From positions 883,199-947,198 of the forward strand of contig CP000875.1 in assembly GCA_000018565.1 (NCBI GenBank): a stretch of 64,000 bases of DNA, given 5' to 3'. The position numbers and the translations under genes are program-made. A model generated the notes under the pieces. The model was not told where the DNA came from. It did no database searches and saw nothing but the letters and a program-made list of their open reading frames with translations. This document shows positions 1 to 64,000 of this stretch, in pieces; the stretch's first letter is position 1; each line of letters opens with the position of its first letter. The stretch is from Herpetosiphon aurantiacus DSM 785 (lineage in GTDB: Bacteria; Chloroflexota; Chloroflexia; Chloroflexales; Herpetosiphonaceae).

Positions 1-2
1 GG

Positions 3-314
3 CCAAGCCTTGAGCGCTTTCTAACCAACGGTTTGGGCTTAGCAATTCAGGTCGAGCAAACGTTGGTGGCCTGGTGTACTGCTGAGTATGTTAGTTCGCA
101 ACGCTGTGGTTTAGGCATCGAAACCTTAGAAGCCTACCAACAACAAGGTTTGGGCTATGCTTTGGCAACCGCAATGATCGTGGCATGTCGCCAACGTGGT
201 TTGCAAGTGCATTGGGAATGTTCGAGCAAAAATCTTGCTTCGTATCGTTTGGCGCAAAAACTCGGCTTGCAACCACAAGCAGGTTTGATCAACTATGGCT
301 TGGTTTGGCTCTAG
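3..314 (+). CDS. GNAT-family N-acetyltransferase, C-terminal part
   Basis: The reading frame is open to the left edge, so the true start lies outside the window. About 104 residues are visible. The stretch QQQGLGYALATAMIVAC is a GNAT motif A (acetyl-CoA pyrophosphate loop, Q/R-x-x-G-x-G/A), followed by the typical N-x-x-S-x-x-L-x-x-K-L-G-F-like helix (NLASYRLAQKLGL). This places it in the GCN5-related acyltransferase superfamily; the substrate cannot be told. Its stop codon overlaps the stop of the convergent peroxiredoxin-like gene by 4 bases. A TTG inside the frame at 33 is not a credible start because the frame continues upstream. Confidence 0.85.
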   Translation, partial: PSLERFLTNGLGLAIQVEQTLVAWCTAEYVSSQRCGLGIETLEAYQQQGLGYALATAMIVACRQRGLQVHWECSSKNLASYRLAQKLGLQPQAGLINYGLVWL

Positions 315-853
315 TTGGTTTGTTGCAAGGTTTGCAACACGCTAGACCATTCGGGGTAGCGATAAATTGGGTTGGCCACATGGTGATAGACAATCTGACC
401 AGCCCGATTGATCGCTGCTGCACCGCCTAGCCGTCGCATTGAGCCAGCCCCATTCAACAACTCCATGCCGCCGACCAAGAGCTTGGCTTGGCGAATGAGC
501 ACCTGTGGCGAGAGCACTTGCAGCCACGAGCCTTCAACAATCTCAAAATAATCGTAGACCTGTAAACTTTGATCAACATAAATTGGGAAGGGAATGTTAT
601 ACATCGAGCGAAAACGCGATACTAGCTCAACATTGCCCATCATCAGCACCACAATCTGCCAGCCAGCATCCTTGAAGGCTTGGTCGTAATCACGCAGATT
701 CAACAAGGTTTGGCGGCAAATACCACAACCAATATTACGCATAAAAAAGATCAAGATTGGCTTTTCCTGCCAAAGACTTTCAAAGCCAACCCGCTCACCA
801 GTTTCATTCAACACCCATAAATCAGTCATTGGGTTGCTTGCTACTGCTGTCAT
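311..853 (-). CDS. Peroxiredoxin-like (AhpC/TSA, PRXL2/AAED1 type) protein
   Basis: A thioredoxin-fold protein of about 180 residues. After a short N-terminal strand region, ILIFFMRNIGCGICRQ carries a C-x-x-C motif at the thioredoxin/peroxiredoxin active-site position, as in the AhpC/TSA-like PRXL2 (AAED1) family of thiol-dependent reductases. The C-terminal part ends with HHVANPIYRYPEW, which is almost identical in the next gene downstream of it in coordinate (925-1479), so the two are tandem paralogs. The longest frame starts at 883, but the ATG at 853 follows GGATGGGTAAG and gives a length matching the paralog. Cytoplasmic, no signal peptide. The exact substrate (peroxide or other disulfide) is unknown. 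Confidence 0.8.
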   Translation of the reverse strand: MTAVASNPMTDLWVLNETGERVGFESLWQEKPILIFFMRNIGCGICRQTLLNLRDYDQAFKDAGWQIVVLMMGNVELVSRFRSMYNIPFPIYVDQSLQVYDYFEIVEGSWLQVLSPQVLIRQAKLLVGGMELLNGAGSMRRLGGAAAINRAGQIVYHHVANPIYRYPEWSSVLQTLQQTN

Positions 854-924
854 CTTACCCATCCAATCGCGCTGTAAATTCACTATTGTAGGCTACGTGC
901 GCTTGGCGGTATAAGGATGTATGT

Positions 925-1479
925 TTAGGCGGCGCGTTGCAGTGGTGGCTCCACATAGGTCAATACTTCATCCCAAGTTGGGTAACGATAAATTGGGTTG
1001 GCAACATGATGAAAGCTAATTTCGGCCTGCGGATTGAGCAACACAATGCCCCCAAGGCGGCGAATCGATTCGGCAGTTAAATTGACTGATGAAGGAATGC
1101 CCTTGAAGGCCAACAGCATCTGACGGGCTAAAACATGGGGGCCAGCAACCGTCCAAAGTGAGCCTTGGCCAATTTCAAAGGCCTCGTAAACGTGCTGTTT
1201 GGGGTCGGAATAGACAGGGAATGGCAACCGATTGAGCTGACGAAAGCCATGGGCCATTTTGGCATCGCCCATAATAATTACGGCAATTTCGCAGTGGGCA
1301 TGGTGAAAGCGTTGTTGATATTCGCGTAAACGGTAGAGCTGTTGGCGACACAGGCCACAACCAACATGGCGCATTAACATTAACAAAAGTGAACGTTGTT
1401 GATAGCGTTGCAGCAAATCAACCGGATGATCGGTTTCATCCACCACCATTAAATTGCGCTCAACAATTTGGCCCTGCAT
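925..1479 (-). CDS. Peroxiredoxin-like (AhpC/TSA, PRXL2/AAED1 type) protein, paralog
   Basis: Tandem paralog of the gene at 311-853 (184 residues). The active-site region LMLMRHVGCGLCRQQLYRLREY again has C-x-x-C, and the C-terminal block HHVANPIYRYPTW is shared. Both are probably co-transcribed on the minus strand, this one first, with about 70 bases between them. The ATG at 1479 is preceded by AAGGATGG at about 10 bases. The two differ in most other positions, so this is an old duplication. Function as a thiol reductase/peroxidase is inferred from the fold and CxxC motif only. Confidence 0.8.
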   Translation of the reverse strand: MQGQIVERNLMVVDETDHPVDLLQRYQQRSLLLMLMRHVGCGLCRQQLYRLREYQQRFHHAHCEIAVIIMGDAKMAHGFRQLNRLPFPVYSDPKQHVYEAFEIGQGSLWTVAGPHVLARQMLLAFKGIPSSVNLTAESIRRLGGIVLLNPQAEISFHHVANPIYRYPTWDEVLTYVEPPLQRAA

Positions 1480-1496
1480 AACACACCCATCCTTGC

Positions 1497-1551
1497 TAAA
1501 AAGAAAACTGCATCGACCTCTATTCGCTTAAACAAACGTAGGTAGATGCAG
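1497..1551 (-). terminator. Probable rho-independent terminator
   Basis: CTGCATC (1508-1514) pairs with GATGCAG (1545-1551), with extra pairing ACCT/AGGT inside. On the minus strand the hairpin is followed by TTTTCTTTTT, directly downstream of the small membrane protein gene ending at 1558. Confidence 0.6.
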
Positions 1552-1557
1552 CCTTTT

Positions 1558-1842
1558 TTAAAGATTGGATGAGGATTCGTTTTGGGCGCGTTGTTCGGCA
1601 ATTTTGCGCAGCCCACTAGCGGCTCGCCAAATAACTGATACTAAGGCCAGCGTGATCAGCAGCCAGATGCCCCAAATCACAACGCTAGAACTACTTTGAC
1701 GGGCAACAAAGGCCAATAATGGCAGCACGCACATTGTTGGCGAAAACAGCATGGCCAAGGCAATCGAACGTCGGAGTTTGCGTTCTTCAGGGCTTAAATT
1801 GGCACGATTGAGCGAACGTGGCTGCTGATCTGGTGACTGCAT
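1558..1842 (-). CDS. Small two-helix membrane protein, unknown function
   Basis: 94 residues. The N-terminal 30 residues are polar (SPDQQPRSLNRANLSPEERK), followed by two hydrophobic segments (about 29-45 and 54-72) and a charged C-terminal tail. It lies 14 bases downstream of the polytopic membrane protein gene on the same strand and is probably co-transcribed with it. ATG at 1842 follows AAGGATG. I do not recognise a family; it may be an accessory subunit of the neighbouring membrane protein, but that is only inferred from position. Confidence 0.7.
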   Translation of the reverse strand: MQSPDQQPRSLNRANLSPEERKLRRSIALAMLFSPTMCVLPLLAFVARQSSSSVVIWGIWLLITLALVSVIWRAASGLRKIAEQRAQNESSSNL

Positions 1843-1856
1843 GAAACATCCTTATG

Positions 1857-3371
1857 CTACTTAGTTGCTGGACAGCTCGTGGCTGAGCCAGTTGGTTGGG
1901 CTGCTTGCGGATCACGCTTGAAAATCAGGCTTTGTTGATCGGCATAAACCTCGCGCCAAGCTGAATTGGCTTGGACTGCGCTGATCAATTGTTGGCCGTT
2001 TCCGCGATCCACTAATATTGTATCAATTGAATCTTGAGTTAGCAGCCGTTCCCAATCGCGGCCTGCCATAATACAACTATAGGCTTGCCAATGTTCGGTT
2101 GGGTATAAGCTAACTCGCGGATCGATAAATACAGGCAATTGCTCACCAGCTTGCCAGATTAAATAGCTGCCATAGCCAAGATCATGGAAGTAGGCTTGGC
2201 TTGGTGGATTGGCCTGTAAAAACTCGACTGCTTGAATTGGGGTAGCAGCACTCGCTAATGTTGCTTGCGGCAAATTGCCAGTTGCACCCTGCAAAGCCGC
2301 TGGTAAAGGCAGCCAAATACGAATAATTGGTTGCATAAGCAGCCCAATCAAACCAATCGTGATTGTTAATCCGGCAATCCATATCGGTGCGCTGGGGTTA
2401 CGTTTAATCAGGCGTAAGCGGCCACGGCGCACAATTGCCTCGGCAATAATTGGGCCTGCCACACTACCAAACCAAAATTGATAACGCATGCTGAGTAAAC
2501 TAAAGGCTGCCATGATTGCCGTTATGATCAGATCGGCGCTGCGCATGCGCTGCCAAACTACCGATAACATCATGGCTGCAATTAAACCAACCGCCAAGCT
2601 CACTTGAGCCATCGGAGTAGCAAAATTCAGCAGTGGTGAGCCTGATTGAGTTTGTAAAGCTTCGGGAACTATGCTGGTTAATTGTTGCCATGCGGCGATC
2701 CAGCCATTCCAGCCATGCGGGTTGATAAAACTCGCGATGGTCGTCGTTGCCGTGGCGATTTGCAGCGCTCGGGCAGTTGCATAAATTGGTGCTTCATCAT
2801 GGTCGCGCCGTCGATCGATGATTGCGCCTACAGCGGCTGTTGCAACCAGGATTGGCCCAAAGATGAAACTTTCATGCAGGTTGACCCAAAGTAATTGGAT
2901 GATCGGGAGCAACCAGAGATATTTCGTTGTCCAGCGCTCGGCAGCAACTTCGCTAACAATCACAAAACTAGCGATAAACAACGGCCATACAAACATCGCA
3001 GGCTGAACTTGCCAATGATTGAAACTTACCAGCACACTCAACAACAAACCGAGCATGGCGGCCCGCCCATTGGCTTTTACCCGTCGCCAGGTATGCCAGA
3101 GCAATAAAGCATAACTGCCGATTAATAAAAGGCTGCGGATTTGTAAAATTGCAACTAAACCACCAAGCTGATAGATCCACGAAAAGAGGAATTGGCTGAG
3201 CCAGTTTTGGTAGAAAAAAGCTGTATTGGCTTGGGTGGCGGAAAAAACGCCAACAGTGGGGATTCTGCCACTTGTGCGAATCAGATCGCCAATTTTGAGC
3301 TGCCACCAAAAATCCTCTGGGGCAACCAGCCATAAGCTACCAACTGCCATTGCTAGTGCAAAAAAGAGCAA
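1857..3371 (-). CDS. Polytopic membrane protein, GT-C glycosyltransferase-like
   Basis: About 504 residues with some 10-11 hydrophobic segments. The N-terminal region reads EDFWWQLKIGDLIRTSGRIP then VFSATQ...FYQNWLSQFLF, the first-loop pattern (D/E-x-W-W-x-L-x-x-G-x-x-I-x-x-x-G-x-I-P) of GT-C-fold membrane glycosyltransferases that use lipid-linked sugars. The C-terminal 100 residues form an extracytoplasmic-looking domain (YFHDLGYGSYLIW...FIDPRVSLY), also common in this group. Start is uncertain: TTG at 3371 is the first standard start codon but has no Shine-Dalgarno. The frame stays open upstream, where AAGGAG (3422-3417) sits 6 bases before an ATC codon at 3410, with ATT further up. Sugar donor and acceptor are unknown. 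Confidence 0.7.
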   Translation of the reverse strand: MLFFALAMAVGSLWLVAPEDFWWQLKIGDLIRTSGRIPTVGVFSATQANTAFFYQNWLSQFLFSWIYQLGGLVAILQIRSLLLIGSYALLLWHTWRRVKANGRAAMLGLLLSVLVSFNHWQVQPAMFVWPLFIASFVIVSEVAAERWTTKYLWLLPIIQLLWVNLHESFIFGPILVATAAVGAIIDRRRDHDEAPIYATARALQIATATTTIASFINPHGWNGWIAAWQQLTSIVPEALQTQSGSPLLNFATPMAQVSLAVGLIAAMMLSVVWQRMRSADLIITAIMAAFSLLSMRYQFWFGSVAGPIIAEAIVRRGRLRLIKRNPSAPIWIAGLTITIGLIGLLMQPIIRIWLPLPAALQGATGNLPQATLASAATPIQAVEFLQANPPSQAYFHDLGYGSYLIWQAGEQLPVFIDPRVSLYPTEHWQAYSCIMAGRDWERLLTQDSIDTILVDRGNGQQLISAVQANSAWREVYADQQSLIFKRDPQAAQPTGSATSCPATK

Positions 3372-3467
3372 AGCCCACCAGATTGGTGCAGACCATTTGA
3401 TGCGTTGGATATGCTGCTCCTTTCCTTGATCTTGAATGCTAGCCCGATTTTAACATAGTTTGTTAAA

Positions 3468-3504
3468 TGCCAAACACTGCCTGAAACTCAAGCAGTGTTT
3501 GGCA
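3468..3504 (-). terminator. Terminator-like perfect hairpin
   Basis: TGCCAAACACTGC (3468-3480) and GCAGTGTTTGGCA (3492-3504) form a 13-bp perfect stem with an 11-base loop. It lies just downstream of the minus-strand gene ending at 3523. The following T-run is weak (ATTTAAC), so it may be a weak terminator or an mRNA-stabilising hairpin. Confidence 0.6.
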
Positions 3505-3522
3505 AATTGATGATTCGATGAA

Positions 3523-3780
3523 TTAGGCTTTAAGGCTTGCTATCAGTTGATCGACCAGCACTTCTTGCCGTACTAACTCGCGGCGAAGCTGAATCTCAGC
3601 TTGGGCAGTTTGTAATGCCCGTTCACGAGCTTGGGTCGCCAGTTCTGGCTCACCACAGCGCTTGGCTAGGGCAAGCCGTTCTGTCCAACGCTGCGATTCA
3701 TGGGCGTAGCGTTCGGCTTGACGACGTGTGCGATCACGTTCAACTGCTAATTGGAGATAGGCCTGTTTAAGCTTGTTCAT
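3523..3780 (-). CDS. Small coiled-coil protein, unknown function
   Basis: 85 residues, nearly all helical and charged ([23 protein letters not shown]..., [18 protein letters not shown]), with heptad-like spacing suggesting one long coiled-coil hairpin. ATG at 3780 (or GTG at 3783) lies inside the last codons of the pseudouridine synthase gene, so the two are translationally coupled. No recognised family. Coupling to an RNA-modification enzyme suggests a partner role, but that is inference from position only. Confidence 0.65.
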
Positions 3781-5953
3781 CACCGCCTGCCTTTTTCAAA
3801 CGCCGTACCACGCGCATCCGACGGGCTGGCTGAGCTGCTTGCTCGGCAACTGGGGCCGGCGTAGGTGCTGGCGTTGGCGCTGGCGTATTGCGGGCTGAAA
3901 TTGGCCCGCGTTCAACCATTTTGTCGCGTGGAGCTGATGCGCGATCATCGAAACCACGACGGTCATCGCGGCCACGGTTATCGAAACCACGACGGTCGTC
4001 GCGACCACGGTTGTCAAAACCACGGCGATCAAACGAGCCTTGGTTGCTTGGGCGGCGACCGCCAAAGGTGTTTTTAGGGCGATCATCGCCACGATGGGCG
4101 CGATCAAGCGCCAAGCCACGTTCGCCACGTGGTCGATCATCAAAAAATTCTTCGCGACGATTGGTACGATCGAAGCCACTTGCATCGCGACGTGGGCCAC
4201 GTTCGCCGAAACCGCCACCTTCACGGCGTGGGCCACGTTCGCCGAAACCGCCGCCTTCACGGCGCGGACCACGGTCACCAAAACCGCCACCTTCACGGCG
4301 CGGGCCGCGTTCGCCAAAGCCGCCACCTTCACGGCGCGGACTGCGTTCGCCAAAGCCGCCACCATCGCGGCGCGGACTGCGTTCGCCAAAACCGCCACCT
4401 TCACGGCGTGGGCCGCGTTCGCCAAAACCGCCACCTTCACGGCGTGGACCACGTTCGCCAAAACCGCCACCTTCACGGCGTGGGCCACGGTCACCGAAAT
4501 CGCGGCGTGGGCCGTCGCCTTCACGGCGCGGGCCGCGTTCGCCAAAGCCACCTTCACGGCGTGGACCACGGTCACCAAAATCGCCACCTTCACGACGTGA
4601 GCCACGGTCACCAAAATCGCCATCGCGACGAGGACTACGGTCACCAAAATCGCGGCGCGGGCCGTCACCATCGCGGCGCGGACCGCGTTCGCCGAAACCA
4701 CCACCTTCACGACGTGGGCCACGGTCACCAAAATCGCCACCTTCACGACGTGGGCCACGGTCGCCAAAATCGCGGCGCGGGCCGTCACCATCGCGGCGCG
4801 GGCCGCGTTCACCAAAGCCACCGCCATCGCGGCGTGGACCACGTTCGCCGAAACCAGCTTCGCGGCGTGGACCACGGTCGCCAAAATCGCCAGCTTCACG
4901 GCGCGGACCGCGTTCGCTAAATCCACCTTCGCGGCGGGGGCCACGGTCGTCGCTAGGGCTGCCGCCATCACGGCGGGGGCCACGGTCGCTAAATCCACCT
5001 TCGCGGCGAGGTTCTGGGCGACGGCGTGGGCGATCGGTGGAGCGTTCTTCTTCGATTGAGAAATCTTCAAATGACATTGTATTTTCCTGTGAAGTAAAGT
5101 GAGGCGCTCGTTGTAAGCGCGGTTCAACATCAGCCCGACGTTCTACCAACTGTCCAGACCGATCAATCCGCCGAACTTGACGGCGTGGTTTGCCACCCTC
5201 GGCGTTTTCTTGTGGGCGTACTGGTGTCCATGCTTTGCTTTGCTTGCCGTGCATACGCAAACGATCAATTTCGGTGGGTGTTAATGCTCGCCATTGGCCT
5301 GCTTGTAATTCACCTAAAGTTAGTGGGCCTTCGCGCAACCGGATCAAGCGGCGGACTTCTAAGCCTAATGCTTCGGCAACCCGCCGAATTTGGCGGTTGC
5401 GACCTTCGTGAATAACCACCCGAACCCAAGTTCCATCGGCGGTTTCATTTAACAATTCGATCCATGCAGGTGCTGTTTTGCCATCGTCAAGCTCAACCCC
5501 ATTGCGCCACTCGCGCAATTGCTCAACTGATGGTGTTTGGTTTAACAAGGCCTGATATTCTTTTTCGACTTCGAACGATGGGTGGGTCAAACGGAACGTG
5601 AGATCACCATCATCGGTCAGCAACAATAGCCCTTCGCTATCGTAATCGAGGCGGCCTACGGGAAATAAACGATTGTGCGATTTGACTAAATCGGCGACGG
5701 TTTGGCGGCCTTCAGGGTCATGCAACGTGGTCATGACGCTGCTTGGTTTGTGCAATAAGACGTAATGAAGCTCGGTTGGAGGTGTAATTTGTTCGCCATC
5801 AACTCGAATGTCATCTTTATCGGGGTCGATCTGGGTTCCTAATTCGCGTTGAACTCGTCCATTAACCGATACGCGCCCAGCCAACATCAACTCTTCGCAA
5901 GCCCGACGTGAATCTACGCCGGCCCGCGCCAAAAACTTATGTAAACGTTCCAT
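3767..5953 (-). CDS. rluB: RsuA/RluB-family pseudouridine synthase with a giant RGG-like repeat tail
   Basis: Residues 1-50 are an S4 RNA-binding domain ([22 protein letters not shown]). Residues 60-235 are the RsuA/RluB/RluE pseudouridine synthase core, with the catalytic aspartate at about D103 in [10 protein letters not shown], and [10 protein letters not shown] near the end. Such enzymes isomerise one uridine in rRNA and are normally 240-300 residues. Here the frame continues to 728 residues: a linker, then from about 293 a tail of roughly 30 PRR-containing units of the type [12 protein letters not shown], then [11 protein letters not shown] repeats, a TPAPTPAP linker and a basic end. The ATG at 5953 has GGAG 8 bases upstream; the longer frame to 6028 lacks this. 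The tail may bind RNA or promote condensates (inference). The rRNA target is not determined. Confidence 0.85.
4180..5030 (-). repeat. 36-bp tandem repeats coding the Arg/Gly/Phe tail
   Basis: Imperfect tandem repeats, mostly of 36 bp (12 residues, [12 protein letters not shown] and variants [22 protein letters not shown]). The unit composition is regular enough to create long open frames in several other frames and on the opposite strand. Unit variants alternate in blocks, suggesting expansion by unequal exchange. Confidence 0.9.
5075..5088 (-). promoter_or_regulatory. Possible internal ribosome binding site and start within rluB
   Basis: Inside the rluB frame, AGGAAAATACAATG provides a Shine-Dalgarno-like AGGA about 7 bases before an in-frame ATG (5077-5075). 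From here the frame would encode a separate 436-residue protein beginning [13 protein letters not shown] and made entirely of the repeat tail. The preceding residues HFTSQENT look like translated intergenic sequence. Not proven to be used. Confidence 0.45.
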
Positions 5954-6149
5954 TATTACTCCACAGGTCGTGGTTCTACTGTTGGGGTCGTCAGTGCATG
6001 CTTGAATGATCGGGAGTACAGCGGACATCCGAACGATAATACGTGCATCAAGCGACGAGGTTCTTCACAGTGGTAGTGCCTCCTAACGGCACCTTTGGCC
6101 AATTATAACATAGCTTTAATCAAAATAAGCAAGTGTTAAGCAAAATGCT

Positions 6150-6198
6150 TAAAAAAGCACTGCTGGCGCATATCCATAGCAGATTATGCGCCAGCAGT
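6150..6198 (-). terminator. Rho-independent terminator
   Basis: ACTGCTGGCGCATA (6159-6172) and TATGCGCCAGCAGT (6185-6198) form a perfect 14-bp stem with a 12-base loop, followed on the minus strand by GCTTTTTT. It ends the transcript of the LVIVD-repeat gene. Confidence 0.9.
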
Positions 6199-6216
6199 TC
6201 GTTATTCAATGCTTAA

Positions 6217-8154
6217 TTAGTTTTTGCTGATTACAGGCAAAAATAATTGATATTCTGGCTCAAGTACGAACATGCCACCACCATGATAGCTCAAGCCTAC
6301 AATCTCTCCACCATGCAGCGCTGGTAGAATCCATGAATCGCGAGCTAGCAGGGTTTCGGCTACAACTTGAGGGTTGCTCGGTTGGCTGATATCGATTTGG
6401 CGAATGCTACCATTTTCACCAATATACGCATTATCGCCCGCCACAACGATGCCATCAATCAAGCGATCGCCAAGGCGGCCTGCTGGGATTGGTTGGCTGG
6501 GGTTGCTGATATCGACAATTTCTAAGCCGCTAGTCGTCGCCAAATACACATACTCATCCTGAATCGCTAAATCCATGGCGAACCAATTTTCAGCATATTG
6601 GCCGATCATCTGAATGTTATCAGGATTGCTAACATCGAGAATCCGCAGGCCGCCTTCGTTGTCGGCCACATACACGGTTTGATCGATCACGGCTAATTGG
6701 GCGACTTTGCTGGTGTAGAACTGACTATGCTCAACTGGATTGGCCAAATCGCTGAGATCGAAAATCCGTACACTGCCACCAACGCCTTGATCGTTGATCG
6801 ATTCGCCAACATAGACCATCGGGCCATTGACCGCAATTGCTGCTGGAAAGCCAGCGGTTGCAAAGAAACTGACTTGAGTTGGTTCGGTTGGGTCGCTGAC
6901 ATCGATCACATAAATTCCGTGGCTCCAATCGACCATATATACCAACGAGCCTTGGACGGCAATATCGGTGACGGCGTTGCGATCGGTGGTTAAATCGAAG
7001 CGGCCAATCACGCTTGGTTGTTGGGGATTGCGCACATCAACAATGCACAAACCACGGCCCCAATCGGCCACATAGGCATAATCGCCAACCACTTGCAAGG
7101 CTACATTTTCCTTGCAGCCAGGGGTTTCAGTCGCACTGATGCGCGTGGGAGCTTGGCGAGTGCTCCAATCGAAGACATTAATTTGGCCTGAACGAGTCAG
7201 CACATAGCCAAGGTTTTGTTGGGCAATTAAGGCTGTTGGCCAGCCAAGCACCGTTTCGGAGCTGGCAGCAATTTCGGTCGGCGTGATTGGGTTGGTAATA
7301 TCCCACGTGTGTAAGGCATAATCTAGCCCAATCATTGTGAGTGTGTTGCCACTTGCGGTTAGTTGTAATCCAGCAACATCATCGGTTTGGTTGATAATGT
7401 TTGGGTTGCTGCCATTGCTGATATCAACCACCCGCAGGCCCATTTGAGTATTGACATACGCATAATTAGCGGCAATTTCGATATCTAAAATATCGCCAAG
7501 CACGATCGAACCTTTGAGCGTTGGAGTCATGGGTGTGCTCAAATCGACGATATTCAAGCTATCGAAGCCCGAAAGCCACGATTGAATATTGAGATACACA
7601 TGATCGCCTTGAACCGTTGCGGCGGCAATGCCATATTGATTAAGTTGATTGACCAATTGTGGTTGGCTAGGATTGCTCAAATCGAACACCTGCAAGCCAT
7701 CATCAACTTGCACATAGACATAATCTTGATAGCTGAAAACACTCATGGCCGATAATTCAAGCGGGTAAAAACTTACAAGCGTTGGTGTTAATGGAGTGGC
7801 TAAGGAAAATGTAGCCAAGCCATGTTCACGGCCATAGCCCAAGGCGGCGTACAAATAGCCCTCGCCTAAGGCCAAATCTTGCACGGTGGCGGGTAAAAGG
7901 CTGCTTTGGTTGGCTAGATTTGGCTGATTGGGATTGTGCAAATCGTAGGTTACGACCCGTGGACCGATGCCAACATAAGCAGCTTGTTCGGCAACGACCA
8001 TGGTTGAGCTATCACCGCCAAGTTGACCACGAATTGCCAATTGGCTTGGGCTTGACTGAGGGCTTTGGGCGGCCAGCGGGGTGGCATGCTGGCTAGCGAT
8101 TGCTCCAACGGCCAGCATCAGCAGCAAACTACAACGAAAAAAACGACGAACCAC
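6217..8154 (-). CDS. Secreted LVIVD-repeat beta-propeller protein
   Basis: 645 residues beginning with a signal peptide (basic MVRRFFRC, hydrophobic LLLMLAVGAIA, cleavage near LAAQS). The rest is a chain of about 12-13 repeats of roughly 45 residues with the core v-y-V-a-d-x-x-x-G-L-x-I-v-D-v-S-n-P-x-x-P (for example GLCIVDVRNPQQPSVIG and GIYVIDVSDPTEPTQVS), the LVIVD repeat that builds beta-propellers. It ends in YQLFLPVISKN; a similar FLPLALKN occurs in the Kelch protein at 46947-48440. The start is GTG 8154 because GGAGG (8164-8160) lies 5 bases upstream; a TTG at 8172 would place the Shine-Dalgarno inside the gene. No enzymatic motif; probably a cell-surface or extracellular binding protein. 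Confidence 0.85.
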   Translation of the reverse strand: MVRRFFRCSLLLMLAVGAIASQHATPLAAQSPQSSPSQLAIRGQLGGDSSTMVVAEQAAYVGIGPRVVTYDLHNPNQPNLANQSSLLPATVQDLALGEGYLYAALGYGREHGLATFSLATPLTPTLVSFYPLELSAMSVFSYQDYVYVQVDDGLQVFDLSNPSQPQLVNQLNQYGIAAATVQGDHVYLNIQSWLSGFDSLNIVDLSTPMTPTLKGSIVLGDILDIEIAANYAYVNTQMGLRVVDISNGSNPNIINQTDDVAGLQLTASGNTLTMIGLDYALHTWDITNPITPTEIAASSETVLGWPTALIAQQNLGYVLTRSGQINVFDWSTRQAPTRISATETPGCKENVALQVVGDYAYVADWGRGLCIVDVRNPQQPSVIGRFDLTTDRNAVTDIAVQGSLVYMVDWSHGIYVIDVSDPTEPTQVSFFATAGFPAAIAVNGPMVYVGESINDQGVGGSVRIFDLSDLANPVEHSQFYTSKVAQLAVIDQTVYVADNEGGLRILDVSNPDNIQMIGQYAENWFAMDLAIQDEYVYLATTSGLEIVDISNPSQPIPAGRLGDRLIDGIVVAGDNAYIGENGSIRQIDISQPSNPQVVAETLLARDSWILPALHGGEIVGLSYHGGGMFVLEPEYQLFLPVISKN

Positions 8155-8383
8155 TCGTACCTCCAAAGGCAATATGTCCCGAATACTGCGTCAAGAATGA
8201 GGATCTGGTGTTAACCGCAACCAAATTCCCCTCGTGCTTCGCTCAAAACAGCGTGAACCTGCAAGGCATATCAAAGAAACCGCATATGCCAATAGAGCAA
8301 TAACGTCAGTGATTGAAATAAGTTCCCCTTTTTCGCGTTGAGGCGGATGAAATCGGCCAAAATTGCTGCGCTATGGGCTGTAG

Positions 8384-8412
8384 TGGACAAGCGGCAAGGC
8401 CTAGAGTATGAT
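8384..8412 (+). promoter_or_regulatory. Sigma-70-type promoter
   Basis: TGGACA (8384-8389), a 17-base spacer, then TATGAT (8407-8412); each hexamer is one mismatch from consensus. It lies 40 bases before the GGAGG and ATG of the acetyltransferase gene and argues that the longer open frame from 8338 is not translated. Confidence 0.7.
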
Positions 8413-8451
8413 GCGACCTACACACGAGCTATCGAGCTTGGAGGGTCGCTG

Positions 8452-9528
8452 ATGTACGAAGAAGTTGCGCGGATTGCTCTGGGTGCAGGAACTGAGGCAG
8501 TCCTCTCGCGCATCCAACCGCTTGCTTCTGAATTTGCCCAACCGCTTGAGGAGCTTTACCACCGATGGGGTGAAGATCCGGCGGTCGCTTGGCGTTGGTC
8601 GTTTGATATGCACCTACGCCTGGTTGGGTTGCGCTTTAGCCAAGATGTTTGGTACTTGGCCCAAGTGCAGGGACGGCCTGTGAGCGCGATGTTGCTCTGC
8701 CGTTCAAAATTCTGTCCACAATTGGGTTCGATTCATCGGGTTTATACAGCTGAGCCATATCGTCGCCGCGGCTTGGCTAGTAAATTGTTGAAGTTGGCGA
8801 TTAACGATTTTGAGTCCAGCGGCGGCCAAGCGCTGATTATTAGCACTGAACATAATGATAGTGCCATGTCGTTCTATGAGCAGTATCATTTTGTGACGAT
8901 TAATGAGAGCGAAAGTAGCCGCACTGGCAATCGGATTGCATGGCGCATTAGTGATGGTGATTCGCCCGAAAATTTCCTTAAGCAGTTGTTTGCTCCGAGC
9001 ACAGCGGTTTTTATGCGCTCCTCGGATCGGGCTGATGTGCCGTTGTTGTTATCATTATTCAATGCGCCGGATAATCGGATTGTGCGCCATTATGGCTTAC
9101 AAATGTTGGGCGATGCCAATATTGGAGCCGACGATTTCTTTCCAGCTTTCGAGCAGCAAGAGGGTGATGTGGCGGTTTTGACTGGCCTGACGGCGGCCAG
9201 CGGCGCGATTGTTGGTTGGGGTAGCATTATGCCACCAGTTTACCCATGGCCCAACCCCTACTACCAACAACATCAGCTTTTGGTCGATTGCTACTTGGCG
9301 GCAGGACATATGGATCAAGCCTCGGTGTTGTTGAATGAAATGCTGCGCCAATTGCCATCGAACCATTTTGCCAACCAATTGATCGGACATGTGCCGCTTG
9401 ATCATCCGGCGTTACCGGCAGCCTACGAGCAAGCTGGTTTCGAGCGAGTTGGCTTTATTCCACGAGCCTATATTGATCCGCGCAGTAATCAAGGCACTGA
9501 TATAGCGCTGTATCTCCGCGAGCGATAA
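8452..9528 (+). CDS. GNAT-family N-acetyltransferase (two-domain)
   Basis: 358 residues from ATG 8452, which has GGAGGG at 8440-8445. The first GNAT domain (about residues 20-175) contains the acetyl-CoA loop YRRRGLASKLLKLAI and the following SFYEQYHF block. The second half (180-358) looks like a second, diverged GNAT fold ending PAAYEQAGFERVGFIPRAY. The frame is open back to 8338, but that stretch contains a good promoter and no better ribosome binding site. Substrate unknown. The lipoprotein gene follows after 3 bases and is probably coupled. Confidence 0.8.
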   Translation: MYEEVARIALGAGTEAVLSRIQPLASEFAQPLEELYHRWGEDPAVAWRWSFDMHLRLVGLRFSQDVWYLAQVQGRPVSAMLLCRSKFCPQLGSIHRVYTAEPYRRRGLASKLLKLAINDFESSGGQALIISTEHNDSAMSFYEQYHFVTINESESSRTGNRIAWRISDGDSPENFLKQLFAPSTAVFMRSSDRADVPLLLSLFNAPDNRIVRHYGLQMLGDANIGADDFFPAFEQQEGDVAVLTGLTAASGAIVGWGSIMPPVYPWPNPYYQQHQLLVDCYLAAGHMDQASVLLNEMLRQLPSNHFANQLIGHVPLDHPALPAAYEQAGFERVGFIPRAYIDPRSNQGTDIALYLRER

Positions 9529-9531
9529 TTC

Positions 9532-10563
9532 ATGCGATTCGTGATTTGTGTTCTTGTTTGTATTCTCTTGTCAAGTTGTGGGGCGGCTAATTCGGCGACG
9601 GTAACCCCGCCAGCTGCGGTTGCCCCCAAGCTTGGCGATATTTCGCTGATTATCTCGCGGGGTGGGGATTTGTGGCGTTTCGATTTGCCCGCTAAACAGT
9701 GGACGCAATTAACCAACGAAGCGCCCAATGCCTACTCAACCTTCCCTAGTATTGCTCCCGATGGCAAAAGCGTGGTCTATTCGTATCGGCCACCTGTGCC
9801 AACTCCTAGTGCCGAGCAACCCTTTGTTGTGCCCGTTAATCATGCCAACCAAATTGCGGTTGATGGCGGAGCCAGTAAATCGTTGTTTGTGCCCGATGGC
9901 GGCAAGCGCGATGGTCTGCAAATTTACGATTCACTCGATACGCCAGTTTGGTCGCCTGATGGCAAAACCTTGTATGGGGTGTATCAAACCTTGCGTTTTG
10001 ATAACGATGGGGTCTTTTTGCAATCAGGCAGCTCGATTGTAGCGATTGATCTTGCTAGTGGTGTGCAACAAACTCTCGTCATGACCGGAACATTTCCATC
10101 GGTGTCGCCTGATGGCCGCCAATTGGCCTTCGTGCGTACCCGCGACGGCATTTACCCAACCTTATACCTCTACGATTTACAAACTAAGCAAGAGCGGGTG
10201 CTGTTTGATCAGCCCAACTTGGTGAGTGCCTTAGAAGCACCAATCTGGTCGGCGGATGGCAAAACAATTTATATCGCGGCCAGCCCTTTGACAATTGGCC
10301 AACATCAACCAAACTGGGTCGATTGGTTTGTCACGCCAGCATCTGCCCATGGTTTGGGCTGGCAAGTGTGGTCGGTTGATCTGGCGACAGGTCAAGGCAA
10401 GCCGGTCAATAGCGAAATCTTCGAAGATCCTCGGATCGTCGTTGATGGTTCGCTGTTGTATGTTTGGACGTTCTCAGGCCTTTGGCAGATGGATTTGGTC
10501 GGTAATCCTCCAGTTTTAATCGAAGAGCCAGGCGATATCGGCGGTATGACGCGGGTTCCCTAG
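9532..10563 (+). CDS. TolB/PD40-type beta-propeller lipoprotein
   Basis: 343 residues. N-terminus MRFVICVLVCILLSSCG is a lipoprotein signal with lipobox LSSC, so the protein should be lipid-anchored outside the cytoplasmic membrane. The body has repeated S-P/A-D-G-K/R-x-L/I blocks (APDGKSVVYS, SPDGKTLYGV, SPDGRQLAFV, SADGKTIYIA), the WD40-like PD40 propeller motif of the TolB family. Three bases separate it from the upstream acetyltransferase. Its role is likely ligand or peptidoglycan binding; no catalytic motif is visible. Confidence 0.85.
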   Translation: MRFVICVLVCILLSSCGAANSATVTPPAAVAPKLGDISLIISRGGDLWRFDLPAKQWTQLTNEAPNAYSTFPSIAPDGKSVVYSYRPPVPTPSAEQPFVVPVNHANQIAVDGGASKSLFVPDGGKRDGLQIYDSLDTPVWSPDGKTLYGVYQTLRFDNDGVFLQSGSSIVAIDLASGVQQTLVMTGTFPSVSPDGRQLAFVRTRDGIYPTLYLYDLQTKQERVLFDQPNLVSALEAPIWSADGKTIYIAASPLTIGQHQPNWVDWFVTPASAHGLGWQVWSVDLATGQGKPVNSEIFEDPRIVVDGSLLYVWTFSGLWQMDLVGNPPVLIEEPGDIGGMTRVP

Positions 10564-10783
10564 TTAGAGCGTAGAGCTTAGAACATAGAGACGATAGGCT
10601 AGGGTTTTACGCAGAGGCGCAGAGAGAGGGATGAAGGTAACAAATCAGAAGGCAAAAGCCTACAGAACCGAAGCATGAGGCGCAAGCCTTGGCTAAGCAG
10701 GAATCTCATCTGGATAATCTGTGCCAATCTGTGGCTAAAAAACCTTTACTGATCCCTAACGACTGACTCCTGATCCCTCGTTG
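10564..10783. repeat. Intergenic dispersed-repeat module
   Basis: Gene-free 220 bases between two convergent genes. It contains pieces that recur in other intergenic regions of this window: GCAGAGGCGCAGAGAGAGGG, AATCAGAAGGCAAAAG, ATCTGTGCCAATCTGTGGCT, and CTGACTCCTGATCCCT. No open frame or strong hairpin. Confidence 0.55.
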
Positions 10784-11851
10784 CTACTTTGCCCCAGCTA
10801 AATTCAGCAACACGCCTTCTAAAGCCAATTGCGGGCTAACATTCTCGCGAATTTGGGTTACTGCATCGTTAATGCCCTTGAGCGTTTTATGAATTGCCGT
10901 TAATGGCAAGCGTGATAACGCCTGTAAATCTTCAACTCGATCAATATTAATCAGGCCTTGCTGCGTGCCAGCGGCAATCAATAACACATCGCGCCACCAA
11001 ACTTGCCATAATTCAAGCATGGCAAACAGCTCATCACGCTCACGATTGGCTTTGCTCCAGCCTTCTGCCCATTTGAAGCGCTCAACCAGCGGTTTGCTTG
11101 GCAACTCGATCAAACTCTCAAGTTGTTCGGCGCGAGCTTGCAACAAGTCGGGCGATTGGGCAACTGCTGCGGCCCAGCCGATGCGACCTGCGCTCCATGC
11201 AGCCACAATCGCCGCATCATCGGGGGCAATCTGCCAGTGTTCGATTAATGCTTGGGTCACTTGTTGGCGTGGCACTGGGCGTAATTTGAGTACATGGCAA
11301 CGTGAGGTGATTGTCGGCAACAAATCGCCAGCACTATTGGCCACCAAAATCAAGGTGGCAAACGGTGGTGGCTCTTCAAGCGTTTTGAGCAAAGCGTTGG
11401 CGGCTTGTTCGGTCATGGTTTCAGCATCGTGCATAATAAAGACCCGCCGTCGCCCTTCGTAAGGCCGTAGGGCAATATCAGCCTGCCATTCGCGCACGGT
11501 GTCGATACCCAAACGGGTTTTGACGCTTTCGCTGGCCTTTTGTTGGGCGGCCTGTTCAGCCAAGCCCACAATCCGCACATCAGGAAAATTGCCTTTAGCA
11601 ATCCGCTTACAAGCTCGGCAGTTGCCACAAACATCACCATTATTGGCTTCGCAGTTGAGCGCTTGAGCCATGCGCAAGGCAAGCGTCGCTTTGCCAATGT
11701 TGGGTAAACCTGTCAGCAAATAGGCATGGCTGGCTGCATTACGGGCAATTGCCAAGCGTAATAATTCGACTGCCCACTCATTTCCGATGATATTCCATGC
11801 TCCCACCGCTGTACGCTCCAATCCATCCAACGATTGATCTATTTGAGCCAT
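10784..11851 (-). CDS. holB: DNA polymerase III subunit delta'
   Basis: Clamp-loader subunit of the replicative polymerase, about 355 residues from ATG 11851. WNIIGNEWAVELLRLAI begins the AAA+ module, Walker A is GLPNIGKATLA, and a four-cysteine zinc module follows (ALNCEANNGDVCGNCRACKR). Then come VFIMHDAETMTEQAANALLKTLEEPP and the SRC sensor-1 region TITSRCHVLKL. These are the standard delta'/tau family blocks. The longer frame to 11908 would overlap the divergent acetyltransferase gene, so 11851 is preferred although its ribosome binding site is weak. The C-terminal helical domain is poorly conserved, as usual. Confidence 0.9.
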   Translation of the reverse strand: MAQIDQSLDGLERTAVGAWNIIGNEWAVELLRLAIARNAASHAYLLTGLPNIGKATLALRMAQALNCEANNGDVCGNCRACKRIAKGNFPDVRIVGLAEQAAQQKASESVKTRLGIDTVREWQADIALRPYEGRRRVFIMHDAETMTEQAANALLKTLEEPPPFATLILVANSAGDLLPTITSRCHVLKLRPVPRQQVTQALIEHWQIAPDDAAIVAAWSAGRIGWAAAVAQSPDLLQARAEQLESLIELPSKPLVERFKWAEGWSKANRERDELFAMLELWQVWWRDVLLIAAGTQQGLINIDRVEDLQALSRLPLTAIHKTLKGINDAVTQIRENVSPQLALEGVLLNLAGAK

Positions 11852-11901
11852 GATACCAAGAAAATAACCTAGTACCAAATAGCTGAATGTGAGGTAAATA
11901 G

Positions 11902-12786
11902 ATGCCAACGATTAGCCGTATGCAAGCAACTCAAATTGACCAAGCCGCCGCCTTTATGGCCCAATTTCAACACGATCCCAGCACCCATTTAGGGTTTGCC
12001 GGCCCGCAAGCCGAACAAATTGCCCAAACATGGCGTGAGCTTGAGTTTCCGATTGAGCAGCAATTTGCCTTAGCCTTCGAGGCGGACCAGTTAATCGGCT
12101 TGATTGGCTTGGAACAAATTTCTGATACAGGCCGCGCTTTTTTGTGGGGGCCGATTGCCTTGGGCGAACATCGCTTTGAACTGGCCGATGCCTTACTCGC
12201 TGAATTATTGCCAGAACTCCAAGCGCATGTCACCATGATCGATATTTTTTGCAATTTGCAAAATCAATTTGTGCGTGATTGGGCTGCGCGTCAGCAATTT
12301 TACCAGCGCAATACCCACGCAATTTTAAGTTACAAACGTTCACAATTAACTGAACATGTAACGACTGGTGATGTTGAAATATTGCCCGCCGAATTACATG
12401 CTGCCTTCTGCGAATTGCATGACCAACTTTTTCCTCAAACCTACTACAGTGGGAGCCAAATTCTGGAACGAATCAATCATGATCGCCAGGTGTTTATTAT
12501 ACGTGATGGTGAACAACTACTTGGTTATATTTATACCGAACGTCAACCAGAGTTTGCCGAAGCAGGGATTGAATTTGTCGGTGTTACGCCTGCTGCCCGT
12601 GGCCGAGGTATTGCAATCAAGATTATGCAGCATTGTTTAGCTTGGATTTTCAGTGTAGAAACGATTCAAGAACTAGAATTAGTCGTTGATCAAGATAATC
12701 CTAATGCGCTTAAAGTCTATGAACGCGTTGGCTTCACGTTATTACACGAGATGATTAGCTTACGTCGTGATGTTATAGCCCAATAA
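11902..12786 (+). CDS. GNAT-family N-acetyltransferase (tandem domains)
   Basis: 294 residues. The C-terminal domain (about 150-290) is a clear GNAT: FVGVTPAARGRGIAIKIMQHCL is motif A and QDNPNALKVYERVGF motif B. The N-terminal half (1-140, ISRMQATQIDQAAAFM...) looks like a second, degenerate copy of the same fold. Divergent from holB, with about 50 bases between starts. A hairpin with a T-rich tail ends the transcript. The acceptor substrate cannot be inferred. Confidence 0.8.
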   Translation: MPTISRMQATQIDQAAAFMAQFQHDPSTHLGFAGPQAEQIAQTWRELEFPIEQQFALAFEADQLIGLIGLEQISDTGRAFLWGPIALGEHRFELADALLAELLPELQAHVTMIDIFCNLQNQFVRDWAARQQFYQRNTHAILSYKRSQLTEHVTTGDVEILPAELHAAFCELHDQLFPQTYYSGSQILERINHDRQVFIIRDGEQLLGYIYTERQPEFAEAGIEFVGVTPAARGRGIAIKIMQHCLAWIFSVETIQELELVVDQDNPNALKVYERVGFTLLHEMISLRRDVIAQ

Positions 12787-12812
12787 TCAAACAATCCAAT
12801 GAATATTTAAAC

Positions 12813-12844
12813 ATAGCGTGTTATTACACGCTATTTTATTATTT
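12813..12844 (+). terminator. Rho-independent terminator
   Basis: ATAGCGTG (12813-12820), loop TTATTA, CACGCTAT (12827-12834), then TTTATTATTT. It follows the acetyltransferase stop by 27 bases. Confidence 0.85.
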
Positions 12845-13060
12845 AAGCGCCAATTCTTGCTATTAATATCGATGAATCGTATATCAAATAGCATCGAGGC
12901 AATAGGTATACACATAACGAAAACGATTTTAATCTATCGAGCTAGATACGTAACGGTGTATTAATTATTTTTACAAATTGGGCTATAATAGAATACGCAT
13001 TGAGAGGAACATGCTGTATACTTTGATTCTCCTTTCTCAACGATGCGTAGAGGAGTCTTT
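12845..13060 (+). promoter_or_regulatory. AT-rich upstream region with TATAAT
   Basis: AT-rich leader of the next gene. TATAAT at 12984-12989 is a likely -10; the matching -35 is poor (TTAATT at a 17-base spacer). AGAGGAG precedes the ATG at 13061. Nothing else was recognised. Confidence 0.45.
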
Positions 13061-13591
13061 ATGCAACGACGTATGTTGTTACATCATCCGGCCCGCGACC
13101 ATTGGTTGGTGATCGCTGCGACGGATTCGCAACCATGTACTGCCGTATCGGAACCCCTCCACCCTGATCAACTTGGCTTCCCCTTGGCTACGTTTCCATT
13201 GCACCCTCTTGAACAACACACCGAGCCATTCGATTTGAGCGAATATGTCTGTATTCGGACGAATCGTGAGGAAAGCACTGCCAACGAAATCGCCGACATG
13301 CTCAATAGTGCAATTATGATGGAGCTTGATCAAACTGCCGTAACGCTTGGGTTTAGCGAAGGCGATCAGTTTTTCAAACAGCAGCCCCAGCGTTATGTCC
13401 AAGAGATTGCGCATTGGCTTAATACTCCACCATCCAACTTAAACCTCGAATATTTATTGATTGATCAGACTGAAACCCAAGCACTTTTTCAAATTCGTGA
13501 CCCAACCACGCGGCAAGTTTGGCGTTTGACGCGAACGATGCCAGGGGTAGATGCCAAACCCGATGGTGTTGGTTGGGGTTGGTCGGCCTAA
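13061..13591 (+). CDS. Hypothetical protein
   Basis: 176 residues from ATG 13061, which has AGAGGAG 9 bases upstream (the longer start at 13043 overlaps that site). No signal peptide or membrane segment. The N-terminal part (RMLLHHPARDHWLVIAATDSQ) and C-terminal part (EYLLIDQTETQALFQIRDPTTRQVWRLTR) look like beta-rich halves; the middle is helical and acidic. I do not recognise a family. It has its own promoter region and a hairpin after the stop, so it is probably a single-gene unit. Confidence 0.65.
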   Translation: MQRRMLLHHPARDHWLVIAATDSQPCTAVSEPLHPDQLGFPLATFPLHPLEQHTEPFDLSEYVCIRTNREESTANEIADMLNSAIMMELDQTAVTLGFSEGDQFFKQQPQRYVQEIAHWLNTPPSNLNLEYLLIDQTETQALFQIRDPTTRQVWRLTRTMPGVDAKPDGVGWGWSA

Positions 13592-13598
13592 ATTAAAT

Positions 13599-13630
13599 TG
13601 TTCCAGCGTCGCTCAACTCGCGCTGGAACA
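13599..13630 (+). terminator. Terminator-like hairpin
   Basis: TGTTCCAGCG (13599-13608) pairs with CGCTGGAACA (13621-13630), loop of 12. No U-run follows, so the terminator assignment is tentative. Confidence 0.5.
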
Positions 13631-13756
13631 TCTATCCTATAACTGTACTTTCTTAGAGCTGCTTGTAATGGTTCATTGGATTGGCAATCATTTGTAAGCC
13701 CGCACCCTCTGACAGCCTCGCCCTAGCTTGATGCATATGAGAACCGCCTACCATTG

Positions 13757-13799
13757 CACCCCTCGCCCGCCGCAGTAGAAGCTGGGCGAGGGTGAGGGG
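13757..13799. repeat. GC-rich hairpin repeat (CCCGCCGCAGT type)
   Basis: CACCCCTCGCCC and GGGCGAGGGTG form the arms around CGCCGCAGTAGAAGCT. The core CCCGCCGCAGT recurs in the hairpin at 32709-32753, and the arms resemble those at 62614-62729. The rest of 13592-13891 holds no gene; a TATACT at 13847-13852 is a likely -10 for the receiver-domain gene. Confidence 0.65.
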
Positions 13800-13891
13800 A
13801 CGAAATACACTGCTACCCTAATTGTTTGCGCTGAGCAAAACTACGGTATACTATAGTCAGGAAATACTACTCCATGTAGGAGAACCTGTGT

Positions 13892-14248
13892 ATGGTCTTA
13901 GTTGTCGATGATTCGCCGTTTATTCGTGCGTTTGTGGCAGCAGCCCTAGCACGGATCGATGTGGCAACCTGCGAGGCCGAGAGCGTGAGGGCGGCACGTG
14001 CCATCTGTCATGAACGAGCATTAGAAGCAGTGGTAGTGGATTTTGAGTTGCCCGACGAGCCTGGCGTGGCCTTATGTCGCGAGATGCAACGGCTAAGTAA
14101 TGTGCCCGTTGTGCTGATGAGTGGGCATAGTGAAGCTGATGTGCGTGCTCAATTCCCCTTGCATCAACAACCCTACTTCCTTGCCAAACCCTTTACCCTC
14201 AATCAGATCCAAGGGCTGATTCAACAAATCATCGGCGTTGCCTGCTAA
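13892..14248 (+). CDS. Stand-alone response-regulator receiver domain (CheY-like)
   Basis: 118 residues, one receiver domain with no output domain. The acidic pocket is DD at residues 6-7 (LVVDDSPFIR), the phosphorylatable aspartate lies in AVVVDFELPDEPG (about residue 50), threonine/serine in VVLMSGH and the lysine in FLAKPFTLNQI. All key residues are present, so it should be phosphorylated by a kinase encoded elsewhere; none is adjacent. AGGAG is 9 bases before the ATG. The tRNA-Ser promoter overlaps its 3' end. Confidence 0.9.
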   Translation: MVLVVDDSPFIRAFVAAALARIDVATCEAESVRAARAICHERALEAVVVDFELPDEPGVALCREMQRLSNVPVVLMSGHSEADVRAQFPLHQQPYFLAKPFTLNQIQGLIQQIIGVAC

Positions 14249-14266
14249 GCTATTCTTTGGTATAAT
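14238..14266 (+). promoter_or_regulatory. Promoter of tRNA-Ser
   Basis: TTGCCT (14238-14243), 17-base spacer, TATAAT (14261-14266); the mature tRNA begins 12 bases further on. The -35 lies inside the last codons of the receiver-domain gene. Confidence 0.8.
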
Positions 14267-14277
14267 GCGCGGCGCAC

Positions 14278-14368
14278 GGGTGGGTCGCATAGTTGGTCGA
14301 GTGCGCGGCACTGGAAATGCCGTAGGGTGTCAAAGCTCTCGAGGGTTCGAATCCCTCTCCACCCGCCA
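14278..14368 (+). tRNA. tRNA-Ser (anticodon GGA)
   Basis: Class II tRNA of 91 bases with encoded CCA. The acceptor stem is GGGTGGG/TCCACCC with discriminator G. The D arm is GCATAGTTGGTCGAGTGC, and the anticodon arm CGGCA-CTGGAAA-TGCCG gives anticodon GGA. A long variable arm (about 18 bases, as expected for Ser) precedes the T arm GAGGG-TTCGAAT-CCCTC. Reads UCC/UCU codons. Confidence 0.95.
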
Positions 14369-14373
14369 AATCA

Positions 14374-14407
14374 CACGCTATGAAGTTTCATGGCGTGTTG
14401 TTGTTTT
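14374..14407 (+). terminator. Terminator after tRNA-Ser
   Basis: CACGCTATGA (14374-14383) pairs with TCATGGCGTG (14388-14397) with one G-U pair and a 4-base loop, followed by TTGTTGTTTT. Confidence 0.8.
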
Positions 14408-14429
14408 AGCTGAGGATCAGTTGTCGGGG

Positions 14430-14640
14430 GCGAGGGCCAGACGGTTTTGATCCACAAAGCGCACGAAGACTGATTTTTTCGCCATGAAATCCACGAATTG
14501 CACGAAAAATACCCTGATAGCCCAGCGCCTAGAGCCAATCGCCCAGTTGCCTAGCCTTTGCTCTCTGTTCTTCAACCTTCATCCCGCATCCTTCATCCTT
14601 ACCCAGATTGAGCGTGGTACAATTCAAGGCGCGTCCTGAG
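14430..14640. repeat. Intergenic dispersed-repeat module
   Basis: Gene-free stretch with GATCCACAAAGCGCACGAAG, a second CCACGAATTGCACGAA block, a GATAGCCCAGCGCC block, and CTTCATCCCGCATCCTTCAT. These are diverged versions of the CACGAAG, 'tagccca' and 'cttcatcc' modules seen between other genes here. No open frame. Confidence 0.65.
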
Positions 14641-14669
14641 GGCGTGTTTTGGCTCACCTGAGGTTGGAA

Positions 14670-15797
14670 ATGAACGAAATTGAAACGCTCGATTTTGAAA
14701 TTCGGGCTTTGATGAAGGCGGGTGTTCGCCCGATTGACCCCGATGACGATAGTTTGTTTAATGATTTAGCCTTGCGCACGTTTCGCTATCAATGGCAGCA
14801 TAATCTGGTGTATCAGCGCTATTGTGAACGCCGCATGCTCAGCCCTGAGCGGGTAAAGCATTGGTCTGAGATTCCGGCAGTGCCAACCACGGCCTTCAAA
14901 CATCTGCCATTAACCACCTTTCCGCCTGAAGAAGCCCAGGCGATTTATCGCACCAGCGGTACAACTCAAGGCAGCGAACAACGCGGCACGCACTATATTC
15001 GCGATCGCTCGTTGTATGAAGCGTCGTTACGCCCAAATTTAGCCTATCATCTGTTTCCCGATGCTAAACGCCTGCCAATCTATGTGCTTTTTTGGCATCC
15101 CAATGAGCTAGCACAATCGTCGCTAGCCCATATGATCAGCGATGCGGTTGAGCAGCATGGCACAGCTGAAAGCCGCTATGTGTTTAGCGCGGCTGGTTTG
15201 GATTCAGCCAGCCTCGCCGAGTCGCTTGATGCAGCGGTTGCCAATAATACTCCAGTTTGTTTGATGGGCGTAATGTATACCTTCGTCTATTTTTTGGATT
15301 GGTGTGCCGAGCATGGTAAGCGTTGGCAATTGCCCAAAGGCAGTCGTTTGATGGATACGGGCGGCTCTAAAGGCAAAGTTCGCGAAATTGCCCGCAATGA
15401 TCTTTATGCGCTCTATAGCGAAGTTTTGGGAATTCCATCGACCATGTGTGTCAACGAATATGGTATGACCGAGTTGGGCAGCCAATTCTACGATTGCTCG
15501 TTACACTCGGCCTACCTGCGCGAATGGCAGCCACGCCATAAAGTGATTGTGCCCTGGGTTCGCACCCAGATCGTCGATCCAACCACCTTTGTGCCATTGC
15601 CCGCTGGCCAAACTGGGCTATTACGCCACCTTGATTTGGCCAACCTCTATTCGGTGCTCGCGTTGCAAACCGAAGATTTAGGCGTGGTTGTGGCTGATGG
15701 GTTTGAGGTGCTTGGTCGAGCCAGCGGCGCAGAATTGCGCGGTTGTTCGCTGGCGGTTGAAGATGTTCTCGCCGCTCGCCGTAACGGCAACGGCTAA
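14670..15797 (+). CDS. LuxE-family acyl-protein synthetase
   Basis: 375 residues from ATG 14670 (GAGGTTGGAA upstream). YRTSGTTQG at about residue 100 is the nucleotide-binding loop of the acyl-adenylate-forming LuxE family; PTTAFKHLPL upstream and NEYGMTELGSQFYD (adenylate-forming motif with the E of YGMTE) downstream are also typical. LuxE activates fatty acids as acyl-AMP and transfers them to its own cysteine before reduction by LuxC. No luxC, luxD or luciferase genes are nearby, so this member probably activates an acid for another pathway. The MFS transporter follows after 44 bases and may be co-transcribed. Confidence 0.85.
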   Translation: MNEIETLDFEIRALMKAGVRPIDPDDDSLFNDLALRTFRYQWQHNLVYQRYCERRMLSPERVKHWSEIPAVPTTAFKHLPLTTFPPEEAQAIYRTSGTTQGSEQRGTHYIRDRSLYEASLRPNLAYHLFPDAKRLPIYVLFWHPNELAQSSLAHMISDAVEQHGTAESRYVFSAAGLDSASLAESLDAAVANNTPVCLMGVMYTFVYFLDWCAEHGKRWQLPKGSRLMDTGGSKGKVREIARNDLYALYSEVLGIPSTMCVNEYGMTELGSQFYDCSLHSAYLREWQPRHKVIVPWVRTQIVDPTTFVPLPAGQTGLLRHLDLANLYSVLALQTEDLGVVVADGFEVLGRASGAELRGCSLAVEDVLAARRNGNG

Positions 15798-15841
15798 TCT
15801 AGTGATAAGGAGCCAGTAGCCGCTTGGCTATAGACTCGCCT

Positions 15842-17017
15842 ATGAAACGCTCTCCACTTTTGACCATTTTTTTGATCGCGTTTGTTGGAACCATGAGCTA
15901 TGGTGTGGTGATTCCGATCACGCCGTTTTATGCGCAGGAGTTTGGGGCTTCCGAGGTTCAGGTGGGCATGATTGTAGGCAGCTATGCCTTGATGCAATTT
16001 ATCTTTGCCCCGATCCTTGGCCAATTATCCGACCGCTATGGTCGTCGCCCACTGCTGATTTTAAGTTTGATTGGCACGGTTTGTAGTTTGTTGCTATTTG
16101 GTTTTGCCAATAGCCTGATTTGGCTGTTCGTCGGGCGCATGTTCGATGGCGCAACTGGCGGTAACATCTCGATTGCCCAAGCCTATGTTAGCGATATCAC
16201 CACCGACAAAGATCGTGCTCGCGGGATGGGCATGGTTGGGGCGGCACTTGGCTTAGGCTTTATCGCTGGCCCAGCCATCGGCGCGTTGCTCAGCAAAGAT
16301 GGCAATTATCAGTTGCCAATTTTCGTAGCCGCAGGCATTGCAGTGCTCAGCCTGATTTTAACGATTGTGGTATTGCCTGAGCCAGAGCGCCATGCACCTC
16401 AACAAGGCCGTACTTTTAACCCAATGAAACTGCTGGCGGCAGTTCGCAAGCCCAATGTTGGCCGTTTGCTCAGTATTACCTTGTTGATCAACTTGGCATT
16501 TGTGGCCTTTGAAACAACTTTTGCCTTGTTTGCGGCGCGACGGTTGGAGTTTGGCTCGCATCAAACAGGCTATACTTTGGCCGGGGTTGGGATTGTGGTC
16601 GCGATTGTGCAAGGCGGCTTAATTCGCCGTTTGGCGGCGCGGTTTGGCGAAGCAACCCTGATTGTGTCTGGCTCGTTGCTGCTCGCGCTTTCGTTGGCGG
16701 GCTTGGGCTTTATTCAAAATGTGTGGCATTTGGTGGCAATTTGTATTGTGCTGGCAGTTGGCGAGGGCTTGCTCACGCCATCGCTTTCGTCGTTGGTCAG
16801 CCGCAATTCACCTGCTAGCGAGCGCGGCGAGAATATGGGCTTGTATCAGTCGATGAGCAGTTTGGCGCGGATTTTTGCCCCGCTCTATGCCACCTGGATG
16901 CTCTCGAACGTTGGCGAAGCCTCGCCCTACCTGATGGGCAGCGTGTTGGTTGTGGCAGGCGCATTAATTGCGGTTGGCTTGCCTAGCCCTGAACCGCAAG
17001 CCCAGCCAGCGCATTAG
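15842..17017 (+). CDS. Major facilitator superfamily transporter
   Basis: 391 residues with 12 hydrophobic segments. The loop 2-3 motif GQLSDRYGRRPLL is MFS motif A, and GLGFIAGPAIGALL is motif C of the drug:H+ antiporter-1 group, so it is probably an exporter. Two starts are possible: ATG 15842, which gives the normal MFS N-terminus, or TTG 15824, which lies 11 bases after AAGGAG. Its stop overlaps the stop of the convergent diguanylate cyclase gene by 4 bases. Substrate unknown. Confidence 0.85.
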   Translation: MKRSPLLTIFLIAFVGTMSYGVVIPITPFYAQEFGASEVQVGMIVGSYALMQFIFAPILGQLSDRYGRRPLLILSLIGTVCSLLLFGFANSLIWLFVGRMFDGATGGNISIAQAYVSDITTDKDRARGMGMVGAALGLGFIAGPAIGALLSKDGNYQLPIFVAAGIAVLSLILTIVVLPEPERHAPQQGRTFNPMKLLAAVRKPNVGRLLSITLLINLAFVAFETTFALFAARRLEFGSHQTGYTLAGVGIVVAIVQGGLIRRLAARFGEATLIVSGSLLLALSLAGLGFIQNVWHLVAICIVLAVGEGLLTPSLSSLVSRNSPASERGENMGLYQSMSSLARIFAPLYATWMLSNVGEASPYLMGSVLVVAGALIAVGLPSPEPQAQPAH

Positions 17018-18240
17018 GCATAAATCGATGAATCAACATCGAAAATAAGTCCTTCGTTGGCCAGTTCTAGGGTTGGATCAAGTTGGTTCAACAAACGGCG
17101 CTCATAGACAATCCAGCGATTTTTACCTGTTTCCTTGGCCTCGTAGAGTGCTAAATCGGCAGCAGTCAGCAATTGGGCTTCGTTGAAGCCATGCATTCCA
17201 CAGACCGCAATCCCAATGCTGACTGTATGCTGAATCACCTGATCATTCCAGACGGTTGGCTGTTGCTGAATAGCTTGACGTAAGCGTTCAGCCATCAGTG
17301 TTGCCTGCTGAATCGTGTCGGCATCAACAATTAATAGAAACTCTTCACCACCCCAGCGCCCAATCAGATCATTAATACGCACTTGTTCGCTCAGCACCAA
17401 GGCAATATGGCGTAACACGGAATCGCCCGCGTGGTGACCATAGCGATCATTAATCTGCTTAAAACAATCAATATCGAGCATGATTACCGCAAAACCCTGC
17501 TGGTTGCGCCGCCATTTGGCAATTGCCTGCTCTAAATATTCGTTGATTGCGCGGCGATTGGCGATGCCAGTTAAGACATCAATACTGGCTAAGGCCGATA
17601 AATCACATTGCATGCGTTGGGTAATCATTACCGCAAAGCCACCAGTCCACAGCAACGAAAGCAGCAAAATCAACACGCTATAGCCTAATTTCAACGTCGT
17701 CAGGCTAGGCCAGCGTTGGCTATACCAAAAATAGGCCAATCCCAAAACAACAAATGCCATTTTGAGGGTCAAGGCTAAAGCCAACAAACGGCTAGCACTT
17801 TGATACGGGATGGTACGCTGGAAAAACACCTGGAGCGCAGTATAGGCCATGCCAGCACTCCCGATCAGCATCGCCAAATTGATAATTAAGCCTGAATCGG
17901 CAAACAACCATGCGCACAGACTGAGCATGCTAGCAACGATTAGCCAGCAGATCGCATAAATTTTGGCTGAGCTGGCGGCTCCAATGAAGCGTAAAATGCC
18001 ACTGCTTAGCCCAAACAAGCCACTGAGAATCAGAATATAACTACTTGTGATTGCTACGATTGAGGTTTGAGGCAATAACGCCAAGGCTAAAAAGCCCAAA
18101 CCCAAGCCAATTGTGCCAATCAAGAAGCAGCGAATCCCTTGATAGCGCCGCACAAAGACTAAAAAAGCCCCAATCACCAATGCTTGGAGCAACAAGCCAA
18201 TTCCGACAATTAAGGCAACTGTTGGCTGGTCAAGCGCCAT
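17014..18240 (-). CDS. Membrane-bound diguanylate cyclase (GGDEF)
   Basis: 408 residues. Residues 1-210 hold about seven or eight membrane helices with short loops, a probable signal-sensing module. Residues 230-400 are a GGDEF domain: LASIDVLTGIANRRAINEYLEQA, MLDIDCFKQINDRYGHHAGD, and the active-site motif GGEEF in RWGGEEFLLI. The inhibitory I-site RxxD is present as RIND, five residues before GGEEF. It should make cyclic di-GMP with product feedback. No EAL domain. ATG 18240 has GGAGG 8 bases upstream; the longer frame to 18363 would bury that site. Confidence 0.9.
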   Translation of the reverse strand: MALDQPTVALIVGIGLLLQALVIGAFLVFVRRYQGIRCFLIGTIGLGLGFLALALLPQTSIVAITSSYILILSGLFGLSSGILRFIGAASSAKIYAICWLIVASMLSLCAWLFADSGLIINLAMLIGSAGMAYTALQVFFQRTIPYQSASRLLALALTLKMAFVVLGLAYFWYSQRWPSLTTLKLGYSVLILLLSLLWTGGFAVMITQRMQCDLSALASIDVLTGIANRRAINEYLEQAIAKWRRNQQGFAVIMLDIDCFKQINDRYGHHAGDSVLRHIALVLSEQVRINDLIGRWGGEEFLLIVDADTIQQATLMAERLRQAIQQQPTVWNDQVIQHTVSIGIAVCGMHGFNEAQLLTAADLALYEAKETGKNRWIVYERRLLNQLDPTLELANEGLIFDVDSSIYA

Positions 18241-18468
18241 GCCACTACCTCCGCAAGTTGGGTCAATAGCCAAAACTAACGCACTCATCGCGGTTGGCTG
18301 CGGAGTTAGCAGGAGTTGCCAAAGCCAGGACCACAATATGAAGCGTCTTTGAATCTTTGCCAAACGTCTGGAGTGAATTGTGAGCTGGGTATATCACAAA
18401 CCAATCAATGTATTTTTGGATATACCCACAATACCACCGATTGTAGGTTTTCTAAAGTAGCAATTTGG

Positions 18469-18495
18469 TAGCCAAACCAACCGCTGATTTGGCTA
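18469..18495 (-). terminator. Terminator-like hairpin after glpK
   Basis: TAGCCAAA (18469-18476) and TTTGGCTA (18488-18495) form an 8-bp stem, about 20 bases downstream of the glpK stop. No clear U-run. Confidence 0.4.
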
Positions 18496-18517
18496 GTATC
18501 AAGACGGATTTGCCAGC

Positions 18518-20008
18518 TTATTCTTGCCAATTGAGCGTGCGTTGCACTGCTTTGTTCCATTGTGCATACAAGCTATCACGCTGATCGCTGCTCATTTGCG
18601 GCTCCCAACGCTTGCTTTCGCTCCAGTTGGCGCGTAATTCAGCTGGATTCGCCCAGTAGCCAACAGCCAAACCAGCGGCGTAGGCAGCCCCCAAGGCGGT
18701 GGTTTCGGCAACTTTGGGCCGCACAACTGGTACACCCAAAATATCAGCCTGAAACTGCATAAGCAATTCATTCGCCACCATTCCGCCATCAACTTTGAGC
18801 GCCGTCAACTCAACCCCTGAATCTTGGGCCATGGCGCTGACGACTTCGCGGGTTTGGTAGGCAGTGGCTTCAAGCGCCGCTCGCGCGATATGAGCTTTAT
18901 TGGCATAGCGCGTTAGCCCAACCAACACGCCTCGCGCATCGGAGCGCCAATGCGGGGCAAACAAGCCCGAAAAGGCTGGCACCAGATATACGCCACCGTT
19001 ATCGGCTACGCTGGCAGCCAACGGTTCGACCTCAGCCGCACTGTGGATAATCCCCAAATTGTCGCGTAGCCATTGCACCAACGAGCCAGTTACTGCGATT
19101 GAGCCTTCTAAGGCCCACGTTGGCTGCTTGCCAAAATGATAGGCTGGCGTGGTAATTAAGCCATGGCGCGATTGCACCAAGCGCTCACCAGTATTGAGCA
19201 GCATAAAATTGCCAGTGCCATAGGTATTTTTGGCCTCGCCAACTTCAAAGCATACTTGCCCAACCGTTGCAGCTTGTTGATCACCCAAAATTCCTGCTAA
19301 TGGCACGCCATCGAGTTGGCCGCGACATGTCCCATACACCTCGCTTGAGGAGCGCACATTTGGCAACATGCTGCGCGGAATGCGAAAAATCTCCAATAAT
19401 TCAGCATCCCAATCGCCAGTCGTGAGGTTGAGCAGCAAGGTACGTGAGGCATTCGTTGTGTCGGTGATGTGCAATCCACCATGGGGGCCACCCGTCAACC
19501 ACCAAGCAACAAAACAATCGATCGTGCCAAACAACAAATCGCCTGCTTCAGCCGCTGCTTGCGCACCCTCAACCTGATCAAGCAGCCAACGAATTTTGGT
19601 GGCTGAAAAATAGGTCGCCAAGGGCAATCCAGTTTGCGCCCGAAAACGATCTTGTCCACCGTCAGCAGCAAATTGGCGCACCAGCGCATCAGTGCGGGTA
19701 TCTTGCCAAACTAAAGCATTGTAGATTGCCTTGCCGGTGTGGCGATCCCAAATGACGGTTGTTTCACGCTGATTGGTAATGCCCAGCGCCGCCAGATCGC
19801 TTTTTTCGATGTTGGCAGCCGCTAGTGCTCCTGCGATCACGCCCTGGGTTCGTTGCCAAATCTCGGCGGGATTATGCTCGACCCAGCCTGGCTGCGGGAA
19901 AATCTGGGTATGCTCACGTTGATCAACGCCGACAACATTGCCATTATGGTCGAAAACCATACAGCGCGTGCTGGTTGTACCTTGGTCGAGTGCCGCAATA
20001 TACTGCAT
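18518..20008 (-). CDS. glpK: Glycerol kinase
   Basis: 496 residues, the usual glycerol kinase length. N-terminal [15 protein letters not shown] is the FGGY-family phosphate-1 loop; [52 protein letters not shown] and [14 protein letters not shown] are glycerol-kinase signatures. ATP-dependent phosphorylation of glycerol to sn-glycerol-3-phosphate in the cytoplasm. No glpF or glpD is adjacent. ATG 20008 is preceded by GAGGTAAG. Confidence 0.95.
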
Positions 20009-20035
20009 ACAAGCTTACCTCATTGTAATGTGTGG

Positions 20036-20245
20036 GTTAGGGGTCAGGGATAAGGGATCTGGATTTTGATCCACGAAGGACACGAAGATCACGAAGGTAG
20101 TAGGCTATGGGCTTTTGTTTGCTCTAAAATATTCCGATAGCCCATAGCCCATTGCCATTAATCCTCTGCGCTAAATGCTGATCCCCATCCCTCAACCACT
20201 GATCCCCTTTTGCTTTTGACTTCTGCCTTTTGACTTTCATATGTC
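20036..20245. repeat. Intergenic dispersed-repeat module
   Basis: Fills most of the 323-base gap between glpK and the next gene. The modules in order are AGGGGTCAGGGATAAGGGA, TTTGATCCACGAAGGACACGA then GATCACGAAGG, GTAGGCTATGGGCTTTTG, GATAGCCCATAGCCCATTG, TCTGCGCTAAATGCTGATCC, and CTTTTGACTTCTGCCTTTTG. The same modules, in similar order, recur in other gaps. No open reading frame. Confidence 0.8.
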
Positions 20246-20331
20246 ATCGCTTTGTAACCTTAACCGATTGAATCCATGGTTGGCAAGCCTTAGGCTAAAC
20301 CTCACAGCTATCGTTTTAGGAGGGACGGCAT

Positions 20332-20946
20332 ATGGCCTTAGCAACCTTTCGACTTAACTTCCTCCCGCGCCTCCGTGATGGTCGGCAGATTCGGCGTTAT
20401 CGTCACCACTTGCTTGAGGGCGAGAGTTTGGTTGGTTCCCAACCATTGCTGCCCCATTTGCAACGTTTGCCGCTGCAATTTCAACAAGTTGAGGGCGGCC
20501 CATCGATGACCTTGCGCGATGCCCTGCGCGAAACGCCGCGTTTGGCCTTGATCGAGCCTGGTTCGCGGTCGTTGGCAATGCGCCAATTGTGTTTGCAATG
20601 GGCACGCGGCGCTCAATTACCAACCGCCTATTTGCCGTTGCTCTACCAGGTGCAACAGCCGCTAAGCCGCCTAACTCAGCCGTTGCATTTGCTGCACCAA
20701 GAGATTGAGAAGCTTGGCTTTGCCATGACTGAATTGGCTGTTAAACGTGGCTTAGCCGCTGGTTTATGGTTGTTATTGATCGAAGGCTGGGATCAACTCA
20801 ATCAAAGCGATCAACAACGTTGGTCACATTGGGTCAGCAGTTGGCTCGAACGCTATCCAGCGTTATCGATGATGCTTTCAACCAGCAAACCGCAAACAAT
20901 TCCCCATCAATTTGCCTTGTGGCATAGCGTGCAATGGCGTTTCTAG
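20332..20946 (+). CDS. Small degenerate NACHT-like protein
   Basis: 204 residues, ATG 20332 with a strong TAGGAGG. No family is certain, but two regions read like a NACHT NTPase in the right order and spacing. IEPGSRSLAMRQLCLQWARG (about 75-94) resembles the NACHT P-loop G-E-P-G-S-G-K-S-T-L-L-x-x-L-A-x-x-W-A but lacks the lysine. GLWLLLIEGWDQL...WLERYPALSMMLSTSK (about 143-187) resembles the Walker B L-L-L-D-G-L-D-E-V plus sensor-1 strand (T-S-R). First Walker B aspartate is E. It is therefore probably an ATPase-dead mini-NACHT. It overlaps the convergent DUF4129 gene by 4 bases. Confidence 0.6.
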   Translation: MALATFRLNFLPRLRDGRQIRRYRHHLLEGESLVGSQPLLPHLQRLPLQFQQVEGGPSMTLRDALRETPRLALIEPGSRSLAMRQLCLQWARGAQLPTAYLPLLYQVQQPLSRLTQPLHLLHQEIEKLGFAMTELAVKRGLAAGLWLLLIEGWDQLNQSDQQRWSHWVSSWLERYPALSMMLSTSKPQTIPHQFALWHSVQWRF

Positions 20947-22244
20947 GGCTGCTGTTTTTGGATCGTTTTTAGGGCTTGTTCAGCCCGAGCTACGGCCTCG
21001 GCATCAAGTTGCTCGGCATAGCGGGCTTGGGTATAGATAGCTGTTAGTTCTGCAATCGCTGGCTCGTTAGTTGGCTGTTGTTGCGCATACCCACGCCCAT
21101 ATTCGTGAGCTGTTTGATGCTTGCTGCGTGGTTGGCCATGATCTTCGCCCAGCTCCAAAAATTGAGTATAAATTCGCCGCACTTTTTGTACCTGGGGATC
21201 GTTGGTATCAAGCTTCCATGGTTTTTTGCGCCGAAAACGCTCCAAAATTTGCTCACGCAGGCTATCGAACGACCAAATCGATTGTTCGATGACGACTTCG
21301 CCTTGGGCAATCGGCTTAGTTTCAAAATCGCGCAGCCAGTGTACCACTCGATAAATCAGCCAAGCAATCATCATGATCAGAATAATTGCCACCCCAATAT
21401 TGAGCAGATCGCCGAGCCACGAGCTGATTTGGCTGGTTTCTTCAGGCATTAATGTTGAAGGATCAACCGCTTCAGGCATGCTTGGCTCGATTGGTGGGCG
21501 TTGATTGGGCTTGAATGAGGGAATCAGCCAGCCAACCAACCACGATAAAGCAACAGCTAAACCGCCAGCAATCAGCACCAAACCATCCATAAATGCGCCG
21601 AAAATTAGGCCTAAGATGCTGCGTTGACCGTCGGCAACCCCAAACAACAGCAAGGGAATCGCTACGAGTGCCAAGGTAAATAGGCTGCTCCAACCCAACA
21701 TCGGCGGGGTTTGCAACTCAGCTTGGTTGCTTTGATCAAGCATAATCGCAAATAAACATGCCGCTACAAACGCCAAGGCTTGAATAATAAAAAGTTGCAG
21801 CAAACCTGGCTGTTCTAATGCGCCACGAGTCATAACTGGGCCAAGCGCCACAAACGCCACCAATACGCCCAGTCCCCGCCAAAAGAGCTGTTGCAACCAA
21901 TCGTGATTCCATTGATCTGAATTGATCGCCCGCGACATCAAAAAGCCCACCCCAAACCCACTCAAGACCAATTCTTGGCCACTGCGTTCGCTGCGAATCC
22001 AGAGCCAGCCAACCATGGCGATGCCAATCGCAGCGGCAGCAGTAATGATCGCGCCGCGCTGACGCAAACGCATTCGCAAACTGACCATGGTAATCGTGCC
22101 AAACACGAAAATTGGCCAGCGCCAAACCGCACTTGGCTGCTCGCCAGCGCTATCAAGGCTATTCAGTACAACGCTGATCAAGCTGCTATAGGCGATGCAT
22201 GCGCTGAGCAAAACGATTAATTTGGCGCTCTGACGATTGATCAT
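20943..22244 (-). CDS. Membrane protein with C-terminal DUF4129 domain
   Basis: 433 residues. About eight hydrophobic segments occupy 1-230, a further one is near 280-300 (LNIGVAIILIMMIAWLIYRVVH), and the soluble C-terminus (340-430) matches DUF4129: VRRIYTQFLELGEDHGQPRSKHQTAHEYGRGY... with Y-x-x-x-R/Y-A-E-Q near the end. DUF4129 proteins occur with MoxR ATPases, DUF58 proteins and transglutaminases. Here it is the last gene of a MoxR-DUF58-DUF4129 operon; the ATG overlaps the DUF58 stop (ATGA-type). Function unknown, probably envelope-related. Confidence 0.85.
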   Translation of the reverse strand: MINRQSAKLIVLLSACIAYSSLISVVLNSLDSAGEQPSAVWRWPIFVFGTITMVSLRMRLRQRGAIITAAAAIGIAMVGWLWIRSERSGQELVLSGFGVGFLMSRAINSDQWNHDWLQQLFWRGLGVLVAFVALGPVMTRGALEQPGLLQLFIIQALAFVAACLFAIMLDQSNQAELQTPPMLGWSSLFTLALVAIPLLLFGVADGQRSILGLIFGAFMDGLVLIAGGLAVALSWLVGWLIPSFKPNQRPPIEPSMPEAVDPSTLMPEETSQISSWLGDLLNIGVAIILIMMIAWLIYRVVHWLRDFETKPIAQGEVVIEQSIWSFDSLREQILERFRRKKPWKLDTNDPQVQKVRRIYTQFLELGEDHGQPRSKHQTAHEYGRGYAQQQPTNEPAIAELTAIYTQARYAEQLDAEAVARAEQALKTIQKQQP

Positions 22245-23428
22245 GGCTCCCTCTGGTGACTATGAATCAACTTAACTCCAGCAACTTTTGGTGCATGCTG
22301 GCCTAAATAGAGCCAAACGGGGGCATAGCCATATTCGCGTAAACGGGCCAAGGCGCTGCGATGAGCCGGCGTATCCACCGCACTAATCAGCAAAACCGTC
22401 GCGCCTAGCGGTAAGCGTGATTGTTCACGCCCAATAAATTTGGCAATTTCTAGCCGCGAGTAGAGCGACATTTGGGCCAATACTTCCAAGATGGCGCTGG
22501 CCTGTTTGGGGCTACGATTGGGCGGCAGCTGAATGGCCGTGTTGCCCTCAACCAGCGCGGCATTCGACCATAAACCAATCGCATGGCCAGCTTTGTGTAA
22601 AGCGCTACAAACCGTTGCCGCCATACTAATTAAACGTTCGCCCTGAAATTTATTCACCCCAAGATAGGATGGCACAATCGTTTCGATATCAAGAATACAC
22701 ATCACGGTCAGCGCCGTAACTGGCTCATAAATGCGAGTTTGTAATTGGCCGCGCCGCGCTGTCGCCGTCCAGTGAATGCTTTTGAGCGGGTCGCTTTGGG
22801 TATAATCGCGGATACCAATCGGCACAACAGGGTCGGTCAATAAGCGCTGCGAGGCGCGAATCGTGCCCAATAACTCGCGTAACGGCAAGCCTAATTCTGG
22901 CTCAGTTAACAAGCGAGGGTAGACGATCAAGCGATCAATCTCATTAATTGTTGCGCGACTAATACTCAGCCCAAGCGGATCGCTAGCACTCAAATTGGCT
23001 GGGCCAAAACGGTGCAAACCGCGCTGTGGGCACAAAATTGTATATTGGCGGGTTACTTGCTGATAACTGCTGATGCCAAATGCCCGCGCTAGCACCCGAT
23101 AATTGGGGCTAGCAGCAGGTTGGGTTTCAATCTGCTCAAGCGTGATGCCTACTGGAACCAAATCGTGCAAATTAACAAATGGCAAGGGCAAAAATTTGCG
23201 ATTGCGCAGGGTAATGCTAAGGGTTGTGCGGTTGTCGGGGAACAGATGGGTATGGCCTAGTTCACGTTGATAATCAACATGCTTAAACATGCGCCATTCC
23301 CATAATTCGACCGCGAGCAAGGCCATAATCCCCAGCATCGCGACCAACGGCAACAACGTTACATCGCTTAGCAAGCCAATGATCAAGAGCAAGACCAAAA
23401 CAAATAAGCCTGCTCGTCGCCCTTTCAT
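22241..23428 (-). CDS. DUF58 domain protein (MoxR-associated)
   Basis: 395 residues. Two hydrophobic segments at the N-terminus (about 6-42), then a soluble part. The DUF58 signature is IRDYTQSDPLKSIHWTATARRGQLQTRIYEP (R-x-Y-x-x-x-D-x-x-x-x-I-H-W-x-x-x-A-R). DUF58 proteins have a vWA-like fold and are partners of MoxR AAA+ ATPases, thought to help assemble or activate envelope or metal-dependent complexes. Start overlaps the MoxR stop by 4 bases and its stop overlaps the DUF4129 start. Confidence 0.9.
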   Translation of the reverse strand: MKGRRAGLFVLVLLLIIGLLSDVTLLPLVAMLGIMALLAVELWEWRMFKHVDYQRELGHTHLFPDNRTTLSITLRNRKFLPLPFVNLHDLVPVGITLEQIETQPAASPNYRVLARAFGISSYQQVTRQYTILCPQRGLHRFGPANLSASDPLGLSISRATINEIDRLIVYPRLLTEPELGLPLRELLGTIRASQRLLTDPVVPIGIRDYTQSDPLKSIHWTATARRGQLQTRIYEPVTALTVMCILDIETIVPSYLGVNKFQGERLISMAATVCSALHKAGHAIGLWSNAALVEGNTAIQLPPNRSPKQASAILEVLAQMSLYSRLEIAKFIGREQSRLPLGATVLLISAVDTPAHRSALARLREYGYAPVWLYLGQHAPKVAGVKLIHSHQREP

Positions 23429-24378
23429 GCCCGTTCCTCAACTGGAGTTGCAATGCTTTTGACAATATCGGCTAGAATTTTTTCAGGGCTGCGTTGTGCC
23501 AACCGCGCTTCAGCATTCAAAATCAGCCGATGGGCTAGCACACTGGGCACAAGTTGCTTTACATCATCAGGCAGCACAAAATCGCGGCCATGAACTAATG
23601 CCCAAGCTTGAGCGGCGCGAGTTAAGGCCAACGAGCCACGCGGACTAGCACCCAACTCAATTTCGCTATGCTCGCGGGTTGCTCGCACAATCGCAATTGC
23701 ATAATTACGCACTGCATCGCTCAGATGCACAGTGCGCACTGCCTGAATTGCCGCCAACAGCTGGCTTTGATCGCTCACAGCTTGCATCGCCATCCATGGA
23801 TCGCCTTGATTAAAGCGTTGGATAATCGCATGTTCTTCGGCTTCGCTGGGATAACCCAAATTAACTCGCAGCAAAAAGCGGTCGAGTTGGGCTTCGGGCA
23901 AGGGAAAAGTGCCTTCTAATTCGATCGGGTTTTGGGTGGCGAGCACCAAAAATGGCCGCGTTAATTGATGAGTTTCGCCATCAATCGTAATCGTGGCTTC
24001 GGCCATAGCTTCGAGCAAGGCCGATTGCGTGCGCGGCGTAGCGCGGTTAATTTCATCGGCCAACACAATGTTGGCAAACAACGGTCCGGCTCGAAACTGA
24101 AATTCACTCAATTTTTGATTATAAAAATTCAGGCCAGTTACATCGCTGGGCAACAAGTCGGGAGTAAATTGCACTCGCCGAAATTGGCAATCAAGGCTTT
24201 GGGCTAGCGCTCGAATCAGGGTGGTTTTGCCCACGCCTGGCACATCTTCCAGTAGCACATGGCCTTCGCACAACAGCGCGGTTAGTAATAAATCGACGCT
24301 CGTTTGCTTGCCAACCACCACCTGCCCAACTTGCCGACGTAACTGTTCAGCCCATGCTTGAATGTTTAATCCCGTCAT
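23425..24378 (-). CDS. MoxR-family AAA+ ATPase
   Basis: 317 residues. Walker A is EDVPGVGKTTLIRAL, Walker B IVLADEINRA, sensor 1 LVLATQNPIE, followed by GTFPLPEAQLDRFLLRV and the arginine-rich C-terminal lid (GASPRGSLALTRAAQAWAL). These are MoxR hallmarks: a hexameric chaperone-like ATPase acting with DUF58/vWA partners. ATG 24378 is preceded by GAGGGAAATC; the longer frame from 24399 overlaps this site. It lies 21 bases after the histidine kinase gene. Confidence 0.92.
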   Translation of the reverse strand: MTGLNIQAWAEQLRRQVGQVVVGKQTSVDLLLTALLCEGHVLLEDVPGVGKTTLIRALAQSLDCQFRRVQFTPDLLPSDVTGLNFYNQKLSEFQFRAGPLFANIVLADEINRATPRTQSALLEAMAEATITIDGETHQLTRPFLVLATQNPIELEGTFPLPEAQLDRFLLRVNLGYPSEAEEHAIIQRFNQGDPWMAMQAVSDQSQLLAAIQAVRTVHLSDAVRNYAIAIVRATREHSEIELGASPRGSLALTRAAQAWALVHGRDFVLPDDVKQLVPSVLAHRLILNAEARLAQRSPEKILADIVKSIATPVEERA

Positions 24379-24399
24379 GATTTCCCTCAAACCACACAA

Positions 24400-25599
24400 T
24401 TAATCATCTTCGACGACTGGCAGGGCTACGGTAAAAGTGCTACCGCGACCTTCGCTGCTGGCAACCCAAACCACACCGCCATGACCTTCGACCAAGTGTT
24501 TGACAATTGCCAAACCCAAGCCTGTGCCACCAACCCCGCGCGTCCGCGCCCGATCAACTTTATAGAAACGCTCGAAAATTCGCGGAATCGCCTCGGCTGG
24601 AATGCCCGCGCCAGTATCGTGAATTGCCATAATCACCCAACGATTGCTTGGCTCAAGCATGCGGCTAAGATGATGGCCCAGTTCGCTACGCGAACGCAAG
24701 CCAGCTTCAATTGTAATCGTGCCGCCAGCATCAGTCCATTTAACTGCATTATGCAACAAATTGAGCAGCACTTGGCTAATTCGGTCGCGATCAACATAGA
24801 CTTCGGGCAGATCAGGGGCAATTGTCACCGCCACTCGCAGATCTTTGCGCTTGGCTTGCGGCTGAATCCGATCATTAGCCCGTTCAACAATATCTTCGAC
24901 TGGAGTTGGCTGCAATTGCAAGGCCGTGCGCCCAGATTCGATCTGCGAAAGTTCGTGCAATTCATCAACCAACTGCATCACCGCATCCAGCTCGGTATCG
25001 ACTTGGCCCAGCATGCGTTGGGCTAATTCGGGTGGTGGCTGGGTTGCTAAAGTTTCAACCAAGAGTTTGATTGAGGCTAGTGGTGTGCGTAATTCGTGCG
25101 AAACGTTGGCCACCAAATCGCGCCGCGCCCGCTCCAGCAAACTCAGTTGGGTTAAATCGCGGGCTAGAATTAACGCGCCGCTTTCAGGCAATGGCTCACA
25201 CCAAATCCGAATTGTACGATTCGAGAGCACTGGTTGCAAGGTTACTTGCTGCGGGTCGCGTCGCCTAATCGATTGCTCGATCATGGTATCGGCCTGATAA
25301 TCGCGTACCAACGTAATCACGCTATGATTGACAACCGCATTGGCACTAACCCCAAATAATTTAGCCGCAACATCGTTACAATAACGAATGGTGCGGCCAT
25401 CATTGACGACAATCACGCCTGCATCAAGCGCGGCGCTGAGCGTGCGAAACAACTGATTAAATGGATCGGCTGATGGGGTTGGGGCAACCACAGGCCGATT
25501 GCGTAAATAGGCCAGTTCACGGCGGAGATTGCGTTGACCACGCCAACCCCAAAGCAACGCGATCATCGTTGTCAACGCCAACAACACAATCCAAGTCAT
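24400..25599 (-). CDS. PAS-containing sensor histidine kinase (PhoR-like)
   Basis: 399 residues. One N-terminal membrane helix (WIVLLALTTMIALLWGW), a PAS domain (about 45-150, LDAGVIVVNDGRTIRYCNDVAAKLFGV), then HisKA with the phospho-accepting histidine in VANVSHELRTPLASIKLL. The HATPase domain has the N box (NLLHNAVKWT), G1 (DTGAGIP) and G2 (GTGLGLAIVKHL). The single helix and PAS resemble PhoR. Its ATG overlaps the stop of the response regulator gene by one base, so they form a pair. The signal is unknown. Confidence 0.92.
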   Translation of the reverse strand: MTWIVLLALTTMIALLWGWRGQRNLRRELAYLRNRPVVAPTPSADPFNQLFRTLSAALDAGVIVVNDGRTIRYCNDVAAKLFGVSANAVVNHSVITLVRDYQADTMIEQSIRRRDPQQVTLQPVLSNRTIRIWCEPLPESGALILARDLTQLSLLERARRDLVANVSHELRTPLASIKLLVETLATQPPPELAQRMLGQVDTELDAVMQLVDELHELSQIESGRTALQLQPTPVEDIVERANDRIQPQAKRKDLRVAVTIAPDLPEVYVDRDRISQVLLNLLHNAVKWTDAGGTITIEAGLRSRSELGHHLSRMLEPSNRWVIMAIHDTGAGIPAEAIPRIFERFYKVDRARTRGVGGTGLGLAIVKHLVEGHGGVVWVASSEGRGSTFTVALPVVEDD

Positions 25600-26309
25600 T
25601 AGTTTTTGCGCTCGCTACGGCTAAGTTGATCATTAAAACGATAGCCAATCCCACGCACAGTTTGAATATAAATTGGGTTGCTGGGGTCTACTTCAACTTT
25701 CTCACGCAGCCAACGCACATGCACATCGACCGTGCGCGAATCGCCTGGAAAATCGTAACCCCAAACTCGTTCGAGCAGCAAATCGCGCGAAAGCGCCATG
25801 CCACGGTTGCGCATCAAACACACCAACAAGTCGAATTCCTTCTGAGCGAGCGTAATTTCGTTGTTATCACGAAACACCCGACGACTGCCAGTATCGACCT
25901 TAAGATTGGCGGCGGTCAGCAATTCGCGTTCAACTCCGGTTGGTTGGCGGTCGGTACGACGCAAAATCGCTCGAACGCGGGCCAGTAATTCACCAAGGCT
26001 AAATGGCTTAATCACATAATCATCAGCGCCCAATTCCAAGCCAGCGATCCGATCAACTTCATCTTGGCGGGCAGTCAGCATCATAATCGGGATATTGGTT
26101 TCACGCCGTAAAATTCGACAGACTGAAAAGCCGTCGAGTTTGGGCAACATCACATCTAAAATCAGCAAATCGGGCTGTTCGGCGCGGGCTAAATCCAGCC
26201 CGGTAACTCCATCGGAAGCAGAAAGCACGGTGTAGCCTTCGCGTTCAAGGTTGTAACGGAGCGTATCGGCGAGCAGGGCTTCATCTTCTACAAGCAATAT
26301 TGTGGACAT
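25599..26309 (-). CDS. OmpR/PhoB-family response regulator
   Basis: 236 residues. Receiver domain with DD-type pocket ([13 protein letters not shown]), phospho-aspartate in [13 protein letters not shown] and lysine in [12 protein letters not shown]. The C-terminal winged helix (about 130-230) has [34 protein letters not shown] and the closing TVRGIGYRF. First gene of the five-gene run regulator-kinase-MoxR-DUF58-DUF4129, so this system may control the MoxR module in cis. No clear Shine-Dalgarno was seen before the ATG. Confidence 0.93.
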
Positions 26310-26398
26310 AGATTGTCAGCACCATTGGGTATATACAATCAGCAAGGGGCGAATGCCCGCTGCTATTGTACCATTATCGTAAGTATGAGATATGCAGA

Positions 26399-26545
26399 TT
26401 GATCCACGAAGGACACGAAGGACACAAAGGGGATATGACTATTGGCGCTAGGCTATCGGAACAATTTGTGAAATGACAATGATTTCGAAAAGCCAAAAGC
26501 CTATAGCCTACTCTCTTCGTGCGCTTCGTGTCCTTCGTGGATCAA
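26399..26545. repeat. Dispersed repeat with perfect 22-bp inverted arms
   Basis: The left arm (26399-26420, beginning TTGATCCACGAAGG) and right arm (26524-26545) are exact reverse complements of 22 bases, separated by 103 bases that hold the GCTATCGGAACAATTTG and CCAAAAGCCTATAGCC modules. It lies between the regulator promoter region and the DUF1295 gene. It is the most complete copy of the CACGAAG repeat family in the window. Confidence 0.85.
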
Positions 26546-26571
26546 AACGTTAGCTCTGCTCCGTCATTTAT

Positions 26572-27348
26572 TTAGCTTTTGGGAAACCACGGCAAGAAGG
26601 CGCTGGTTTTAGCAATGTAATCGGCATACTGCGGCTTAGTTTTGATCATTGTGCGTTCTAACAGCAGCACACCTGAAATTCGAATAATCAGCCAGGTCAT
26701 AAGCAAGGCACCGATAATTTGCCAATAGCTACCAGCGGCAATCGCAAAGAGCGCATAACCCCACCACACCGTCGCATCGCCAAAATAATTGGGGTGGCGG
26801 GTGTAGCGCCATAAGCCAGAGCGCATAACGTGGCCTTTGTTGGCCGGATTGGCCTTGAACCGTGCCATCTGCCAATCGCCAATCGCCTCAAAACCAAAGC
26901 CAATCAGCCAAACCCCAATTGCTAGATAATCGAGCCAATTCCAGCTTTTTGGGCCGATTTGGGCACCAAGTAAGGTCAACGAGATCAGCAACGCCAATAC
27001 GCCTTGCAGCAAAAACACTTGGAAAAAGCTAAACCACCAATAGCGTTCAGCTCCATAGCGCTGACGAAACTCAACATAACGATAATCTTCAGGCTTGCCC
27101 CAATTACGCCAACCAATGTAAATTGATAAACGCAAGCCCCAAATTGTCACCAAACTGCTGATGATCAAACGGCGTTGAGCATCGCCCTGAGCTTGGCTAA
27201 AATACCACCAGGTCAAGGCCACAAAACACATGCCCCAACAGATATCCACAATGCTGGCATTGGTAATTTTGACACTCCACAACCACGCCAAGGTTAATGG
27301 AATCATTACCACCGCCAGACCCCAACCCCAGATTTGCCAAAAACTCAT
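26572..27348 (-). CDS. DUF1295 membrane protein (steroid 5-alpha-reductase-like)
   Basis: 258 residues with six or seven membrane helices. The C-terminal motif GLWRYTRHPNYFGDATVWWGYALF is the signature of the DUF1295/steroid 5-alpha-reductase and ICMT-like superfamily (NADPH- or SAM-binding integral membrane enzymes). N-terminal VDICWGMCFVALTWWYF is typical of DUF1295. The reaction is unknown for most bacterial members. GGGAG precedes the ATG. Fifteen bases separate it from the upstream glycosyltransferase on the same strand, suggesting co-transcription. Confidence 0.88.
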   Translation of the reverse strand: MSFWQIWGWGLAVVMIPLTLAWLWSVKITNASIVDICWGMCFVALTWWYFSQAQGDAQRRLIISSLVTIWGLRLSIYIGWRNWGKPEDYRYVEFRQRYGAERYWWFSFFQVFLLQGVLALLISLTLLGAQIGPKSWNWLDYLAIGVWLIGFGFEAIGDWQMARFKANPANKGHVMRSGLWRYTRHPNYFGDATVWWGYALFAIAAGSYWQIIGALLMTWLIIRISGVLLLERTMIKTKPQYADYIAKTSAFLPWFPKS

Positions 27349-27363
27349 GCGAAACTCCCAGCG

Positions 27364-28815
27364 CTAACGCACCCAAATATCATAACCAGCCAAATGCACT
27401 CGTAAACGATAGGGCGCAACTTGCAACATAGCATCAAAGCCGATTGGGCGCACGGCTCCATAGGTCACAATGACCTTTGGTGGCTGGCTGCGCAGTTGCT
27501 GCAAGGTCTGGTCGAGGGCATTGGGCAAAATCGCTAAGGGGTAATCGTAGGGAAATCGGCTTGGCACAGCGTAATCGCCATACAAATAAATTTCTGGCTC
27601 AGCCGCCCAAACCCAGACGCTGGCCTGCTGGCCCACATTGCTATCGATCCATTCGACAACTTTGGGCGCGAGCGCAAAGAATTCACGGCCATCAACGCCA
27701 TAGAGTTGTTCAATTTGGGCTTCGGGTGTTTTATTATACAACGGCCAGAGGCTGGCTAATGGCTGAATCGCTAGCAAAAACGCGATCACAACAATCGAAA
27801 AATCTTTGTATTGTTGCAAAAATCCCAGCCGAACTTTGGCCAAGCCGCCTGCAAAGACAGCCAAAGCGGGCACAAGCGCCTGATAATAATGCGGATAAGC
27901 GCGTAAACTTACAAAGGCGCTGGCAATCAAGCCGATGCTCCATAAGCCAGCCAGAGTTAAACTCGGCCCGTAGCGCCGCCGTCGCCAAGCCATGGTTGCG
28001 CCCACAATCCCCGCCACTAGCAGCAACAGGAGCGAGCGCCAAATCGGCCAAAGCTGGCTGATTGTGGCATCGGTTTGGTCGAGGTAAGCCGTGTTATACG
28101 TCCAAAGTGCTTCAACAAATTGGCTCCAACCACCAGCTAAGGCAAAATAGAGCAAAGTTGGAATCAACACCAGCGCCAAGCCGTCGATCACCAAAATTGC
28201 GCGGCCAAGCCGTTCGTTGACATCGCCTTTGAAGGCAATCGTGGTAATAATTAGCGCTGGCAAAATTAACAAAGCCACAGGTTTGGATAATAATGCTAAG
28301 GCTGCTGCCACGCCCGCCAACATCCACCAAGCTTTTTGTTGGCTATCAAGCGCTTTGAGGCCAAAAAGCAAGGCCAAGCAACTGGGCAAGAGCATAATTG
28401 CTTCGCTGTTGAAGGTCACGCCCTGCAAGAAAACTGCGCTATTCCAGCTGGCGACTAAAATTGCGGTGAGCACGCCCGCCGCTTCGGAGCGCCACAAACG
28501 CCGACCTGCTCGCCACATCACTAAAGTTGTGGCTTCCAGCCAGAGCGTCGCCCAAACCCGAATTGTTTGAATTGGCTCAGTGCCTAACAAAACTGGCGGA
28601 GCATAGGCAGCATAAACAAACGGTGGTTTATGATCAAATCGATCGCGGTAGGGAATTGCCCCATCAGCCCAATCGCGGGCAATGACGGCATAGGCAGCCT
28701 CGTCGCGCTCCAGTGGCAGTTGATGCAGTGGCATTCGTAAAATTACAATCAAGCCACAAACTGCCCCAATCACTGCCCACAAGGCTAAGCGTCGCCGCCG
28801 AAAACGTCGCAACAT
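27364..28815 (-). CDS. GT39-like (ArnT/PMT-type) membrane glycosyltransferase
   Basis: 483 residues from ATG 28815 (GGGGG 9 bases upstream), with about 11 membrane helices. The first extracytoplasmic loop has LPLERDEAAYAVIARDWADG followed by YRDRFDHKPPFVYAAY, the D-E motif and H-K-P-P motif of GT-C enzymes of the ArnT/PMT group, which transfer sugars from polyprenyl-phosphate carriers. A C-terminal extracytoplasmic domain follows (VWVWAAEPEIYLYGDY). The longer frame from 28854 lacks a ribosome binding site. Acceptor unknown. Confidence 0.87.
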   Translation of the reverse strand: MLRRFRRRRLALWAVIGAVCGLIVILRMPLHQLPLERDEAAYAVIARDWADGAIPYRDRFDHKPPFVYAAYAPPVLLGTEPIQTIRVWATLWLEATTLVMWRAGRRLWRSEAAGVLTAILVASWNSAVFLQGVTFNSEAIMLLPSCLALLFGLKALDSQQKAWWMLAGVAAALALLSKPVALLILPALIITTIAFKGDVNERLGRAILVIDGLALVLIPTLLYFALAGGWSQFVEALWTYNTAYLDQTDATISQLWPIWRSLLLLLVAGIVGATMAWRRRRYGPSLTLAGLWSIGLIASAFVSLRAYPHYYQALVPALAVFAGGLAKVRLGFLQQYKDFSIVVIAFLLAIQPLASLWPLYNKTPEAQIEQLYGVDGREFFALAPKVVEWIDSNVGQQASVWVWAAEPEIYLYGDYAVPSRFPYDYPLAILPNALDQTLQQLRSQPPKVIVTYGAVRPIGFDAMLQVAPYRLRVHLAGYDIWVR

Positions 28816-28949
28816 GCCTAAATTCCCCCACACCAAAATGCTGTTGTGCGCCATAATACTGGCAAATTGGCAAAAAGCCTAGCAAAAAAATAGCCCAGCC
28901 AAGCAGATTACTGCATGCTGAGCCAAATTCGGTCAATTAAACTTGGAGT

Positions 28950-29612
28950 TTAACCGAGATACAGCGCCATTACCAAGAAATGGCAAACGCTGCCGCCCAT
29001 CACAAAGCCATGCCAAATTGCGTGGTTGTAGGGCAATTTTTCCCAGCGATAAAAGACCACGCCAGCAGTGTAGGTCAGACCACCAGCCACCAACAAGGCA
29101 AAGGCTCCAGTCGGCAAGCTCGCCACTAAATCATCCCAGGCCATCACCGATAACCAGCCCATGCCAACATACATCAAGGTTGAAAGCAATTCAAAACGTT
29201 TGATAAAAAACATTTTAAAGCAGATTCCGGCGAAGGCACAGCCCCAAATTAAGCCAAAGAGCGTCCAAGCCAAGCTACTTTGCATGCTCACCAACAAAAT
29301 CGGGGTGTAGGTGCCAGCAATCAATAAATAAATAGCGCAGTGGTCGAAAATTTTCAATAAATATTTGGCGCGAGGGTTGCGAATGCTGTGGTAGAGCGTC
29401 GAAGCCAAATACATACAAATTAGGCTGACTCCATAGACCGTAAAGCTAGCAATTCGCCATGGATCGCCCGTGTTAATCGCCATAATCAGCAAAATCGCCA
29501 AGCCAGCCACGCTCAAGGCAACCCCAATCCCATGGGTAATTGCATTGGCTAATTCTTCGGCGGCGGAATATTCGGAGTAGTGGACGTTGCGTTCTTCAAT
29601 TGCTTTTGCCAT
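28950..29612 (-). CDS. Hemolysin III / PAQR-family membrane protein
   Basis: 220 residues with seven membrane helices. Signature residues are E-E-x-A-N-A-I-T-H-G-I-G in helix 1, STLYHSIRNPRAK after helix 3, FDHCAIYLLIAGTYTP in helix 4, and the final HAIWHGFVMGGSVCHF. Helices 3, 4 and 7 carry the His/Asp residues that bind zinc in the PAQR/CREST hydrolase superfamily. Despite the name, a pore-forming role is doubtful. GGAGG precedes the ATG, and a pair of palindromes overlaps its likely -10. Confidence 0.92.
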   Translation of the reverse strand: MAKAIEERNVHYSEYSAAEELANAITHGIGVALSVAGLAILLIMAINTGDPWRIASFTVYGVSLICMYLASTLYHSIRNPRAKYLLKIFDHCAIYLLIAGTYTPILLVSMQSSLAWTLFGLIWGCAFAGICFKMFFIKRFELLSTLMYVGMGWLSVMAWDDLVASLPTGAFALLVAGGLTYTAGVVFYRWEKLPYNHAIWHGFVMGGSVCHFLVMALYLG

Positions 29613-29648
29613 ATGACCTCCAGCTAAGCTATGTTTTTGCTGGTTGCT

Positions 29649-29688
29649 ATTATACCTTGTAATGCAAGGTACTTTGCAGTGAAAGGTA
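29649..29688 (-). promoter_or_regulatory. -10 element with two tandem palindromic operators
   Basis: On the minus strand TATAAT (29654-29649) is a probable -10 for the hemolysin III gene. Immediately upstream lie TACCTTG-N5-CAAGGTA (29653-29671) and, sharing two bases with it, TACTTTG-N5-AAAGGTA (29670-29688). Two 19-bp dyads at 17-bp spacing suggest binding of two dimers of one regulator. The divergent ppc gene starts 100 bases away. Confidence 0.6.
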
Positions 29689-29786
29689 TAGTTCTTTTGG
29701 GCTAGCCACAGTGGCGATCTTTGCTATACTTGGCGTGCAGCGTTGCACCACGAGAGCGAAGATTCCTGTAGTTCGAGGTATTTGCC

Positions 29787-32513
29787 ATGGCCAATTTGCC
29801 AAGCTACGATTTTGCCGATTTAATCAAAGCTGACCATGATGCTGAATTTGTTTTGACATGTTTCGCTGAAGTATTACAAGAATTAGGCGAGGCTGAACTC
29901 GCTGCCTATCTTGGGTTGCCCACAACCGCCTCAATTAACCAAACAATTACGCCTGAACGAGCGATTCAAGCGGCATCGCTCAGCTTTCAATTGCTGAATA
30001 TGGTCGAGGAAAATGCCGCTGCCCAACAACGCCGCATCCGCGAAGCTGCCGAAGGCTTTAATGCTGAAGTTGGGCTTTGGGGCAATACCTTGCAAAGCCT
30101 GAGCCAAGCTGGCTTCAGCGCCGAGCAGATTGGCGCTGCCTTAGGCCAGATTTATGTTGAACCAGTCCTGACCGCCCACCCCACCGAGGCCAAACGGGCG
30201 ACCATGCTTGAGCATTATCGACGTTTATATTTGCTGTTGGTCAAGCGCGAAAACCCCATTTGGACTCCGCTGGAGCAACAGGCGCTGCGCGATGAGATTA
30301 AAGTTGAGCTTGAGCGGCTTTGGCGCACTGGTGAGATTTTCCTTGAAAAGCCGAGCGTCGCCGATGAATTGCGCAATATTTTGCATTATTTGCGTCATGT
30401 GTTTCCCGCCAGTTTGGTAACGCTCGATTTGCGTTTGCAACAGGCTTGGCAATTGCAAGGCTTTGATCGGCGGTTGTTACCAACAACCGAGCAATTACCG
30501 CATGTGCAGTTTGGTACATGGGTTGGCGGCGATCGCGATGGACATCCCTTGGTTACGGCGGCGGTCACGCGCTTTGCTTTGCAGGAGTTGCGCCGCAATG
30601 CGCTTGAGGTTTTGCACGAACAATTAGTTCAACTAGTGATCAAATTAAGCTTATCTGATCGCTTGCAACCACCGCACGCCGCCTTGCTTGAAGCCCTCGA
30701 TGCTAGTGCGGCTGCGTTGGGCCAACGGGGGCAAATGGCCTTGGCACGGAATCCCGAGGAGCCATGGCGACAATGGATCAACTTAATCATAGCGCGATTG
30801 CCCGAATCAGGCCAACTACGCCAGCCTTGGCAGTATCGCAGTAGCAGCGAAACTGTGGCTGACCTGCAATTTTTGGCCGAGCAACTGCATGCTGTTGGCG
30901 CACAACGGCTTGTTTTGAATGATCTTCAGCCTGTGATTCGCAGTGTGCAAACTTTGGGCTTTCACAGCGCCGTGCTCGATATTCGCCAAAACAGCAAATT
31001 CCACGATTTGGCGGTAGAACAATTGCTGCAAGCTGCTGGATTCAGCGATTATCAATTTAGTAGTTGGCCCGAGGAACAACGGCTCGAATTGCTCAATCGC
31101 GAGTTGCAAAGTGCCCGCCCATTTGCCCACCCTAGCCTTGAGTTGGGCAACGAAGCGAGCGCTGTGCGCGATTGCTATCGTGTGTTGGCCGATGAAATTG
31201 CCCAGCATGGCACGGCAGGCCTTGGCTCGTTGATTATCAGCATGACCCGCAGCCTCTCGGATTTGCTGGTGGTGTATTTGTTGGCACGTGAAGCTAGCTT
31301 GTTATACGTTACTGAGGCTGGTTTGGCGTGTGTGCTGCCAGTTGTGCCATTATTCGAAACGATCGAAGATTTGGAAATTAGCCCTGGTATTCTCGATGCG
31401 TTTTTGGCGCATCCGGTCAGCCAAGCGAGCCGAGCGTTGCGCCAAACTAGCGTGCAACAGGTGATGGTTGGCTATAGCGATAGCAACAAAGATGGCGGCA
31501 TTTTGGCCAGTTTGTGGAGCTTGTATCGGTCGCAAGGCACGCTAGCAGCGGTCGGAGCCAAGCATCATGTGCGAGTACGTTTCTTCCACGGTCGTGGCGG
31601 CACAATCAGCCGTGGCGCTGGTCCAACCCACCGTTTCTTGAACGCGCTACCAGCAGCGGCCTTGGCAGGCGATTTGCGCATGACCGAGCAAGGCGAAACC
31701 ATCGCCCAAAAATATGCCAACCATATCACGGCGGTCTATAATTTAGAATTAATGGTGGCGGGCGTAACCGAAGCCACTTTGCTTGGCTCGCAGCGTGATC
31801 AAACGCCCCACAGCCTTGCCCCAATCATGGATGTACTGACTGCCTACAGCCGCCAACGCTACGAAACCTTGATTCAAACACCTGGTTTTATTCAGTTTTT
31901 TGGTCAAGCCACGCCGATTGATGTGATTGAGCAAGGCAAAATCGGCTCACGCCCTGCCCGCCGCACTGGCCAACGCACCCTTGGCGATTTGCGGGCAATT
32001 CCATGGGTATTTAGCTGGAGCCAAGCCCGCTTTTTTCTTTCTGGTTGGTATGGGGTTGGCAGCAGCTTGGCATGGCTCGCCGAGCAACATCCTGAACAGT
32101 TTGACCAACTCAAACAAGCGGCCTTTGAATGGTATCCGTTGAAATATTTATTAACCAATGTCAGCACCAGCATGCTCTCGGCTGATCTGGCAACCATGCA
32201 AGCCTATAGCCAGTTGGTCGAAGATCCAAGCGTGCGCCAGCCGATTATGGCGGCCATTGAGGCTGAGTTTAAGCAAACCCAACAGCAACTAGAGCTGATT
32301 TTTGGCGGGAGTTTGGCCGAACGTCGCCCACGGATTTATCGTATGTTGCAAGGTCGTCAGTCACGATTAAGCCAATTGCATCAGCAACAAATCAATTTGC
32401 TGCATACATGGCGCAGCCTGCCCAGCGAGCAAATTCCAGAGCGTGAGCGATTGCTAACCCAGTTGTTGCTCACGGTCAATGCGATTGCTAGCGGCCTACG
32501 CACGACTGGCTAA
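29787..32513 (+). CDS. ppc: Phosphoenolpyruvate carboxylase
   Basis: 908 residues, normal family length. It adds bicarbonate to PEP to make oxaloacetate. Catalytic blocks are VLTAHPTEAKRATM with the essential histidine at residue 131, VMVGYSDSNKDGGI, the glycine-rich FFHGRGGTISRGAGPTH, and the C-terminal NAIASGLRTTG (the bacterial end is normally N-x-x-A-x-G-x-R-x-T-G). Complete and apparently intact. Convergent with the acetyl-CoA hydrolase/transferase gene across a repeat-rich gap. GAGGTATTTGCC precedes the ATG. Confidence 0.97.
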   Translation: MANLPSYDFADLIKADHDAEFVLTCFAEVLQELGEAELAAYLGLPTTASINQTITPERAIQAASLSFQLLNMVEENAAAQQRRIREAAEGFNAEVGLWGNTLQSLSQAGFSAEQIGAALGQIYVEPVLTAHPTEAKRATMLEHYRRLYLLLVKRENPIWTPLEQQALRDEIKVELERLWRTGEIFLEKPSVADELRNILHYLRHVFPASLVTLDLRLQQAWQLQGFDRRLLPTTEQLPHVQFGTWVGGDRDGHPLVTAAVTRFALQELRRNALEVLHEQLVQLVIKLSLSDRLQPPHAALLEALDASAAALGQRGQMALARNPEEPWRQWINLIIARLPESGQLRQPWQYRSSSETVADLQFLAEQLHAVGAQRLVLNDLQPVIRSVQTLGFHSAVLDIRQNSKFHDLAVEQLLQAAGFSDYQFSSWPEEQRLELLNRELQSARPFAHPSLELGNEASAVRDCYRVLADEIAQHGTAGLGSLIISMTRSLSDLLVVYLLAREASLLYVTEAGLACVLPVVPLFETIEDLEISPGILDAFLAHPVSQASRALRQTSVQQVMVGYSDSNKDGGILASLWSLYRSQGTLAAVGAKHHVRVRFFHGRGGTISRGAGPTHRFLNALPAAALAGDLRMTEQGETIAQKYANHITAVYNLELMVAGVTEATLLGSQRDQTPHSLAPIMDVLTAYSRQRYETLIQTPGFIQFFGQATPIDVIEQGKIGSRPARRTGQRTLGDLRAIPWVFSWSQARFFLSGWYGVGSSLAWLAEQHPEQFDQLKQAAFEWYPLKYLLTNVSTSMLSADLATMQAYSQLVEDPSVRQPIMAAIEAEFKQTQQQLELIFGGSLAERRPRIYRMLQGRQSRLSQLHQQQINLLHTWRSLPSEQIPERERLLTQLLLTVNAIASGLRTTG

Positions 32514-32550
32514 AAATCATGGTTCGTAAAATTCCCTCACCCCCTTACAA

Positions 32551-32640
32551 GGGTAGGTTGTTACCAATCCATTGATCACCACCCTTCCGTCCCGCCTCAA
32601 GGCGGGAAACGCAGGGGGCTTTAATCCCCCTGCACCCCCT
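32551..32640 (+). repeat. Dispersed repeat element, copy A
   Basis: About 90 bases that recur in opposite orientation at 52514-52603. The central 67 bases (32574-32640) differ from copy B at only about four positions. It contains CCGCCTCAAGGCGGG and the inverted pair CAGGGGG...CCCCCTG, giving a two-hairpin structure. Weaker similarity extends another 40-50 bases past 32640. Confidence 0.85.
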
Positions 32641-32708
32641 CAAGGACATTTGGCGGTGAACAGACATCTACCGATGAACCAAAGAATTGGTGGTGCGCAG
32701 TTAAGTTC

Positions 32709-32753
32709 GCCCCTTCTCCCGCCGCAGTGGGAGAGGGGTCGGGGATGAGGGAT
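32709..32753. repeat. GC-rich hairpin repeat (CCCGCCGCAGT type)
   Basis: CCCCTTCTCCC and GGGAGAGGGG flank GCCGCAGT, giving a strong hairpin. The same core is at 13757-13799. Another fragment, TTCCCTCACCCCC, lies at 32532 just before copy A. The hairpin sits 6 bases from the stop of the next minus-strand gene and could act as its terminator. Confidence 0.65.
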
Positions 32754-32758
32754 TTTAA

Positions 32759-34045
32759 CTAATGTTTCAGGCTGGCTTCGCCGTGAAACCGCTCTAAAGC
32801 GGCCCGTTCGAGCGCTTCGCGATGGTCAGGGTGAGCAATATCGATCAAGGCTTTAGCGCGTTCGCGCAAGGTTTTGCCATACAAATAAGCTACGCCATAT
32901 TCAGTGACGATATATTGAACGTGGGCACGAGTGGTCACGACGCTAGCGCCTTCGTGCAGCACTGGCACAATCCGCGATTCGCCACGACGGGTAGCTGAAG
33001 GCAGGGCAATAATTGGCTTGCCGCCCTCGGAGAGCGCTGCTCCGCGCATAAAGTCCATTTGGCCGCCCACCCCTGAATACTGGAACGTGCCAATTGAATC
33101 AGCACAGACTTGGCCCGTCAGATCCACTTCAATCGCACTGTTGATTGCCGTAACATTGGGGTTGCGCCGAATCACGCTGGTATCGTTGATGTAGGTGATG
33201 TCGAGCATGGCGATCTGCGGGTTATCATCGACGAAATCATACAATCGCCGCGTGCCCATCATAAAACCACCAACGATTTTGCCGGGGTGGGTTTTCTTCA
33301 TGCGTCCGTTGATGATGCCGCGTTCAACCAAATCGATAATCCCATCGGAAAACATTTCGGTGTGAATGCCCAAATTTTTGTGGGTGGTTAATGAAGCTAG
33401 CACGGCATCAGGAATCGCCCCGATACCCATTTGCAAGGTTGCGCCATCGCTGACCAAGCCCGCAATATGGCGGCCAATCGCCCGTTCAACATCACTCAAA
33501 ACGGCTGGCGCATGTTCATAAATTGGCTCATCGACCTCAACCGCAAAGTTAATCCGATTGATATGAATGTGGCCATCGCCATGGGTGCGGGGCATATGCG
33601 GGTTGATTTGGGCAATTACACATTGAGCAACTTCGACGGCTGCTCGGGTGACATCGACCGAAACGCCCAACGAGCAAAACCCATGTTGATCAGGTGGCGA
33701 AACTTGAATTAATGCCATATCAAGCGGCAAAATTCCCCGCCGGAACAAGCCTGGAACTTCGCTCAAAAAGACCGGAACATAATCAGCTTCACCAGTTACC
33801 ACGGCGCTCCGAATATTCGAGCCAATAAATAACGCGCGGGTATGAAAACTTTCGCGATATTTGGGATCGGTATATGGTGCTGGCCCTTCGGTATGAATAT
33901 GCACCAATTCGACGCTGCGTAATTCATCGGCGCGAGCAACCAAAGCCGCAATTAATTGTTGAGGTGCTGCGGCAACACTATGAATAAACACACGATCGTG
34001 TGATTTAATCGCTTGAACAGCTTCGTTCGCTGAAACGTAACGCAT
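32759..34045 (-). CDS. Acetyl-CoA hydrolase/transferase family protein (CoA-transferase)
   Basis: 428 residues, family I CoA-transferase fold in one chain, related to succinyl-CoA:acetate and 4-hydroxybutyrate CoA-transferases. MGIGAIPDAVLASL and LGIHTEMFSDGIIDLVERG contain the expected substrate loop and the catalytic glutamate (about E230), which forms a glutamyl-CoA thioester. IVTEYGVAYLYGKTLRERAKALI is the conserved C-terminal block. The 428-residue length fits the short 4-hydroxybutyrate CoA-transferase-like group better than the 500-residue acetyl-CoA hydrolases, but substrate is not determined. ATG 34045 follows TAGGGGG. Divergent from ligA. Confidence 0.9.
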   Translation of the reverse strand: MRYVSANEAVQAIKSHDRVFIHSVAAAPQQLIAALVARADELRSVELVHIHTEGPAPYTDPKYRESFHTRALFIGSNIRSAVVTGEADYVPVFLSEVPGLFRRGILPLDMALIQVSPPDQHGFCSLGVSVDVTRAAVEVAQCVIAQINPHMPRTHGDGHIHINRINFAVEVDEPIYEHAPAVLSDVERAIGRHIAGLVSDGATLQMGIGAIPDAVLASLTTHKNLGIHTEMFSDGIIDLVERGIINGRMKKTHPGKIVGGFMMGTRRLYDFVDDNPQIAMLDITYINDTSVIRRNPNVTAINSAIEVDLTGQVCADSIGTFQYSGVGGQMDFMRGAALSEGGKPIIALPSATRRGESRIVPVLHEGASVVTTRAHVQYIVTEYGVAYLYGKTLRERAKALIDIAHPDHREALERAALERFHGEASLKH

Positions 34046-34207
34046 ACTAAGCCCCCTAAATCGTTGGTTGGTGTAGCCTCGGCTACATCTCTATTGTGAC
34101 CGATTTCTTGCCAGCACGAAGTGAAAAGAGCCATGAAATGGGTTAAGGTTTAGCAACATCAAACGATTCAAAATTGTGGCTAGATTTGACACAGACACCC
34201 GTTATAA

Positions 34208-36262
<2,055 letters not shown>

Positions 36263-36277
36263 AGCCTGAGCTTTGGT

Positions 36278-36412
36278 TGATCCACGAAGAGCACGAAGTT
36301 ACACGAAGGGCGTAAAGGCTGAAACCGCGAAGAACGCGACGATCGCGAAGGATGTTAAGTTTTAGGCTGGCATCCTTCAGCTTAATTTTAGCCACAGATT
36401 AGCACAGATTGA
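36278..36412. repeat. Intergenic dispersed-repeat module
   Basis: TTGATCCACGAAGAGCACGA, GTTACACGAAGGGCG, AAACCGCGAAGAACGCGA, GATCGCGAAGGATG, and TTTAGCCACAGATTAGCACA. The 'cgaag' and 'agccacagatt' modules match those at 44732-44830. Confidence 0.7.
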
Positions 36413-36451
36413 TGATATTATGTTTCTTTTTAGAAGAATCATTTATAATTA

Positions 36452-37186
36452 TTAAGGATTTTTAGTATAATTGTTATTTGATTGTTCTTGATTTTTTCGT
36501 TGTCTGGGGCCTCGGCGAATGGAACGACGTTTTTTAGTATAATTAGTATTTGATTGTTCTTGATTGCCATCAATGTCATTGAACATACTCAGATTGGAAT
36601 CGTTAATTGTAGTATCGGTGAAATTTATATTAGGCATACTCGTATTAGATTGGTGAATTGTTTTTTTATTAAAGTTTATAATATAATATTTTTCGTAGCT
36701 ACTGTCAATATTTAAAGATAGTACTTTTATGACTTTATCAATGAATTTCTTGTCTTCATGGATTATTATTGATGATAAATTTGATCCTGCACTGGAAATA
36801 ATTAATAATCCATACTTATTAGGCATAGAAGCCCAATAGAAAATTAATCCAAATAATGATAATACAAGTAATGAATTTATTATTGTAGATATAGATTCTG
36901 TGTCATTTCTGCCAAAATCACTGAAAAAAATATCTTTGTTGATAAGGAGTAAAATCATAATAATTAGACACCACATCCAAGGGAATTTATTAATGATCTT
37001 AGCTGTTGAAAAGCCTGCAATATTAGGTATTTGGTATACAGTATTCCCAAATATAAGCCTTTTTCCTTGAATTTGAATAATATCGGTACGGATTTCTTGA
37101 ACCGTATTTTTCTTGAGTATTAACGATTCATTTGAGTTCGTATTGGTTTGAGTACTACTAGGAGTAAAGTTTGCCTGAGGATACAT
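36452..37186 (-). CDS. AT-rich membrane protein, DUF6232-like
   Basis: 244 residues, codon use strongly AT-rich (many Asn, Ile, Lys) unlike its neighbours, suggesting recent transfer. Residues 35-70 (IIQIQGKRLIFGNTVYQIPNIAGFSTAKI) and the segment after two membrane helices (YGLLIISSAGSNLSSIIIHEDKKFIDKVIKVL) fit the DUF6232 layout: an N-terminal strand region, two helices, then a second strand region. The C-terminal 60 residues are low-complexity with a duplicated block NQEQSNTNYTKK / NQEQSNNNYTKN. ATG 37186 follows TGGAG. Function unknown; DUF6232 proteins are often near signalling or conflict genes. Confidence 0.7.
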   Translation of the reverse strand: MYPQANFTPSSTQTNTNSNESLILKKNTVQEIRTDIIQIQGKRLIFGNTVYQIPNIAGFSTAKIINKFPWMWCLIIMILLLINKDIFFSDFGRNDTESISTIINSLLVLSLFGLIFYWASMPNKYGLLIISSAGSNLSSIIIHEDKKFIDKVIKVLSLNIDSSYEKYYIINFNKKTIHQSNTSMPNINFTDTTINDSNLSMFNDIDGNQEQSNTNYTKKRRSIRRGPRQRKNQEQSNNNYTKNP

Positions 37187-37284
37187 AGAAACTCCATCCA
37201 AACTCAGATTATAAAATTAACTTATCCTAACAAAGGATTATTGCTAAGTCAATATAGTATTTCTAATATCAAAGCCCTAAAAAA

Positions 37285-37373
37285 AGGCTATCGACCATTG
37301 AAATATTCCAATAGCCAATAGCCAATAGCCCTACTTCTTCGTGCCCTTCGTGTCCTTCGTGGTTAAAAACTAA
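37285..37373. repeat. Intergenic dispersed-repeat module, reversed
   Basis: ATATTCCAATAGCCAATAGC followed by CTTCGTGCCCTTCGTGTCCT and TTCGTGGTTAAAAAC: the same modules as at 26461-26545 in the same relative order, without the left arm. Confidence 0.75.
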
Positions 37374-37376
37374 CGA

Positions 37377-38552
37377 TCAATCCTTATACGGATCAAACTC
37401 GTTTTCACCAGCCATTGCTACGCCCAGCGGCTGCAAGGTATGTACAATCTTGATTGTATTGGCGTGGTGGTTGAGCACCTCAGGCAATCGTTTGTAGCAA
37501 TGGGGCGATTCATCAGTGCCTGCGCCACGTAATTCAACCCCTTGCTGTTGAATCCACTCATTCATCATCTCGCGCGAAATTTTGCCAGGTGCAATCACTT
37601 TGCCCGTGCGATAATTAATTTTGCCGCGAGCAGCGGTGCGGCTCATCACCCGACCAGCGCCATGCACGGTTGAATGCAAGGCAGTTTGGGCTTCGGGCGA
37701 GTCAACGCCTTCTAAAATAACCGAAATATCGCCCATGGAGCCGCCAACAAAGCCACGCTGACCAGGAAAGGCGGGCGTTGCACCCTTGCGGACTACCCAC
37801 AAATCCACGCCGTTGTGAGTTTCGCGCCAAGCAAAATTATGGTGATTATGCACTTCTTCAAGGATAGTTGCGCCTAAAATGCGGGCAACCTCAGCACAAA
37901 CCCAATCGCGGCCAGCGTAGGCATAGCGCCCAGCCAAGGCCATACAACTCAAATATTGCTCGCCCAAATCCGAGGCAGTTGGCAAAATCAACGGCGCAAC
38001 ATCCATGCCATCTTTGGCCCCGCCTGCCTCTAAAAAATAGGTCGCGGTTTTGTGGCCTAAGCCTCGCGAGCCAAAGTGCACGCCAATCCATGTCCGATCA
38101 AGCTCATCAGCGAATAAATCGACATAATGATTGCCTGAGCCAATTGTGCCAAGCTGATTGCGGGCAGTTTGTTTCAAGCTTTTGACCGCTGGAACTTGCC
38201 AAGCTGGGTCGTCAAACAAGTCGTGATCAACGCTTTGGCGGTTGTTCAGGCCAACCCCAAACGACAACGAACGCCAGATGTCGTCCATAATCGGCTTGAT
38301 TTTAGCGCGAACTTCGCTGGCTGGCAGATCGAGCAAGACGGCTTTGTTGCCGCAAGCGATATCGTAGCCAACGCCGGAAGGACTAATTGCATCACGATAA
38401 GCGACTACGCCGCCAATTGGCACCGCATAGCCCTTATGATGATCTGCCATCAACGCCACTGCATCGGCCTCAAGCGCACAGGTTTTAATCTGGCTCAAGG
38501 CTCCTTGATCGATTGGATCGCCCCAGATTGGAATGTTCTCAACGTACTGCAC
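37377..38552 (-). CDS. rtcB: RtcB-family RNA ligase
   Basis: 391 residues. RtcB joins 2',3'-cyclic phosphate and 5'-OH RNA ends using GTP and manganese. Visible blocks are ADHHKGYAVPIGGVVA, GVGYDIACGNKA with the metal-binding cysteine, IGSGNHYVDL, IGVHFGSRGLGHKTA, EEVHNHHNFAW and STVHGAGRVMSRTAA containing the guanylylated histidine. The sequence CGNKA and the 391-residue length point to an RtcB2-like branch. No archease gene is adjacent. The start is GTG 38552, with AGGAG upstream. Confidence 0.93.
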   Translation of the reverse strand: MQYVENIPIWGDPIDQGALSQIKTCALEADAVALMADHHKGYAVPIGGVVAYRDAISPSGVGYDIACGNKAVLLDLPASEVRAKIKPIMDDIWRSLSFGVGLNNRQSVDHDLFDDPAWQVPAVKSLKQTARNQLGTIGSGNHYVDLFADELDRTWIGVHFGSRGLGHKTATYFLEAGGAKDGMDVAPLILPTASDLGEQYLSCMALAGRYAYAGRDWVCAEVARILGATILEEVHNHHNFAWRETHNGVDLWVVRKGATPAFPGQRGFVGGSMGDISVILEGVDSPEAQTALHSTVHGAGRVMSRTAARGKINYRTGKVIAPGKISREMMNEWIQQQGVELRGAGTDESPHCYKRLPEVLNHHANTIKIVHTLQPLGVAMAGENEFDPYKD

Positions 38553-38572
38553 GAATCTGCTCTCCTATCGCT

Positions 38573-38607
38573 TAAAACAAAATTGGGCTATAGCATAGCA
38601 TAGCCCA
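38573..38607 (-). terminator. Rho-independent terminator
   Basis: TGGGCTAT (38584-38591) and ATAGCCCA (38600-38607) form the stem; on the minus strand ATTTTGTTTT follows. It ends the transcript of the VOC dioxygenase gene, just before rtcB. Confidence 0.8.
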
Positions 38608-38641
38608 GTTTAACATTTGCTCGTTCGTAGGGATGATTATT

Positions 38642-39520
38642 TTAGGCGGCAACGATAAAGCGCAATTCAGTTTGCCATGGATCGTGCACAACCAGCCCAT
38701 CGACTTGCTCTTGAACCGCGACTTCAGCCACTTGCAAGCGCTGACGCACGATTTCAAGCGCCGCTTGGTTGGGCATAATAATTTCAAAATAGCCTAAACC
38801 TGCGGCATCGTTGGGTTGCTGTGGGCCGTTTTGGCTTTGCCACACATTCAAGCCGAGATGGTGATGATAGCCACCTGCGCTGACAAATAGTGCCCCGGGA
38901 TAATGGGCCACAATATCAAACCCCAACACCCCGTGATAAAATTCTTCGGCTTGGCGCAAATTACCTACTTGTAAATGCATATGGCCAATCTTCGTGCCAG
39001 CAGGAATGCCTGCCCAAGCGGGTGCAGTCGGGGTTATTTCGGCCAAAACTCCATACAGATCAAGCGATTCGGTGACCATGTGCACTTCGCCATTCGCTCC
39101 CCAGCGCCATTCGTTGCGCGGTCGATCACGGTAAATTTCTAAGCCATTGCCATCGGGATCATCGAGATACAAAGCTTCGCTGACCGCATGATCCGAAGCG
39201 CCAAAGCGATAGCGCACCGCTAACAAACGCTGCAACACATAGGCCAAATCGAGGCGGGTTGGCAAGAGAATTGCGGCGTGATACAAGCCAGTGGTATGGC
39301 TCGGGTGGCGCTTTAAGCCAGCTTCAACATCCAAACGTAGCACAACCTGATTGGGCGAACCCAACAAAATTGTTGATTCAGTTTGTTCTAAAACCTGAAA
39401 ACCAAGTAAATCGCGATAAAACACTAATGAGCGGCCAGCATCGGCGACACGCAGGGTAGTTACGCCGAGCGTTGTAGCGGCATCGATGGATTGTGGCGTA
39501 ATCGTGCGAAATGTAGCCAT
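38642..39520 (-). CDS. Two-domain VOC/glyoxalase-type dioxygenase (catechol 2,3-dioxygenase-like)
   Basis: 292 residues. Two vicinal-oxygen-chelate modules: 19-130 (GVTTLRVADAGRSLVFYRDLLGF...LYHAAILLP...DDPDGNGLEIYRDRP) and about 165-285 (IGHMHLQVGNLRQAEEFYHGVLGF...HHHLGLNVW...FEIIMP). The second module has the H...H...E set expected for metal binding, as in CatE-type ring-cleavage dioxygenases. Actual substrate unknown. ATG 39520 has AAAGGAC upstream. The frame runs on to 39781, but that part overlaps the neighbouring membrane protein gene and is not family-like. Confidence 0.88.
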   Translation of the reverse strand: MATFRTITPQSIDAATTLGVTTLRVADAGRSLVFYRDLLGFQVLEQTESTILLGSPNQVVLRLDVEAGLKRHPSHTTGLYHAAILLPTRLDLAYVLQRLLAVRYRFGASDHAVSEALYLDDPDGNGLEIYRDRPRNEWRWGANGEVHMVTESLDLYGVLAEITPTAPAWAGIPAGTKIGHMHLQVGNLRQAEEFYHGVLGFDIVAHYPGALFVSAGGYHHHLGLNVWQSQNGPQQPNDAAGLGYFEIIMPNQAALEIVRQRLQVAEVAVQEQVDGLVVHDPWQTELRFIVAA

Positions 39521-39629
39521 AAAAATAAAGTCCTTTCGAGCAATCAGTACAGCGTTGTTACTGTCAAGCTGTACCCATTCTACGCCCGATTTGTCCTTAA
39601 TGTTGTCCCCTGATTTATCCTTGTTTGCG

Positions 39630-40220
39630 TCACAATTCGGCTTGATGCGCTTGATTTGGCTCGATCGGCTGAATGAGCACCAAGCCTTGTTCATCAATGT
39701 TAACCATGATTGGGATCTGTGGTGGTGGTATCGCCTGCCATTGAAGATAACGCCCGAGCAGCCAGAATGTTGCTGCTCCAACGATCAAGGCCAAAACAAT
39801 CATGCCGCCACCTAAAGAATAATTGAAACAGAGCCAGAGCATGGTCACGCGTATCACTCCAAGCGCAAAGCATAGCCAAGCCGTGCGTGCAACCATTTTT
39901 TGGCGAGCAAACATCCAGCCAAATGGGGCATAAACCAGCAAGAGCTGCATTGGCCAGTGGTAGGCAAACACAATTGAGCCAGCCGCAAAATCGCTGCCCA
40001 CTAAACTCAAAAGGTAGCCATAATCCCACCAGAGCATACAAGGAATCAGGTAGAGCAGGCTGACAAATGGCTCGATCAGGTTGAGCAATACCGGTCGTAA
40101 CGTTCGGCGCAAATCAGGGCGTTGGCGATATAGCCCAATTGCCTGCCTCAAAAGCAGGCCAGCATAGCCAGTCAGCCCAAAAATCCCTGCAAATAAAGCG
40201 ATTAAGCCTAGATAGTCCAT
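39630..40220 (-). CDS. Membrane protein, tandem family copy 1
   Basis: 196 residues, five or six membrane helices, short cytoplasmic tail with a DEQGLVLIQPIEP strand. Shares with the two next genes the blocks LLNLIEPF, YHWPMQLLL and IRVTMLWLCFNYSLGGG. It matches the gene at 41194-41760 best. No family recognised; no catalytic motif. Probable role in the membrane unknown. The ATG lacks a strong Shine-Dalgarno (GAGTAAACCCG). Confidence 0.7.
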   Translation of the reverse strand: MDYLGLIALFAGIFGLTGYAGLLLRQAIGLYRQRPDLRRTLRPVLLNLIEPFVSLLYLIPCMLWWDYGYLLSLVGSDFAAGSIVFAYHWPMQLLLVYAPFGWMFARQKMVARTAWLCFALGVIRVTMLWLCFNYSLGGGMIVLALIVGAATFWLLGRYLQWQAIPPPQIPIMVNIDEQGLVLIQPIEPNQAHQAEL

Positions 40221-40254
40221 CGGGTTTACTCATTTAATAGATAGCGCAATCATT

Positions 40255-40932
40255 CTATTCCATGATTGTTGAAATTTGGCTTGTTTCTGGATTGACTGAT
40301 CCAATCGCCAGTTGTTGGTTGTGAATGGTTACTGCTTGGCTTGGGTGTTGCAAAATGGTTTTTGCATGGTCATACATTTTGCGATAAACATACATGCTTA
40401 GCCCAAATACTCCAAATAAAAGTGGGAAATAGGTAGCCTCTTGTACCGCAATGAGTGCAATATAGACACCATAGATGCGTAATAATCCATATTTTAAGCT
40501 TAATCGGGCAGTTTGGCGGGTTATATGACGGCCCAGCAAACCAAACATTGGCACAATCACTAAAGAAAGCAGCATTGGCCAATAGAAGCTTAAGCAAAAC
40601 AGTAACATCTCAATATTACTTTGACCTAGCGATCCAGTTAAAAATCCCCATTGCCACAAGGTTTCTGAGATAGTCCAAAGGGATCGATAAAAATCATCAC
40701 CTGTAATCAAAGTGAGACTAACTAACCAACAACTTGTTGTGATTGGTTCAAGCAAATTGATGTTGATTAACCACCAAGAACCCTTTGCGTGACTGCTAGG
40801 CATCTTTTGAATACGACCAAGCAAGACCAGCAGCCATAGATTCATCACGACGATTAAAATGCCAACTATGCCAAACGTAATTAATGATATGTATATGCCC
40901 CATCCGCCAACACTTACCGATAGTAAATGCAT
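40255..40932 (-). CDS. Membrane protein, tandem family copy 2 (diverged)
   Basis: 225 residues. Same layout as its neighbours: N-terminal helix, LININLLEPITTSCWLV, FYWPMLLSLVIVPMFGLL, LRIYGVYIALI, and a tail with HNQQLAIGSVNPE. Loops are longer and the WLCFNF motif is lost, so it is the most diverged of the three. AAGGAG lies 8 bases before the ATG. Probably co-transcribed with copy 1. Confidence 0.7.
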   Translation of the reverse strand: MHLLSVSVGGWGIYISLITFGIVGILIVVMNLWLLVLLGRIQKMPSSHAKGSWWLININLLEPITTSCWLVSLTLITGDDFYRSLWTISETLWQWGFLTGSLGQSNIEMLLFCLSFYWPMLLSLVIVPMFGLLGRHITRQTARLSLKYGLLRIYGVYIALIAVQEATYFPLLFGVFGLSMYVYRKMYDHAKTILQHPSQAVTIHNQQLAIGSVNPETSQISTIME

Positions 40933-41052
40933 AACCTTGTCTCCTTAACGATTAAAAAACGCTAATAACATGGTGACATGGCTAAATGGCGAAAAAGTGG
41001 CGCTTGATTGCGGAAATTGTTCTTCAAATGGATGTAAATTGGATTGAGCACA

Positions 41053-41090
41053 ATAAAAAACCACTCCTGTTTGCAGAAGTGGTTAAGTTT
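41053..41090 (-). terminator. Rho-independent terminator (copy of the tRNA-Val terminator)
   Basis: On the minus strand AACCACTTCTG-CAAA-CAGGAGTGGTT is followed by TTTTATTG. The sequence resembles the terminator after tRNA-Val at 41904-41935 (shared CCACTCCTG, loop and T-run). Confidence 0.85.
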
Positions 41091-41104
41091 GGTGTCAGCG
41101 TACA

Positions 41105-41188
41105 TTAATGCTCAAATAGGTTGTTCAAAAGCAGGCCAGTATAGCGATTTAGCCCAAAAATCCCTGCAAACAAACCTAGAGAGAACGT
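41105..41188 (-). pseudogene. Remnant of a fourth tandem membrane-gene copy
   Basis: The minus strand here reads GLFAGIFGLNRYTGLLL, matching residues 5-23 of copy 1 (LGLIALFAGIFGLTGYAGLLL). The start codon has become ACG (41188-41186), three codons are missing, and a TAA stop follows at 41107-41105. The flanking GGTTTACTCA is also shared with the region before copy 1. Only about 28 codons remain. Confidence 0.8.
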
Positions 41189-41193
41189 GGGGT

Positions 41194-41760
41194 TTACTCA
41201 ATCGATGGAACAATCGCTTGAATCGCAAGGCCATGCTGATCGAACACAACGGCAAGTGACGATTGGGCCATTAATGATTTGTAATAGCTATTAATCAGCC
41301 GCAACGACCAGATGCTTAAGCCAATCGCAATCAAAATCGTCGCTCCAACCATAATGAAATTGAAGCACAACCAGACCATGACTAAGCGCATTGCTCCCGT
41401 CCAGAGGCTGCGGATAGCAGTTGCCCGCACTTGCGCTTGAGGGATAAATAATAAGGCGATTACTGGAATTCCAATCAGCAACAGGGCCATTGGCCAGTAG
41501 TAGGTAAAAAAGCTTGAGGTTGCTGCCAAAGGCTCGCCAACTGAACCAATCAGCGACTCGAAATCGAAGTATATTAATTGAATCAGCAGCCAAACCCCCA
41601 TGATAAAGGGTTCGGCTAAATTAACCAGCAGTAGCCAAGCTGAAGTGCGCAAATCTGAGCGCTGTTGAGCTAATTGCACCACCCGATTAAAAATGATGCC
41701 CACATGAATATAGAAACCCAAAACACATAAACCTAGCACAAGTAAAATCATAATGCTCAT
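41194..41760 (-). CDS. Membrane protein, tandem family copy 3
   Basis: 188 residues with five or six membrane helices. Shared blocks: RSDLRTSAWLLLVNLAEPF, YYWPMALLLIGIPVIALL, MRLVMVWLCFNFIMVGA and a tail DQHGLAIQAIVPS. AAGGAG precedes the ATG by 7 bases. Its stop codon lies within a sequence shared with the leader of copy 1, as expected for tandem duplication of a gene plus its leader. Function unknown. Confidence 0.72.
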   Translation of the reverse strand: MSIMILLVLGLCVLGFYIHVGIIFNRVVQLAQQRSDLRTSAWLLLVNLAEPFIMGVWLLIQLIYFDFESLIGSVGEPLAATSSFFTYYWPMALLLIGIPVIALLFIPQAQVRATAIRSLWTGAMRLVMVWLCFNFIMVGATILIAIGLSIWSLRLINSYYKSLMAQSSLAVVFDQHGLAIQAIVPSIE

Positions 41761-41903
41761 CGCCTACTCCTTGTGATGATTGGCAACTCTAATCTTGCTC
41801 AATTTAGTTTAATCATCTTAGCAGGCTAGGTTATGTTAAATCAATACCTCTTATGGTCTAGCTGAAGTATCAATCTGCATCTAATTGCTTGGTCATGGCA
41901 CAA

Positions 41904-41935
41904 CAAAAAACCACCCCTGCAAACAGGAGTGGTTT
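41904..41935 (-). terminator. Terminator after tRNA-Val
   Basis: On the minus strand ACCACTCCTG-TTTG-CAGGGGTGGT is followed by TTTTTTG, directly after the tRNA 3' end. Confidence 0.9.
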
Positions 41936-41940
41936 GGGTT

Positions 41941-42017
41941 TGGTGGGCGGTACTGGACTCGAACCAGTGACCTCGTCGGTGTGAACGACGCGCTCTAACC
42001 AACTGAGCTAACAGCCC
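41941..42017 (-). tRNA. tRNA-Val (anticodon CAC)
   Basis: 77 bases including encoded CCA. D arm contains TAGCTCAGTTGGTTAGAGC; anticodon arm CGTCG-TTCACAC-CGACG gives anticodon CAC (reads GUG); T arm CTGG-TTCGAGT-CCAG. The acceptor stem GGGCTGT/ACCGCCC has a U-C mismatch at the fifth pair, otherwise standard. Confidence 0.95.
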
Positions 42018-42038
42018 ATTGCCTTCAAGGCACTGCCG

Positions 42039-42067
42039 AGTATAGCATAGGCCTTGGCTTTGCGCAA
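42039..42067 (-). promoter_or_regulatory. Promoter of tRNA-Val
   Basis: On the minus strand TTGCGC (42067-42062), a 17-base spacer and TATACT (42044-42039); the tRNA begins 22 bases downstream of the -10. Confidence 0.75.
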
Positions 42068-42087
42068 ATTGTGGCGTTGAGGAAGTG

Positions 42088-42305
42088 TTGATCCACGAAG
42101 GACACGAAGCGCACGAAGGAGACGAAACCACGAAGAACGCGAAGAGCACGAAGGGTGAGGGGCAGGAGTCAGTGACTAGGTAATTCAAATCTGACTCCTG
42201 ATCGCTGGCCCCTGACCCCTAAATCCGCTCTGCGTTACATGGCGCTCTCGATTTGCCTTTTGATTTTTGCCTTCTGACTTGAGCCTATGCTCTATGTTCT
42301 TCCTC
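42088..42305. repeat. Intergenic dispersed-repeat module
   Basis: Occupies most of the 349-base gap before the next gene: TTGATCCACGAAGGACACGA, GCGCACGAAGGAGACGAAAC, CACGAAGAACGCGAAGAGCA, GGGGCAGGAGTCAGTGACTA, CTGACTCCTGATCGCTGGCC, TTTTGATTTTTGCCTTCTGA. No gene seen. Confidence 0.75.
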
Positions 42306-42366
42306 GTGGTCTGCAATTTGCTCAAATAAACCTAGCGATTGTGGTTTATTAGAAGGAATTGTGACG

Positions 42367-42636
42367 ATGTTGAAACCAATTTTTGGGATAGCGCGAGTGC
42401 TGATTGCTGCGCAGGTTGGCTCGTATCTTGGCGATACGCCCAAGCATGGTGCTGGTACGCCCAAGGGTTTGGCGCTTGGCCCAGTTAACGTGACGCTTTC
42501 GAATGTGGCTCCAGCAGCGGTCGTAGGCCTGCTCTGTGGCAATTCGATGATCTATTCGTTGCTGACAAGCTATGCCTTGAGCAGCATTATTGGCGATAAA
42601 TTTGAGGAAAAGGTTTTGCAGCAAATTGGGCAATAA
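42367..42636 (+). CDS. Small hydrophobic protein, unknown function
   Basis: 89 residues from ATG 42367 (GTG 42361 is also possible); AGAAGGAAT lies upstream. Two weak hydrophobic segments (PIFGIARVLIAAQVGSYLG and NVTLSNVAPAAVVGLLCG) and an amphipathic C-terminus (IIGDKFEEKVLQQIGQ). Glycine/alanine-rich with GDTPKHGAGTPKG between. No family recognised. Convergent with the two-component regulator. Confidence 0.6.
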   Translation: MLKPIFGIARVLIAAQVGSYLGDTPKHGAGTPKGLALGPVNVTLSNVAPAAVVGLLCGNSMIYSLLTSYALSSIIGDKFEEKVLQQIGQ

Positions 42637-42675
42637 ACAATGCGCCCAAGTTTCAAGGCTTGGGCGCTGGCTTGA

Positions 42676-43479
42676 TTACTTACTTTGGGGTGCTTCGACT
42701 GCCAAGACATAGCCAGTGCCACGCACGGTCAAAATATAGCGTGGATTTGATGGATCTGGCTCGATCTTTTGGCGCAAGTGGTAGATATGCGGTTTGAGCA
42801 ATTCGGCGGCTTCGCTGCTTTCGGCCTCGTAGCCTTGGGCACAACGTAACAAATTGGCGTAGCTCATCACCAATCCTGCTTGCTGAGCCAAACAACTCAA
42901 CAAACGAAATTCGGTTGGCGTGAGATTCAGGGTTTGGTCGCCAAGCCGCGCCATTTGTCGCCATAAGCCAATTTCTAGCTCACCGACGCGAATCCATTGA
43001 TCGCCAGCTGGCTGTTGAGTTGGGGTTTCGCTTGGCTCTTGTTGTTTGCCACCAAGCTCGCTAACCACCGTTTGTAGCGTATTCATGAGGCTTTTTTTAT
43101 GCCGTTGATCGGCTTGAGCCTCAAGCGCACTCTTGACTCGCGCCAGCACATCTTGCGGGCTAGAAGTTTTGAGCATATAGTCGAACACACCCAAATGAAT
43201 GCCTTCGATCGCGCTATCGAGCGAGCCATGGCCGGTCAAAATCAAAATTGCTGCATCGGGATAGCGTTCGCGTACCCGTTGCGCCACGGTAATGCCATCA
43301 ACGCCAGGCAAGCGCAAATCCAAAAGAAACAAATCGAAAGGCCGTTGGGCAATGCGGTCGAGTGCTTCCTCTCCGCTATCGGCAGTTTGCACATCGTAGC
43401 CCCGTCGCCGCAGTAAATCGCCGAGGGTGGCGCGAATGGGAAATTCATCATCAACTAATAAAATCGAAGCTTGACTCAT
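42676..43479 (-). CDS. Response regulator with OmpR-type winged helix
   Basis: 267 residues. Receiver domain: LLVDDEFPIRATL, phospho-aspartate in LFLLDLRLPGVDG, T in ILTGHG, lysine in DYMLKTSSPQD. A linker of about 50 residues (KKSLMNTLQTVVSELGGKQQEPSE region) is longer than usual. The C-terminal winged helix has NLTPTEFRLLSCLAQQAG and YILTVRGTGYVL. AGGAGT precedes the ATG. It follows the histidine kinase gene by 12 bases on the same strand, so they form a pair. Targets unknown. Confidence 0.9.
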   Translation of the reverse strand: MSQASILLVDDEFPIRATLGDLLRRRGYDVQTADSGEEALDRIAQRPFDLFLLDLRLPGVDGITVAQRVRERYPDAAILILTGHGSLDSAIEGIHLGVFDYMLKTSSPQDVLARVKSALEAQADQRHKKSLMNTLQTVVSELGGKQQEPSETPTQQPAGDQWIRVGELEIGLWRQMARLGDQTLNLTPTEFRLLSCLAQQAGLVMSYANLLRCAQGYEAESSEAAELLKPHIYHLRQKIEPDPSNPRYILTVRGTGYVLAVEAPQSK

Positions 43480-43491
43480 CGAAGAATACTC

Positions 43492-44673
43492 CTAGTTAGG
43501 TTGGTAGGGTAGCACAACACGGAAGGTCGAGCCAACCCCAACGGTGCTGTCAACCTCGATTTGGCCACCATGCTGGGTCACAATATGGGCACTAATCGGC
43601 AAACCAAGACCGGTTCCATTGGGTTTGTTGGTAAAAAATGGCTCAAACAGGTGTGCCCGAATATCATCAGGAATGCCTGTTCCCGTATCGCAAATTTCTA
43701 TTGTAACAAAGCTGGTGGCAGCTTCGGTTGTGACGGTTAATGTACCACCGTTGGTCATCGCATCCAATGCGTTCAACACCAAGTTCAAAAAGACTTGGCG
43801 TAGTTGGTCGGCGTTGCAAACCACCGCTGGCAAATGGATATCAGGCGTAAATGTGATCATGGTGTTGTTATGGCGGGCGTGCAAGCCAGCTAGCGCTAAG
43901 GTTTCTTCGATCACGGCGTTCAGATCGGTGGGAGCCATCTCGCCGCGCATCGGGCGATAAAAATCACGCATGCGTTCGATAATTCCGGCGATGCGGGTTA
44001 ATTGATCGCGGGCTAATTGCATCACAGTTGATTCGCGCACTTCTTCGGGCAAATCTTCTTCGAGCAATAGCAAGGCATTGCGGGCCGCATACAGCGGATT
44101 GTTAATTTCGTGGGCAATCGAGGCTGAAAGCTGGCCTACCGCTGCCAAGCGTGCGCCTTGTAACAAGGCGGCTTCAGCGGCACTGACCCGTTGGGTTAAG
44201 CGATGTTCATGCTCTTTGGCAAGTTTCTTTTGCTCGGTCACATCGCGTACCACTGCAATAATTAACAATTGATCAGCGGTTTTCAATGGGCTAAGGCTAA
44301 TTTCGGTGTAAAACTCAGTGCCATCACTGCGCCGCGCCAATAAATCTGAGCCAATGCCCATTGGGCGGGTGCGTGGCTCGCGGGTGTAATTACTGCGATA
44401 GGCCACATGCACGCCACGCACGCGCTCGGGAATCAACAATTCGATTGGTTGACCAACCATCGATTCACGATCATAACCAAAAATAGCCTCGGCTTGGGCA
44501 TTGACCACGCTAATAATGCCGTGGGCATTGACAATCACCACGCCATCAGGAGCCGCCTCTAACAAACTTTGAAAAAGCGGCTCGGCTGGTTGGGTTGCCA
44601 ATTGATGGCGTAATAACTCAACTTCACGTTTAAGGCTAGCATTTTCTGTTTCAAGCTGTTCACGACTCAGCAT
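43492..44673 (-). CDS. Cytoplasmic PAS sensor histidine kinase
   Basis: 393 residues, no membrane segment. N-terminal coiled coil (LETENASLKREVELLRHQ), PAS domain (about 30-150, LEAAPDGVVIVNAHGIISVVNAQAEAIFGYD), then HisKA with the histidine in LSASIAHEINNPLYAARNAL (the AHEINNPL form of the NtrB-like group). The HATPase domain has NLVLNALDAM, DTGTGIP and GTGLGLPISAHIV. GGGAG precedes the ATG. Pairs with the downstream response regulator; signal unknown but intracellular. Confidence 0.92.
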   Translation of the reverse strand: MLSREQLETENASLKREVELLRHQLATQPAEPLFQSLLEAAPDGVVIVNAHGIISVVNAQAEAIFGYDRESMVGQPIELLIPERVRGVHVAYRSNYTREPRTRPMGIGSDLLARRSDGTEFYTEISLSPLKTADQLLIIAVVRDVTEQKKLAKEHEHRLTQRVSAAEAALLQGARLAAVGQLSASIAHEINNPLYAARNALLLLEEDLPEEVRESTVMQLARDQLTRIAGIIERMRDFYRPMRGEMAPTDLNAVIEETLALAGLHARHNNTMITFTPDIHLPAVVCNADQLRQVFLNLVLNALDAMTNGGTLTVTTEAATSFVTIEICDTGTGIPDDIRAHLFEPFFTNKPNGTGLGLPISAHIVTQHGGQIEVDSTVGVGSTFRVVLPYQPN

Positions 44674-44731
44674 ACCAAAAACTCCCTTGAATGATTGGCA
44701 ATCATAGCATATTTGCAGGCGAGGGGTCAGG

Positions 44732-44963
44732 GTTGATCCACGAAGGCCACGAAGGGCGCGAGGGTTGAAACCACGAAGGGCACGAAGATCGCGAAGCTTT
44801 ATTTTTAGCCACAGATTGACCCAGATTTATATGATTATGCTTCAATTTCCATCCCCTGAATCCTGACCCCTGAATCCTGACCCCTGAATCCTCTGCGTCT
44901 CTGTGTTAAATACCGATGCTCTATTCAGTCTCAGCTTTTTGACTTTTGACTTTTGACTTTTGA
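44732..44963. repeat. Intergenic dispersed-repeat module running into a gene end
   Basis: Modules in order: TTGATCCACGAAGGCCACGA, GGGCGCGAGGGTTGAAACCA, CGAAGGGCACGAAGATCGCG, TTTTAGCCACAGATTGACCC, CCTGAATCCTGACCCCTGAA, CTCTGCGTCTCTGTGTTAAA, and tandem TTTTGACTTTTGACTTTTGA at about 44936-44965. The last module forms the coding end of the glycosyltransferase at 44921-45847. Confidence 0.8.
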
Positions 44964-45847
44964 CTTGCTCTCCGTTCCTGCTTGCCACGCGCCAAATGCT
45001 GCTTGATCAACCCTTCAACTTCGCTGCGATCAGCGGTGATTTGGGCTTGAATTGCACGGCGCGTGGCGAGGGTTTGCTTGAGATTGCGGCCATGCCAGAG
45101 CCAAATATTCAGCATTGCCAGATTGCGCTGGCGCAAACTTACAATCGCCGTTTTGGCCAGCATGCGCAGGCTATAGCCCAAAACCGCCGACCATGGCCGT
45201 AACTTTAGGTAGCAATACAAGCCATTTTTGCTGCTTTCGACCAGCCAGCGCTGGCCGCCGCCGCTACCGCCACGCTCGTGTACCACCAGCGCCTCGAAAT
45301 CTTCGAGCACCTGCCAACCTAACAACCACGCTCGCCAGCACAATTCAGTATCTTCCCAATACAAGAAAATAGCTGGATCGAAACCGCCAATCGCTTGCCA
45401 TGCACTACGCCGCAAAAGCATTGCACAGCCTGGCACAGCCGCCGTGATCGCCACACCTTGACGGGTTGGCAGCGCTTGATTGGGATACAAGGTGGTTGGG
45501 CAGATAATCGCTGCTTGGGGATTGGTTGCTAGATGTTGGCGCAAAAGAGTTAGCCAATTGGGCGTTATTTGTACATCGGGATTGAACAATAAAAAATACT
45601 CGCCAGTCGCTGCCGCCATACCTTGATTACAGGCCGCACCAAAGCCTTGATTATGCTGATTGGCAATCAGCTGAACATGCGGATACTGCTGACGCACCAA
45701 CTCGGCAGACCCATCGCTCGAAGCATTATCAACCACAATTAATTGATAATTGTCGTCGTTGGTCATGGCGAGGCTGGCAAAACAAGCGGGCAATAGGGCG
45801 GCGCTGTTATAGCTCACGATGATAATCGAAATTTGGCCTGGAATCAT
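44921..45847 (-). CDS. Family 2 glycosyltransferase
   Basis: 308 residues. ISIIIVSYNSAALLPACFASL and LIVVDNASSDGSAELVRQ are the GT-A nucleotide-sugar binding strands; FLLFNPDVQITPNW contains the DxD-equivalent (NPD) of the rhamnosyltransferase-like group, and WEDTELCWRAWLLGW is the ED-x-x-x-x-x-R motif. Cytoplasmic. The last residues (KSKVKSQKAETE) are encoded by the dispersed 'gactttt' repeat, so the original C-terminus has been replaced or extended. ATG overlaps the stop of the family 4 glycosyltransferase by 4 bases: an operon pair for surface glycan assembly. Confidence 0.9.
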   Translation of the reverse strand: MIPGQISIIIVSYNSAALLPACFASLAMTNDDNYQLIVVDNASSDGSAELVRQQYPHVQLIANQHNQGFGAACNQGMAAATGEYFLLFNPDVQITPNWLTLLRQHLATNPQAAIICPTTLYPNQALPTRQGVAITAAVPGCAMLLRRSAWQAIGGFDPAIFLYWEDTELCWRAWLLGWQVLEDFEALVVHERGGSGGGQRWLVESSKNGLYCYLKLRPWSAVLGYSLRMLAKTAIVSLRQRNLAMLNIWLWHGRNLKQTLATRRAIQAQITADRSEVEGLIKQHLARGKQERRASQKSKVKSQKAETE

Positions 45848-46899
45848 GCGGGTTTCTCAAATAAACGGCGATAGACTGCCGCTGTTTGGTTGGCAATCTG
45901 GCCCCAATCAAGCGCTTGAACTGTTTGGAGCGCATTTTGGCGCAAAGCTTGTCGGTCGGGATGAGCAGCGGCTCGTTGCAACGCGGCCCTTAGACTAGCC
46001 GCATTATTGACCTCAAACAAAAAGCCATTCTCTCCATCGCGAATCAATTCGCGGACTGGCGGCAAATCAGGCGCAACGACAGGTGCTGCATACGAAAGTG
46101 CTGCCAGCAACATGCCTGAGGTCAAGGTTTTGCGATAGGGCAACACTACCACATCGGCGGCGGCAAACCAAGCAGGCAAGAGAGAATCGGCAATAAACTG
46201 GGGCCGTAGCGTGATGCTGGGGTTGGTTGCCTGTTGTTGCAATTGCTCAGCATAGCGTTGATCTTTGGCCGCGCCCACGATCAGCAAACGGCCAAGCTCG
46301 GCTGACCACGCTTCAAGCAACAATTCCACACCTTTGTAGGGTCGCAATGTGCCAAGATTGAGCGCAACAAAGCCTTCGGGCGTTAGTTGCAAATGCTTAC
46401 GGGCTGCCGCTTGCTCCCAAGCTTCGCCATAGACACCAATATACGAGCCATGGGCAATTACTTGGGTTTTTGTAGCAACCTGATAACGTTGATCGAGCAG
46501 TTGGGCAGCGGGCTGCGAATGTACAATAATTTGCCCAGCCGCCTGCGCCATCGCCTGATAACAACGCTGCGCCCATTGAGGGTAACGCAATTCATGCGGC
46601 TCCAAGTTGTGAGCCGTCCAAACCAATTTTGCCTCACGCAAAGCCAGCAAACGCAATAGCGCAATAAAGCTTATGCTGCGCAATGCCGTTGCCGCTTGGT
46701 TAGGCTGCTGGGTTAGTTCATCGAAAAAATGCCAATGCAACACCCGCTGACCGCCATGCAACAAGCCATGACGCAAGGTTTGGGCAAACGGCTGACGTGC
46801 AATCTGCACATCAGGCCAGGCGGCAAATGGCGCATACAACAAATCAAGATATGGGTTGGTTGCCAGTAAACGCGGAATCGGATAGATCGTGATACTCAT
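45844..46899 (-). CDS. Glycosyltransferase, family 4/1 (GT-B)
   Basis: 351 residues from ATG 46899. The C-terminal GT-B half shows FVALNLGTLRPYKGVELLLEAW (the LR-x-x-K-G donor loop), ADVVVLPYRKTLTSGMLLAALSYAAPVVAPDLPPVRELI with the E-x7-E-like donor-binding region, and DGENGFLFEV. A retaining glycosyltransferase acting on cell-surface glycan. The frame is open to 46929 but the first ten residues have no family match; no good Shine-Dalgarno was found for either start. Confidence 0.88.
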   Translation of the reverse strand: MSITIYPIPRLLATNPYLDLLYAPFAAWPDVQIARQPFAQTLRHGLLHGGQRVLHWHFFDELTQQPNQAATALRSISFIALLRLLALREAKLVWTAHNLEPHELRYPQWAQRCYQAMAQAAGQIIVHSQPAAQLLDQRYQVATKTQVIAHGSYIGVYGEAWEQAAARKHLQLTPEGFVALNLGTLRPYKGVELLLEAWSAELGRLLIVGAAKDQRYAEQLQQQATNPSITLRPQFIADSLLPAWFAAADVVVLPYRKTLTSGMLLAALSYAAPVVAPDLPPVRELIRDGENGFLFEVNNAASLRAALQRAAAHPDRQALRQNALQTVQALDWGQIANQTAAVYRRLFEKPA

Positions 46900-46946
46900 A
46901 ATTTTGCGTTGGCCGCCAAACGCGACCAACGCCCTGCAAAATAATG

Positions 46947-48440
46947 CTATGGTGTGGGAATTCCACGATAGCTGTTGGTTCCGCCGCCAGTCGTGAAATA
47001 CAACGTGCCATTAATCTCGCCAATAATGCCCGAATAACGGGTTGCTGGCAAGTTGTTAGGCATTTGTGCCCAAGTATTCGTGGCCGGATCATACACATAA
47101 ATCGTGTTATGTTTGGTTCCGTTGGTAGTTTGGCCAGCAAAGACGAAAATTTTACCGCCAAGCGCCAAGGTCGAATGGCTAATATGGTTCAAGGCCAACG
47201 GAATATCGGCCATTTGTTCCCACATGTTGGTGGCAGGATCATAACGATGCACATCGTTATCGACGGTTAAACTACCATCGTGGCCATGCTGACCGCCAAT
47301 ATAGTAGAGTTTGCCATCAAGCACCACTCCGCCAGCATGTTGACGTGGATTGGGCAACTCGGCATAGGTTAATTGGTTGGTTTGAGTCACCCAACCAGTC
47401 GCCAAATCATTCAAATCGAGCACAAAATGCGTGCCTACATCAACCTGTTTGTAGTAGGTTCCGCCAACATAATGCAACTTTCGATCAAGATAATACAGCT
47501 GGCCCGCCGCCCGTTGGATTGGAATCACAGGCAAGTTGGTGTAGGTATTGGTGGCGGTGTCGTAATAGCGCGAAACTCGTGAGCCAAAAATCTGGCCAAC
47601 TCCATCAAAATCTTCAATATAGCCACCAACCAAGAAGATCTTTTGACCATCGGTAGCTGTGCCAACGTGGGTCAAACCCCGTTCCAAGGGCGCAATCGCT
47701 GTCCAGGTATTGGCCACTGGATCATACACGTTCGACAAGCGCGAGGGTGTATCGCCCGATAAGCCAGGCTGGCCGAAGCCACCAAAGACATACAATTTGC
47801 CGCCAACCACTGCTCCTTGAGCTTCAACCGCCGCAAAAGGATAGCTAAATGGCGTTGGCACAGCTGTAGACCAAACGATCCGCGTGAAGTTGGGCGGTGT
47901 GGTTGGGGTCGCCGTGCCAACGATGGTGGTTGGGGTGGTGGTTGGCGGGCGTGGTGTTGCCGTCGCCGTGTTGGTTGGTGTACTGGTTGGGGTTGACGTG
48001 CTCGTCGGGGTAGCGGTATTGGTTGATGTGCTGGTTGCAGTTGGCACATCAGTTGGGGTGCTGGTTGCAGTTGGCACATCGGTTGGAGTGCTGGTTGCGG
48101 TTGGCACATCAGTTGGAGTGCTGGTCGCAGTTGGCACATCAGTTGGGGTACTGGTTGCAGTTGGCACATCAGTTGGCGTATTGGTTGCCAACGGTGTATC
48201 GGTTGGCGTTGTGCTTGATGTGGCAGTTGGCGAGAGCATCGCGCTGGTTGCGGTTGCCGCAGTTGTCGGTAATGGCGTAATCTCACTGGAGTTCTTCAAA
48301 GCCAGTGGCAAAAATGTACAATCGCTTACCACACAATCAGGCTCATTCAAAAACCCTGTCGTGCGAGCCATGCTCAAGCCAACGCTTGCCAGCAGCAGCG
48401 TCAGGCTGATTGAGATTAATATCCATCGTCGGCGCTGCAT
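46947..48440 (-). CDS. Secreted Kelch-repeat protein with Thr/Pro-rich stalk
   Basis: 497 residues. Signal peptide ([23 protein letters not shown]), a short FLPLALKN segment, then a Thr/Pro/Ser-rich linker (60-185) containing five exact [10 protein letters not shown] units, then a beta-propeller (190-490) of about six Kelch repeats, each with GG and a spaced Y...W (for example [40 protein letters not shown]). The stalk is probably a glycosylated or wall-spanning spacer. GGAGG lies 7 bases before the ATG. No catalytic motif; likely a surface binding protein. It precedes the two glycosyltransferase genes on the same strand. Confidence 0.88.
48030..48179 (-). repeat. 30-bp minisatellite coding the Thr/Pro stalk
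   Basis: Five in-frame 30-bp units coding [10 protein letters not shown] (residues 88-137), with only scattered third-position differences. It also leaves a long open frame on the plus strand, which is a shadow. Confidence 0.9.
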
Positions 48441-48479
48441 TCACATTCCTCCATATAGGTTGGGGGGCGCTGGTTGGGT

Positions 48480-48690
48480 ATCAGGGAGCGGACGGTTAGA
48501 GCCACAAAGCGCACGAAGGCACACGAAGGCCAAATCCATGAAGATCACGAAGAAGAATGAGGCTATTGGCTGTGGGCTATTGGCTTTTGGTTTTGAAGTC
48601 ATTGTCATTCCAAATATTGTCCGCTAGCCCAGCAACAATAGCCATTCATCCTTTGCTTCTCTGTGTTAAAACTCAATCCTCTGTTTCATC
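48480..48690. repeat. Intergenic dispersed-repeat module
   Basis: GAGCCACAAAGCGCACGAAG, GCACACGAAGGCC, GATCACGAAGAAGAATGAGG, CTATTGGCTGTGGGCTATTG, CTTTGCTTCTCTGTGTTAAA. Same family as at 14430, 20036 and 42088. No gene. It touches the 3' end of udk. Confidence 0.75.
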
Positions 48691-48692
48691 CT

Positions 48693-49352
48693 TCATTCCT
48701 CAGCCTTCATACTTACCTTCTCGCTTTCAGCCAGCAAATACTCGACGCGGGCGATCACCATATCGATGGCAATCGCATTCAAGCCGCCGCGTGGAATAAT
48801 AATATCGGCATAGCGCTTGGTTGGCTCGACAAATTCAAGGTGCATCGGGCGCACGGTGTTGGTATATTGCTCGATCACCGATTCGATTGAGCGGCCCCGT
48901 TCGGCAATATCACGTTTGAGGCGACGAATAAAGCGCAAATCGGCATCAGCATCAACATAGATTTTTACATCCATACATTGGCGCAACACAGCTTCGGCGA
49001 AAATCAAAATGCCTTCGACCAAAATAACCGGACGCGGCTGTACATGCATCACCTCAGGCCGACGGCTATAGTGCGTAAAATCATAAATTGGCACTTCAAT
49101 CGTTGTGCCATTGCACAAAGCCTCGATATGTTGCGCCAGCAAATTGCTATCGAGCGAGTTAGGGTGATCGAAATTGACTCGCAAGCGTTCTTCAAACGAA
49201 AGCTCAGCAAAATCACGATAATAGGAATCGTGCTGTAAAAATGCAATTCGTGATGGCCCGACGCGACTAAGAATCGCTTGGGAAACGGTAGTTTTGCCTG
49301 ATCCAGTTCCGCCAGCGACCCCAATCACAATTGGTCGTTGCTCTGCGCTCAC
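48693..49352 (-). CDS. udk: Uridine kinase
   Basis: 219 residues. Walker A is IGVAGGTGSGKTTVSQAI; FLQHDSYYRDF and FDHPNSLDSNLLAQHI are the uridine-binding region; YDFTHYSRRPEV and VILVEGILIFAEAVLRQ follow, then VDADADLRFIRRLKRDIAERGRS. ATP/GTP-dependent phosphorylation of uridine and cytidine in pyrimidine salvage. The start is GTG 49352 with GGAGG 9 bases upstream. The longer frame from 49388 overlaps that site. The last residues (SEKVSMKAEE) run into a dispersed repeat. Confidence 0.93.
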   Translation of the reverse strand: MSAEQRPIVIGVAGGTGSGKTTVSQAILSRVGPSRIAFLQHDSYYRDFAELSFEERLRVNFDHPNSLDSNLLAQHIEALCNGTTIEVPIYDFTHYSRRPEVMHVQPRPVILVEGILIFAEAVLRQCMDVKIYVDADADLRFIRRLKRDIAERGRSIESVIEQYTNTVRPMHLEFVEPTKRYADIIIPRGGLNAIAIDMVIARVEYLLAESEKVSMKAEE

Positions 49353-49380
49353 GCCGTTTGTCCTCCATTGTTCGCAAAAG

Positions 49381-49411
49381 GGGAGCAAAGAACAACTAGT
49401 TCTTTGCCCCC
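49381..49411 (-). promoter_or_regulatory. Hairpin in the udk leader (possible attenuator)
   Basis: GCAAAGAAC (49385-49393), 5 bases, GTTCTTTGC (49399-49407), with GGG/CCC flanks extending the stem. On the minus strand the stem is followed by CCCCTTTTGCG and then the udk ribosome binding site. It could be an attenuator, a protein-binding dyad or a terminator of an upstream transcript. Confidence 0.5.
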
Positions 49412-49688
49412 ATCTGCGCCTATTGTACCTGATTATGCTGGTTTTGTATGTTGTTTATCATGCTTGATTATGGATGGTATAGGCTCAATTGTATGTTTAA
49501 CGAAACGGTTTAAATATTTGCAATCGGGATTGGCTTATTGAGATAGCAGTTTGGGTCGCAATCTGATTCGCTTGCTGCATGGGTATTTCAGTTTCAATCA
49601 AATTAACAGAATTGCCCTCAGAAGTTGGAGTCAGTGGCCTTTTTGGTTATTACAATACCACTAGCTTGGATAATGTTTTGTTTAAAAC
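49408..49688. other. Gene-free AT-rich region
   Basis: Between the udk leader and the end of the frameshifted membrane gene. No open frame of interest, no hairpin with a T-run and no copy of the dispersed repeats was recognised. Confidence 0.5.
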
Positions 49689-50242
49689 CTAGCCTAAATT
49701 AAGTTGCCGAAGCAGCTGTTTGATACTTGGGAGAATCGTATCGTTCCACAAGCCAATAAATGCCTGAACAATAGCGGTCATGCTATTATCACCAATTGCC
49801 ATAACCTCGGCGAAATTAAGGTTTCCTTGACGATAATTTGCATACAACTCTATTCCAATCATCCCAACAAGCAATAGTACAAGTATTGAGAATCGGATAG
49901 GATAGTGCCGAAATGCCAGCCAAATTAGGATTGCACTTAAAATACCGCTAGTAATTGCAGTCGGTAAGGCTCCAGCAGCCAGCGGAAATTGCTGGCTTAA
50001 TAGGGCATAGATAGTGAGTAGGCTAAAAAACAGACAACAATGGTATGCAAAATTGGTTTAAGCAATAGACCAAGCAGTAAAAAGGCTATATCGATTAATC
50101 CTGATAGATCGTTAGATTCTTGCGAAACCAGCACAATTCTAGATCGCCCACGCTCATAATCAGGATTCAGAAGATCATTGATTGTGGGTGGACTATCATA
50201 ATACTGATCACGAACACCACGCCGATAATCAGATTTGGGCAT
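49689..50242 (-). CDS. Small membrane protein split by a -1 frameshift
   Basis: Frame 1 starts at ATG 50242 (MPKSDYRRGVRDQYYDS...) and stops at 49997 after 81 residues, in the middle of a hydrophobic stretch. Frame -1, entered at TTTTTTA (50030-50024), continues without a stop as SLLTIYALLSQQFPLAAGALPTAIT..., two more membrane helices, and ends LRQLNLG at 49689. Joined, the product has about 184 residues with a polar N-terminus, three or four membrane helices and an amphipathic tail. Either a natural -1 frameshift, a disabled gene, or a base error in the A6 tract. No family recognised. Confidence 0.6.
50024..50030 (-). other. Slippery heptamer T TTT TTA
   Basis: In the zero frame (TGT TTT TTA GCC) this is exactly X XXY YYZ with X=Y=T, Z=A. 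A -1 slip gives TTT TTT AGC and joins the two frames of the 49689-50242 gene. A 7-bp hairpin AGCCAGC/GCTGGCT begins about 26 bases downstream, farther than usual for a stimulator. Confidence 0.55.
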
Positions 50243-50378
50243 GATGGCTCCTCATAGTATCTAAAAACGCTCGATCCAATAAGCTTTTGTTAATTAAGAG
50301 TCATTCAGGCGATTAAATTTCATGTCCAATGTTGAGAATCTCTCTAACATCGTTCAAAGGTATTAACCTAATCTAGGC

Positions 50379-50412
50379 TTGACATGGCCTAAACGCTCTA
50401 CTACTGTAGAGC
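50379..50412 (+). promoter_or_regulatory. Promoter with operator-like palindrome
   Basis: Perfect -35 TTGACA (50379-50384), 17-base spacer, weak -10 TACTGT (50402-50407). The perfect dyad GCTCTAC-TACT-GTAGAGC (50395-50412) covers the -10. This fits a repressed or activator-dependent promoter for the caspase-like gene and perhaps the genes after it. Confidence 0.65.
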
Positions 50413-50458
50413 CACGCTGCAATCATCCCAAGAAAATTAGCGCTGAGGAGTTTGCACT

Positions 50459-51355
50459 ATGGGTATTCGTGGCTTATTTGTGGGAATCAATAGTTATAGC
50501 GAGCGGCCACTCAAGGGCTGTGTCAACGATGTAACTGCAGTTCGTGAGTTATTCAGAACCCAACACGCTGCTGCCGATGATCAACTGCGTTTGGTTACCG
50601 ATGCTGCTGCTACGCGCCAAGCGATTATTGATAATTTGGGCTGGCTCGCCGAACCACTTAACGATGGTCAACCCGAAATTCGAATTTTTCACTATGCTGG
50701 CCATGGGGTGCAACACCCTGATCAAAATGGCGATGAACCCGATGGTGCTGATGAATGCCTTGCGCCAATTGATTATCCTAGCGCTGGCTTGCTGAGCGAT
50801 GACCATTTAGCTGAACTGTACCAAGGTTTTTTGGGCACAACGCGGCTCATTTTGTTGATGGATTGCTGTCATTCGGGCACGATCAGCAAAGACCCTTTTT
50901 CCGATATTCGGTATCGCACCTTAACTCCCGCCAAAGTGGTTTACGATGAAATTCGTGCCAAGAAACAGGCCTATCAACAACAACAGGTCGATAACGTAGC
51001 GCAACAAATTCTTGATCTGCAACAACGGAGCGCCGACCCCAGCGAAATTGCCAAGTTTGCAGGCGAGTTGGTCAGTTCGCTGCAAAAACAGAGTTTTGGT
51101 CAACGTCCACAGCACGAAAACACCATTTTGATTTCAGCCTGCAAGGCCGAGCAAGTTGCCGCCGATGCCAATTTTGGCGGAACCTACCATGGTGCCATGA
51201 CCTTCTTTTTGAAAAATATTCTCAGCGAAAATCCTCAAATTAGCTATGCCAACTTGGGCGAACAGCTCCGCCGCAGCCTCTACGACAATAAGTTTCAACA
51301 AATTCCTCAACTTGAGTGCCCAAATAGTCTAATTAACCAGCCCTTCCTACGTTAA
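50459..51355 (+). CDS. Caspase-like (metacaspase, peptidase C14) protein
   Basis: 298 residues. RGLFVGINSYSERPLKGCVNDVTAV is the typical N-terminal block; the catalytic histidine is H82 in FHYAGHG, and the catalytic cysteine C137 in LLMDCCHSGT (D-x-C-H-S-G). Both are present, so it should be an active cysteine peptidase. An insertion of about 60 helical residues (AKVVYDEIRAKKQAYQQQQ...) separates the p20-like part from the final strand and helix (ILISACKAEQVAADANFGG...). No extra domain. GAGGAG precedes the ATG. Bacterial metacaspases of this type usually cut after Arg/Lys; the target is unknown. Confidence 0.9.
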   Translation: MGIRGLFVGINSYSERPLKGCVNDVTAVRELFRTQHAAADDQLRLVTDAAATRQAIIDNLGWLAEPLNDGQPEIRIFHYAGHGVQHPDQNGDEPDGADECLAPIDYPSAGLLSDDHLAELYQGFLGTTRLILLMDCCHSGTISKDPFSDIRYRTLTPAKVVYDEIRAKKQAYQQQQVDNVAQQILDLQQRSADPSEIAKFAGELVSSLQKQSFGQRPQHENTILISACKAEQVAADANFGGTYHGAMTFFLKNILSENPQISYANLGEQLRRSLYDNKFQQIPQLECPNSLINQPFLR

Positions 51356-51363
51356 TTAACTAA

Positions 51364-51390
51364 GCAGCCAATTGCTAGGCGATTGGCTGC
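51364..51390 (+). other. Intercistronic hairpin
   Basis: GCAGCCAAT (51364-51372) and ATTGGCTGC (51382-51390) form a 9-bp stem with a 9-base loop in the 67-base gap between the caspase-like and catalase-fold genes. No U-run follows, so readthrough or mRNA processing is possible. Confidence 0.55.
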
Positions 51391-51422
51391 CCTCATCGAT
51401 CACGCTGCACTGAGGAGCTTGT

Positions 51423-52436
51423 ATGAGTTCAGATCATGCTCACGATTGTCCATGTGCTGATCCTATCACCCAATTACGCCAGCTCTTTGTCAACAAAACT
51501 ATGGGCACGCGGATTAACGCCGGACAAGATCCGGTTCGACGGGCGGTGTTTCTTAAGCCGCACGGTGGGGCCAAAGCCACGTGGTGGGTTCGCCCCCATT
51601 TGCCAGCTGAGCTACGGGTTGGCTTGTTGGCCTACGATCAGCTGGCGGCTTGGCTGCGCTTTTCCAGCGATACCGTGCCGTTTGCCAGCGACCTTGGCAC
51701 AACCTTGGGGGTAGGTATCAAGCTGTTTGGCGTACATGGTCGTAAGTTATTAACTGGTGAAGAAGCTGCATTAACTCACGATTTGGTCTTGCAAAATTAT
51801 CCAGTCTTTTTTGTCGATACCGCCAAGGATATGTGCGAATTTACCTACGAAGGCTTGGTGGGTGATGGCTATGATGCATATCTCGCCAAACACCCCAAAA
51901 CCCGCAAAATTCTCGATCTCATGCAGCAAAATCTGGCTAGTGTCTTCGATGCAGTCTATTGGAGCGGCTTGCCCTATGCATTTGGCCAAGGCCGTTACGT
52001 CAAATATCGCTTAGCGCTTGAAGCACTCAATCCACAGCCACCCGGCAACCCACAGCTCAACCCCAACTTTTTGCACGATGATCTGCGTAGTCGCTTGTTG
52101 GCCGGCCCAATTGATTTGCACTTTAGCATTCAACTGCGCACCAACCCTAAACTGATGCCGTTGGATGCAGCAACCGTCGAATGGTCAAGCGAGCTAGCGC
52201 CGCCGCTGCATGTGGCAACCCTAACTCTGCCCCAACAAGATATTGATGCACCTGGCCAAGCCGCCTACGTCGAAAATCTGGCCTTCAATCCTTGGCACGC
52301 GCTGCCCGAACACGCTCCAGTTGGCAGCATCAGTGAAGCTCGCAAAGTGGTCTATCAAGCTTCGGCGGAGTTGCGTCGCCAACGCAATGGCATTCCGATT
52401 GTGGAGCCACGTCAACCTCGTCACGATTTAACCTAG
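51423..52436 (+). CDS. Catalase-fold heme protein
   Basis: 337 residues. VFLKPHGGAKATWWVRPHLPAELRVGLLA...AWLRFSSDTVPFASD matches the catalase-core strand region (H/K-G-G-x-K-x-x-x-x-V-x-x-x-L-P-x-x-L-R-V-G). Near the C-terminus ARKVVYQASAELRRQRNG has the R-x-x-x-Y arrangement of the proximal heme tyrosine. The family is the catalase/allene-oxide-synthase-like group of small heme proteins; classic catalases are longer (about 480 or more). The distal histidine and asparagine were not firmly identified. Probably deals with hydrogen peroxide or an organic peroxide. It precedes a predicted peroxide-producing oxidase. GAGGAG precedes the ATG. Confidence 0.75.
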   Translation: MSSDHAHDCPCADPITQLRQLFVNKTMGTRINAGQDPVRRAVFLKPHGGAKATWWVRPHLPAELRVGLLAYDQLAAWLRFSSDTVPFASDLGTTLGVGIKLFGVHGRKLLTGEEAALTHDLVLQNYPVFFVDTAKDMCEFTYEGLVGDGYDAYLAKHPKTRKILDLMQQNLASVFDAVYWSGLPYAFGQGRYVKYRLALEALNPQPPGNPQLNPNFLHDDLRSRLLAGPIDLHFSIQLRTNPKLMPLDAATVEWSSELAPPLHVATLTLPQQDIDAPGQAAYVENLAFNPWHALPEHAPVGSISEARKVVYQASAELRRQRNGIPIVEPRQPRHDLT

Positions 52437-52513
52437 CGCATAAGGGGTTTCTGCTGCAAACCATGGAATCCATGGTTTATCGGTGGATGGTTGCCCACCA
52501 TTTCATGAACTTT

Positions 52514-52603
52514 AGGGGGTGCAGGGGGATTAAAGCACCCTGCGTTTCCCGCCTAGAGGCGGGACGGAAGGGTGGTGATCCTTGATGGTTAATAACCGAC
52601 CCC
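52514..52603 (-). repeat. Dispersed repeat element, copy B
   Basis: Reverse complement of copy A (32551-32640), nearly identical over 67 bases (52514-52580). It lies in the 267-base gap between the catalase-fold gene and the lodA-like gene. Weaker similarity to copy A extends left to about 52470. Confidence 0.85.
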
Positions 52604-52703
52604 TGAAAGAAGATTGCTAGGGGTGGGGAAACAATGGTGTTTGTTACTGCAATAAACCAGTACATCTAAATATTAATTAAAAGGTTTACAAGGAGATATG
52701 ATT

Positions 52704-54641
52704 ATGGCTGGTGCTGAGATTGTCAGCGTCGCAATTTATCCTCCGGTTGGCTTTGCCCGCGTCGGAAATAGCCCAAATGAATTTTTTTATGGCCCCGAAG
52801 TGCTGGGTGCGCCCCAAGTTGACCCCGATTTGTTTCGCGATCCTAGTGGCGCGATCAAACGCCAAGCGGCGCGGTTTCGAGTTTATGGCTTGAATGCCGC
52901 TGGTGAGGTGATTTGCGAGTTAAACCAAACCAATCCTGATCTGCAAGAAATTGTCTGGACAGCGCAGCTCGCCAATCAAAAAGCCGCGTGGTATGAATTT
53001 ATCCAAGCGCTGGATATTCCGGCCTCTGCTGATGGCAAAATTGTTAGCAAGCGCCGCAATGCCGATGTAACCGAGCGCGATCAATTGACGATCGATGGTG
53101 GCACACGCAGCATTTGTGGTTTGAATGTTAACCCTCAGGGCCAAGAGGCGATCTATGCCTTTGATCAGGGCACATTCTTTGGTAAGCACGTTTATTTGGG
53201 CGAATTGCGCACCGACGAACAGGGCAATTTGATTGTGCTGGGCGGGCGTGGTCACTCAGCTTCGGCCCATGGCAAGCCCTTAACCACCTTTGCCGATAAC
53301 GATGATTGGCATGATGATACTGCCGATGGCCCGATTGAGGCCGTGGTCAAATTGAGTGATGGACGTGTTTTGCAGGCGACTCATGCGTGGGTGATTGTTG
53401 CGCCGCCTGATTATGCGCCAGGCACAAATTCGATTATGACAGGCTACGATTTGCTGTTTGAAGTGGCGATGCAGCTTGATCCGACGCTTGCGCCAGCTAA
53501 GCCCCGTTTTAGCAGCGAAATTTACCCGTTGCTCTCACGTTTTAGCCAATTGCAATGGGTTAATGCTGGCTTTGCGCGGAGTTTTGGTTGGGGCAGCCCC
53601 AGCGATTTCAATAATCCTGAGTTGATCGCTCGTTTGGGCGATCCTAGTGCTGCGAGCGAACCATTGCGCCAAGCGGTTTTGGCTCAAATGCGCAATCCCA
53701 GCAATCCCTATATCGATCCCGAAGGCTTGCCATTGTTTTATGGCGATGCGATTACGCTCAACACCAAAACCACCGATCCCCAAGAGTGGCAAGCAATTTT
53801 GCCCAGCCAATATCGTTGGCTAGAGCAATGGGCCAATGGCGATTTTATTGCCGATGGTTTGCCCGTGGTCAGGCCGTGGGCGCAGCTTGATCCTGCTGAA
53901 CAGGCCTACAACCTAACGCGGGCGGCGCTTGATGCAACCTTGGGCGGGCCGTTTCACCCGGGCTGCGAATTCACTTGGCCGCTACGCCATACCTCGATGT
54001 ATGCAGCACCATTTCGGCTCAAACGTCGTACTAGCCCTGAGCCAGATTGGGGCGATACGCTCGATGCGGCTACCGCCTTAGCACCCGATGGGATGTTGTA
54101 TGCCAGCGATGCGGGCGCGATCACCCGTTGGATGGCCGTGCCTTGGCAAACCGATACCTCAAGCTGTCTCTCGGCCTATATGGGCTATGCCGGAACCTAT
54201 CTGCCAACTTTTTGGCCCGCTCGTGTGCCCAACGATGTGCTTAGCCAAGAGAGCTACCAGATTATTATGAACCCTGATGCTACGCCTGAAGAGCGTGCCC
54301 AAGCCTTCGCGCCGACGGCCCGCCGCAAGTGGCTGCGCGGCATGGTCTACACCGAGAGCATTCCACCAGGCCACATTCCAACCGTGCCAGCAATTACTAA
54401 ATTTACCAACGAATGGGATACCGTGGGCATTATCATCGCCCAAACTGGGCCTGAACATAGCGCTAGCTTCCCGCAAACGCTTTGGGTTGAAACAGGCCGA
54501 CACGTTGAATCCGAGGCTCCCCAATTAACCCGTAGCCTAGCCGCCGAGCCAGAAACTGATCTAGTTGATAGCGACCTCAATTGGCCGCAACAACGCCTCA
54601 AGCGAGGACGCAAAAATGCCGCCGAAGCCAATAACGATTGA
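52704..54641 (+). CDS. LodA/GoxA-like CTQ-dependent amino-acid oxidase
   Basis: 645 residues. The N-terminus IVSVAIYPPVGFARVGNSPNEFFYGPE is the LodA start motif. GPFHPGCEFTWPLR corresponds to the G-x-F-x-P-G-x-E-x-x-W block. VPWQTDTSSC contains the cysteine (C488) four residues after an aspartate, as in LodA (D512/C516), and FWPARVPNDVL contains the probable tryptophan partner (W504) for the cysteine tryptophylquinone. LodA oxidises lysine and GoxA glycine, both with release of ammonia and hydrogen peroxide. The substrate here is not determinable. ATG 52704 fits AAGGAG (8 bases); ATG 52698 is too close. Its end overlaps the lodB-like start by 26 bases. Confidence 0.85.
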   Translation: MAGAEIVSVAIYPPVGFARVGNSPNEFFYGPEVLGAPQVDPDLFRDPSGAIKRQAARFRVYGLNAAGEVICELNQTNPDLQEIVWTAQLANQKAAWYEFIQALDIPASADGKIVSKRRNADVTERDQLTIDGGTRSICGLNVNPQGQEAIYAFDQGTFFGKHVYLGELRTDEQGNLIVLGGRGHSASAHGKPLTTFADNDDWHDDTADGPIEAVVKLSDGRVLQATHAWVIVAPPDYAPGTNSIMTGYDLLFEVAMQLDPTLAPAKPRFSSEIYPLLSRFSQLQWVNAGFARSFGWGSPSDFNNPELIARLGDPSAASEPLRQAVLAQMRNPSNPYIDPEGLPLFYGDAITLNTKTTDPQEWQAILPSQYRWLEQWANGDFIADGLPVVRPWAQLDPAEQAYNLTRAALDATLGGPFHPGCEFTWPLRHTSMYAAPFRLKRRTSPEPDWGDTLDAATALAPDGMLYASDAGAITRWMAVPWQTDTSSCLSAYMGYAGTYLPTFWPARVPNDVLSQESYQIIMNPDATPEERAQAFAPTARRKWLRGMVYTESIPPGHIPTVPAITKFTNEWDTVGIIIAQTGPEHSASFPQTLWVETGRHVESEAPQLTRSLAAEPETDLVDSDLNWPQQRLKRGRKNAAEANND

Positions 54642-55686
54642 TTGTTTGATCGTTGGCGGCGGAATTGCTGGCTGCGCCTGTGCCGTGCATCTCGCACGGC
54701 ATGGGTGGCAGGTGCTTGTGCTCGAACGCCCGCCTGTGCGGCCACAGCGCTTTGGCGAAAGTTTAGCGCCTGCCGCTCGTCCGTTGGTGCACGAGCTTGG
54801 GCTCGATCTTGATCGGGAGCATTCGATTTGCCCGGGCAATCTAGCAGCTTGGGGATCAGATGCGATCTATCATCATGATTTTTTGGCAACGCCCTATGGT
54901 CATGGCTGGCATCTCAATCGACCTCACTTTGAGCAGCAGCTCCGCCAGCGCTGCCTTGAATTGGGCGTAACGTTCAGTTCAGTGTCAATCGGCTACCTCG
55001 AACGCCAGCCTGAGCGCTGGATTATTGGCGTTGGAGAGCAATTATTTCAAACGCGCTGGCTGATTGAATCCACTGGCCGAGCACGTTGGCTAGCACGGCG
55101 ATTGGGCGCACAAACCCAGATTGATGGACCCAAACAGCTTGGTTTGGTGGCGATGCTGGAGCCACAAGCCCAACCATGGCCTGATCAGCGGAGTTTGGTT
55201 GAGGCGGTGGCTGATGGTTGGTGGTATGTGGCGCGAGTGCCGCAATCCCAAATGGCAACAATTTTTATTGGTCAACCAACCGCTGCCCAACGCCAAAAGC
55301 TTGCTCTGGCCGAGGGTTGGTGGCAAGCGCTCAAGCGTAGCACCTGGGCCAAACAATGGCTCGATCAACATCAGCTTTGTGCCCAACCGTATTGGGTCGA
55401 TGCCAGCAGCAGCCGTTTGGATCGCTGCTATGGCAATGGTTGGTTGGCGATCGGTGACGCGGCCATGAGCTATGATCCGCTGGCGGCGCATGGGATTACG
55501 GTTGGATTAACTAGCGCTCGCGATGCCGCCCAATCTTTAATCGCTGCCAACCAAGGCTCAGTGGCTGCGCTGCATGGCTATGGCCACCAGCTAGAGCAGG
55601 CTTGGCAAGCCTATCGCCAACTGCGCCAGCAGATCTATGCCCAAGAACAGCGCTGGCCCAATCGCCCATTTTGGCAACCACGCTAG
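54616..55686 (+). CDS. LodB-like FAD-dependent oxidoreductase
   Basis: 356 residues. N-terminal IDCLIVGGGIAGCACAVHLARHGWQVLVLER is the FAD-binding Rossmann loop, and FGESLAPAARPLVHELGL is typical of the tryptophan-halogenase/geranylgeranyl-reductase-like flavoproteins that include LodB. GWLAIGDAAMSYDPLAAHGIT is the second FAD motif (G-D-A). LodB proteins are needed to form the CTQ cofactor in LodA/GoxA. The ATG at 54616 has AGGAC upstream and lies within the 3' end of the lodA-like gene, indicating translational coupling. Confidence 0.85.
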   Translation: MPPKPITIDCLIVGGGIAGCACAVHLARHGWQVLVLERPPVRPQRFGESLAPAARPLVHELGLDLDREHSICPGNLAAWGSDAIYHHDFLATPYGHGWHLNRPHFEQQLRQRCLELGVTFSSVSIGYLERQPERWIIGVGEQLFQTRWLIESTGRARWLARRLGAQTQIDGPKQLGLVAMLEPQAQPWPDQRSLVEAVADGWWYVARVPQSQMATIFIGQPTAAQRQKLALAEGWWQALKRSTWAKQWLDQHQLCAQPYWVDASSSRLDRCYGNGWLAIGDAAMSYDPLAAHGITVGLTSARDAAQSLIAANQGSVAALHGYGHQLEQAWQAYRQLRQQIYAQEQRWPNRPFWQPR

Positions 55687-55709
55687 CAAAAAACCTGAAT
55701 TATGCTAAG

Positions 55710-55739
55710 ATGCAGCAATCAAATTTTTGGCTGCTGCAT
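55710..55739 (+). other. Hairpin after the lodB-like gene
   Basis: ATGCAGCA (55710-55717) and TGCTGCAT (55732-55739) form an 8-bp stem with a T-rich 14-base loop. It lies at the start of the 202-base gap before the first flavoprotein paralog; terminator or processing signal. The rest of the gap shows no repeat. Confidence 0.4.
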
Positions 55740-55888
55740 GGAGTCAAAAGCACCCACACACTCTACCCATCAATTGCTCCATCAACCACAGCAGCATGCT
55801 TCAATCTGCTACGTTTGCTAGAGAATCAAACGTTAGTAGCCACAATTGTTGTGTGAGTTGAATTCCATTTGGTATGGAAGGAGCTACG

Positions 55889-57262
55889 ATGGGCCACGAT
55901 CATGCGCTGGTTATCGGCGCAAGCATTAGCGGTTTAGCAACCGCGCAGATCCTCAGCCACTATTTTGCTCAAGTAACGATTATCGAACGTGATAGTTTGC
56001 CCGACTCGATTGAGGTTCGATCTGGTTTGCCGCAAGCTCGCCACCTACATCTGTTGTTGATGCGCGGAGCGCGTGAGCTTGAAACGCTCTTTCCTGGCAT
56101 TGGGCAGGAACTCGTGGCTCACGGCGCACAGTCGGTCGATTTGATGAATGATTATCGCTATTTGATGGCTGGTGGCTGGGCCAAACCGCATCAATCAACC
56201 CATCGCACAATTTCGGCTAGCCGCCCGCTCTACGATTGGGTGCTGTTACAGCGCTTGCGCCAAAACCCCAAGATTCGGATCGAAACCCAAACTGATGTGC
56301 TTGGCTTGGTTGGGGATTTGCGCCATGTGCGGGGCATCAACACCAAGCGCCGTGATACTGGGGTTGAGCAACAATTTTTAGCTGAACTCTTGGTTGATTG
56401 CAGCGGGCGTTCATCCAAGCTTGATCAATGGCTGCAAGCGCTGGGTTGCCAAGCAGTGCCCGAAACTGTGATTGCCTCGAATGTAGGCTATTGCTCGCGG
56501 CTCTATGCCAAGCCCGAAGGCTGGAATGAATGGAAGGGCTTATTTGTGCGCCAGCGACCGTTGGTTAATCCACGCGGCGCGATTTTAACTGAGATCGAGG
56601 GTAATCGCTGGATGGTGACCTGTGGTGGATTCAACGAGGCCAAGCCACCACTTGATGAGAGCGAATGGCTGAATTGGCTCAACCAATTGCGCTCGCCAAT
56701 TTTGTATGAATTATTGAGTAAGGCTCAGCCAATTAGCCCATTGGTGGGCTTTGGCCGCACCGAGAATCGCCAACGCCACTATGAGCGAATTAGCTTGCCT
56801 GCGGGAGTAGTGGCATTGGGTGATGCCGTTTGTGCCTTTAATCCAATTTATGGGCAAGGCATTAGCAATGCCACCTTGGGCGCGATCTTGCTGAGCCAGC
56901 ATTTAAAAGAACAAGATCGGGCTTCAGCAGCGTGGGGTCAGCGCTTCCAACAAGCACTCGCTAAAAGCAATCAATTCCCTTGGAGCATTGCGGTGGGCGA
57001 AGATGCCCGCTATAACACCAGCGTTAAGCGTTCGTTTGGCGCAACCCTGCTACGCAACTACTTCGACCAAATTAACCTAGCATCAAGCAGTAATCCAGTT
57101 GTGCTCAACCGCTTCACGCCGATTGTGCATATGACTGGTAATCCCAGTGGTTTACTGCACCCAGCGATGATCTGGAATGTTATCAAAGGTCGCTTGCGAT
57201 CAGCAACTCCCAACCCAACGCCCTCGATCCCTAGCATTCTCAGCGCTAGCCAAGGAGCTTAA
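55889..57262 (+). CDS. FAD-dependent oxidoreductase, tandem copy 1
   Basis: 457 residues. HALVIGASISGLATAQILSHYFAQVTIIERD is the FAD Rossmann loop (G-x-S-x-x-G). The D-G motif equivalent is VDCSGRSSKLDQWL, and LPAGVVALGDAVCAFNPIYGQGIS is the G-D-A/P motif of the PHBH/squalene-epoxidase-like flavin monooxygenases. RARHLHLLLMRGARELETLFPG distinguishes this subfamily. No membrane helix. ATG 55889 has AAGGAG upstream; the frame from 55874 starts before that site. Very similar to the next gene; substrate unknown. Confidence 0.85.
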   Translation: MGHDHALVIGASISGLATAQILSHYFAQVTIIERDSLPDSIEVRSGLPQARHLHLLLMRGARELETLFPGIGQELVAHGAQSVDLMNDYRYLMAGGWAKPHQSTHRTISASRPLYDWVLLQRLRQNPKIRIETQTDVLGLVGDLRHVRGINTKRRDTGVEQQFLAELLVDCSGRSSKLDQWLQALGCQAVPETVIASNVGYCSRLYAKPEGWNEWKGLFVRQRPLVNPRGAILTEIEGNRWMVTCGGFNEAKPPLDESEWLNWLNQLRSPILYELLSKAQPISPLVGFGRTENRQRHYERISLPAGVVALGDAVCAFNPIYGQGISNATLGAILLSQHLKEQDRASAAWGQRFQQALAKSNQFPWSIAVGEDARYNTSVKRSFGATLLRNYFDQINLASSSNPVVLNRFTPIVHMTGNPSGLLHPAMIWNVIKGRLRSATPNPTPSIPSILSASQGA

Positions 57263-57264
57263 CC

Positions 57265-58626
57265 ATGCTGCAAGATCATGCAATTGTGATTGGAGCCAGT
57301 ATTAGTGGCCTGATTACCGCCCACATGCTGAGCCACCATTATGGCCGAGTTAGTGTGCTTGAACGCGATAGCTTGCCCGAGGCTGGCGATTTTCGGGCGG
57401 GTGTGCCGCAAGGTCGCCATGTGCATTTGCTGCTCATTCGCGGTGCACGCGAGCTGGAAACGCTCTTTCCAGGCATCAACCAAGAACTGCAAGATCTTGG
57501 GGCGCAAGCCGTCGATATGATCAACGATTGTCGCTATTACCTCAAAAATGGCTGGACAGTGCCTCAGCCAACCGATTTGAAAACGCTCTCGGCAACTCGC
57601 CCTTTATTTGATTGGGCAATTCGGCGGCGCTTATTGCAAAACCCCAAGATTCAGTTTTTAGCCCAACACGATGCCCTGAATCTGATTGGCAATAGCCGTC
57701 ATATTCAAGGGGTGCAGGTGCGCAATCGCCAAGATGGTAGCGAACAGAGCTTGCATGCTGATCTGGTTGTCGATACCAGCGGGCGTAATTCCAAATTGGC
57801 GGAATGGTTGGTCGAGCTTGGTTGTGGCAAGGTAAGCGAAACCGTGCTTGATGCCAAACTTGGCTATACGTCGCGGCTCTATGCCAAACCCGAAGGTTGG
57901 AACGAATGGAAAGGCCTGTTTGTGATGCAACAGCCACCGACCATTCCCAAAGGTGCGATTTTGCTCGAAGTTGAGGGCAATCGCTGGATTGTGACTGGCG
58001 GCGGGGTCAATCATGCCAAACCACCAACCGATGAAGACGGTTTTATGCAATGGCTGCGCGAATTGCCATCGCCAATTTTGGCCGATTTATTGAGTAAATC
58101 GCAGCCGCTTAGCCCAACCAGTGGCTATGGGCGTACCGAAAATCGCCAACGCCACTACGATCGTATGCAACTGCCAGCCGGAGTAATTGCCTTAGGCGAT
58201 GCCGTTTGTGCCTTTAATCCGGTGTATGGGCAAGGTATTAGCACCGCCACCTTGGGGGCAATCTTGCTTGGTACCCATTTAAAAGAGCAAGATCGTGGCT
58301 CGGCAGCATGGGGCCAGCGTTTCCAACAAGCCTTAGCCAAGAACAATCAATTTCCTTGGGAAATGGCGAGCGGCGAGGATTCGCGTTACGATTCATCGTT
58401 CAAACGCCCATTTTTCAGCAAGCTGATTGCACCCTATTTTGATCAAATTAATCAGGCCAGCTTGAATAGCAACGTGGTGTTTAGCGAGTTTATCAAAACA
58501 ATTCATATGATCGGCAATCCGAATGCATTGTTTCATCCACGGGTATTTATTCCCGTGCTGCTGAGCAAAATTCGGCCTAAATATTCCGATGCAGTGCCAA
58601 ACTTGCCCTTGCAGGTCAACGTATAG
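57265..58626 (+). CDS. FAD-dependent oxidoreductase, tandem copy 2
   Basis: 453 residues, closest to copy 1 (shared ALFP-region HLLLIRGARELETLFPGINQEL, YTSRLYAKPEGWNEWKGLFV, and GDAVCAFNPVYGQGIS). Begins 2 bases after the stop of copy 1, with AAGGAG in the end of that gene, so they are one transcript. The N-terminal FAD loop is AIVIGASISGLITAHMLSHHY. It is likely a flavin monooxygenase or a ring-oxidising enzyme acting with copy 1 on a common product; this is inference. Confidence 0.85.
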   Translation: MLQDHAIVIGASISGLITAHMLSHHYGRVSVLERDSLPEAGDFRAGVPQGRHVHLLLIRGARELETLFPGINQELQDLGAQAVDMINDCRYYLKNGWTVPQPTDLKTLSATRPLFDWAIRRRLLQNPKIQFLAQHDALNLIGNSRHIQGVQVRNRQDGSEQSLHADLVVDTSGRNSKLAEWLVELGCGKVSETVLDAKLGYTSRLYAKPEGWNEWKGLFVMQQPPTIPKGAILLEVEGNRWIVTGGGVNHAKPPTDEDGFMQWLRELPSPILADLLSKSQPLSPTSGYGRTENRQRHYDRMQLPAGVIALGDAVCAFNPVYGQGISTATLGAILLGTHLKEQDRGSAAWGQRFQQALAKNNQFPWEMASGEDSRYDSSFKRPFFSKLIAPYFDQINQASLNSNVVFSEFIKTIHMIGNPNALFHPRVFIPVLLSKIRPKYSDAVPNLPLQVNV

Positions 58627-58700
58627 CATAGGCAACTGAATCAAGCCCTGCTATACTACTAGAATAGGCAGGAGTACATTTCAGATTTGGGAGGTGTGCT

Positions 58701-60059
58701 ATGAGACGAGACCATGCGATTGTGATCGGGTCCAGCATCGGTGGATTATTGAGCGCCCGTGTGTTGAGCGAGGTGTATACCAAAGTGACGATTTTGGAGC
58801 GCGATACACTGCCCGATGGGGTGCAATTTCGCGCGGGCGTGCCGCAAGGTCGTCAATTACACTTACTACTGATGCGCGGCTTACTCGAATTAGAAAAACT
58901 GTTCCCCAAATTGCGCGAAGATATGAAGGCGCTTGGCGGCAACGAGCTGGATCTGATGAACGATTGTCGCTATTTATTTGCAGCGGGTTGGGCCGAACCA
59001 CGACCCTCGGATTATCGCAGCATCATCGCCACCCGCCCCTTGTTCGATGCAGCGATTCTTGGGCGGATTCGCCAAATTCCCAATATTGAAATTCAAACGC
59101 GCCAAGAAGTGACGGATTTGCTCTTTCACGGGCGGCAAGTTGTCGGGGTCAAGCTGCGCAATCGTGATACTGGTGAGCAGCATGAACTCAACGCCAACTT
59201 GGTTGTCGATGCAGCAGGCCGTCCATCCAAGCTGCCCGAATGGCTGGAACAGCATCAATTTGGGCGCGTCAAAGAGACCATTTACAAATCGGATGTGGGC
59301 TATGCCACCAGAATGTACACTGCGCCAGCCGATTGGCAAGGCTGGCCAGCGATCTTTGTGATGCCGATGCCGCCGCATATTCGCCATGGCGCGACCTTCC
59401 TTAAAGTTGAAAACGATCAATGGCTCTTGACAATTGGCGGAGTTGGCAGCCAACGCCCACCAACCGATAGCGCCGAGTTTGAAGCTTGGTTGGCACGGAT
59501 GCGCACACCATTGATTGCTGAAATTACCCAAAAATTTACGCCTGCCAGCCAAGTGTATGGTTATGCCAAAACCGAAAATCGTTGGGTTCATTACGAACGA
59601 CTACCAGTAATGCCCGCTGGCCTGATTGCCATTGCCGACAGCGTGTGTGCCTTGAATCCAATTTATGGCCAAGGCATTACCAATACTGCCATGAGCGTTC
59701 AGGTTTTAGCCAAGCATCTGCAACGCGAGGGCATTGGCAGCGCCCCCTGGGCCTTGATCTTCCAAAAAGCCTTGGCTCGCCGCAACAAATCGGGCTGGCT
59801 CACCACCATAAGCGAGGATTCACGGCTGGCTGATACGCCGACCTATCGCCCAATTTTGCCAATTCGCGTGCTGCAATGGTATAGCGATAAAGTGAATTTA
59901 GCAGCGGCAGGCAATCGCGCTGCTACCAACGCGATGGTTGGCGCGATTCATATGATCGGCTCAGCTGCGAGCTTATTTACGCCCAACGTATTGATTGCCG
60001 CCTCGCGCTTTTTCCGTTCGCAACCACCAAGTAGCGTGCCAGCAGCGCCCGATAAATAA
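58701..60059 (+). CDS. FAD-dependent oxidoreductase, tandem copy 3
   Basis: 452 residues, more diverged from copies 1 and 2 but with the same order of motifs: AIVIGSSIGGLLSARVLSEVY, RQLHLLLMRGLLELEKLFPKL, VDAAGRPSKLPEWL and IADSVCALNPIYGQGIT (D-S in place of D-A). GGGAGGTG precedes the ATG. A TATACT lies about 50 bases upstream in the 74-base gap, so it may have its own promoter in addition to readthrough. Confidence 0.83.
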   Translation: MRRDHAIVIGSSIGGLLSARVLSEVYTKVTILERDTLPDGVQFRAGVPQGRQLHLLLMRGLLELEKLFPKLREDMKALGGNELDLMNDCRYLFAAGWAEPRPSDYRSIIATRPLFDAAILGRIRQIPNIEIQTRQEVTDLLFHGRQVVGVKLRNRDTGEQHELNANLVVDAAGRPSKLPEWLEQHQFGRVKETIYKSDVGYATRMYTAPADWQGWPAIFVMPMPPHIRHGATFLKVENDQWLLTIGGVGSQRPPTDSAEFEAWLARMRTPLIAEITQKFTPASQVYGYAKTENRWVHYERLPVMPAGLIAIADSVCALNPIYGQGITNTAMSVQVLAKHLQREGIGSAPWALIFQKALARRNKSGWLTTISEDSRLADTPTYRPILPIRVLQWYSDKVNLAAAGNRAATNAMVGAIHMIGSAASLFTPNVLIAASRFFRSQPPSSVPAAPDK

Positions 60060-60169
60060 CCAACTATGCGCCTTGATCACGGTTGATTGAGGCGTAGCAT
60101 AGCTTCTGTGGCCTGATTCTTGCCTTAACCTAGGCATAGAATAGTGGTGTAACAGGAGGTATGCAACGG

Positions 60170-60730
60170 ATGAGTCAGCATTTAAATGGTAAACGGGTAG
60201 CGATTATTGCAACTGATGGCTTTGAGCAGAGCGAGCTTGAAGAACCCAAAGCGGCCTTAGAGCAAGCCGGAGCCAAAACCCATGTCATTTCGCTCAAGGC
60301 TGGCACGATTCGCGGCTGGAAAGAGCAAGATTGGGGCAGCGAGGTTGCTGTCGATTACACGCTTGAACAAGTCAACCCTGCTGATTATGATGGGTTGTTG
60401 TTGCCTGGTGGCGTGATGAACCCCGATAAACTGCGGCGCGAAACCAGCGTTTTGAATTTTGTACGAGCCATGGCTGAAGCTGGCAAGCCAATTGCCGCCA
60501 TTTGCCATGGCCCATGGACGCTGATCGATGCTGGAATCGCCAAAGGCCGCATGCTCACATCGTACCCAACCTTGCAAAACGACCTGAAAAATGCTGGAGC
60601 CGAGTGGGTTGATCGCGAAGTCGTGGTCGATAATGGCCTGGTGACTAGCCGCAATCCCCAAGATATTCCGGCCTTCAATCGCAAATTTATTGAAGAATTA
60701 GGCGAAGGTTTACATAAACAAGTTGGCTAA
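60170..60730 (+). CDS. PfpI/DJ-1-family protein (type 1 glutamine amidotransferase-like)
   Basis: 186 residues. KRVAIIATDGFEQSELEEPKAALEQAGA contains the glutamate of the catalytic site, DGLLLPGGVMNPDKLR is a typical loop, and the nucleophile is the cysteine in AAICHGPW (C-H). This is the YhbO/PfpI group, reported to have deglycase or stress-protection activity; classical peptidase activity is uncertain. ATG 60170 lies 9 bases from GGAGGT; ATG 60161 is too close. Possibly the end of the oxidoreductase transcript but separated by 110 bases. Confidence 0.9.
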   Translation: MSQHLNGKRVAIIATDGFEQSELEEPKAALEQAGAKTHVISLKAGTIRGWKEQDWGSEVAVDYTLEQVNPADYDGLLLPGGVMNPDKLRRETSVLNFVRAMAEAGKPIAAICHGPWTLIDAGIAKGRMLTSYPTLQNDLKNAGAEWVDREVVVDNGLVTSRNPQDIPAFNRKFIEELGEGLHKQVG

Positions 60731-60747
60731 TAACCTGCATGGTTAAC

Positions 60748-60785
60748 AATGGCCCCATAGCTTTATCCTAGGCTGCGGGGCCATT
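60748..60785. terminator. Bidirectional terminator-like hairpin
   Basis: AATGGCCCC (60748-60756) and GGGGCCATT (60777-60785) flank a 20-base loop between two convergent genes. T-runs on either side are weak. Confidence 0.6.
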
Positions 60786-60789
60786 TCAT

Positions 60790-61257
60790 TTAAGCAATTG
60801 TTGGAATTGGATCGTTGCTCCAAATCGCTGGCATGCGCTCACGGTGCGGATCAATCAGATCCATAGTATCAATTTCGGCTTGGCTGAAATATCCCACTTC
60901 GGTGGTTTCGTTGCTTAGCCCAAGTTCGCCGCTAATCAAGCTCACCTCAAAATTCATGCTAATCACATGATATTGATTGCCATCGGCGTAGCGCACCATG
61001 CGATGTGGGTTGCTATAGACTCCCAGCAAGCGCACAACTTGCACCGTCAGCCCAGTTTCCTCAAACACCTCGCGAACGCAGGCCTCGCTAACCGATTCGC
61101 CAGCATCGACCGCTCCGCCAGGCAAACACCAGCGTCCGTTATCGGTGCGGCGGGTCAATAAAAGCTTGCTGCGCGTCGCATCGAAGAGGGTTGCCGAGCA
61201 ACCAAGCATCAAGCGGCCTTGGGCAGCGATGCGATCGCCATACAGATATTGGGCCAT
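60790..61257 (-). CDS. Nudix hydrolase
   Basis: 155 residues. The Nudix box is GGAVDAGESVSEACVREVFEETGL (G-x5-E-x7-R-E-x-x-E-E-x-G), complete, so metal-dependent pyrophosphohydrolase activity is expected. KLLLTRRTDNGRWCLPGG upstream and the N-terminal YLYGDRIAAQGRLMLGCSA match the MutT/NudF-like group whose substrates range from nucleotide sugars to oxidised nucleotides; the substrate here is open. GAGGAG lies 6 bases before the ATG. Convergent with the PfpI-like gene. Confidence 0.92.
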   Translation of the reverse strand: MAQYLYGDRIAAQGRLMLGCSATLFDATRSKLLLTRRTDNGRWCLPGGAVDAGESVSEACVREVFEETGLTVQVVRLLGVYSNPHRMVRYADGNQYHVISMNFEVSLISGELGLSNETTEVGYFSQAEIDTMDLIDPHRERMPAIWSNDPIPTIA

Positions 61258-61311
61258 TGTTCACTCCTCTAAGTTGCTAACAAACCTAGTGAGTATAGAT
61301 CGCCGCCAAAT

Positions 61312-61347
61312 TAAAAACAAGCGCCCTGCCCGCAGGCAGAGCGCTTG
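61312..61347 (-). terminator. Rho-independent terminator
   Basis: On the minus strand CAAGCGCTCTGCC-TGCG-GGCAGGGCGCTTG (one mismatch) is followed by TTTTTAATTT. It ends the zinc-ribbon gene. Confidence 0.85.
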
Positions 61348-61372
61348 GTTGATACCGCAGGGTTCTCGTTGA

Positions 61373-61876
61373 TTAATGTTTGTAGGAATGTTTCATCCCA
61401 CAACCATGCGATTTATGATTGCTGAAAATAACGAGTAGTACGATGCCCCACCACCAATTAGTGATTGCCAGAATTGGAATCCCAATTAGCCACACTGCTG
61501 CTTGGTGTGATTGGCGCGATACAAGCACCCCAAAGCCCATCATAATCAGCTGCCAACTTTCAATTGCAACATTGCTAAACATAAGCAAGCCGAGCACAAG
61601 CAAGCCAAGCACGACCAACCCATCATTTGACGATTTGCCTGAGCGTTCTCGCTGGACGATTGGCTGGGCGACAGGCATTGGTGGCACAACTGGCTCAAGC
61701 TTGGGCGTAACCGGAATTGATTGCACAGCAGGCCCAGACTCACGGCGTAAATCTATTGTCTTGCCGAGGGCTGGCTGAACTGGCTTGCGCTGATTGGCGG
61801 TTTCAAGCCGAATACCACAATAGACACAAAATACCGCTGCTGTTTCGTTGTGACGGCCACATGCTGCACAATCCAT
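61373..61876 (-). CDS. Zinc-ribbon membrane protein
   Basis: 167 residues from ATG 61876. MDCAACGRHNETAAVFCVYCG is a zinc ribbon (C-x2-C-x12-C-x2-C). A flexible Pro/Val linker (PVQPALGKTIDLRRESGP...PVTPKLEPVVPPMP) follows, then two or three membrane helices and a histidine-rich end (NHKSHGCGMKHSYKH) that may bind metal. No enzymatic motif. AAGGAACATAAGG precedes the ATG. Unknown function; similar zinc-ribbon-plus-TM proteins are widespread and poorly understood. Confidence 0.75.
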   Translation of the reverse strand: MDCAACGRHNETAAVFCVYCGIRLETANQRKPVQPALGKTIDLRRESGPAVQSIPVTPKLEPVVPPMPVAQPIVQRERSGKSSNDGLVVLGLLVLGLLMFSNVAIESWQLIMMGFGVLVSRQSHQAAVWLIGIPILAITNWWWGIVLLVIFSNHKSHGCGMKHSYKH

Positions 61877-61989
61877 GACCTTATGTTCCTTTCGCCTTGC
61901 CAAAAGAACTATGCAAGGCACTGCTTTTGATTGAATATCAATCCTTCTGGAACACAGTACGCAGCGTGGTTCAGCAAGGTTGCAAGTAA

Positions 61990-62391
61990 TTAAACAAATT
62001 CATATTCAATTGCAAATGGATAACCCTCGGCATGGCCGCTGATCGCCAGTTTGCCATGGCCGCGCAAACCTGCTAATTCGCCGGTAGCTGAGCCAGCTAC
62101 AACCTCAATCTGATCAAAAACATCGACCTGATTGGCAGTGCCGATATGTTGCAACACAAAACTACCAGTTTTACCCGCCAGCGTGCCAACAAAACGCTGT
62201 AGGCCAACATAACTGGCATCGCCAACTTCAGGGTAAGCCATTAAATATTCAACCGTGCTTTCGCCAGCTAAATCGCCTTCATAGCGATAGCGCACATGGG
62301 CACGAGTCATTTTGCCTTCGCCTGCTTGCTCATGAAACGATTTTTCATCCCATTCTAAAATGCTAAATATTGCCTTCGCAGTTGTGCTCAT
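61990..62391 (-). CDS. DUF3224 family protein
   Basis: 133 residues. FSILEWDEKSFHEQAGEGKMTRAHVRYRYEGDLAGESTVEYLMAY and the end VAGSATGELAGLRGHGKLAI match the DUF3224 family, a small beta-barrel of unknown function (YEGDL, G-T-G-x-L-x-x-L-x-G). No signal peptide. ATG 62391 has GGAG 6 bases upstream; the longer frame from 62433 reads through that site. Confidence 0.88.
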   Translation of the reverse strand: MSTTAKAIFSILEWDEKSFHEQAGEGKMTRAHVRYRYEGDLAGESTVEYLMAYPEVGDASYVGLQRFVGTLAGKTGSFVLQHIGTANQVDVFDQIEVVAGSATGELAGLRGHGKLAISGHAEGYPFAIEYEFV

Positions 62392-62433
62392 TCTATTCTC
62401 CAAGTAAAACGTTTGTGCTAATACTATAACCAA

Positions 62434-62949
62434 GCTTAAGCCAAATGTAAAGCAGGAAAAAAGGATGCGTGATGCGGGATGAACATTTGCGTTAATTCAA
62501 ATACCTATGGGTTATCGACGATTGGTTATCGGAACATGGTATGAAAGTTGAAATGATCCTCCAATCCCAAAGCCTATAGCTGTAGTGGTTTATAGCATTA
62601 ACAACCGCCAGCGTTCCCTCACCCCCTCACCCCCTCACCCCCTCTCCCACGGCGGCGGGCGAGGGGAGTACTCCCAGAGCGGTTCCCCCTCGCCTCGCGT
62701 GCGGGAGAGGGGGTGAGGGGGTGAGGGAATGAACCATGGTTGCCAACCGAATGAACCATTACACCTATAGCCCATAGCCCTCCAGATCTCTGCGTTAAAT
62801 GCTAGCTCGCATTTCCTCCCTCATAATTCATCCTTCATCCTTACTTCATGGCCTGAATTATGCTAAACTAGCAGGCTCGCTCATATGTGTCTGAGTAGCC
62901 AAAAGCGCCTATGTTATAATGCAGTACATTCATATGCCGAGGAGGATGT
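62434..62949. repeat. 516-base gene-free region with repeats and a large GC-rich inverted repeat
   Basis: The DUF3224 leader is followed by GGATGCGTGATGCGGGATGA, GGTTATCGACGATTGGTTAT and CCCAAAGCCTATAGC modules. A large inverted repeat (62614-62729) has outer arms TTCCCTCACCCCCTCACCCC... / ...GGGGTGAGGGGGTGAGGGAA and inner arms GGCGAGGGG/CCCCTCGCC. Next are CCTATAGCCCATAGCCC and CTTCATCCTTACTTCATGGC. TATAAT at 62915-62920 is the likely -10 of the next gene. Confidence 0.75.
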
Positions 62950-64000
62950 GTGAGCCGCTTCAGCGATGTCACCAACATTTGGTCAACCATAAAAGAAATT
63001 GATGTGCGCGATATTCGCGATCAGGCCGATTTGCCCTGTCGGATTGCGCTACTTGGCCATGCGACCTTCGGGCGCGATTTGATTATGCGCTTGTTGACGC
63101 TTGGCGCTCAACGTTTTCCCGCCCGTACTCCGCAAGTCAGCATCATCGATTTACCCTTGGGCCGCGAACAGGCTACCGATCTCAACCGCGTCGATTTGAT
63201 TGTACTCACGCTCGATGCTAGCCAAGCCTTGAGTTACGATGAGTTTCTGGCCTACGAAAAATTGGCGATTCTGCCAGTGCCACTGTTGATCGCCGTTTGG
63301 GGTACGAATCTCCCTAAAAGCTCCGAAAGCACCCACCAAGCTGATCTGCAAGCATCGCCAGCGGTGTTGCTCGACCCACAAGCCGAGCCGGCAACCCAGC
63401 GCAAAATGCTGGCCAAAGCGGTGCTCGAACTCGTACCAGAAGCGTTGCATATTGCGGCTGCTCGGCGCTACCCAGGCTTGCGCAGCGAAGTTACCAATAA
63501 TTTGATTAGCAGCGTTTCGCTGAGCAATGCGACTTTTGCTTTTACCTCGGGCATTCCCGAGATGATTCCCGTGCTGAATTTGCCATTGAACGCCGCCGAT
63601 ATGCTGGTATTGACCAAGAATCAGGCGCTGTTGGCCTATCGCGTGGCCTTGGCTATGGGTGCTGAAGGCGATTTTAGTGCCATGATTCGTGAATTGCTGC
63701 CCGTGGTTGGCGGTGGTTTCCTCTGGCGACAACTGGCACGCCAATTGGTCGGTCTGATTCCAGGCATTGGCTTATTGCCCAAAGTTGCGGTGGCCTATGC
63801 AGGCACGTTTGTGACTGGGATTGCGGCATGGCGCTGGTATGAACGTGGCGAGTTGGTCAGCAAAGCCGAATTACAAAGCCTCGTCAAAGCAGCCTTAGAA
63901 GAAGGCCGACAACGAGCCAAGGCGCTGATTGGTAATCGTAAGGCTGACGATGATCCCACTGCATCAGCCAAACCCAGTTTTCGCCAACGGATCGGCGCAG
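62950..64000 (+). CDS. DUF697-like protein with degenerate GTPase domain, 5' part
   Basis: The frame is open to the window edge (350 residues seen). The start is GTG 62950, with GGAGG 4 bases upstream. Residues 25-130 resemble an Era-like G domain: CRIALLGHATFGRDLIMRLL at the P-loop (G-x4-G-R-D instead of G-K-S/T), VSIIDLPLG at the switch II position, VDLIVLTLDASQAL, and LLIAVWGTNLP where N-K-x-D would be. Residues 165-310 are hydrophobic with IPEMIPVLNLPLNAADMLVLTKNQ and IPGIGLLPKVAVAYAGTFVTGIAAW, as in the DUF697 membrane-associated domain. Probably a GTP-binding-deficient relative of YcjF-type proteins. Confidence 0.7.
   Translation, partial: MSRFSDVTNIWSTIKEIDVRDIRDQADLPCRIALLGHATFGRDLIMRLLTLGAQRFPARTPQVSIIDLPLGREQATDLNRVDLIVLTLDASQALSYDEFLAYEKLAILPVPLLIAVWGTNLPKSSESTHQADLQASPAVLLDPQAEPATQRKMLAKAVLELVPEALHIAAARRYPGLRSEVTNNLISSVSLSNATFAFTSGIPEMIPVLNLPLNAADMLVLTKNQALLAYRVALAMGAEGDFSAMIRELLPVVGGGFLWRQLARQLVGLIPGIGLLPKVAVAYAGTFVTGIAAWRWYERGELVSKAELQSLVKAALEEGRQRAKALIGNRKADDDPTASAKPSFRQRIGA

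Follow-up and report, generated by a model that had tools for sequence, protein, structure and literature searches.

A separable oxidase cassette in Herpetosiphon aurantiacus resembling a two-gene form of the catalase–LodA fusions

LodA-like proteins with an N-terminal catalase fusion have been described in bacteria, and all of them fall into group III of the survey by Campillo-Brocal et al. (2015; PMC4417212), in which that group has no characterised member. The LodA/LodB lysine-epsilon-oxidase and the GoxA/GoxB glycine oxidase of Marinomonas and Pseudoalteromonas provide two further points of comparison. We analysed a 64,000-nucleotide stretch (the window) of the chromosome of Herpetosiphon aurantiacus DSM 785, whose 6.79 Mb genome comprises three contigs, the chromosome accounting for 6,346,587 bases. 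Our data suggest, with a probability of roughly 80%, that positions 51423-55686 hold a self-contained, dispensable three-gene oxidase cassette placed between two unrelated resident neighbours. We describe the locus by its gene content, its presence and absence among relatives, its fusion partners, its conserved cofactor and heme residues and its predicted folds.

Seven co-directional ORFs lie on the plus strand (50459-60059), with the minus-strand uridine kinase gene udk (48693-49388) and the DJ-1/PfpI gene pfpI (60161-60730) as outer neighbours. All seven genes of the preliminary description are present, and their family assignments hold up against Pfam and NCBIfam or, for the catalase-fold gene, against an AlphaFold model. 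They encode an orthocaspase/metacaspase-like peptidase (50459-51355), a catalase-fold heme protein of the y4iL/mini-catalase type (51423-52436), a LodA/GoxA-like cysteine tryptophylquinone (CTQ) amine oxidase (goxA-like; 52698-54641), a GoxB/LodB/QhpG-type flavoprotein maturase (54616-55686) and three MonCI/Lsd18-type flavin monooxygenases (55889-57262, 57265-58626 and 58701-60059). The catalase-fold, oxidase and maturase genes constitute the plus-strand cassette; the caspase gene and the monooxygenase genes are its neighbours. In a composition check for recent transfer, the GC content of the cassette (0.53-0.57) is only slightly higher than that of the window (0.505).

The predicted oxidase comprises a LodA_N domain (1.4e-76, 257.6 bits against a Pfam cut-off of 26.3) and a LodA_C domain (2.2e-36, 125.3 bits against 25). 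Its Cys490 and Trp506 align with the CTQ-forming residues of the GoxA structure in the PDB, and Asp486 and His420 are also conserved; these residues are invariant in a further alignment. GoxA and GoxB are the best NCBIfam models for the oxidase and the maturase, respectively, but both scores fall under the equivalog cut-offs (GoxA NF038173, 435.8 bits against 750; GoxB, 2.8e-70, 237.1 bits against 400), and glycine is therefore not supported as the substrate. The window pair shares the two LodA domains and the adjoining maturase with LodA/LodB, whereas its oxidase reaches only 202.6 bits with LodA NF038172 (equivalog cut-off 600), which does not qualify it as a lysine oxidase and makes a different substrate group likely. 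The maturase gene directly adjoins the oxidase gene, and its product also matches LodB (7.5e-58) and QhpG (1.6e-46), again under the equivalog cut-offs, with the peptidyl tryptophan dihydroxylase 7ctq as its best PDB match. Given this nearness to GoxB, LodB and QhpG, and given that QhpG hydroxylates a peptidyl tryptophan (PMC7876137), the maturase is the only flavoprotein in the row for which a case can be made for action on amino-acid side chains.

The catalase-fold gene by itself yielded no Pfam or NCBIfam match. Its AlphaFold (AF2) model (pLDDT 90.5) has 3e4y as top Foldseek match (3.1e-17), and the matches include the 33-kDa catalase-related protein, a catalase-fold allene oxide synthase and true catalases. 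The predicted catalase fold is accompanied by a distal histidine (His47, kept in 32 of 34 aligned relatives) and by a proximal RxxxY motif, of which Arg307 and Tyr311 are each present in all 34 rows. A phylogenetic tree places the window catalase in one clade with 23 oxidase-fused domains (support 97/97). It is 44-60% identical to these fused domains and about 30% identical to other free-standing Chloroflexota catalases, in a comparison set that is not neutral, as the fused relatives were gathered via the oxidase and closer free-standing relatives may exist. On the strength of this identity and of the clade, we interpret the window gene as the two-gene form of the known catalase–LodA fusion. 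No catalase domain precedes LodA_N in frame; the two proteins are separate ORFs in all three genomes that carry the cassette. Because the oxidase tree places the Herpetosiphon enzyme in a mostly unfused clade with a single fused member, from Brevibacillus, the separate genes may have arisen by fission or may represent an unfused ancestral state, either being possible.

We compared six Herpetosiphon genomes, namely the window strain and G001-G005. The oxidase block occurs in three of them (the window strain, G001 and G003), and the entire row is kept in G001 and G003 with ~93-98% protein identity. In G002, G004 and G005, udk, the caspase gene, the monooxygenase genes and pfpI follow in unchanged order, the caspase gene (83-85% identity to the window strain) lying ~200 bp from the flavoprotein genes, but the catalase-fold, oxidase and maturase genes are missing, and a genome-wide search of these three found no goxA-like or catalase homologue elsewhere. 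Monooxygenase copies 2 and 3 are present in all six genomes, and copy 1 is absent in G002 and G004. When filled and empty sites are aligned, homology stops near the caspase stop codon and restarts directly after the goxB-like stop, with neither a target duplication nor a transposase seen at the junctions. Since sequence identity divides the six genomes into the same two sets of three, either one gain in one clade or one loss in the other would suffice to explain the distribution. The preliminary description proposed a single seven-gene system as a candidate and stated that this idea would fail if related genomes in most cases had lodA/lodB without the caspase and the flavoproteins. Within the genus the block is separable, which we judge to speak against it in this way: the seven genes do not form one system, because related genomes that lack the oxidase unit still keep its neighbours.

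The spacers within the row differ among the strains. The overlapping starts previously proposed for the core genes are found for the goxB-like gene, which begins inside the goxA-like gene (26-nt overlap), and not for the catalase-fold and LodA-like genes, which are 261 bp apart in the window strain because a multicopy repeat element (52440-52680, at least 40 genomic copies) lies there. G001 and G003 lack this repeat and have a gap of ~35-40 bp between the two genes, so that its insertion is confined to the window strain. Given its copy number and its absence from the sister strains, a regulatory-leader role was rejected for the 52440-52680 spacer, and the gene row has no Rfam match to a riboswitch or known RNA at gathering thresholds. 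A strong hairpin (51364-51390; 12-bp stem, no T-run) between the caspase stop and the catalase start is identical in G001 and split by a repeat in G003.

An oxidase-alignment scan across bacteria provided 80 goxA-like loci of up to ~22 kb each, which represent the top matches from a single scan and not a random sample; partner genes were detected with profiles iterated on these loci. The maturase gene adjoins the oxidase gene in 79 of 83 loci (the 80 plus three from relatives), and in 23 of the 80 the oxidase carries an in-frame catalase-fold domain at its N-terminus. These natural fusions, together with the tree, back the earlier proposal that the catalase-fold, LodA-like and LodB-like genes belong to one unit. 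Profile, phmmer and motif searches found no caspase-like ORF in the 80 loci, some of whose flanks are short enough for a distant caspase to escape. No monooxygenase trio is evident there either, the fmo-profile matches beside the oxidases being the maturases themselves. Split catalase–oxidase gene pairs were likewise not found elsewhere among the 80 loci. Two loci (L152 and L113) hold extra, more distant catalase-like genes. Conversely, nine monooxygenase neighbourhoods of other Chloroflexota and one more of this genome are without caspase or oxidase genes. From the goxA-like loci and the monooxygenase neighbourhoods, we therefore conclude that the cassette, the caspase and the monooxygenases occur independently of each other.

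The caspase gene product matches Peptidase_C14 (1.9e-26) and, among PDB entries, metacaspase-1 (4.3e-26). Its His82/Cys137 catalytic dyad, in a p20 domain, is invariant in all six Herpetosiphon genomes, so that by sequence it shares both the dyad and the caspase domain with orthocaspases and bacterial metacaspases; here the protein is single-domain and without a link to the oxidase. A putative promoter precedes the gene on the plus strand (50379-50412), with TTGACA at 50379, a 17-nt spacer and TACTGT, and these -35 and -10 elements are kept in the six genomes. The palindrome reported over the -10 element is present (GCTCTAC-TACT-GTAGAGC, 50395-50412) but, unlike the elements themselves, is not conserved between species, and an operator role was rejected for this reason.

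Among the three tandem flavoproteins, pairwise identity is 42-60% (copies 1 and 2, 60%; copy 3 to the other two, 42-45%). Copy 2 aligns with Lsd18/LasC and MonCI over 370 residues with phmmer E-values of about 1e-68 (PDB LasC/Lsd18, 1.1e-68; MonCI, 6.4e-68), and the trio has the RxGVPQxRHxH and AFNPVYG motifs in common with these polyether epoxidases. The polyether-specific signature letters are LWS and GHGMS (PMC10560226), for which the window proteins carry LLI/LLM and GQGIS, respectively; RAGVPQGRHVHLLLIRGA and AFNPVYGQGISTATLGA differ at these positions. Because the signatures are matched only in part, the trio is best called MonCI-type alkene monooxygenases. This homology to MonCI and Lsd18 makes the peptide side-chain chemistry once considered for these flavoproteins unlikely. 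Upstream of copy 1, a promoter-like region on the plus strand (55700-55739), identified by alignment and folding, contains the inverted repeat ATGCAGCA...TGCTGCAT after a -10-like TATGCT and is kept in the six genomes whether they carry the cassette or not; a TATACT site upstream of copy 3 is likewise conserved. A general promoter scan gave no excess over shuffled sequences. The promoter-like sites are consensus matches, and their weight lies in their conservation.

Could the row nevertheless be an integrated peroxide weapon or cell-death system, in which the caspase governs peroxide release or immunity and the flavoproteins are accessory? The seven co-directional genes kept as a row in three genomes and the caspase dyad intact in all six would agree with such a system, but the three genomes are ~97% alike, so their common gene order says little. 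Three congeneric genomes retain both the caspase and the monooxygenases but not the oxidase block, no caspase-like ORF was found in the 80 oxidase loci with their partly short flanks, and the promoter-like sites before the monooxygenases persist whether or not the cassette is there. On these grounds we consider a weapon highly improbable, and the inclusion of the caspase and the three flavoproteins in one system with the oxidase is not supported. It is also unlikely, if less so, that the caspase and the monooxygenases work together as a second functional pair that is older than the oxidase cassette and received it by insertion. Their adjacency in each of the six Herpetosiphon genomes invites this idea; it is, however, explained by common descent because udk and pfpI are kept there too. 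Moreover, Chloroflexota homologues of the monooxygenases occur elsewhere without a caspase within ~9 kb, and a conserved promoter-like region separates the two in Herpetosiphon. The caspase and the monooxygenases are thus very probably bystanders to the oxidase, neighbours by position only.

For the cassette itself, the most likely function suggested by the sequences is amine oxidation, with a heme partner that consumes the H2O2. The LodB/GoxB-like flavoprotein would build CTQ in the LodA/GoxA-like enzyme, which would then oxidise a primary, amino-acid-like amine and give off H2O2, and the catalase-fold protein, presumably expressed together with the other two, would use it up where it is made, whether protectively, by dismutation, or as a peroxidase or peroxygenase. 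Catalase-fold homologues can perform other chemistry, as in allene oxide synthase and chanoclavine synthase, and H2O2 consumption is for this reason not certain. In the window strain, the coupling of the catalase and oxidase genes may be weakened by the 240-bp structured repeat that separates them. As a sub-case of the cassette reading, the heme protein may not be a detoxifier at all, the H2O2 of the oxidase serving instead as co-substrate for oxidising the amine product or another molecule. The closest solved relatives, the 33-kDa catalase-related protein and the catalase-fold allene oxide synthase, are in line with this proposal, and the 23 fusions fit H2O2 channelling, but the retained distal histidine and proximal arginine and tyrosine are equally expected of a plain catalase; we regard it as a tentative alternative, somewhat less probable than its opposite. 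It is doubtful that the oxidase and the heme protein, as separate subunits, go further and form a complex that channels H2O2, with the heme protein acting as a peroxygenase that spends the peroxide on a second oxidation; the fused forms would then represent the one-chain version of this complex.

Setting aside the tempting but unsupported caspase–peroxide system leaves a clean unit, which appears to be the two-gene form of an uncharacterised catalase–oxidase fusion found in many bacteria. As the products of separate genes, the heme partner and the oxidase can be made and assayed apart, which offers access to the role of the catalase domain in group III. The Herpetosiphon cassette agrees with the group III fusions (pfam00199/cd08152; PMC4417212) in its two domains and in their order, and in both a LodB-like gene follows. 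Catalase–LodA fusions are thus already known; what differs here is that the single fused chain is replaced by two separate genes.

The gap between the catalase-fold gene and the LodA/GoxA-like oxidase gene carries an insertion of a high-copy interspersed repeat (52440-52680) that is confined, at this site, to the window strain. Copies of this repeat, of which there are at least 40, are 76-88% identical and contain strong hairpins, and a further one lies on the minus strand at about window position 32544-32681. In the sister genome G003, the hairpin separating the caspase and catalase-fold genes is split by insertion of a second high-copy repeat (about 11870-12020 of its cassette-bearing locus L008). 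Both G003 and G000, the genome holding the window, contain this second repeat at least 40 times.

The oxidase-adjoining maturase gene of G016, a genome of the same order, is split over two frames (positions 8189-9316 of its locus L009), which is either a frameshift or an assembly error.

Immediately 5' of the monooxygenase genes, an inverted repeat, ATGCAGCA-N14-TGCTGCAT (55710-55739), is kept in all six Herpetosiphon genomes and may be an operator or else a transcript-end hairpin. The tandem triplication of these MonCI/Lsd18-type monooxygenases (55889-60059) is itself conserved in the genus, with copy 1 absent from two of the six genomes, and a fourth, distant copy is found at G000:C1:1748576-1749871.
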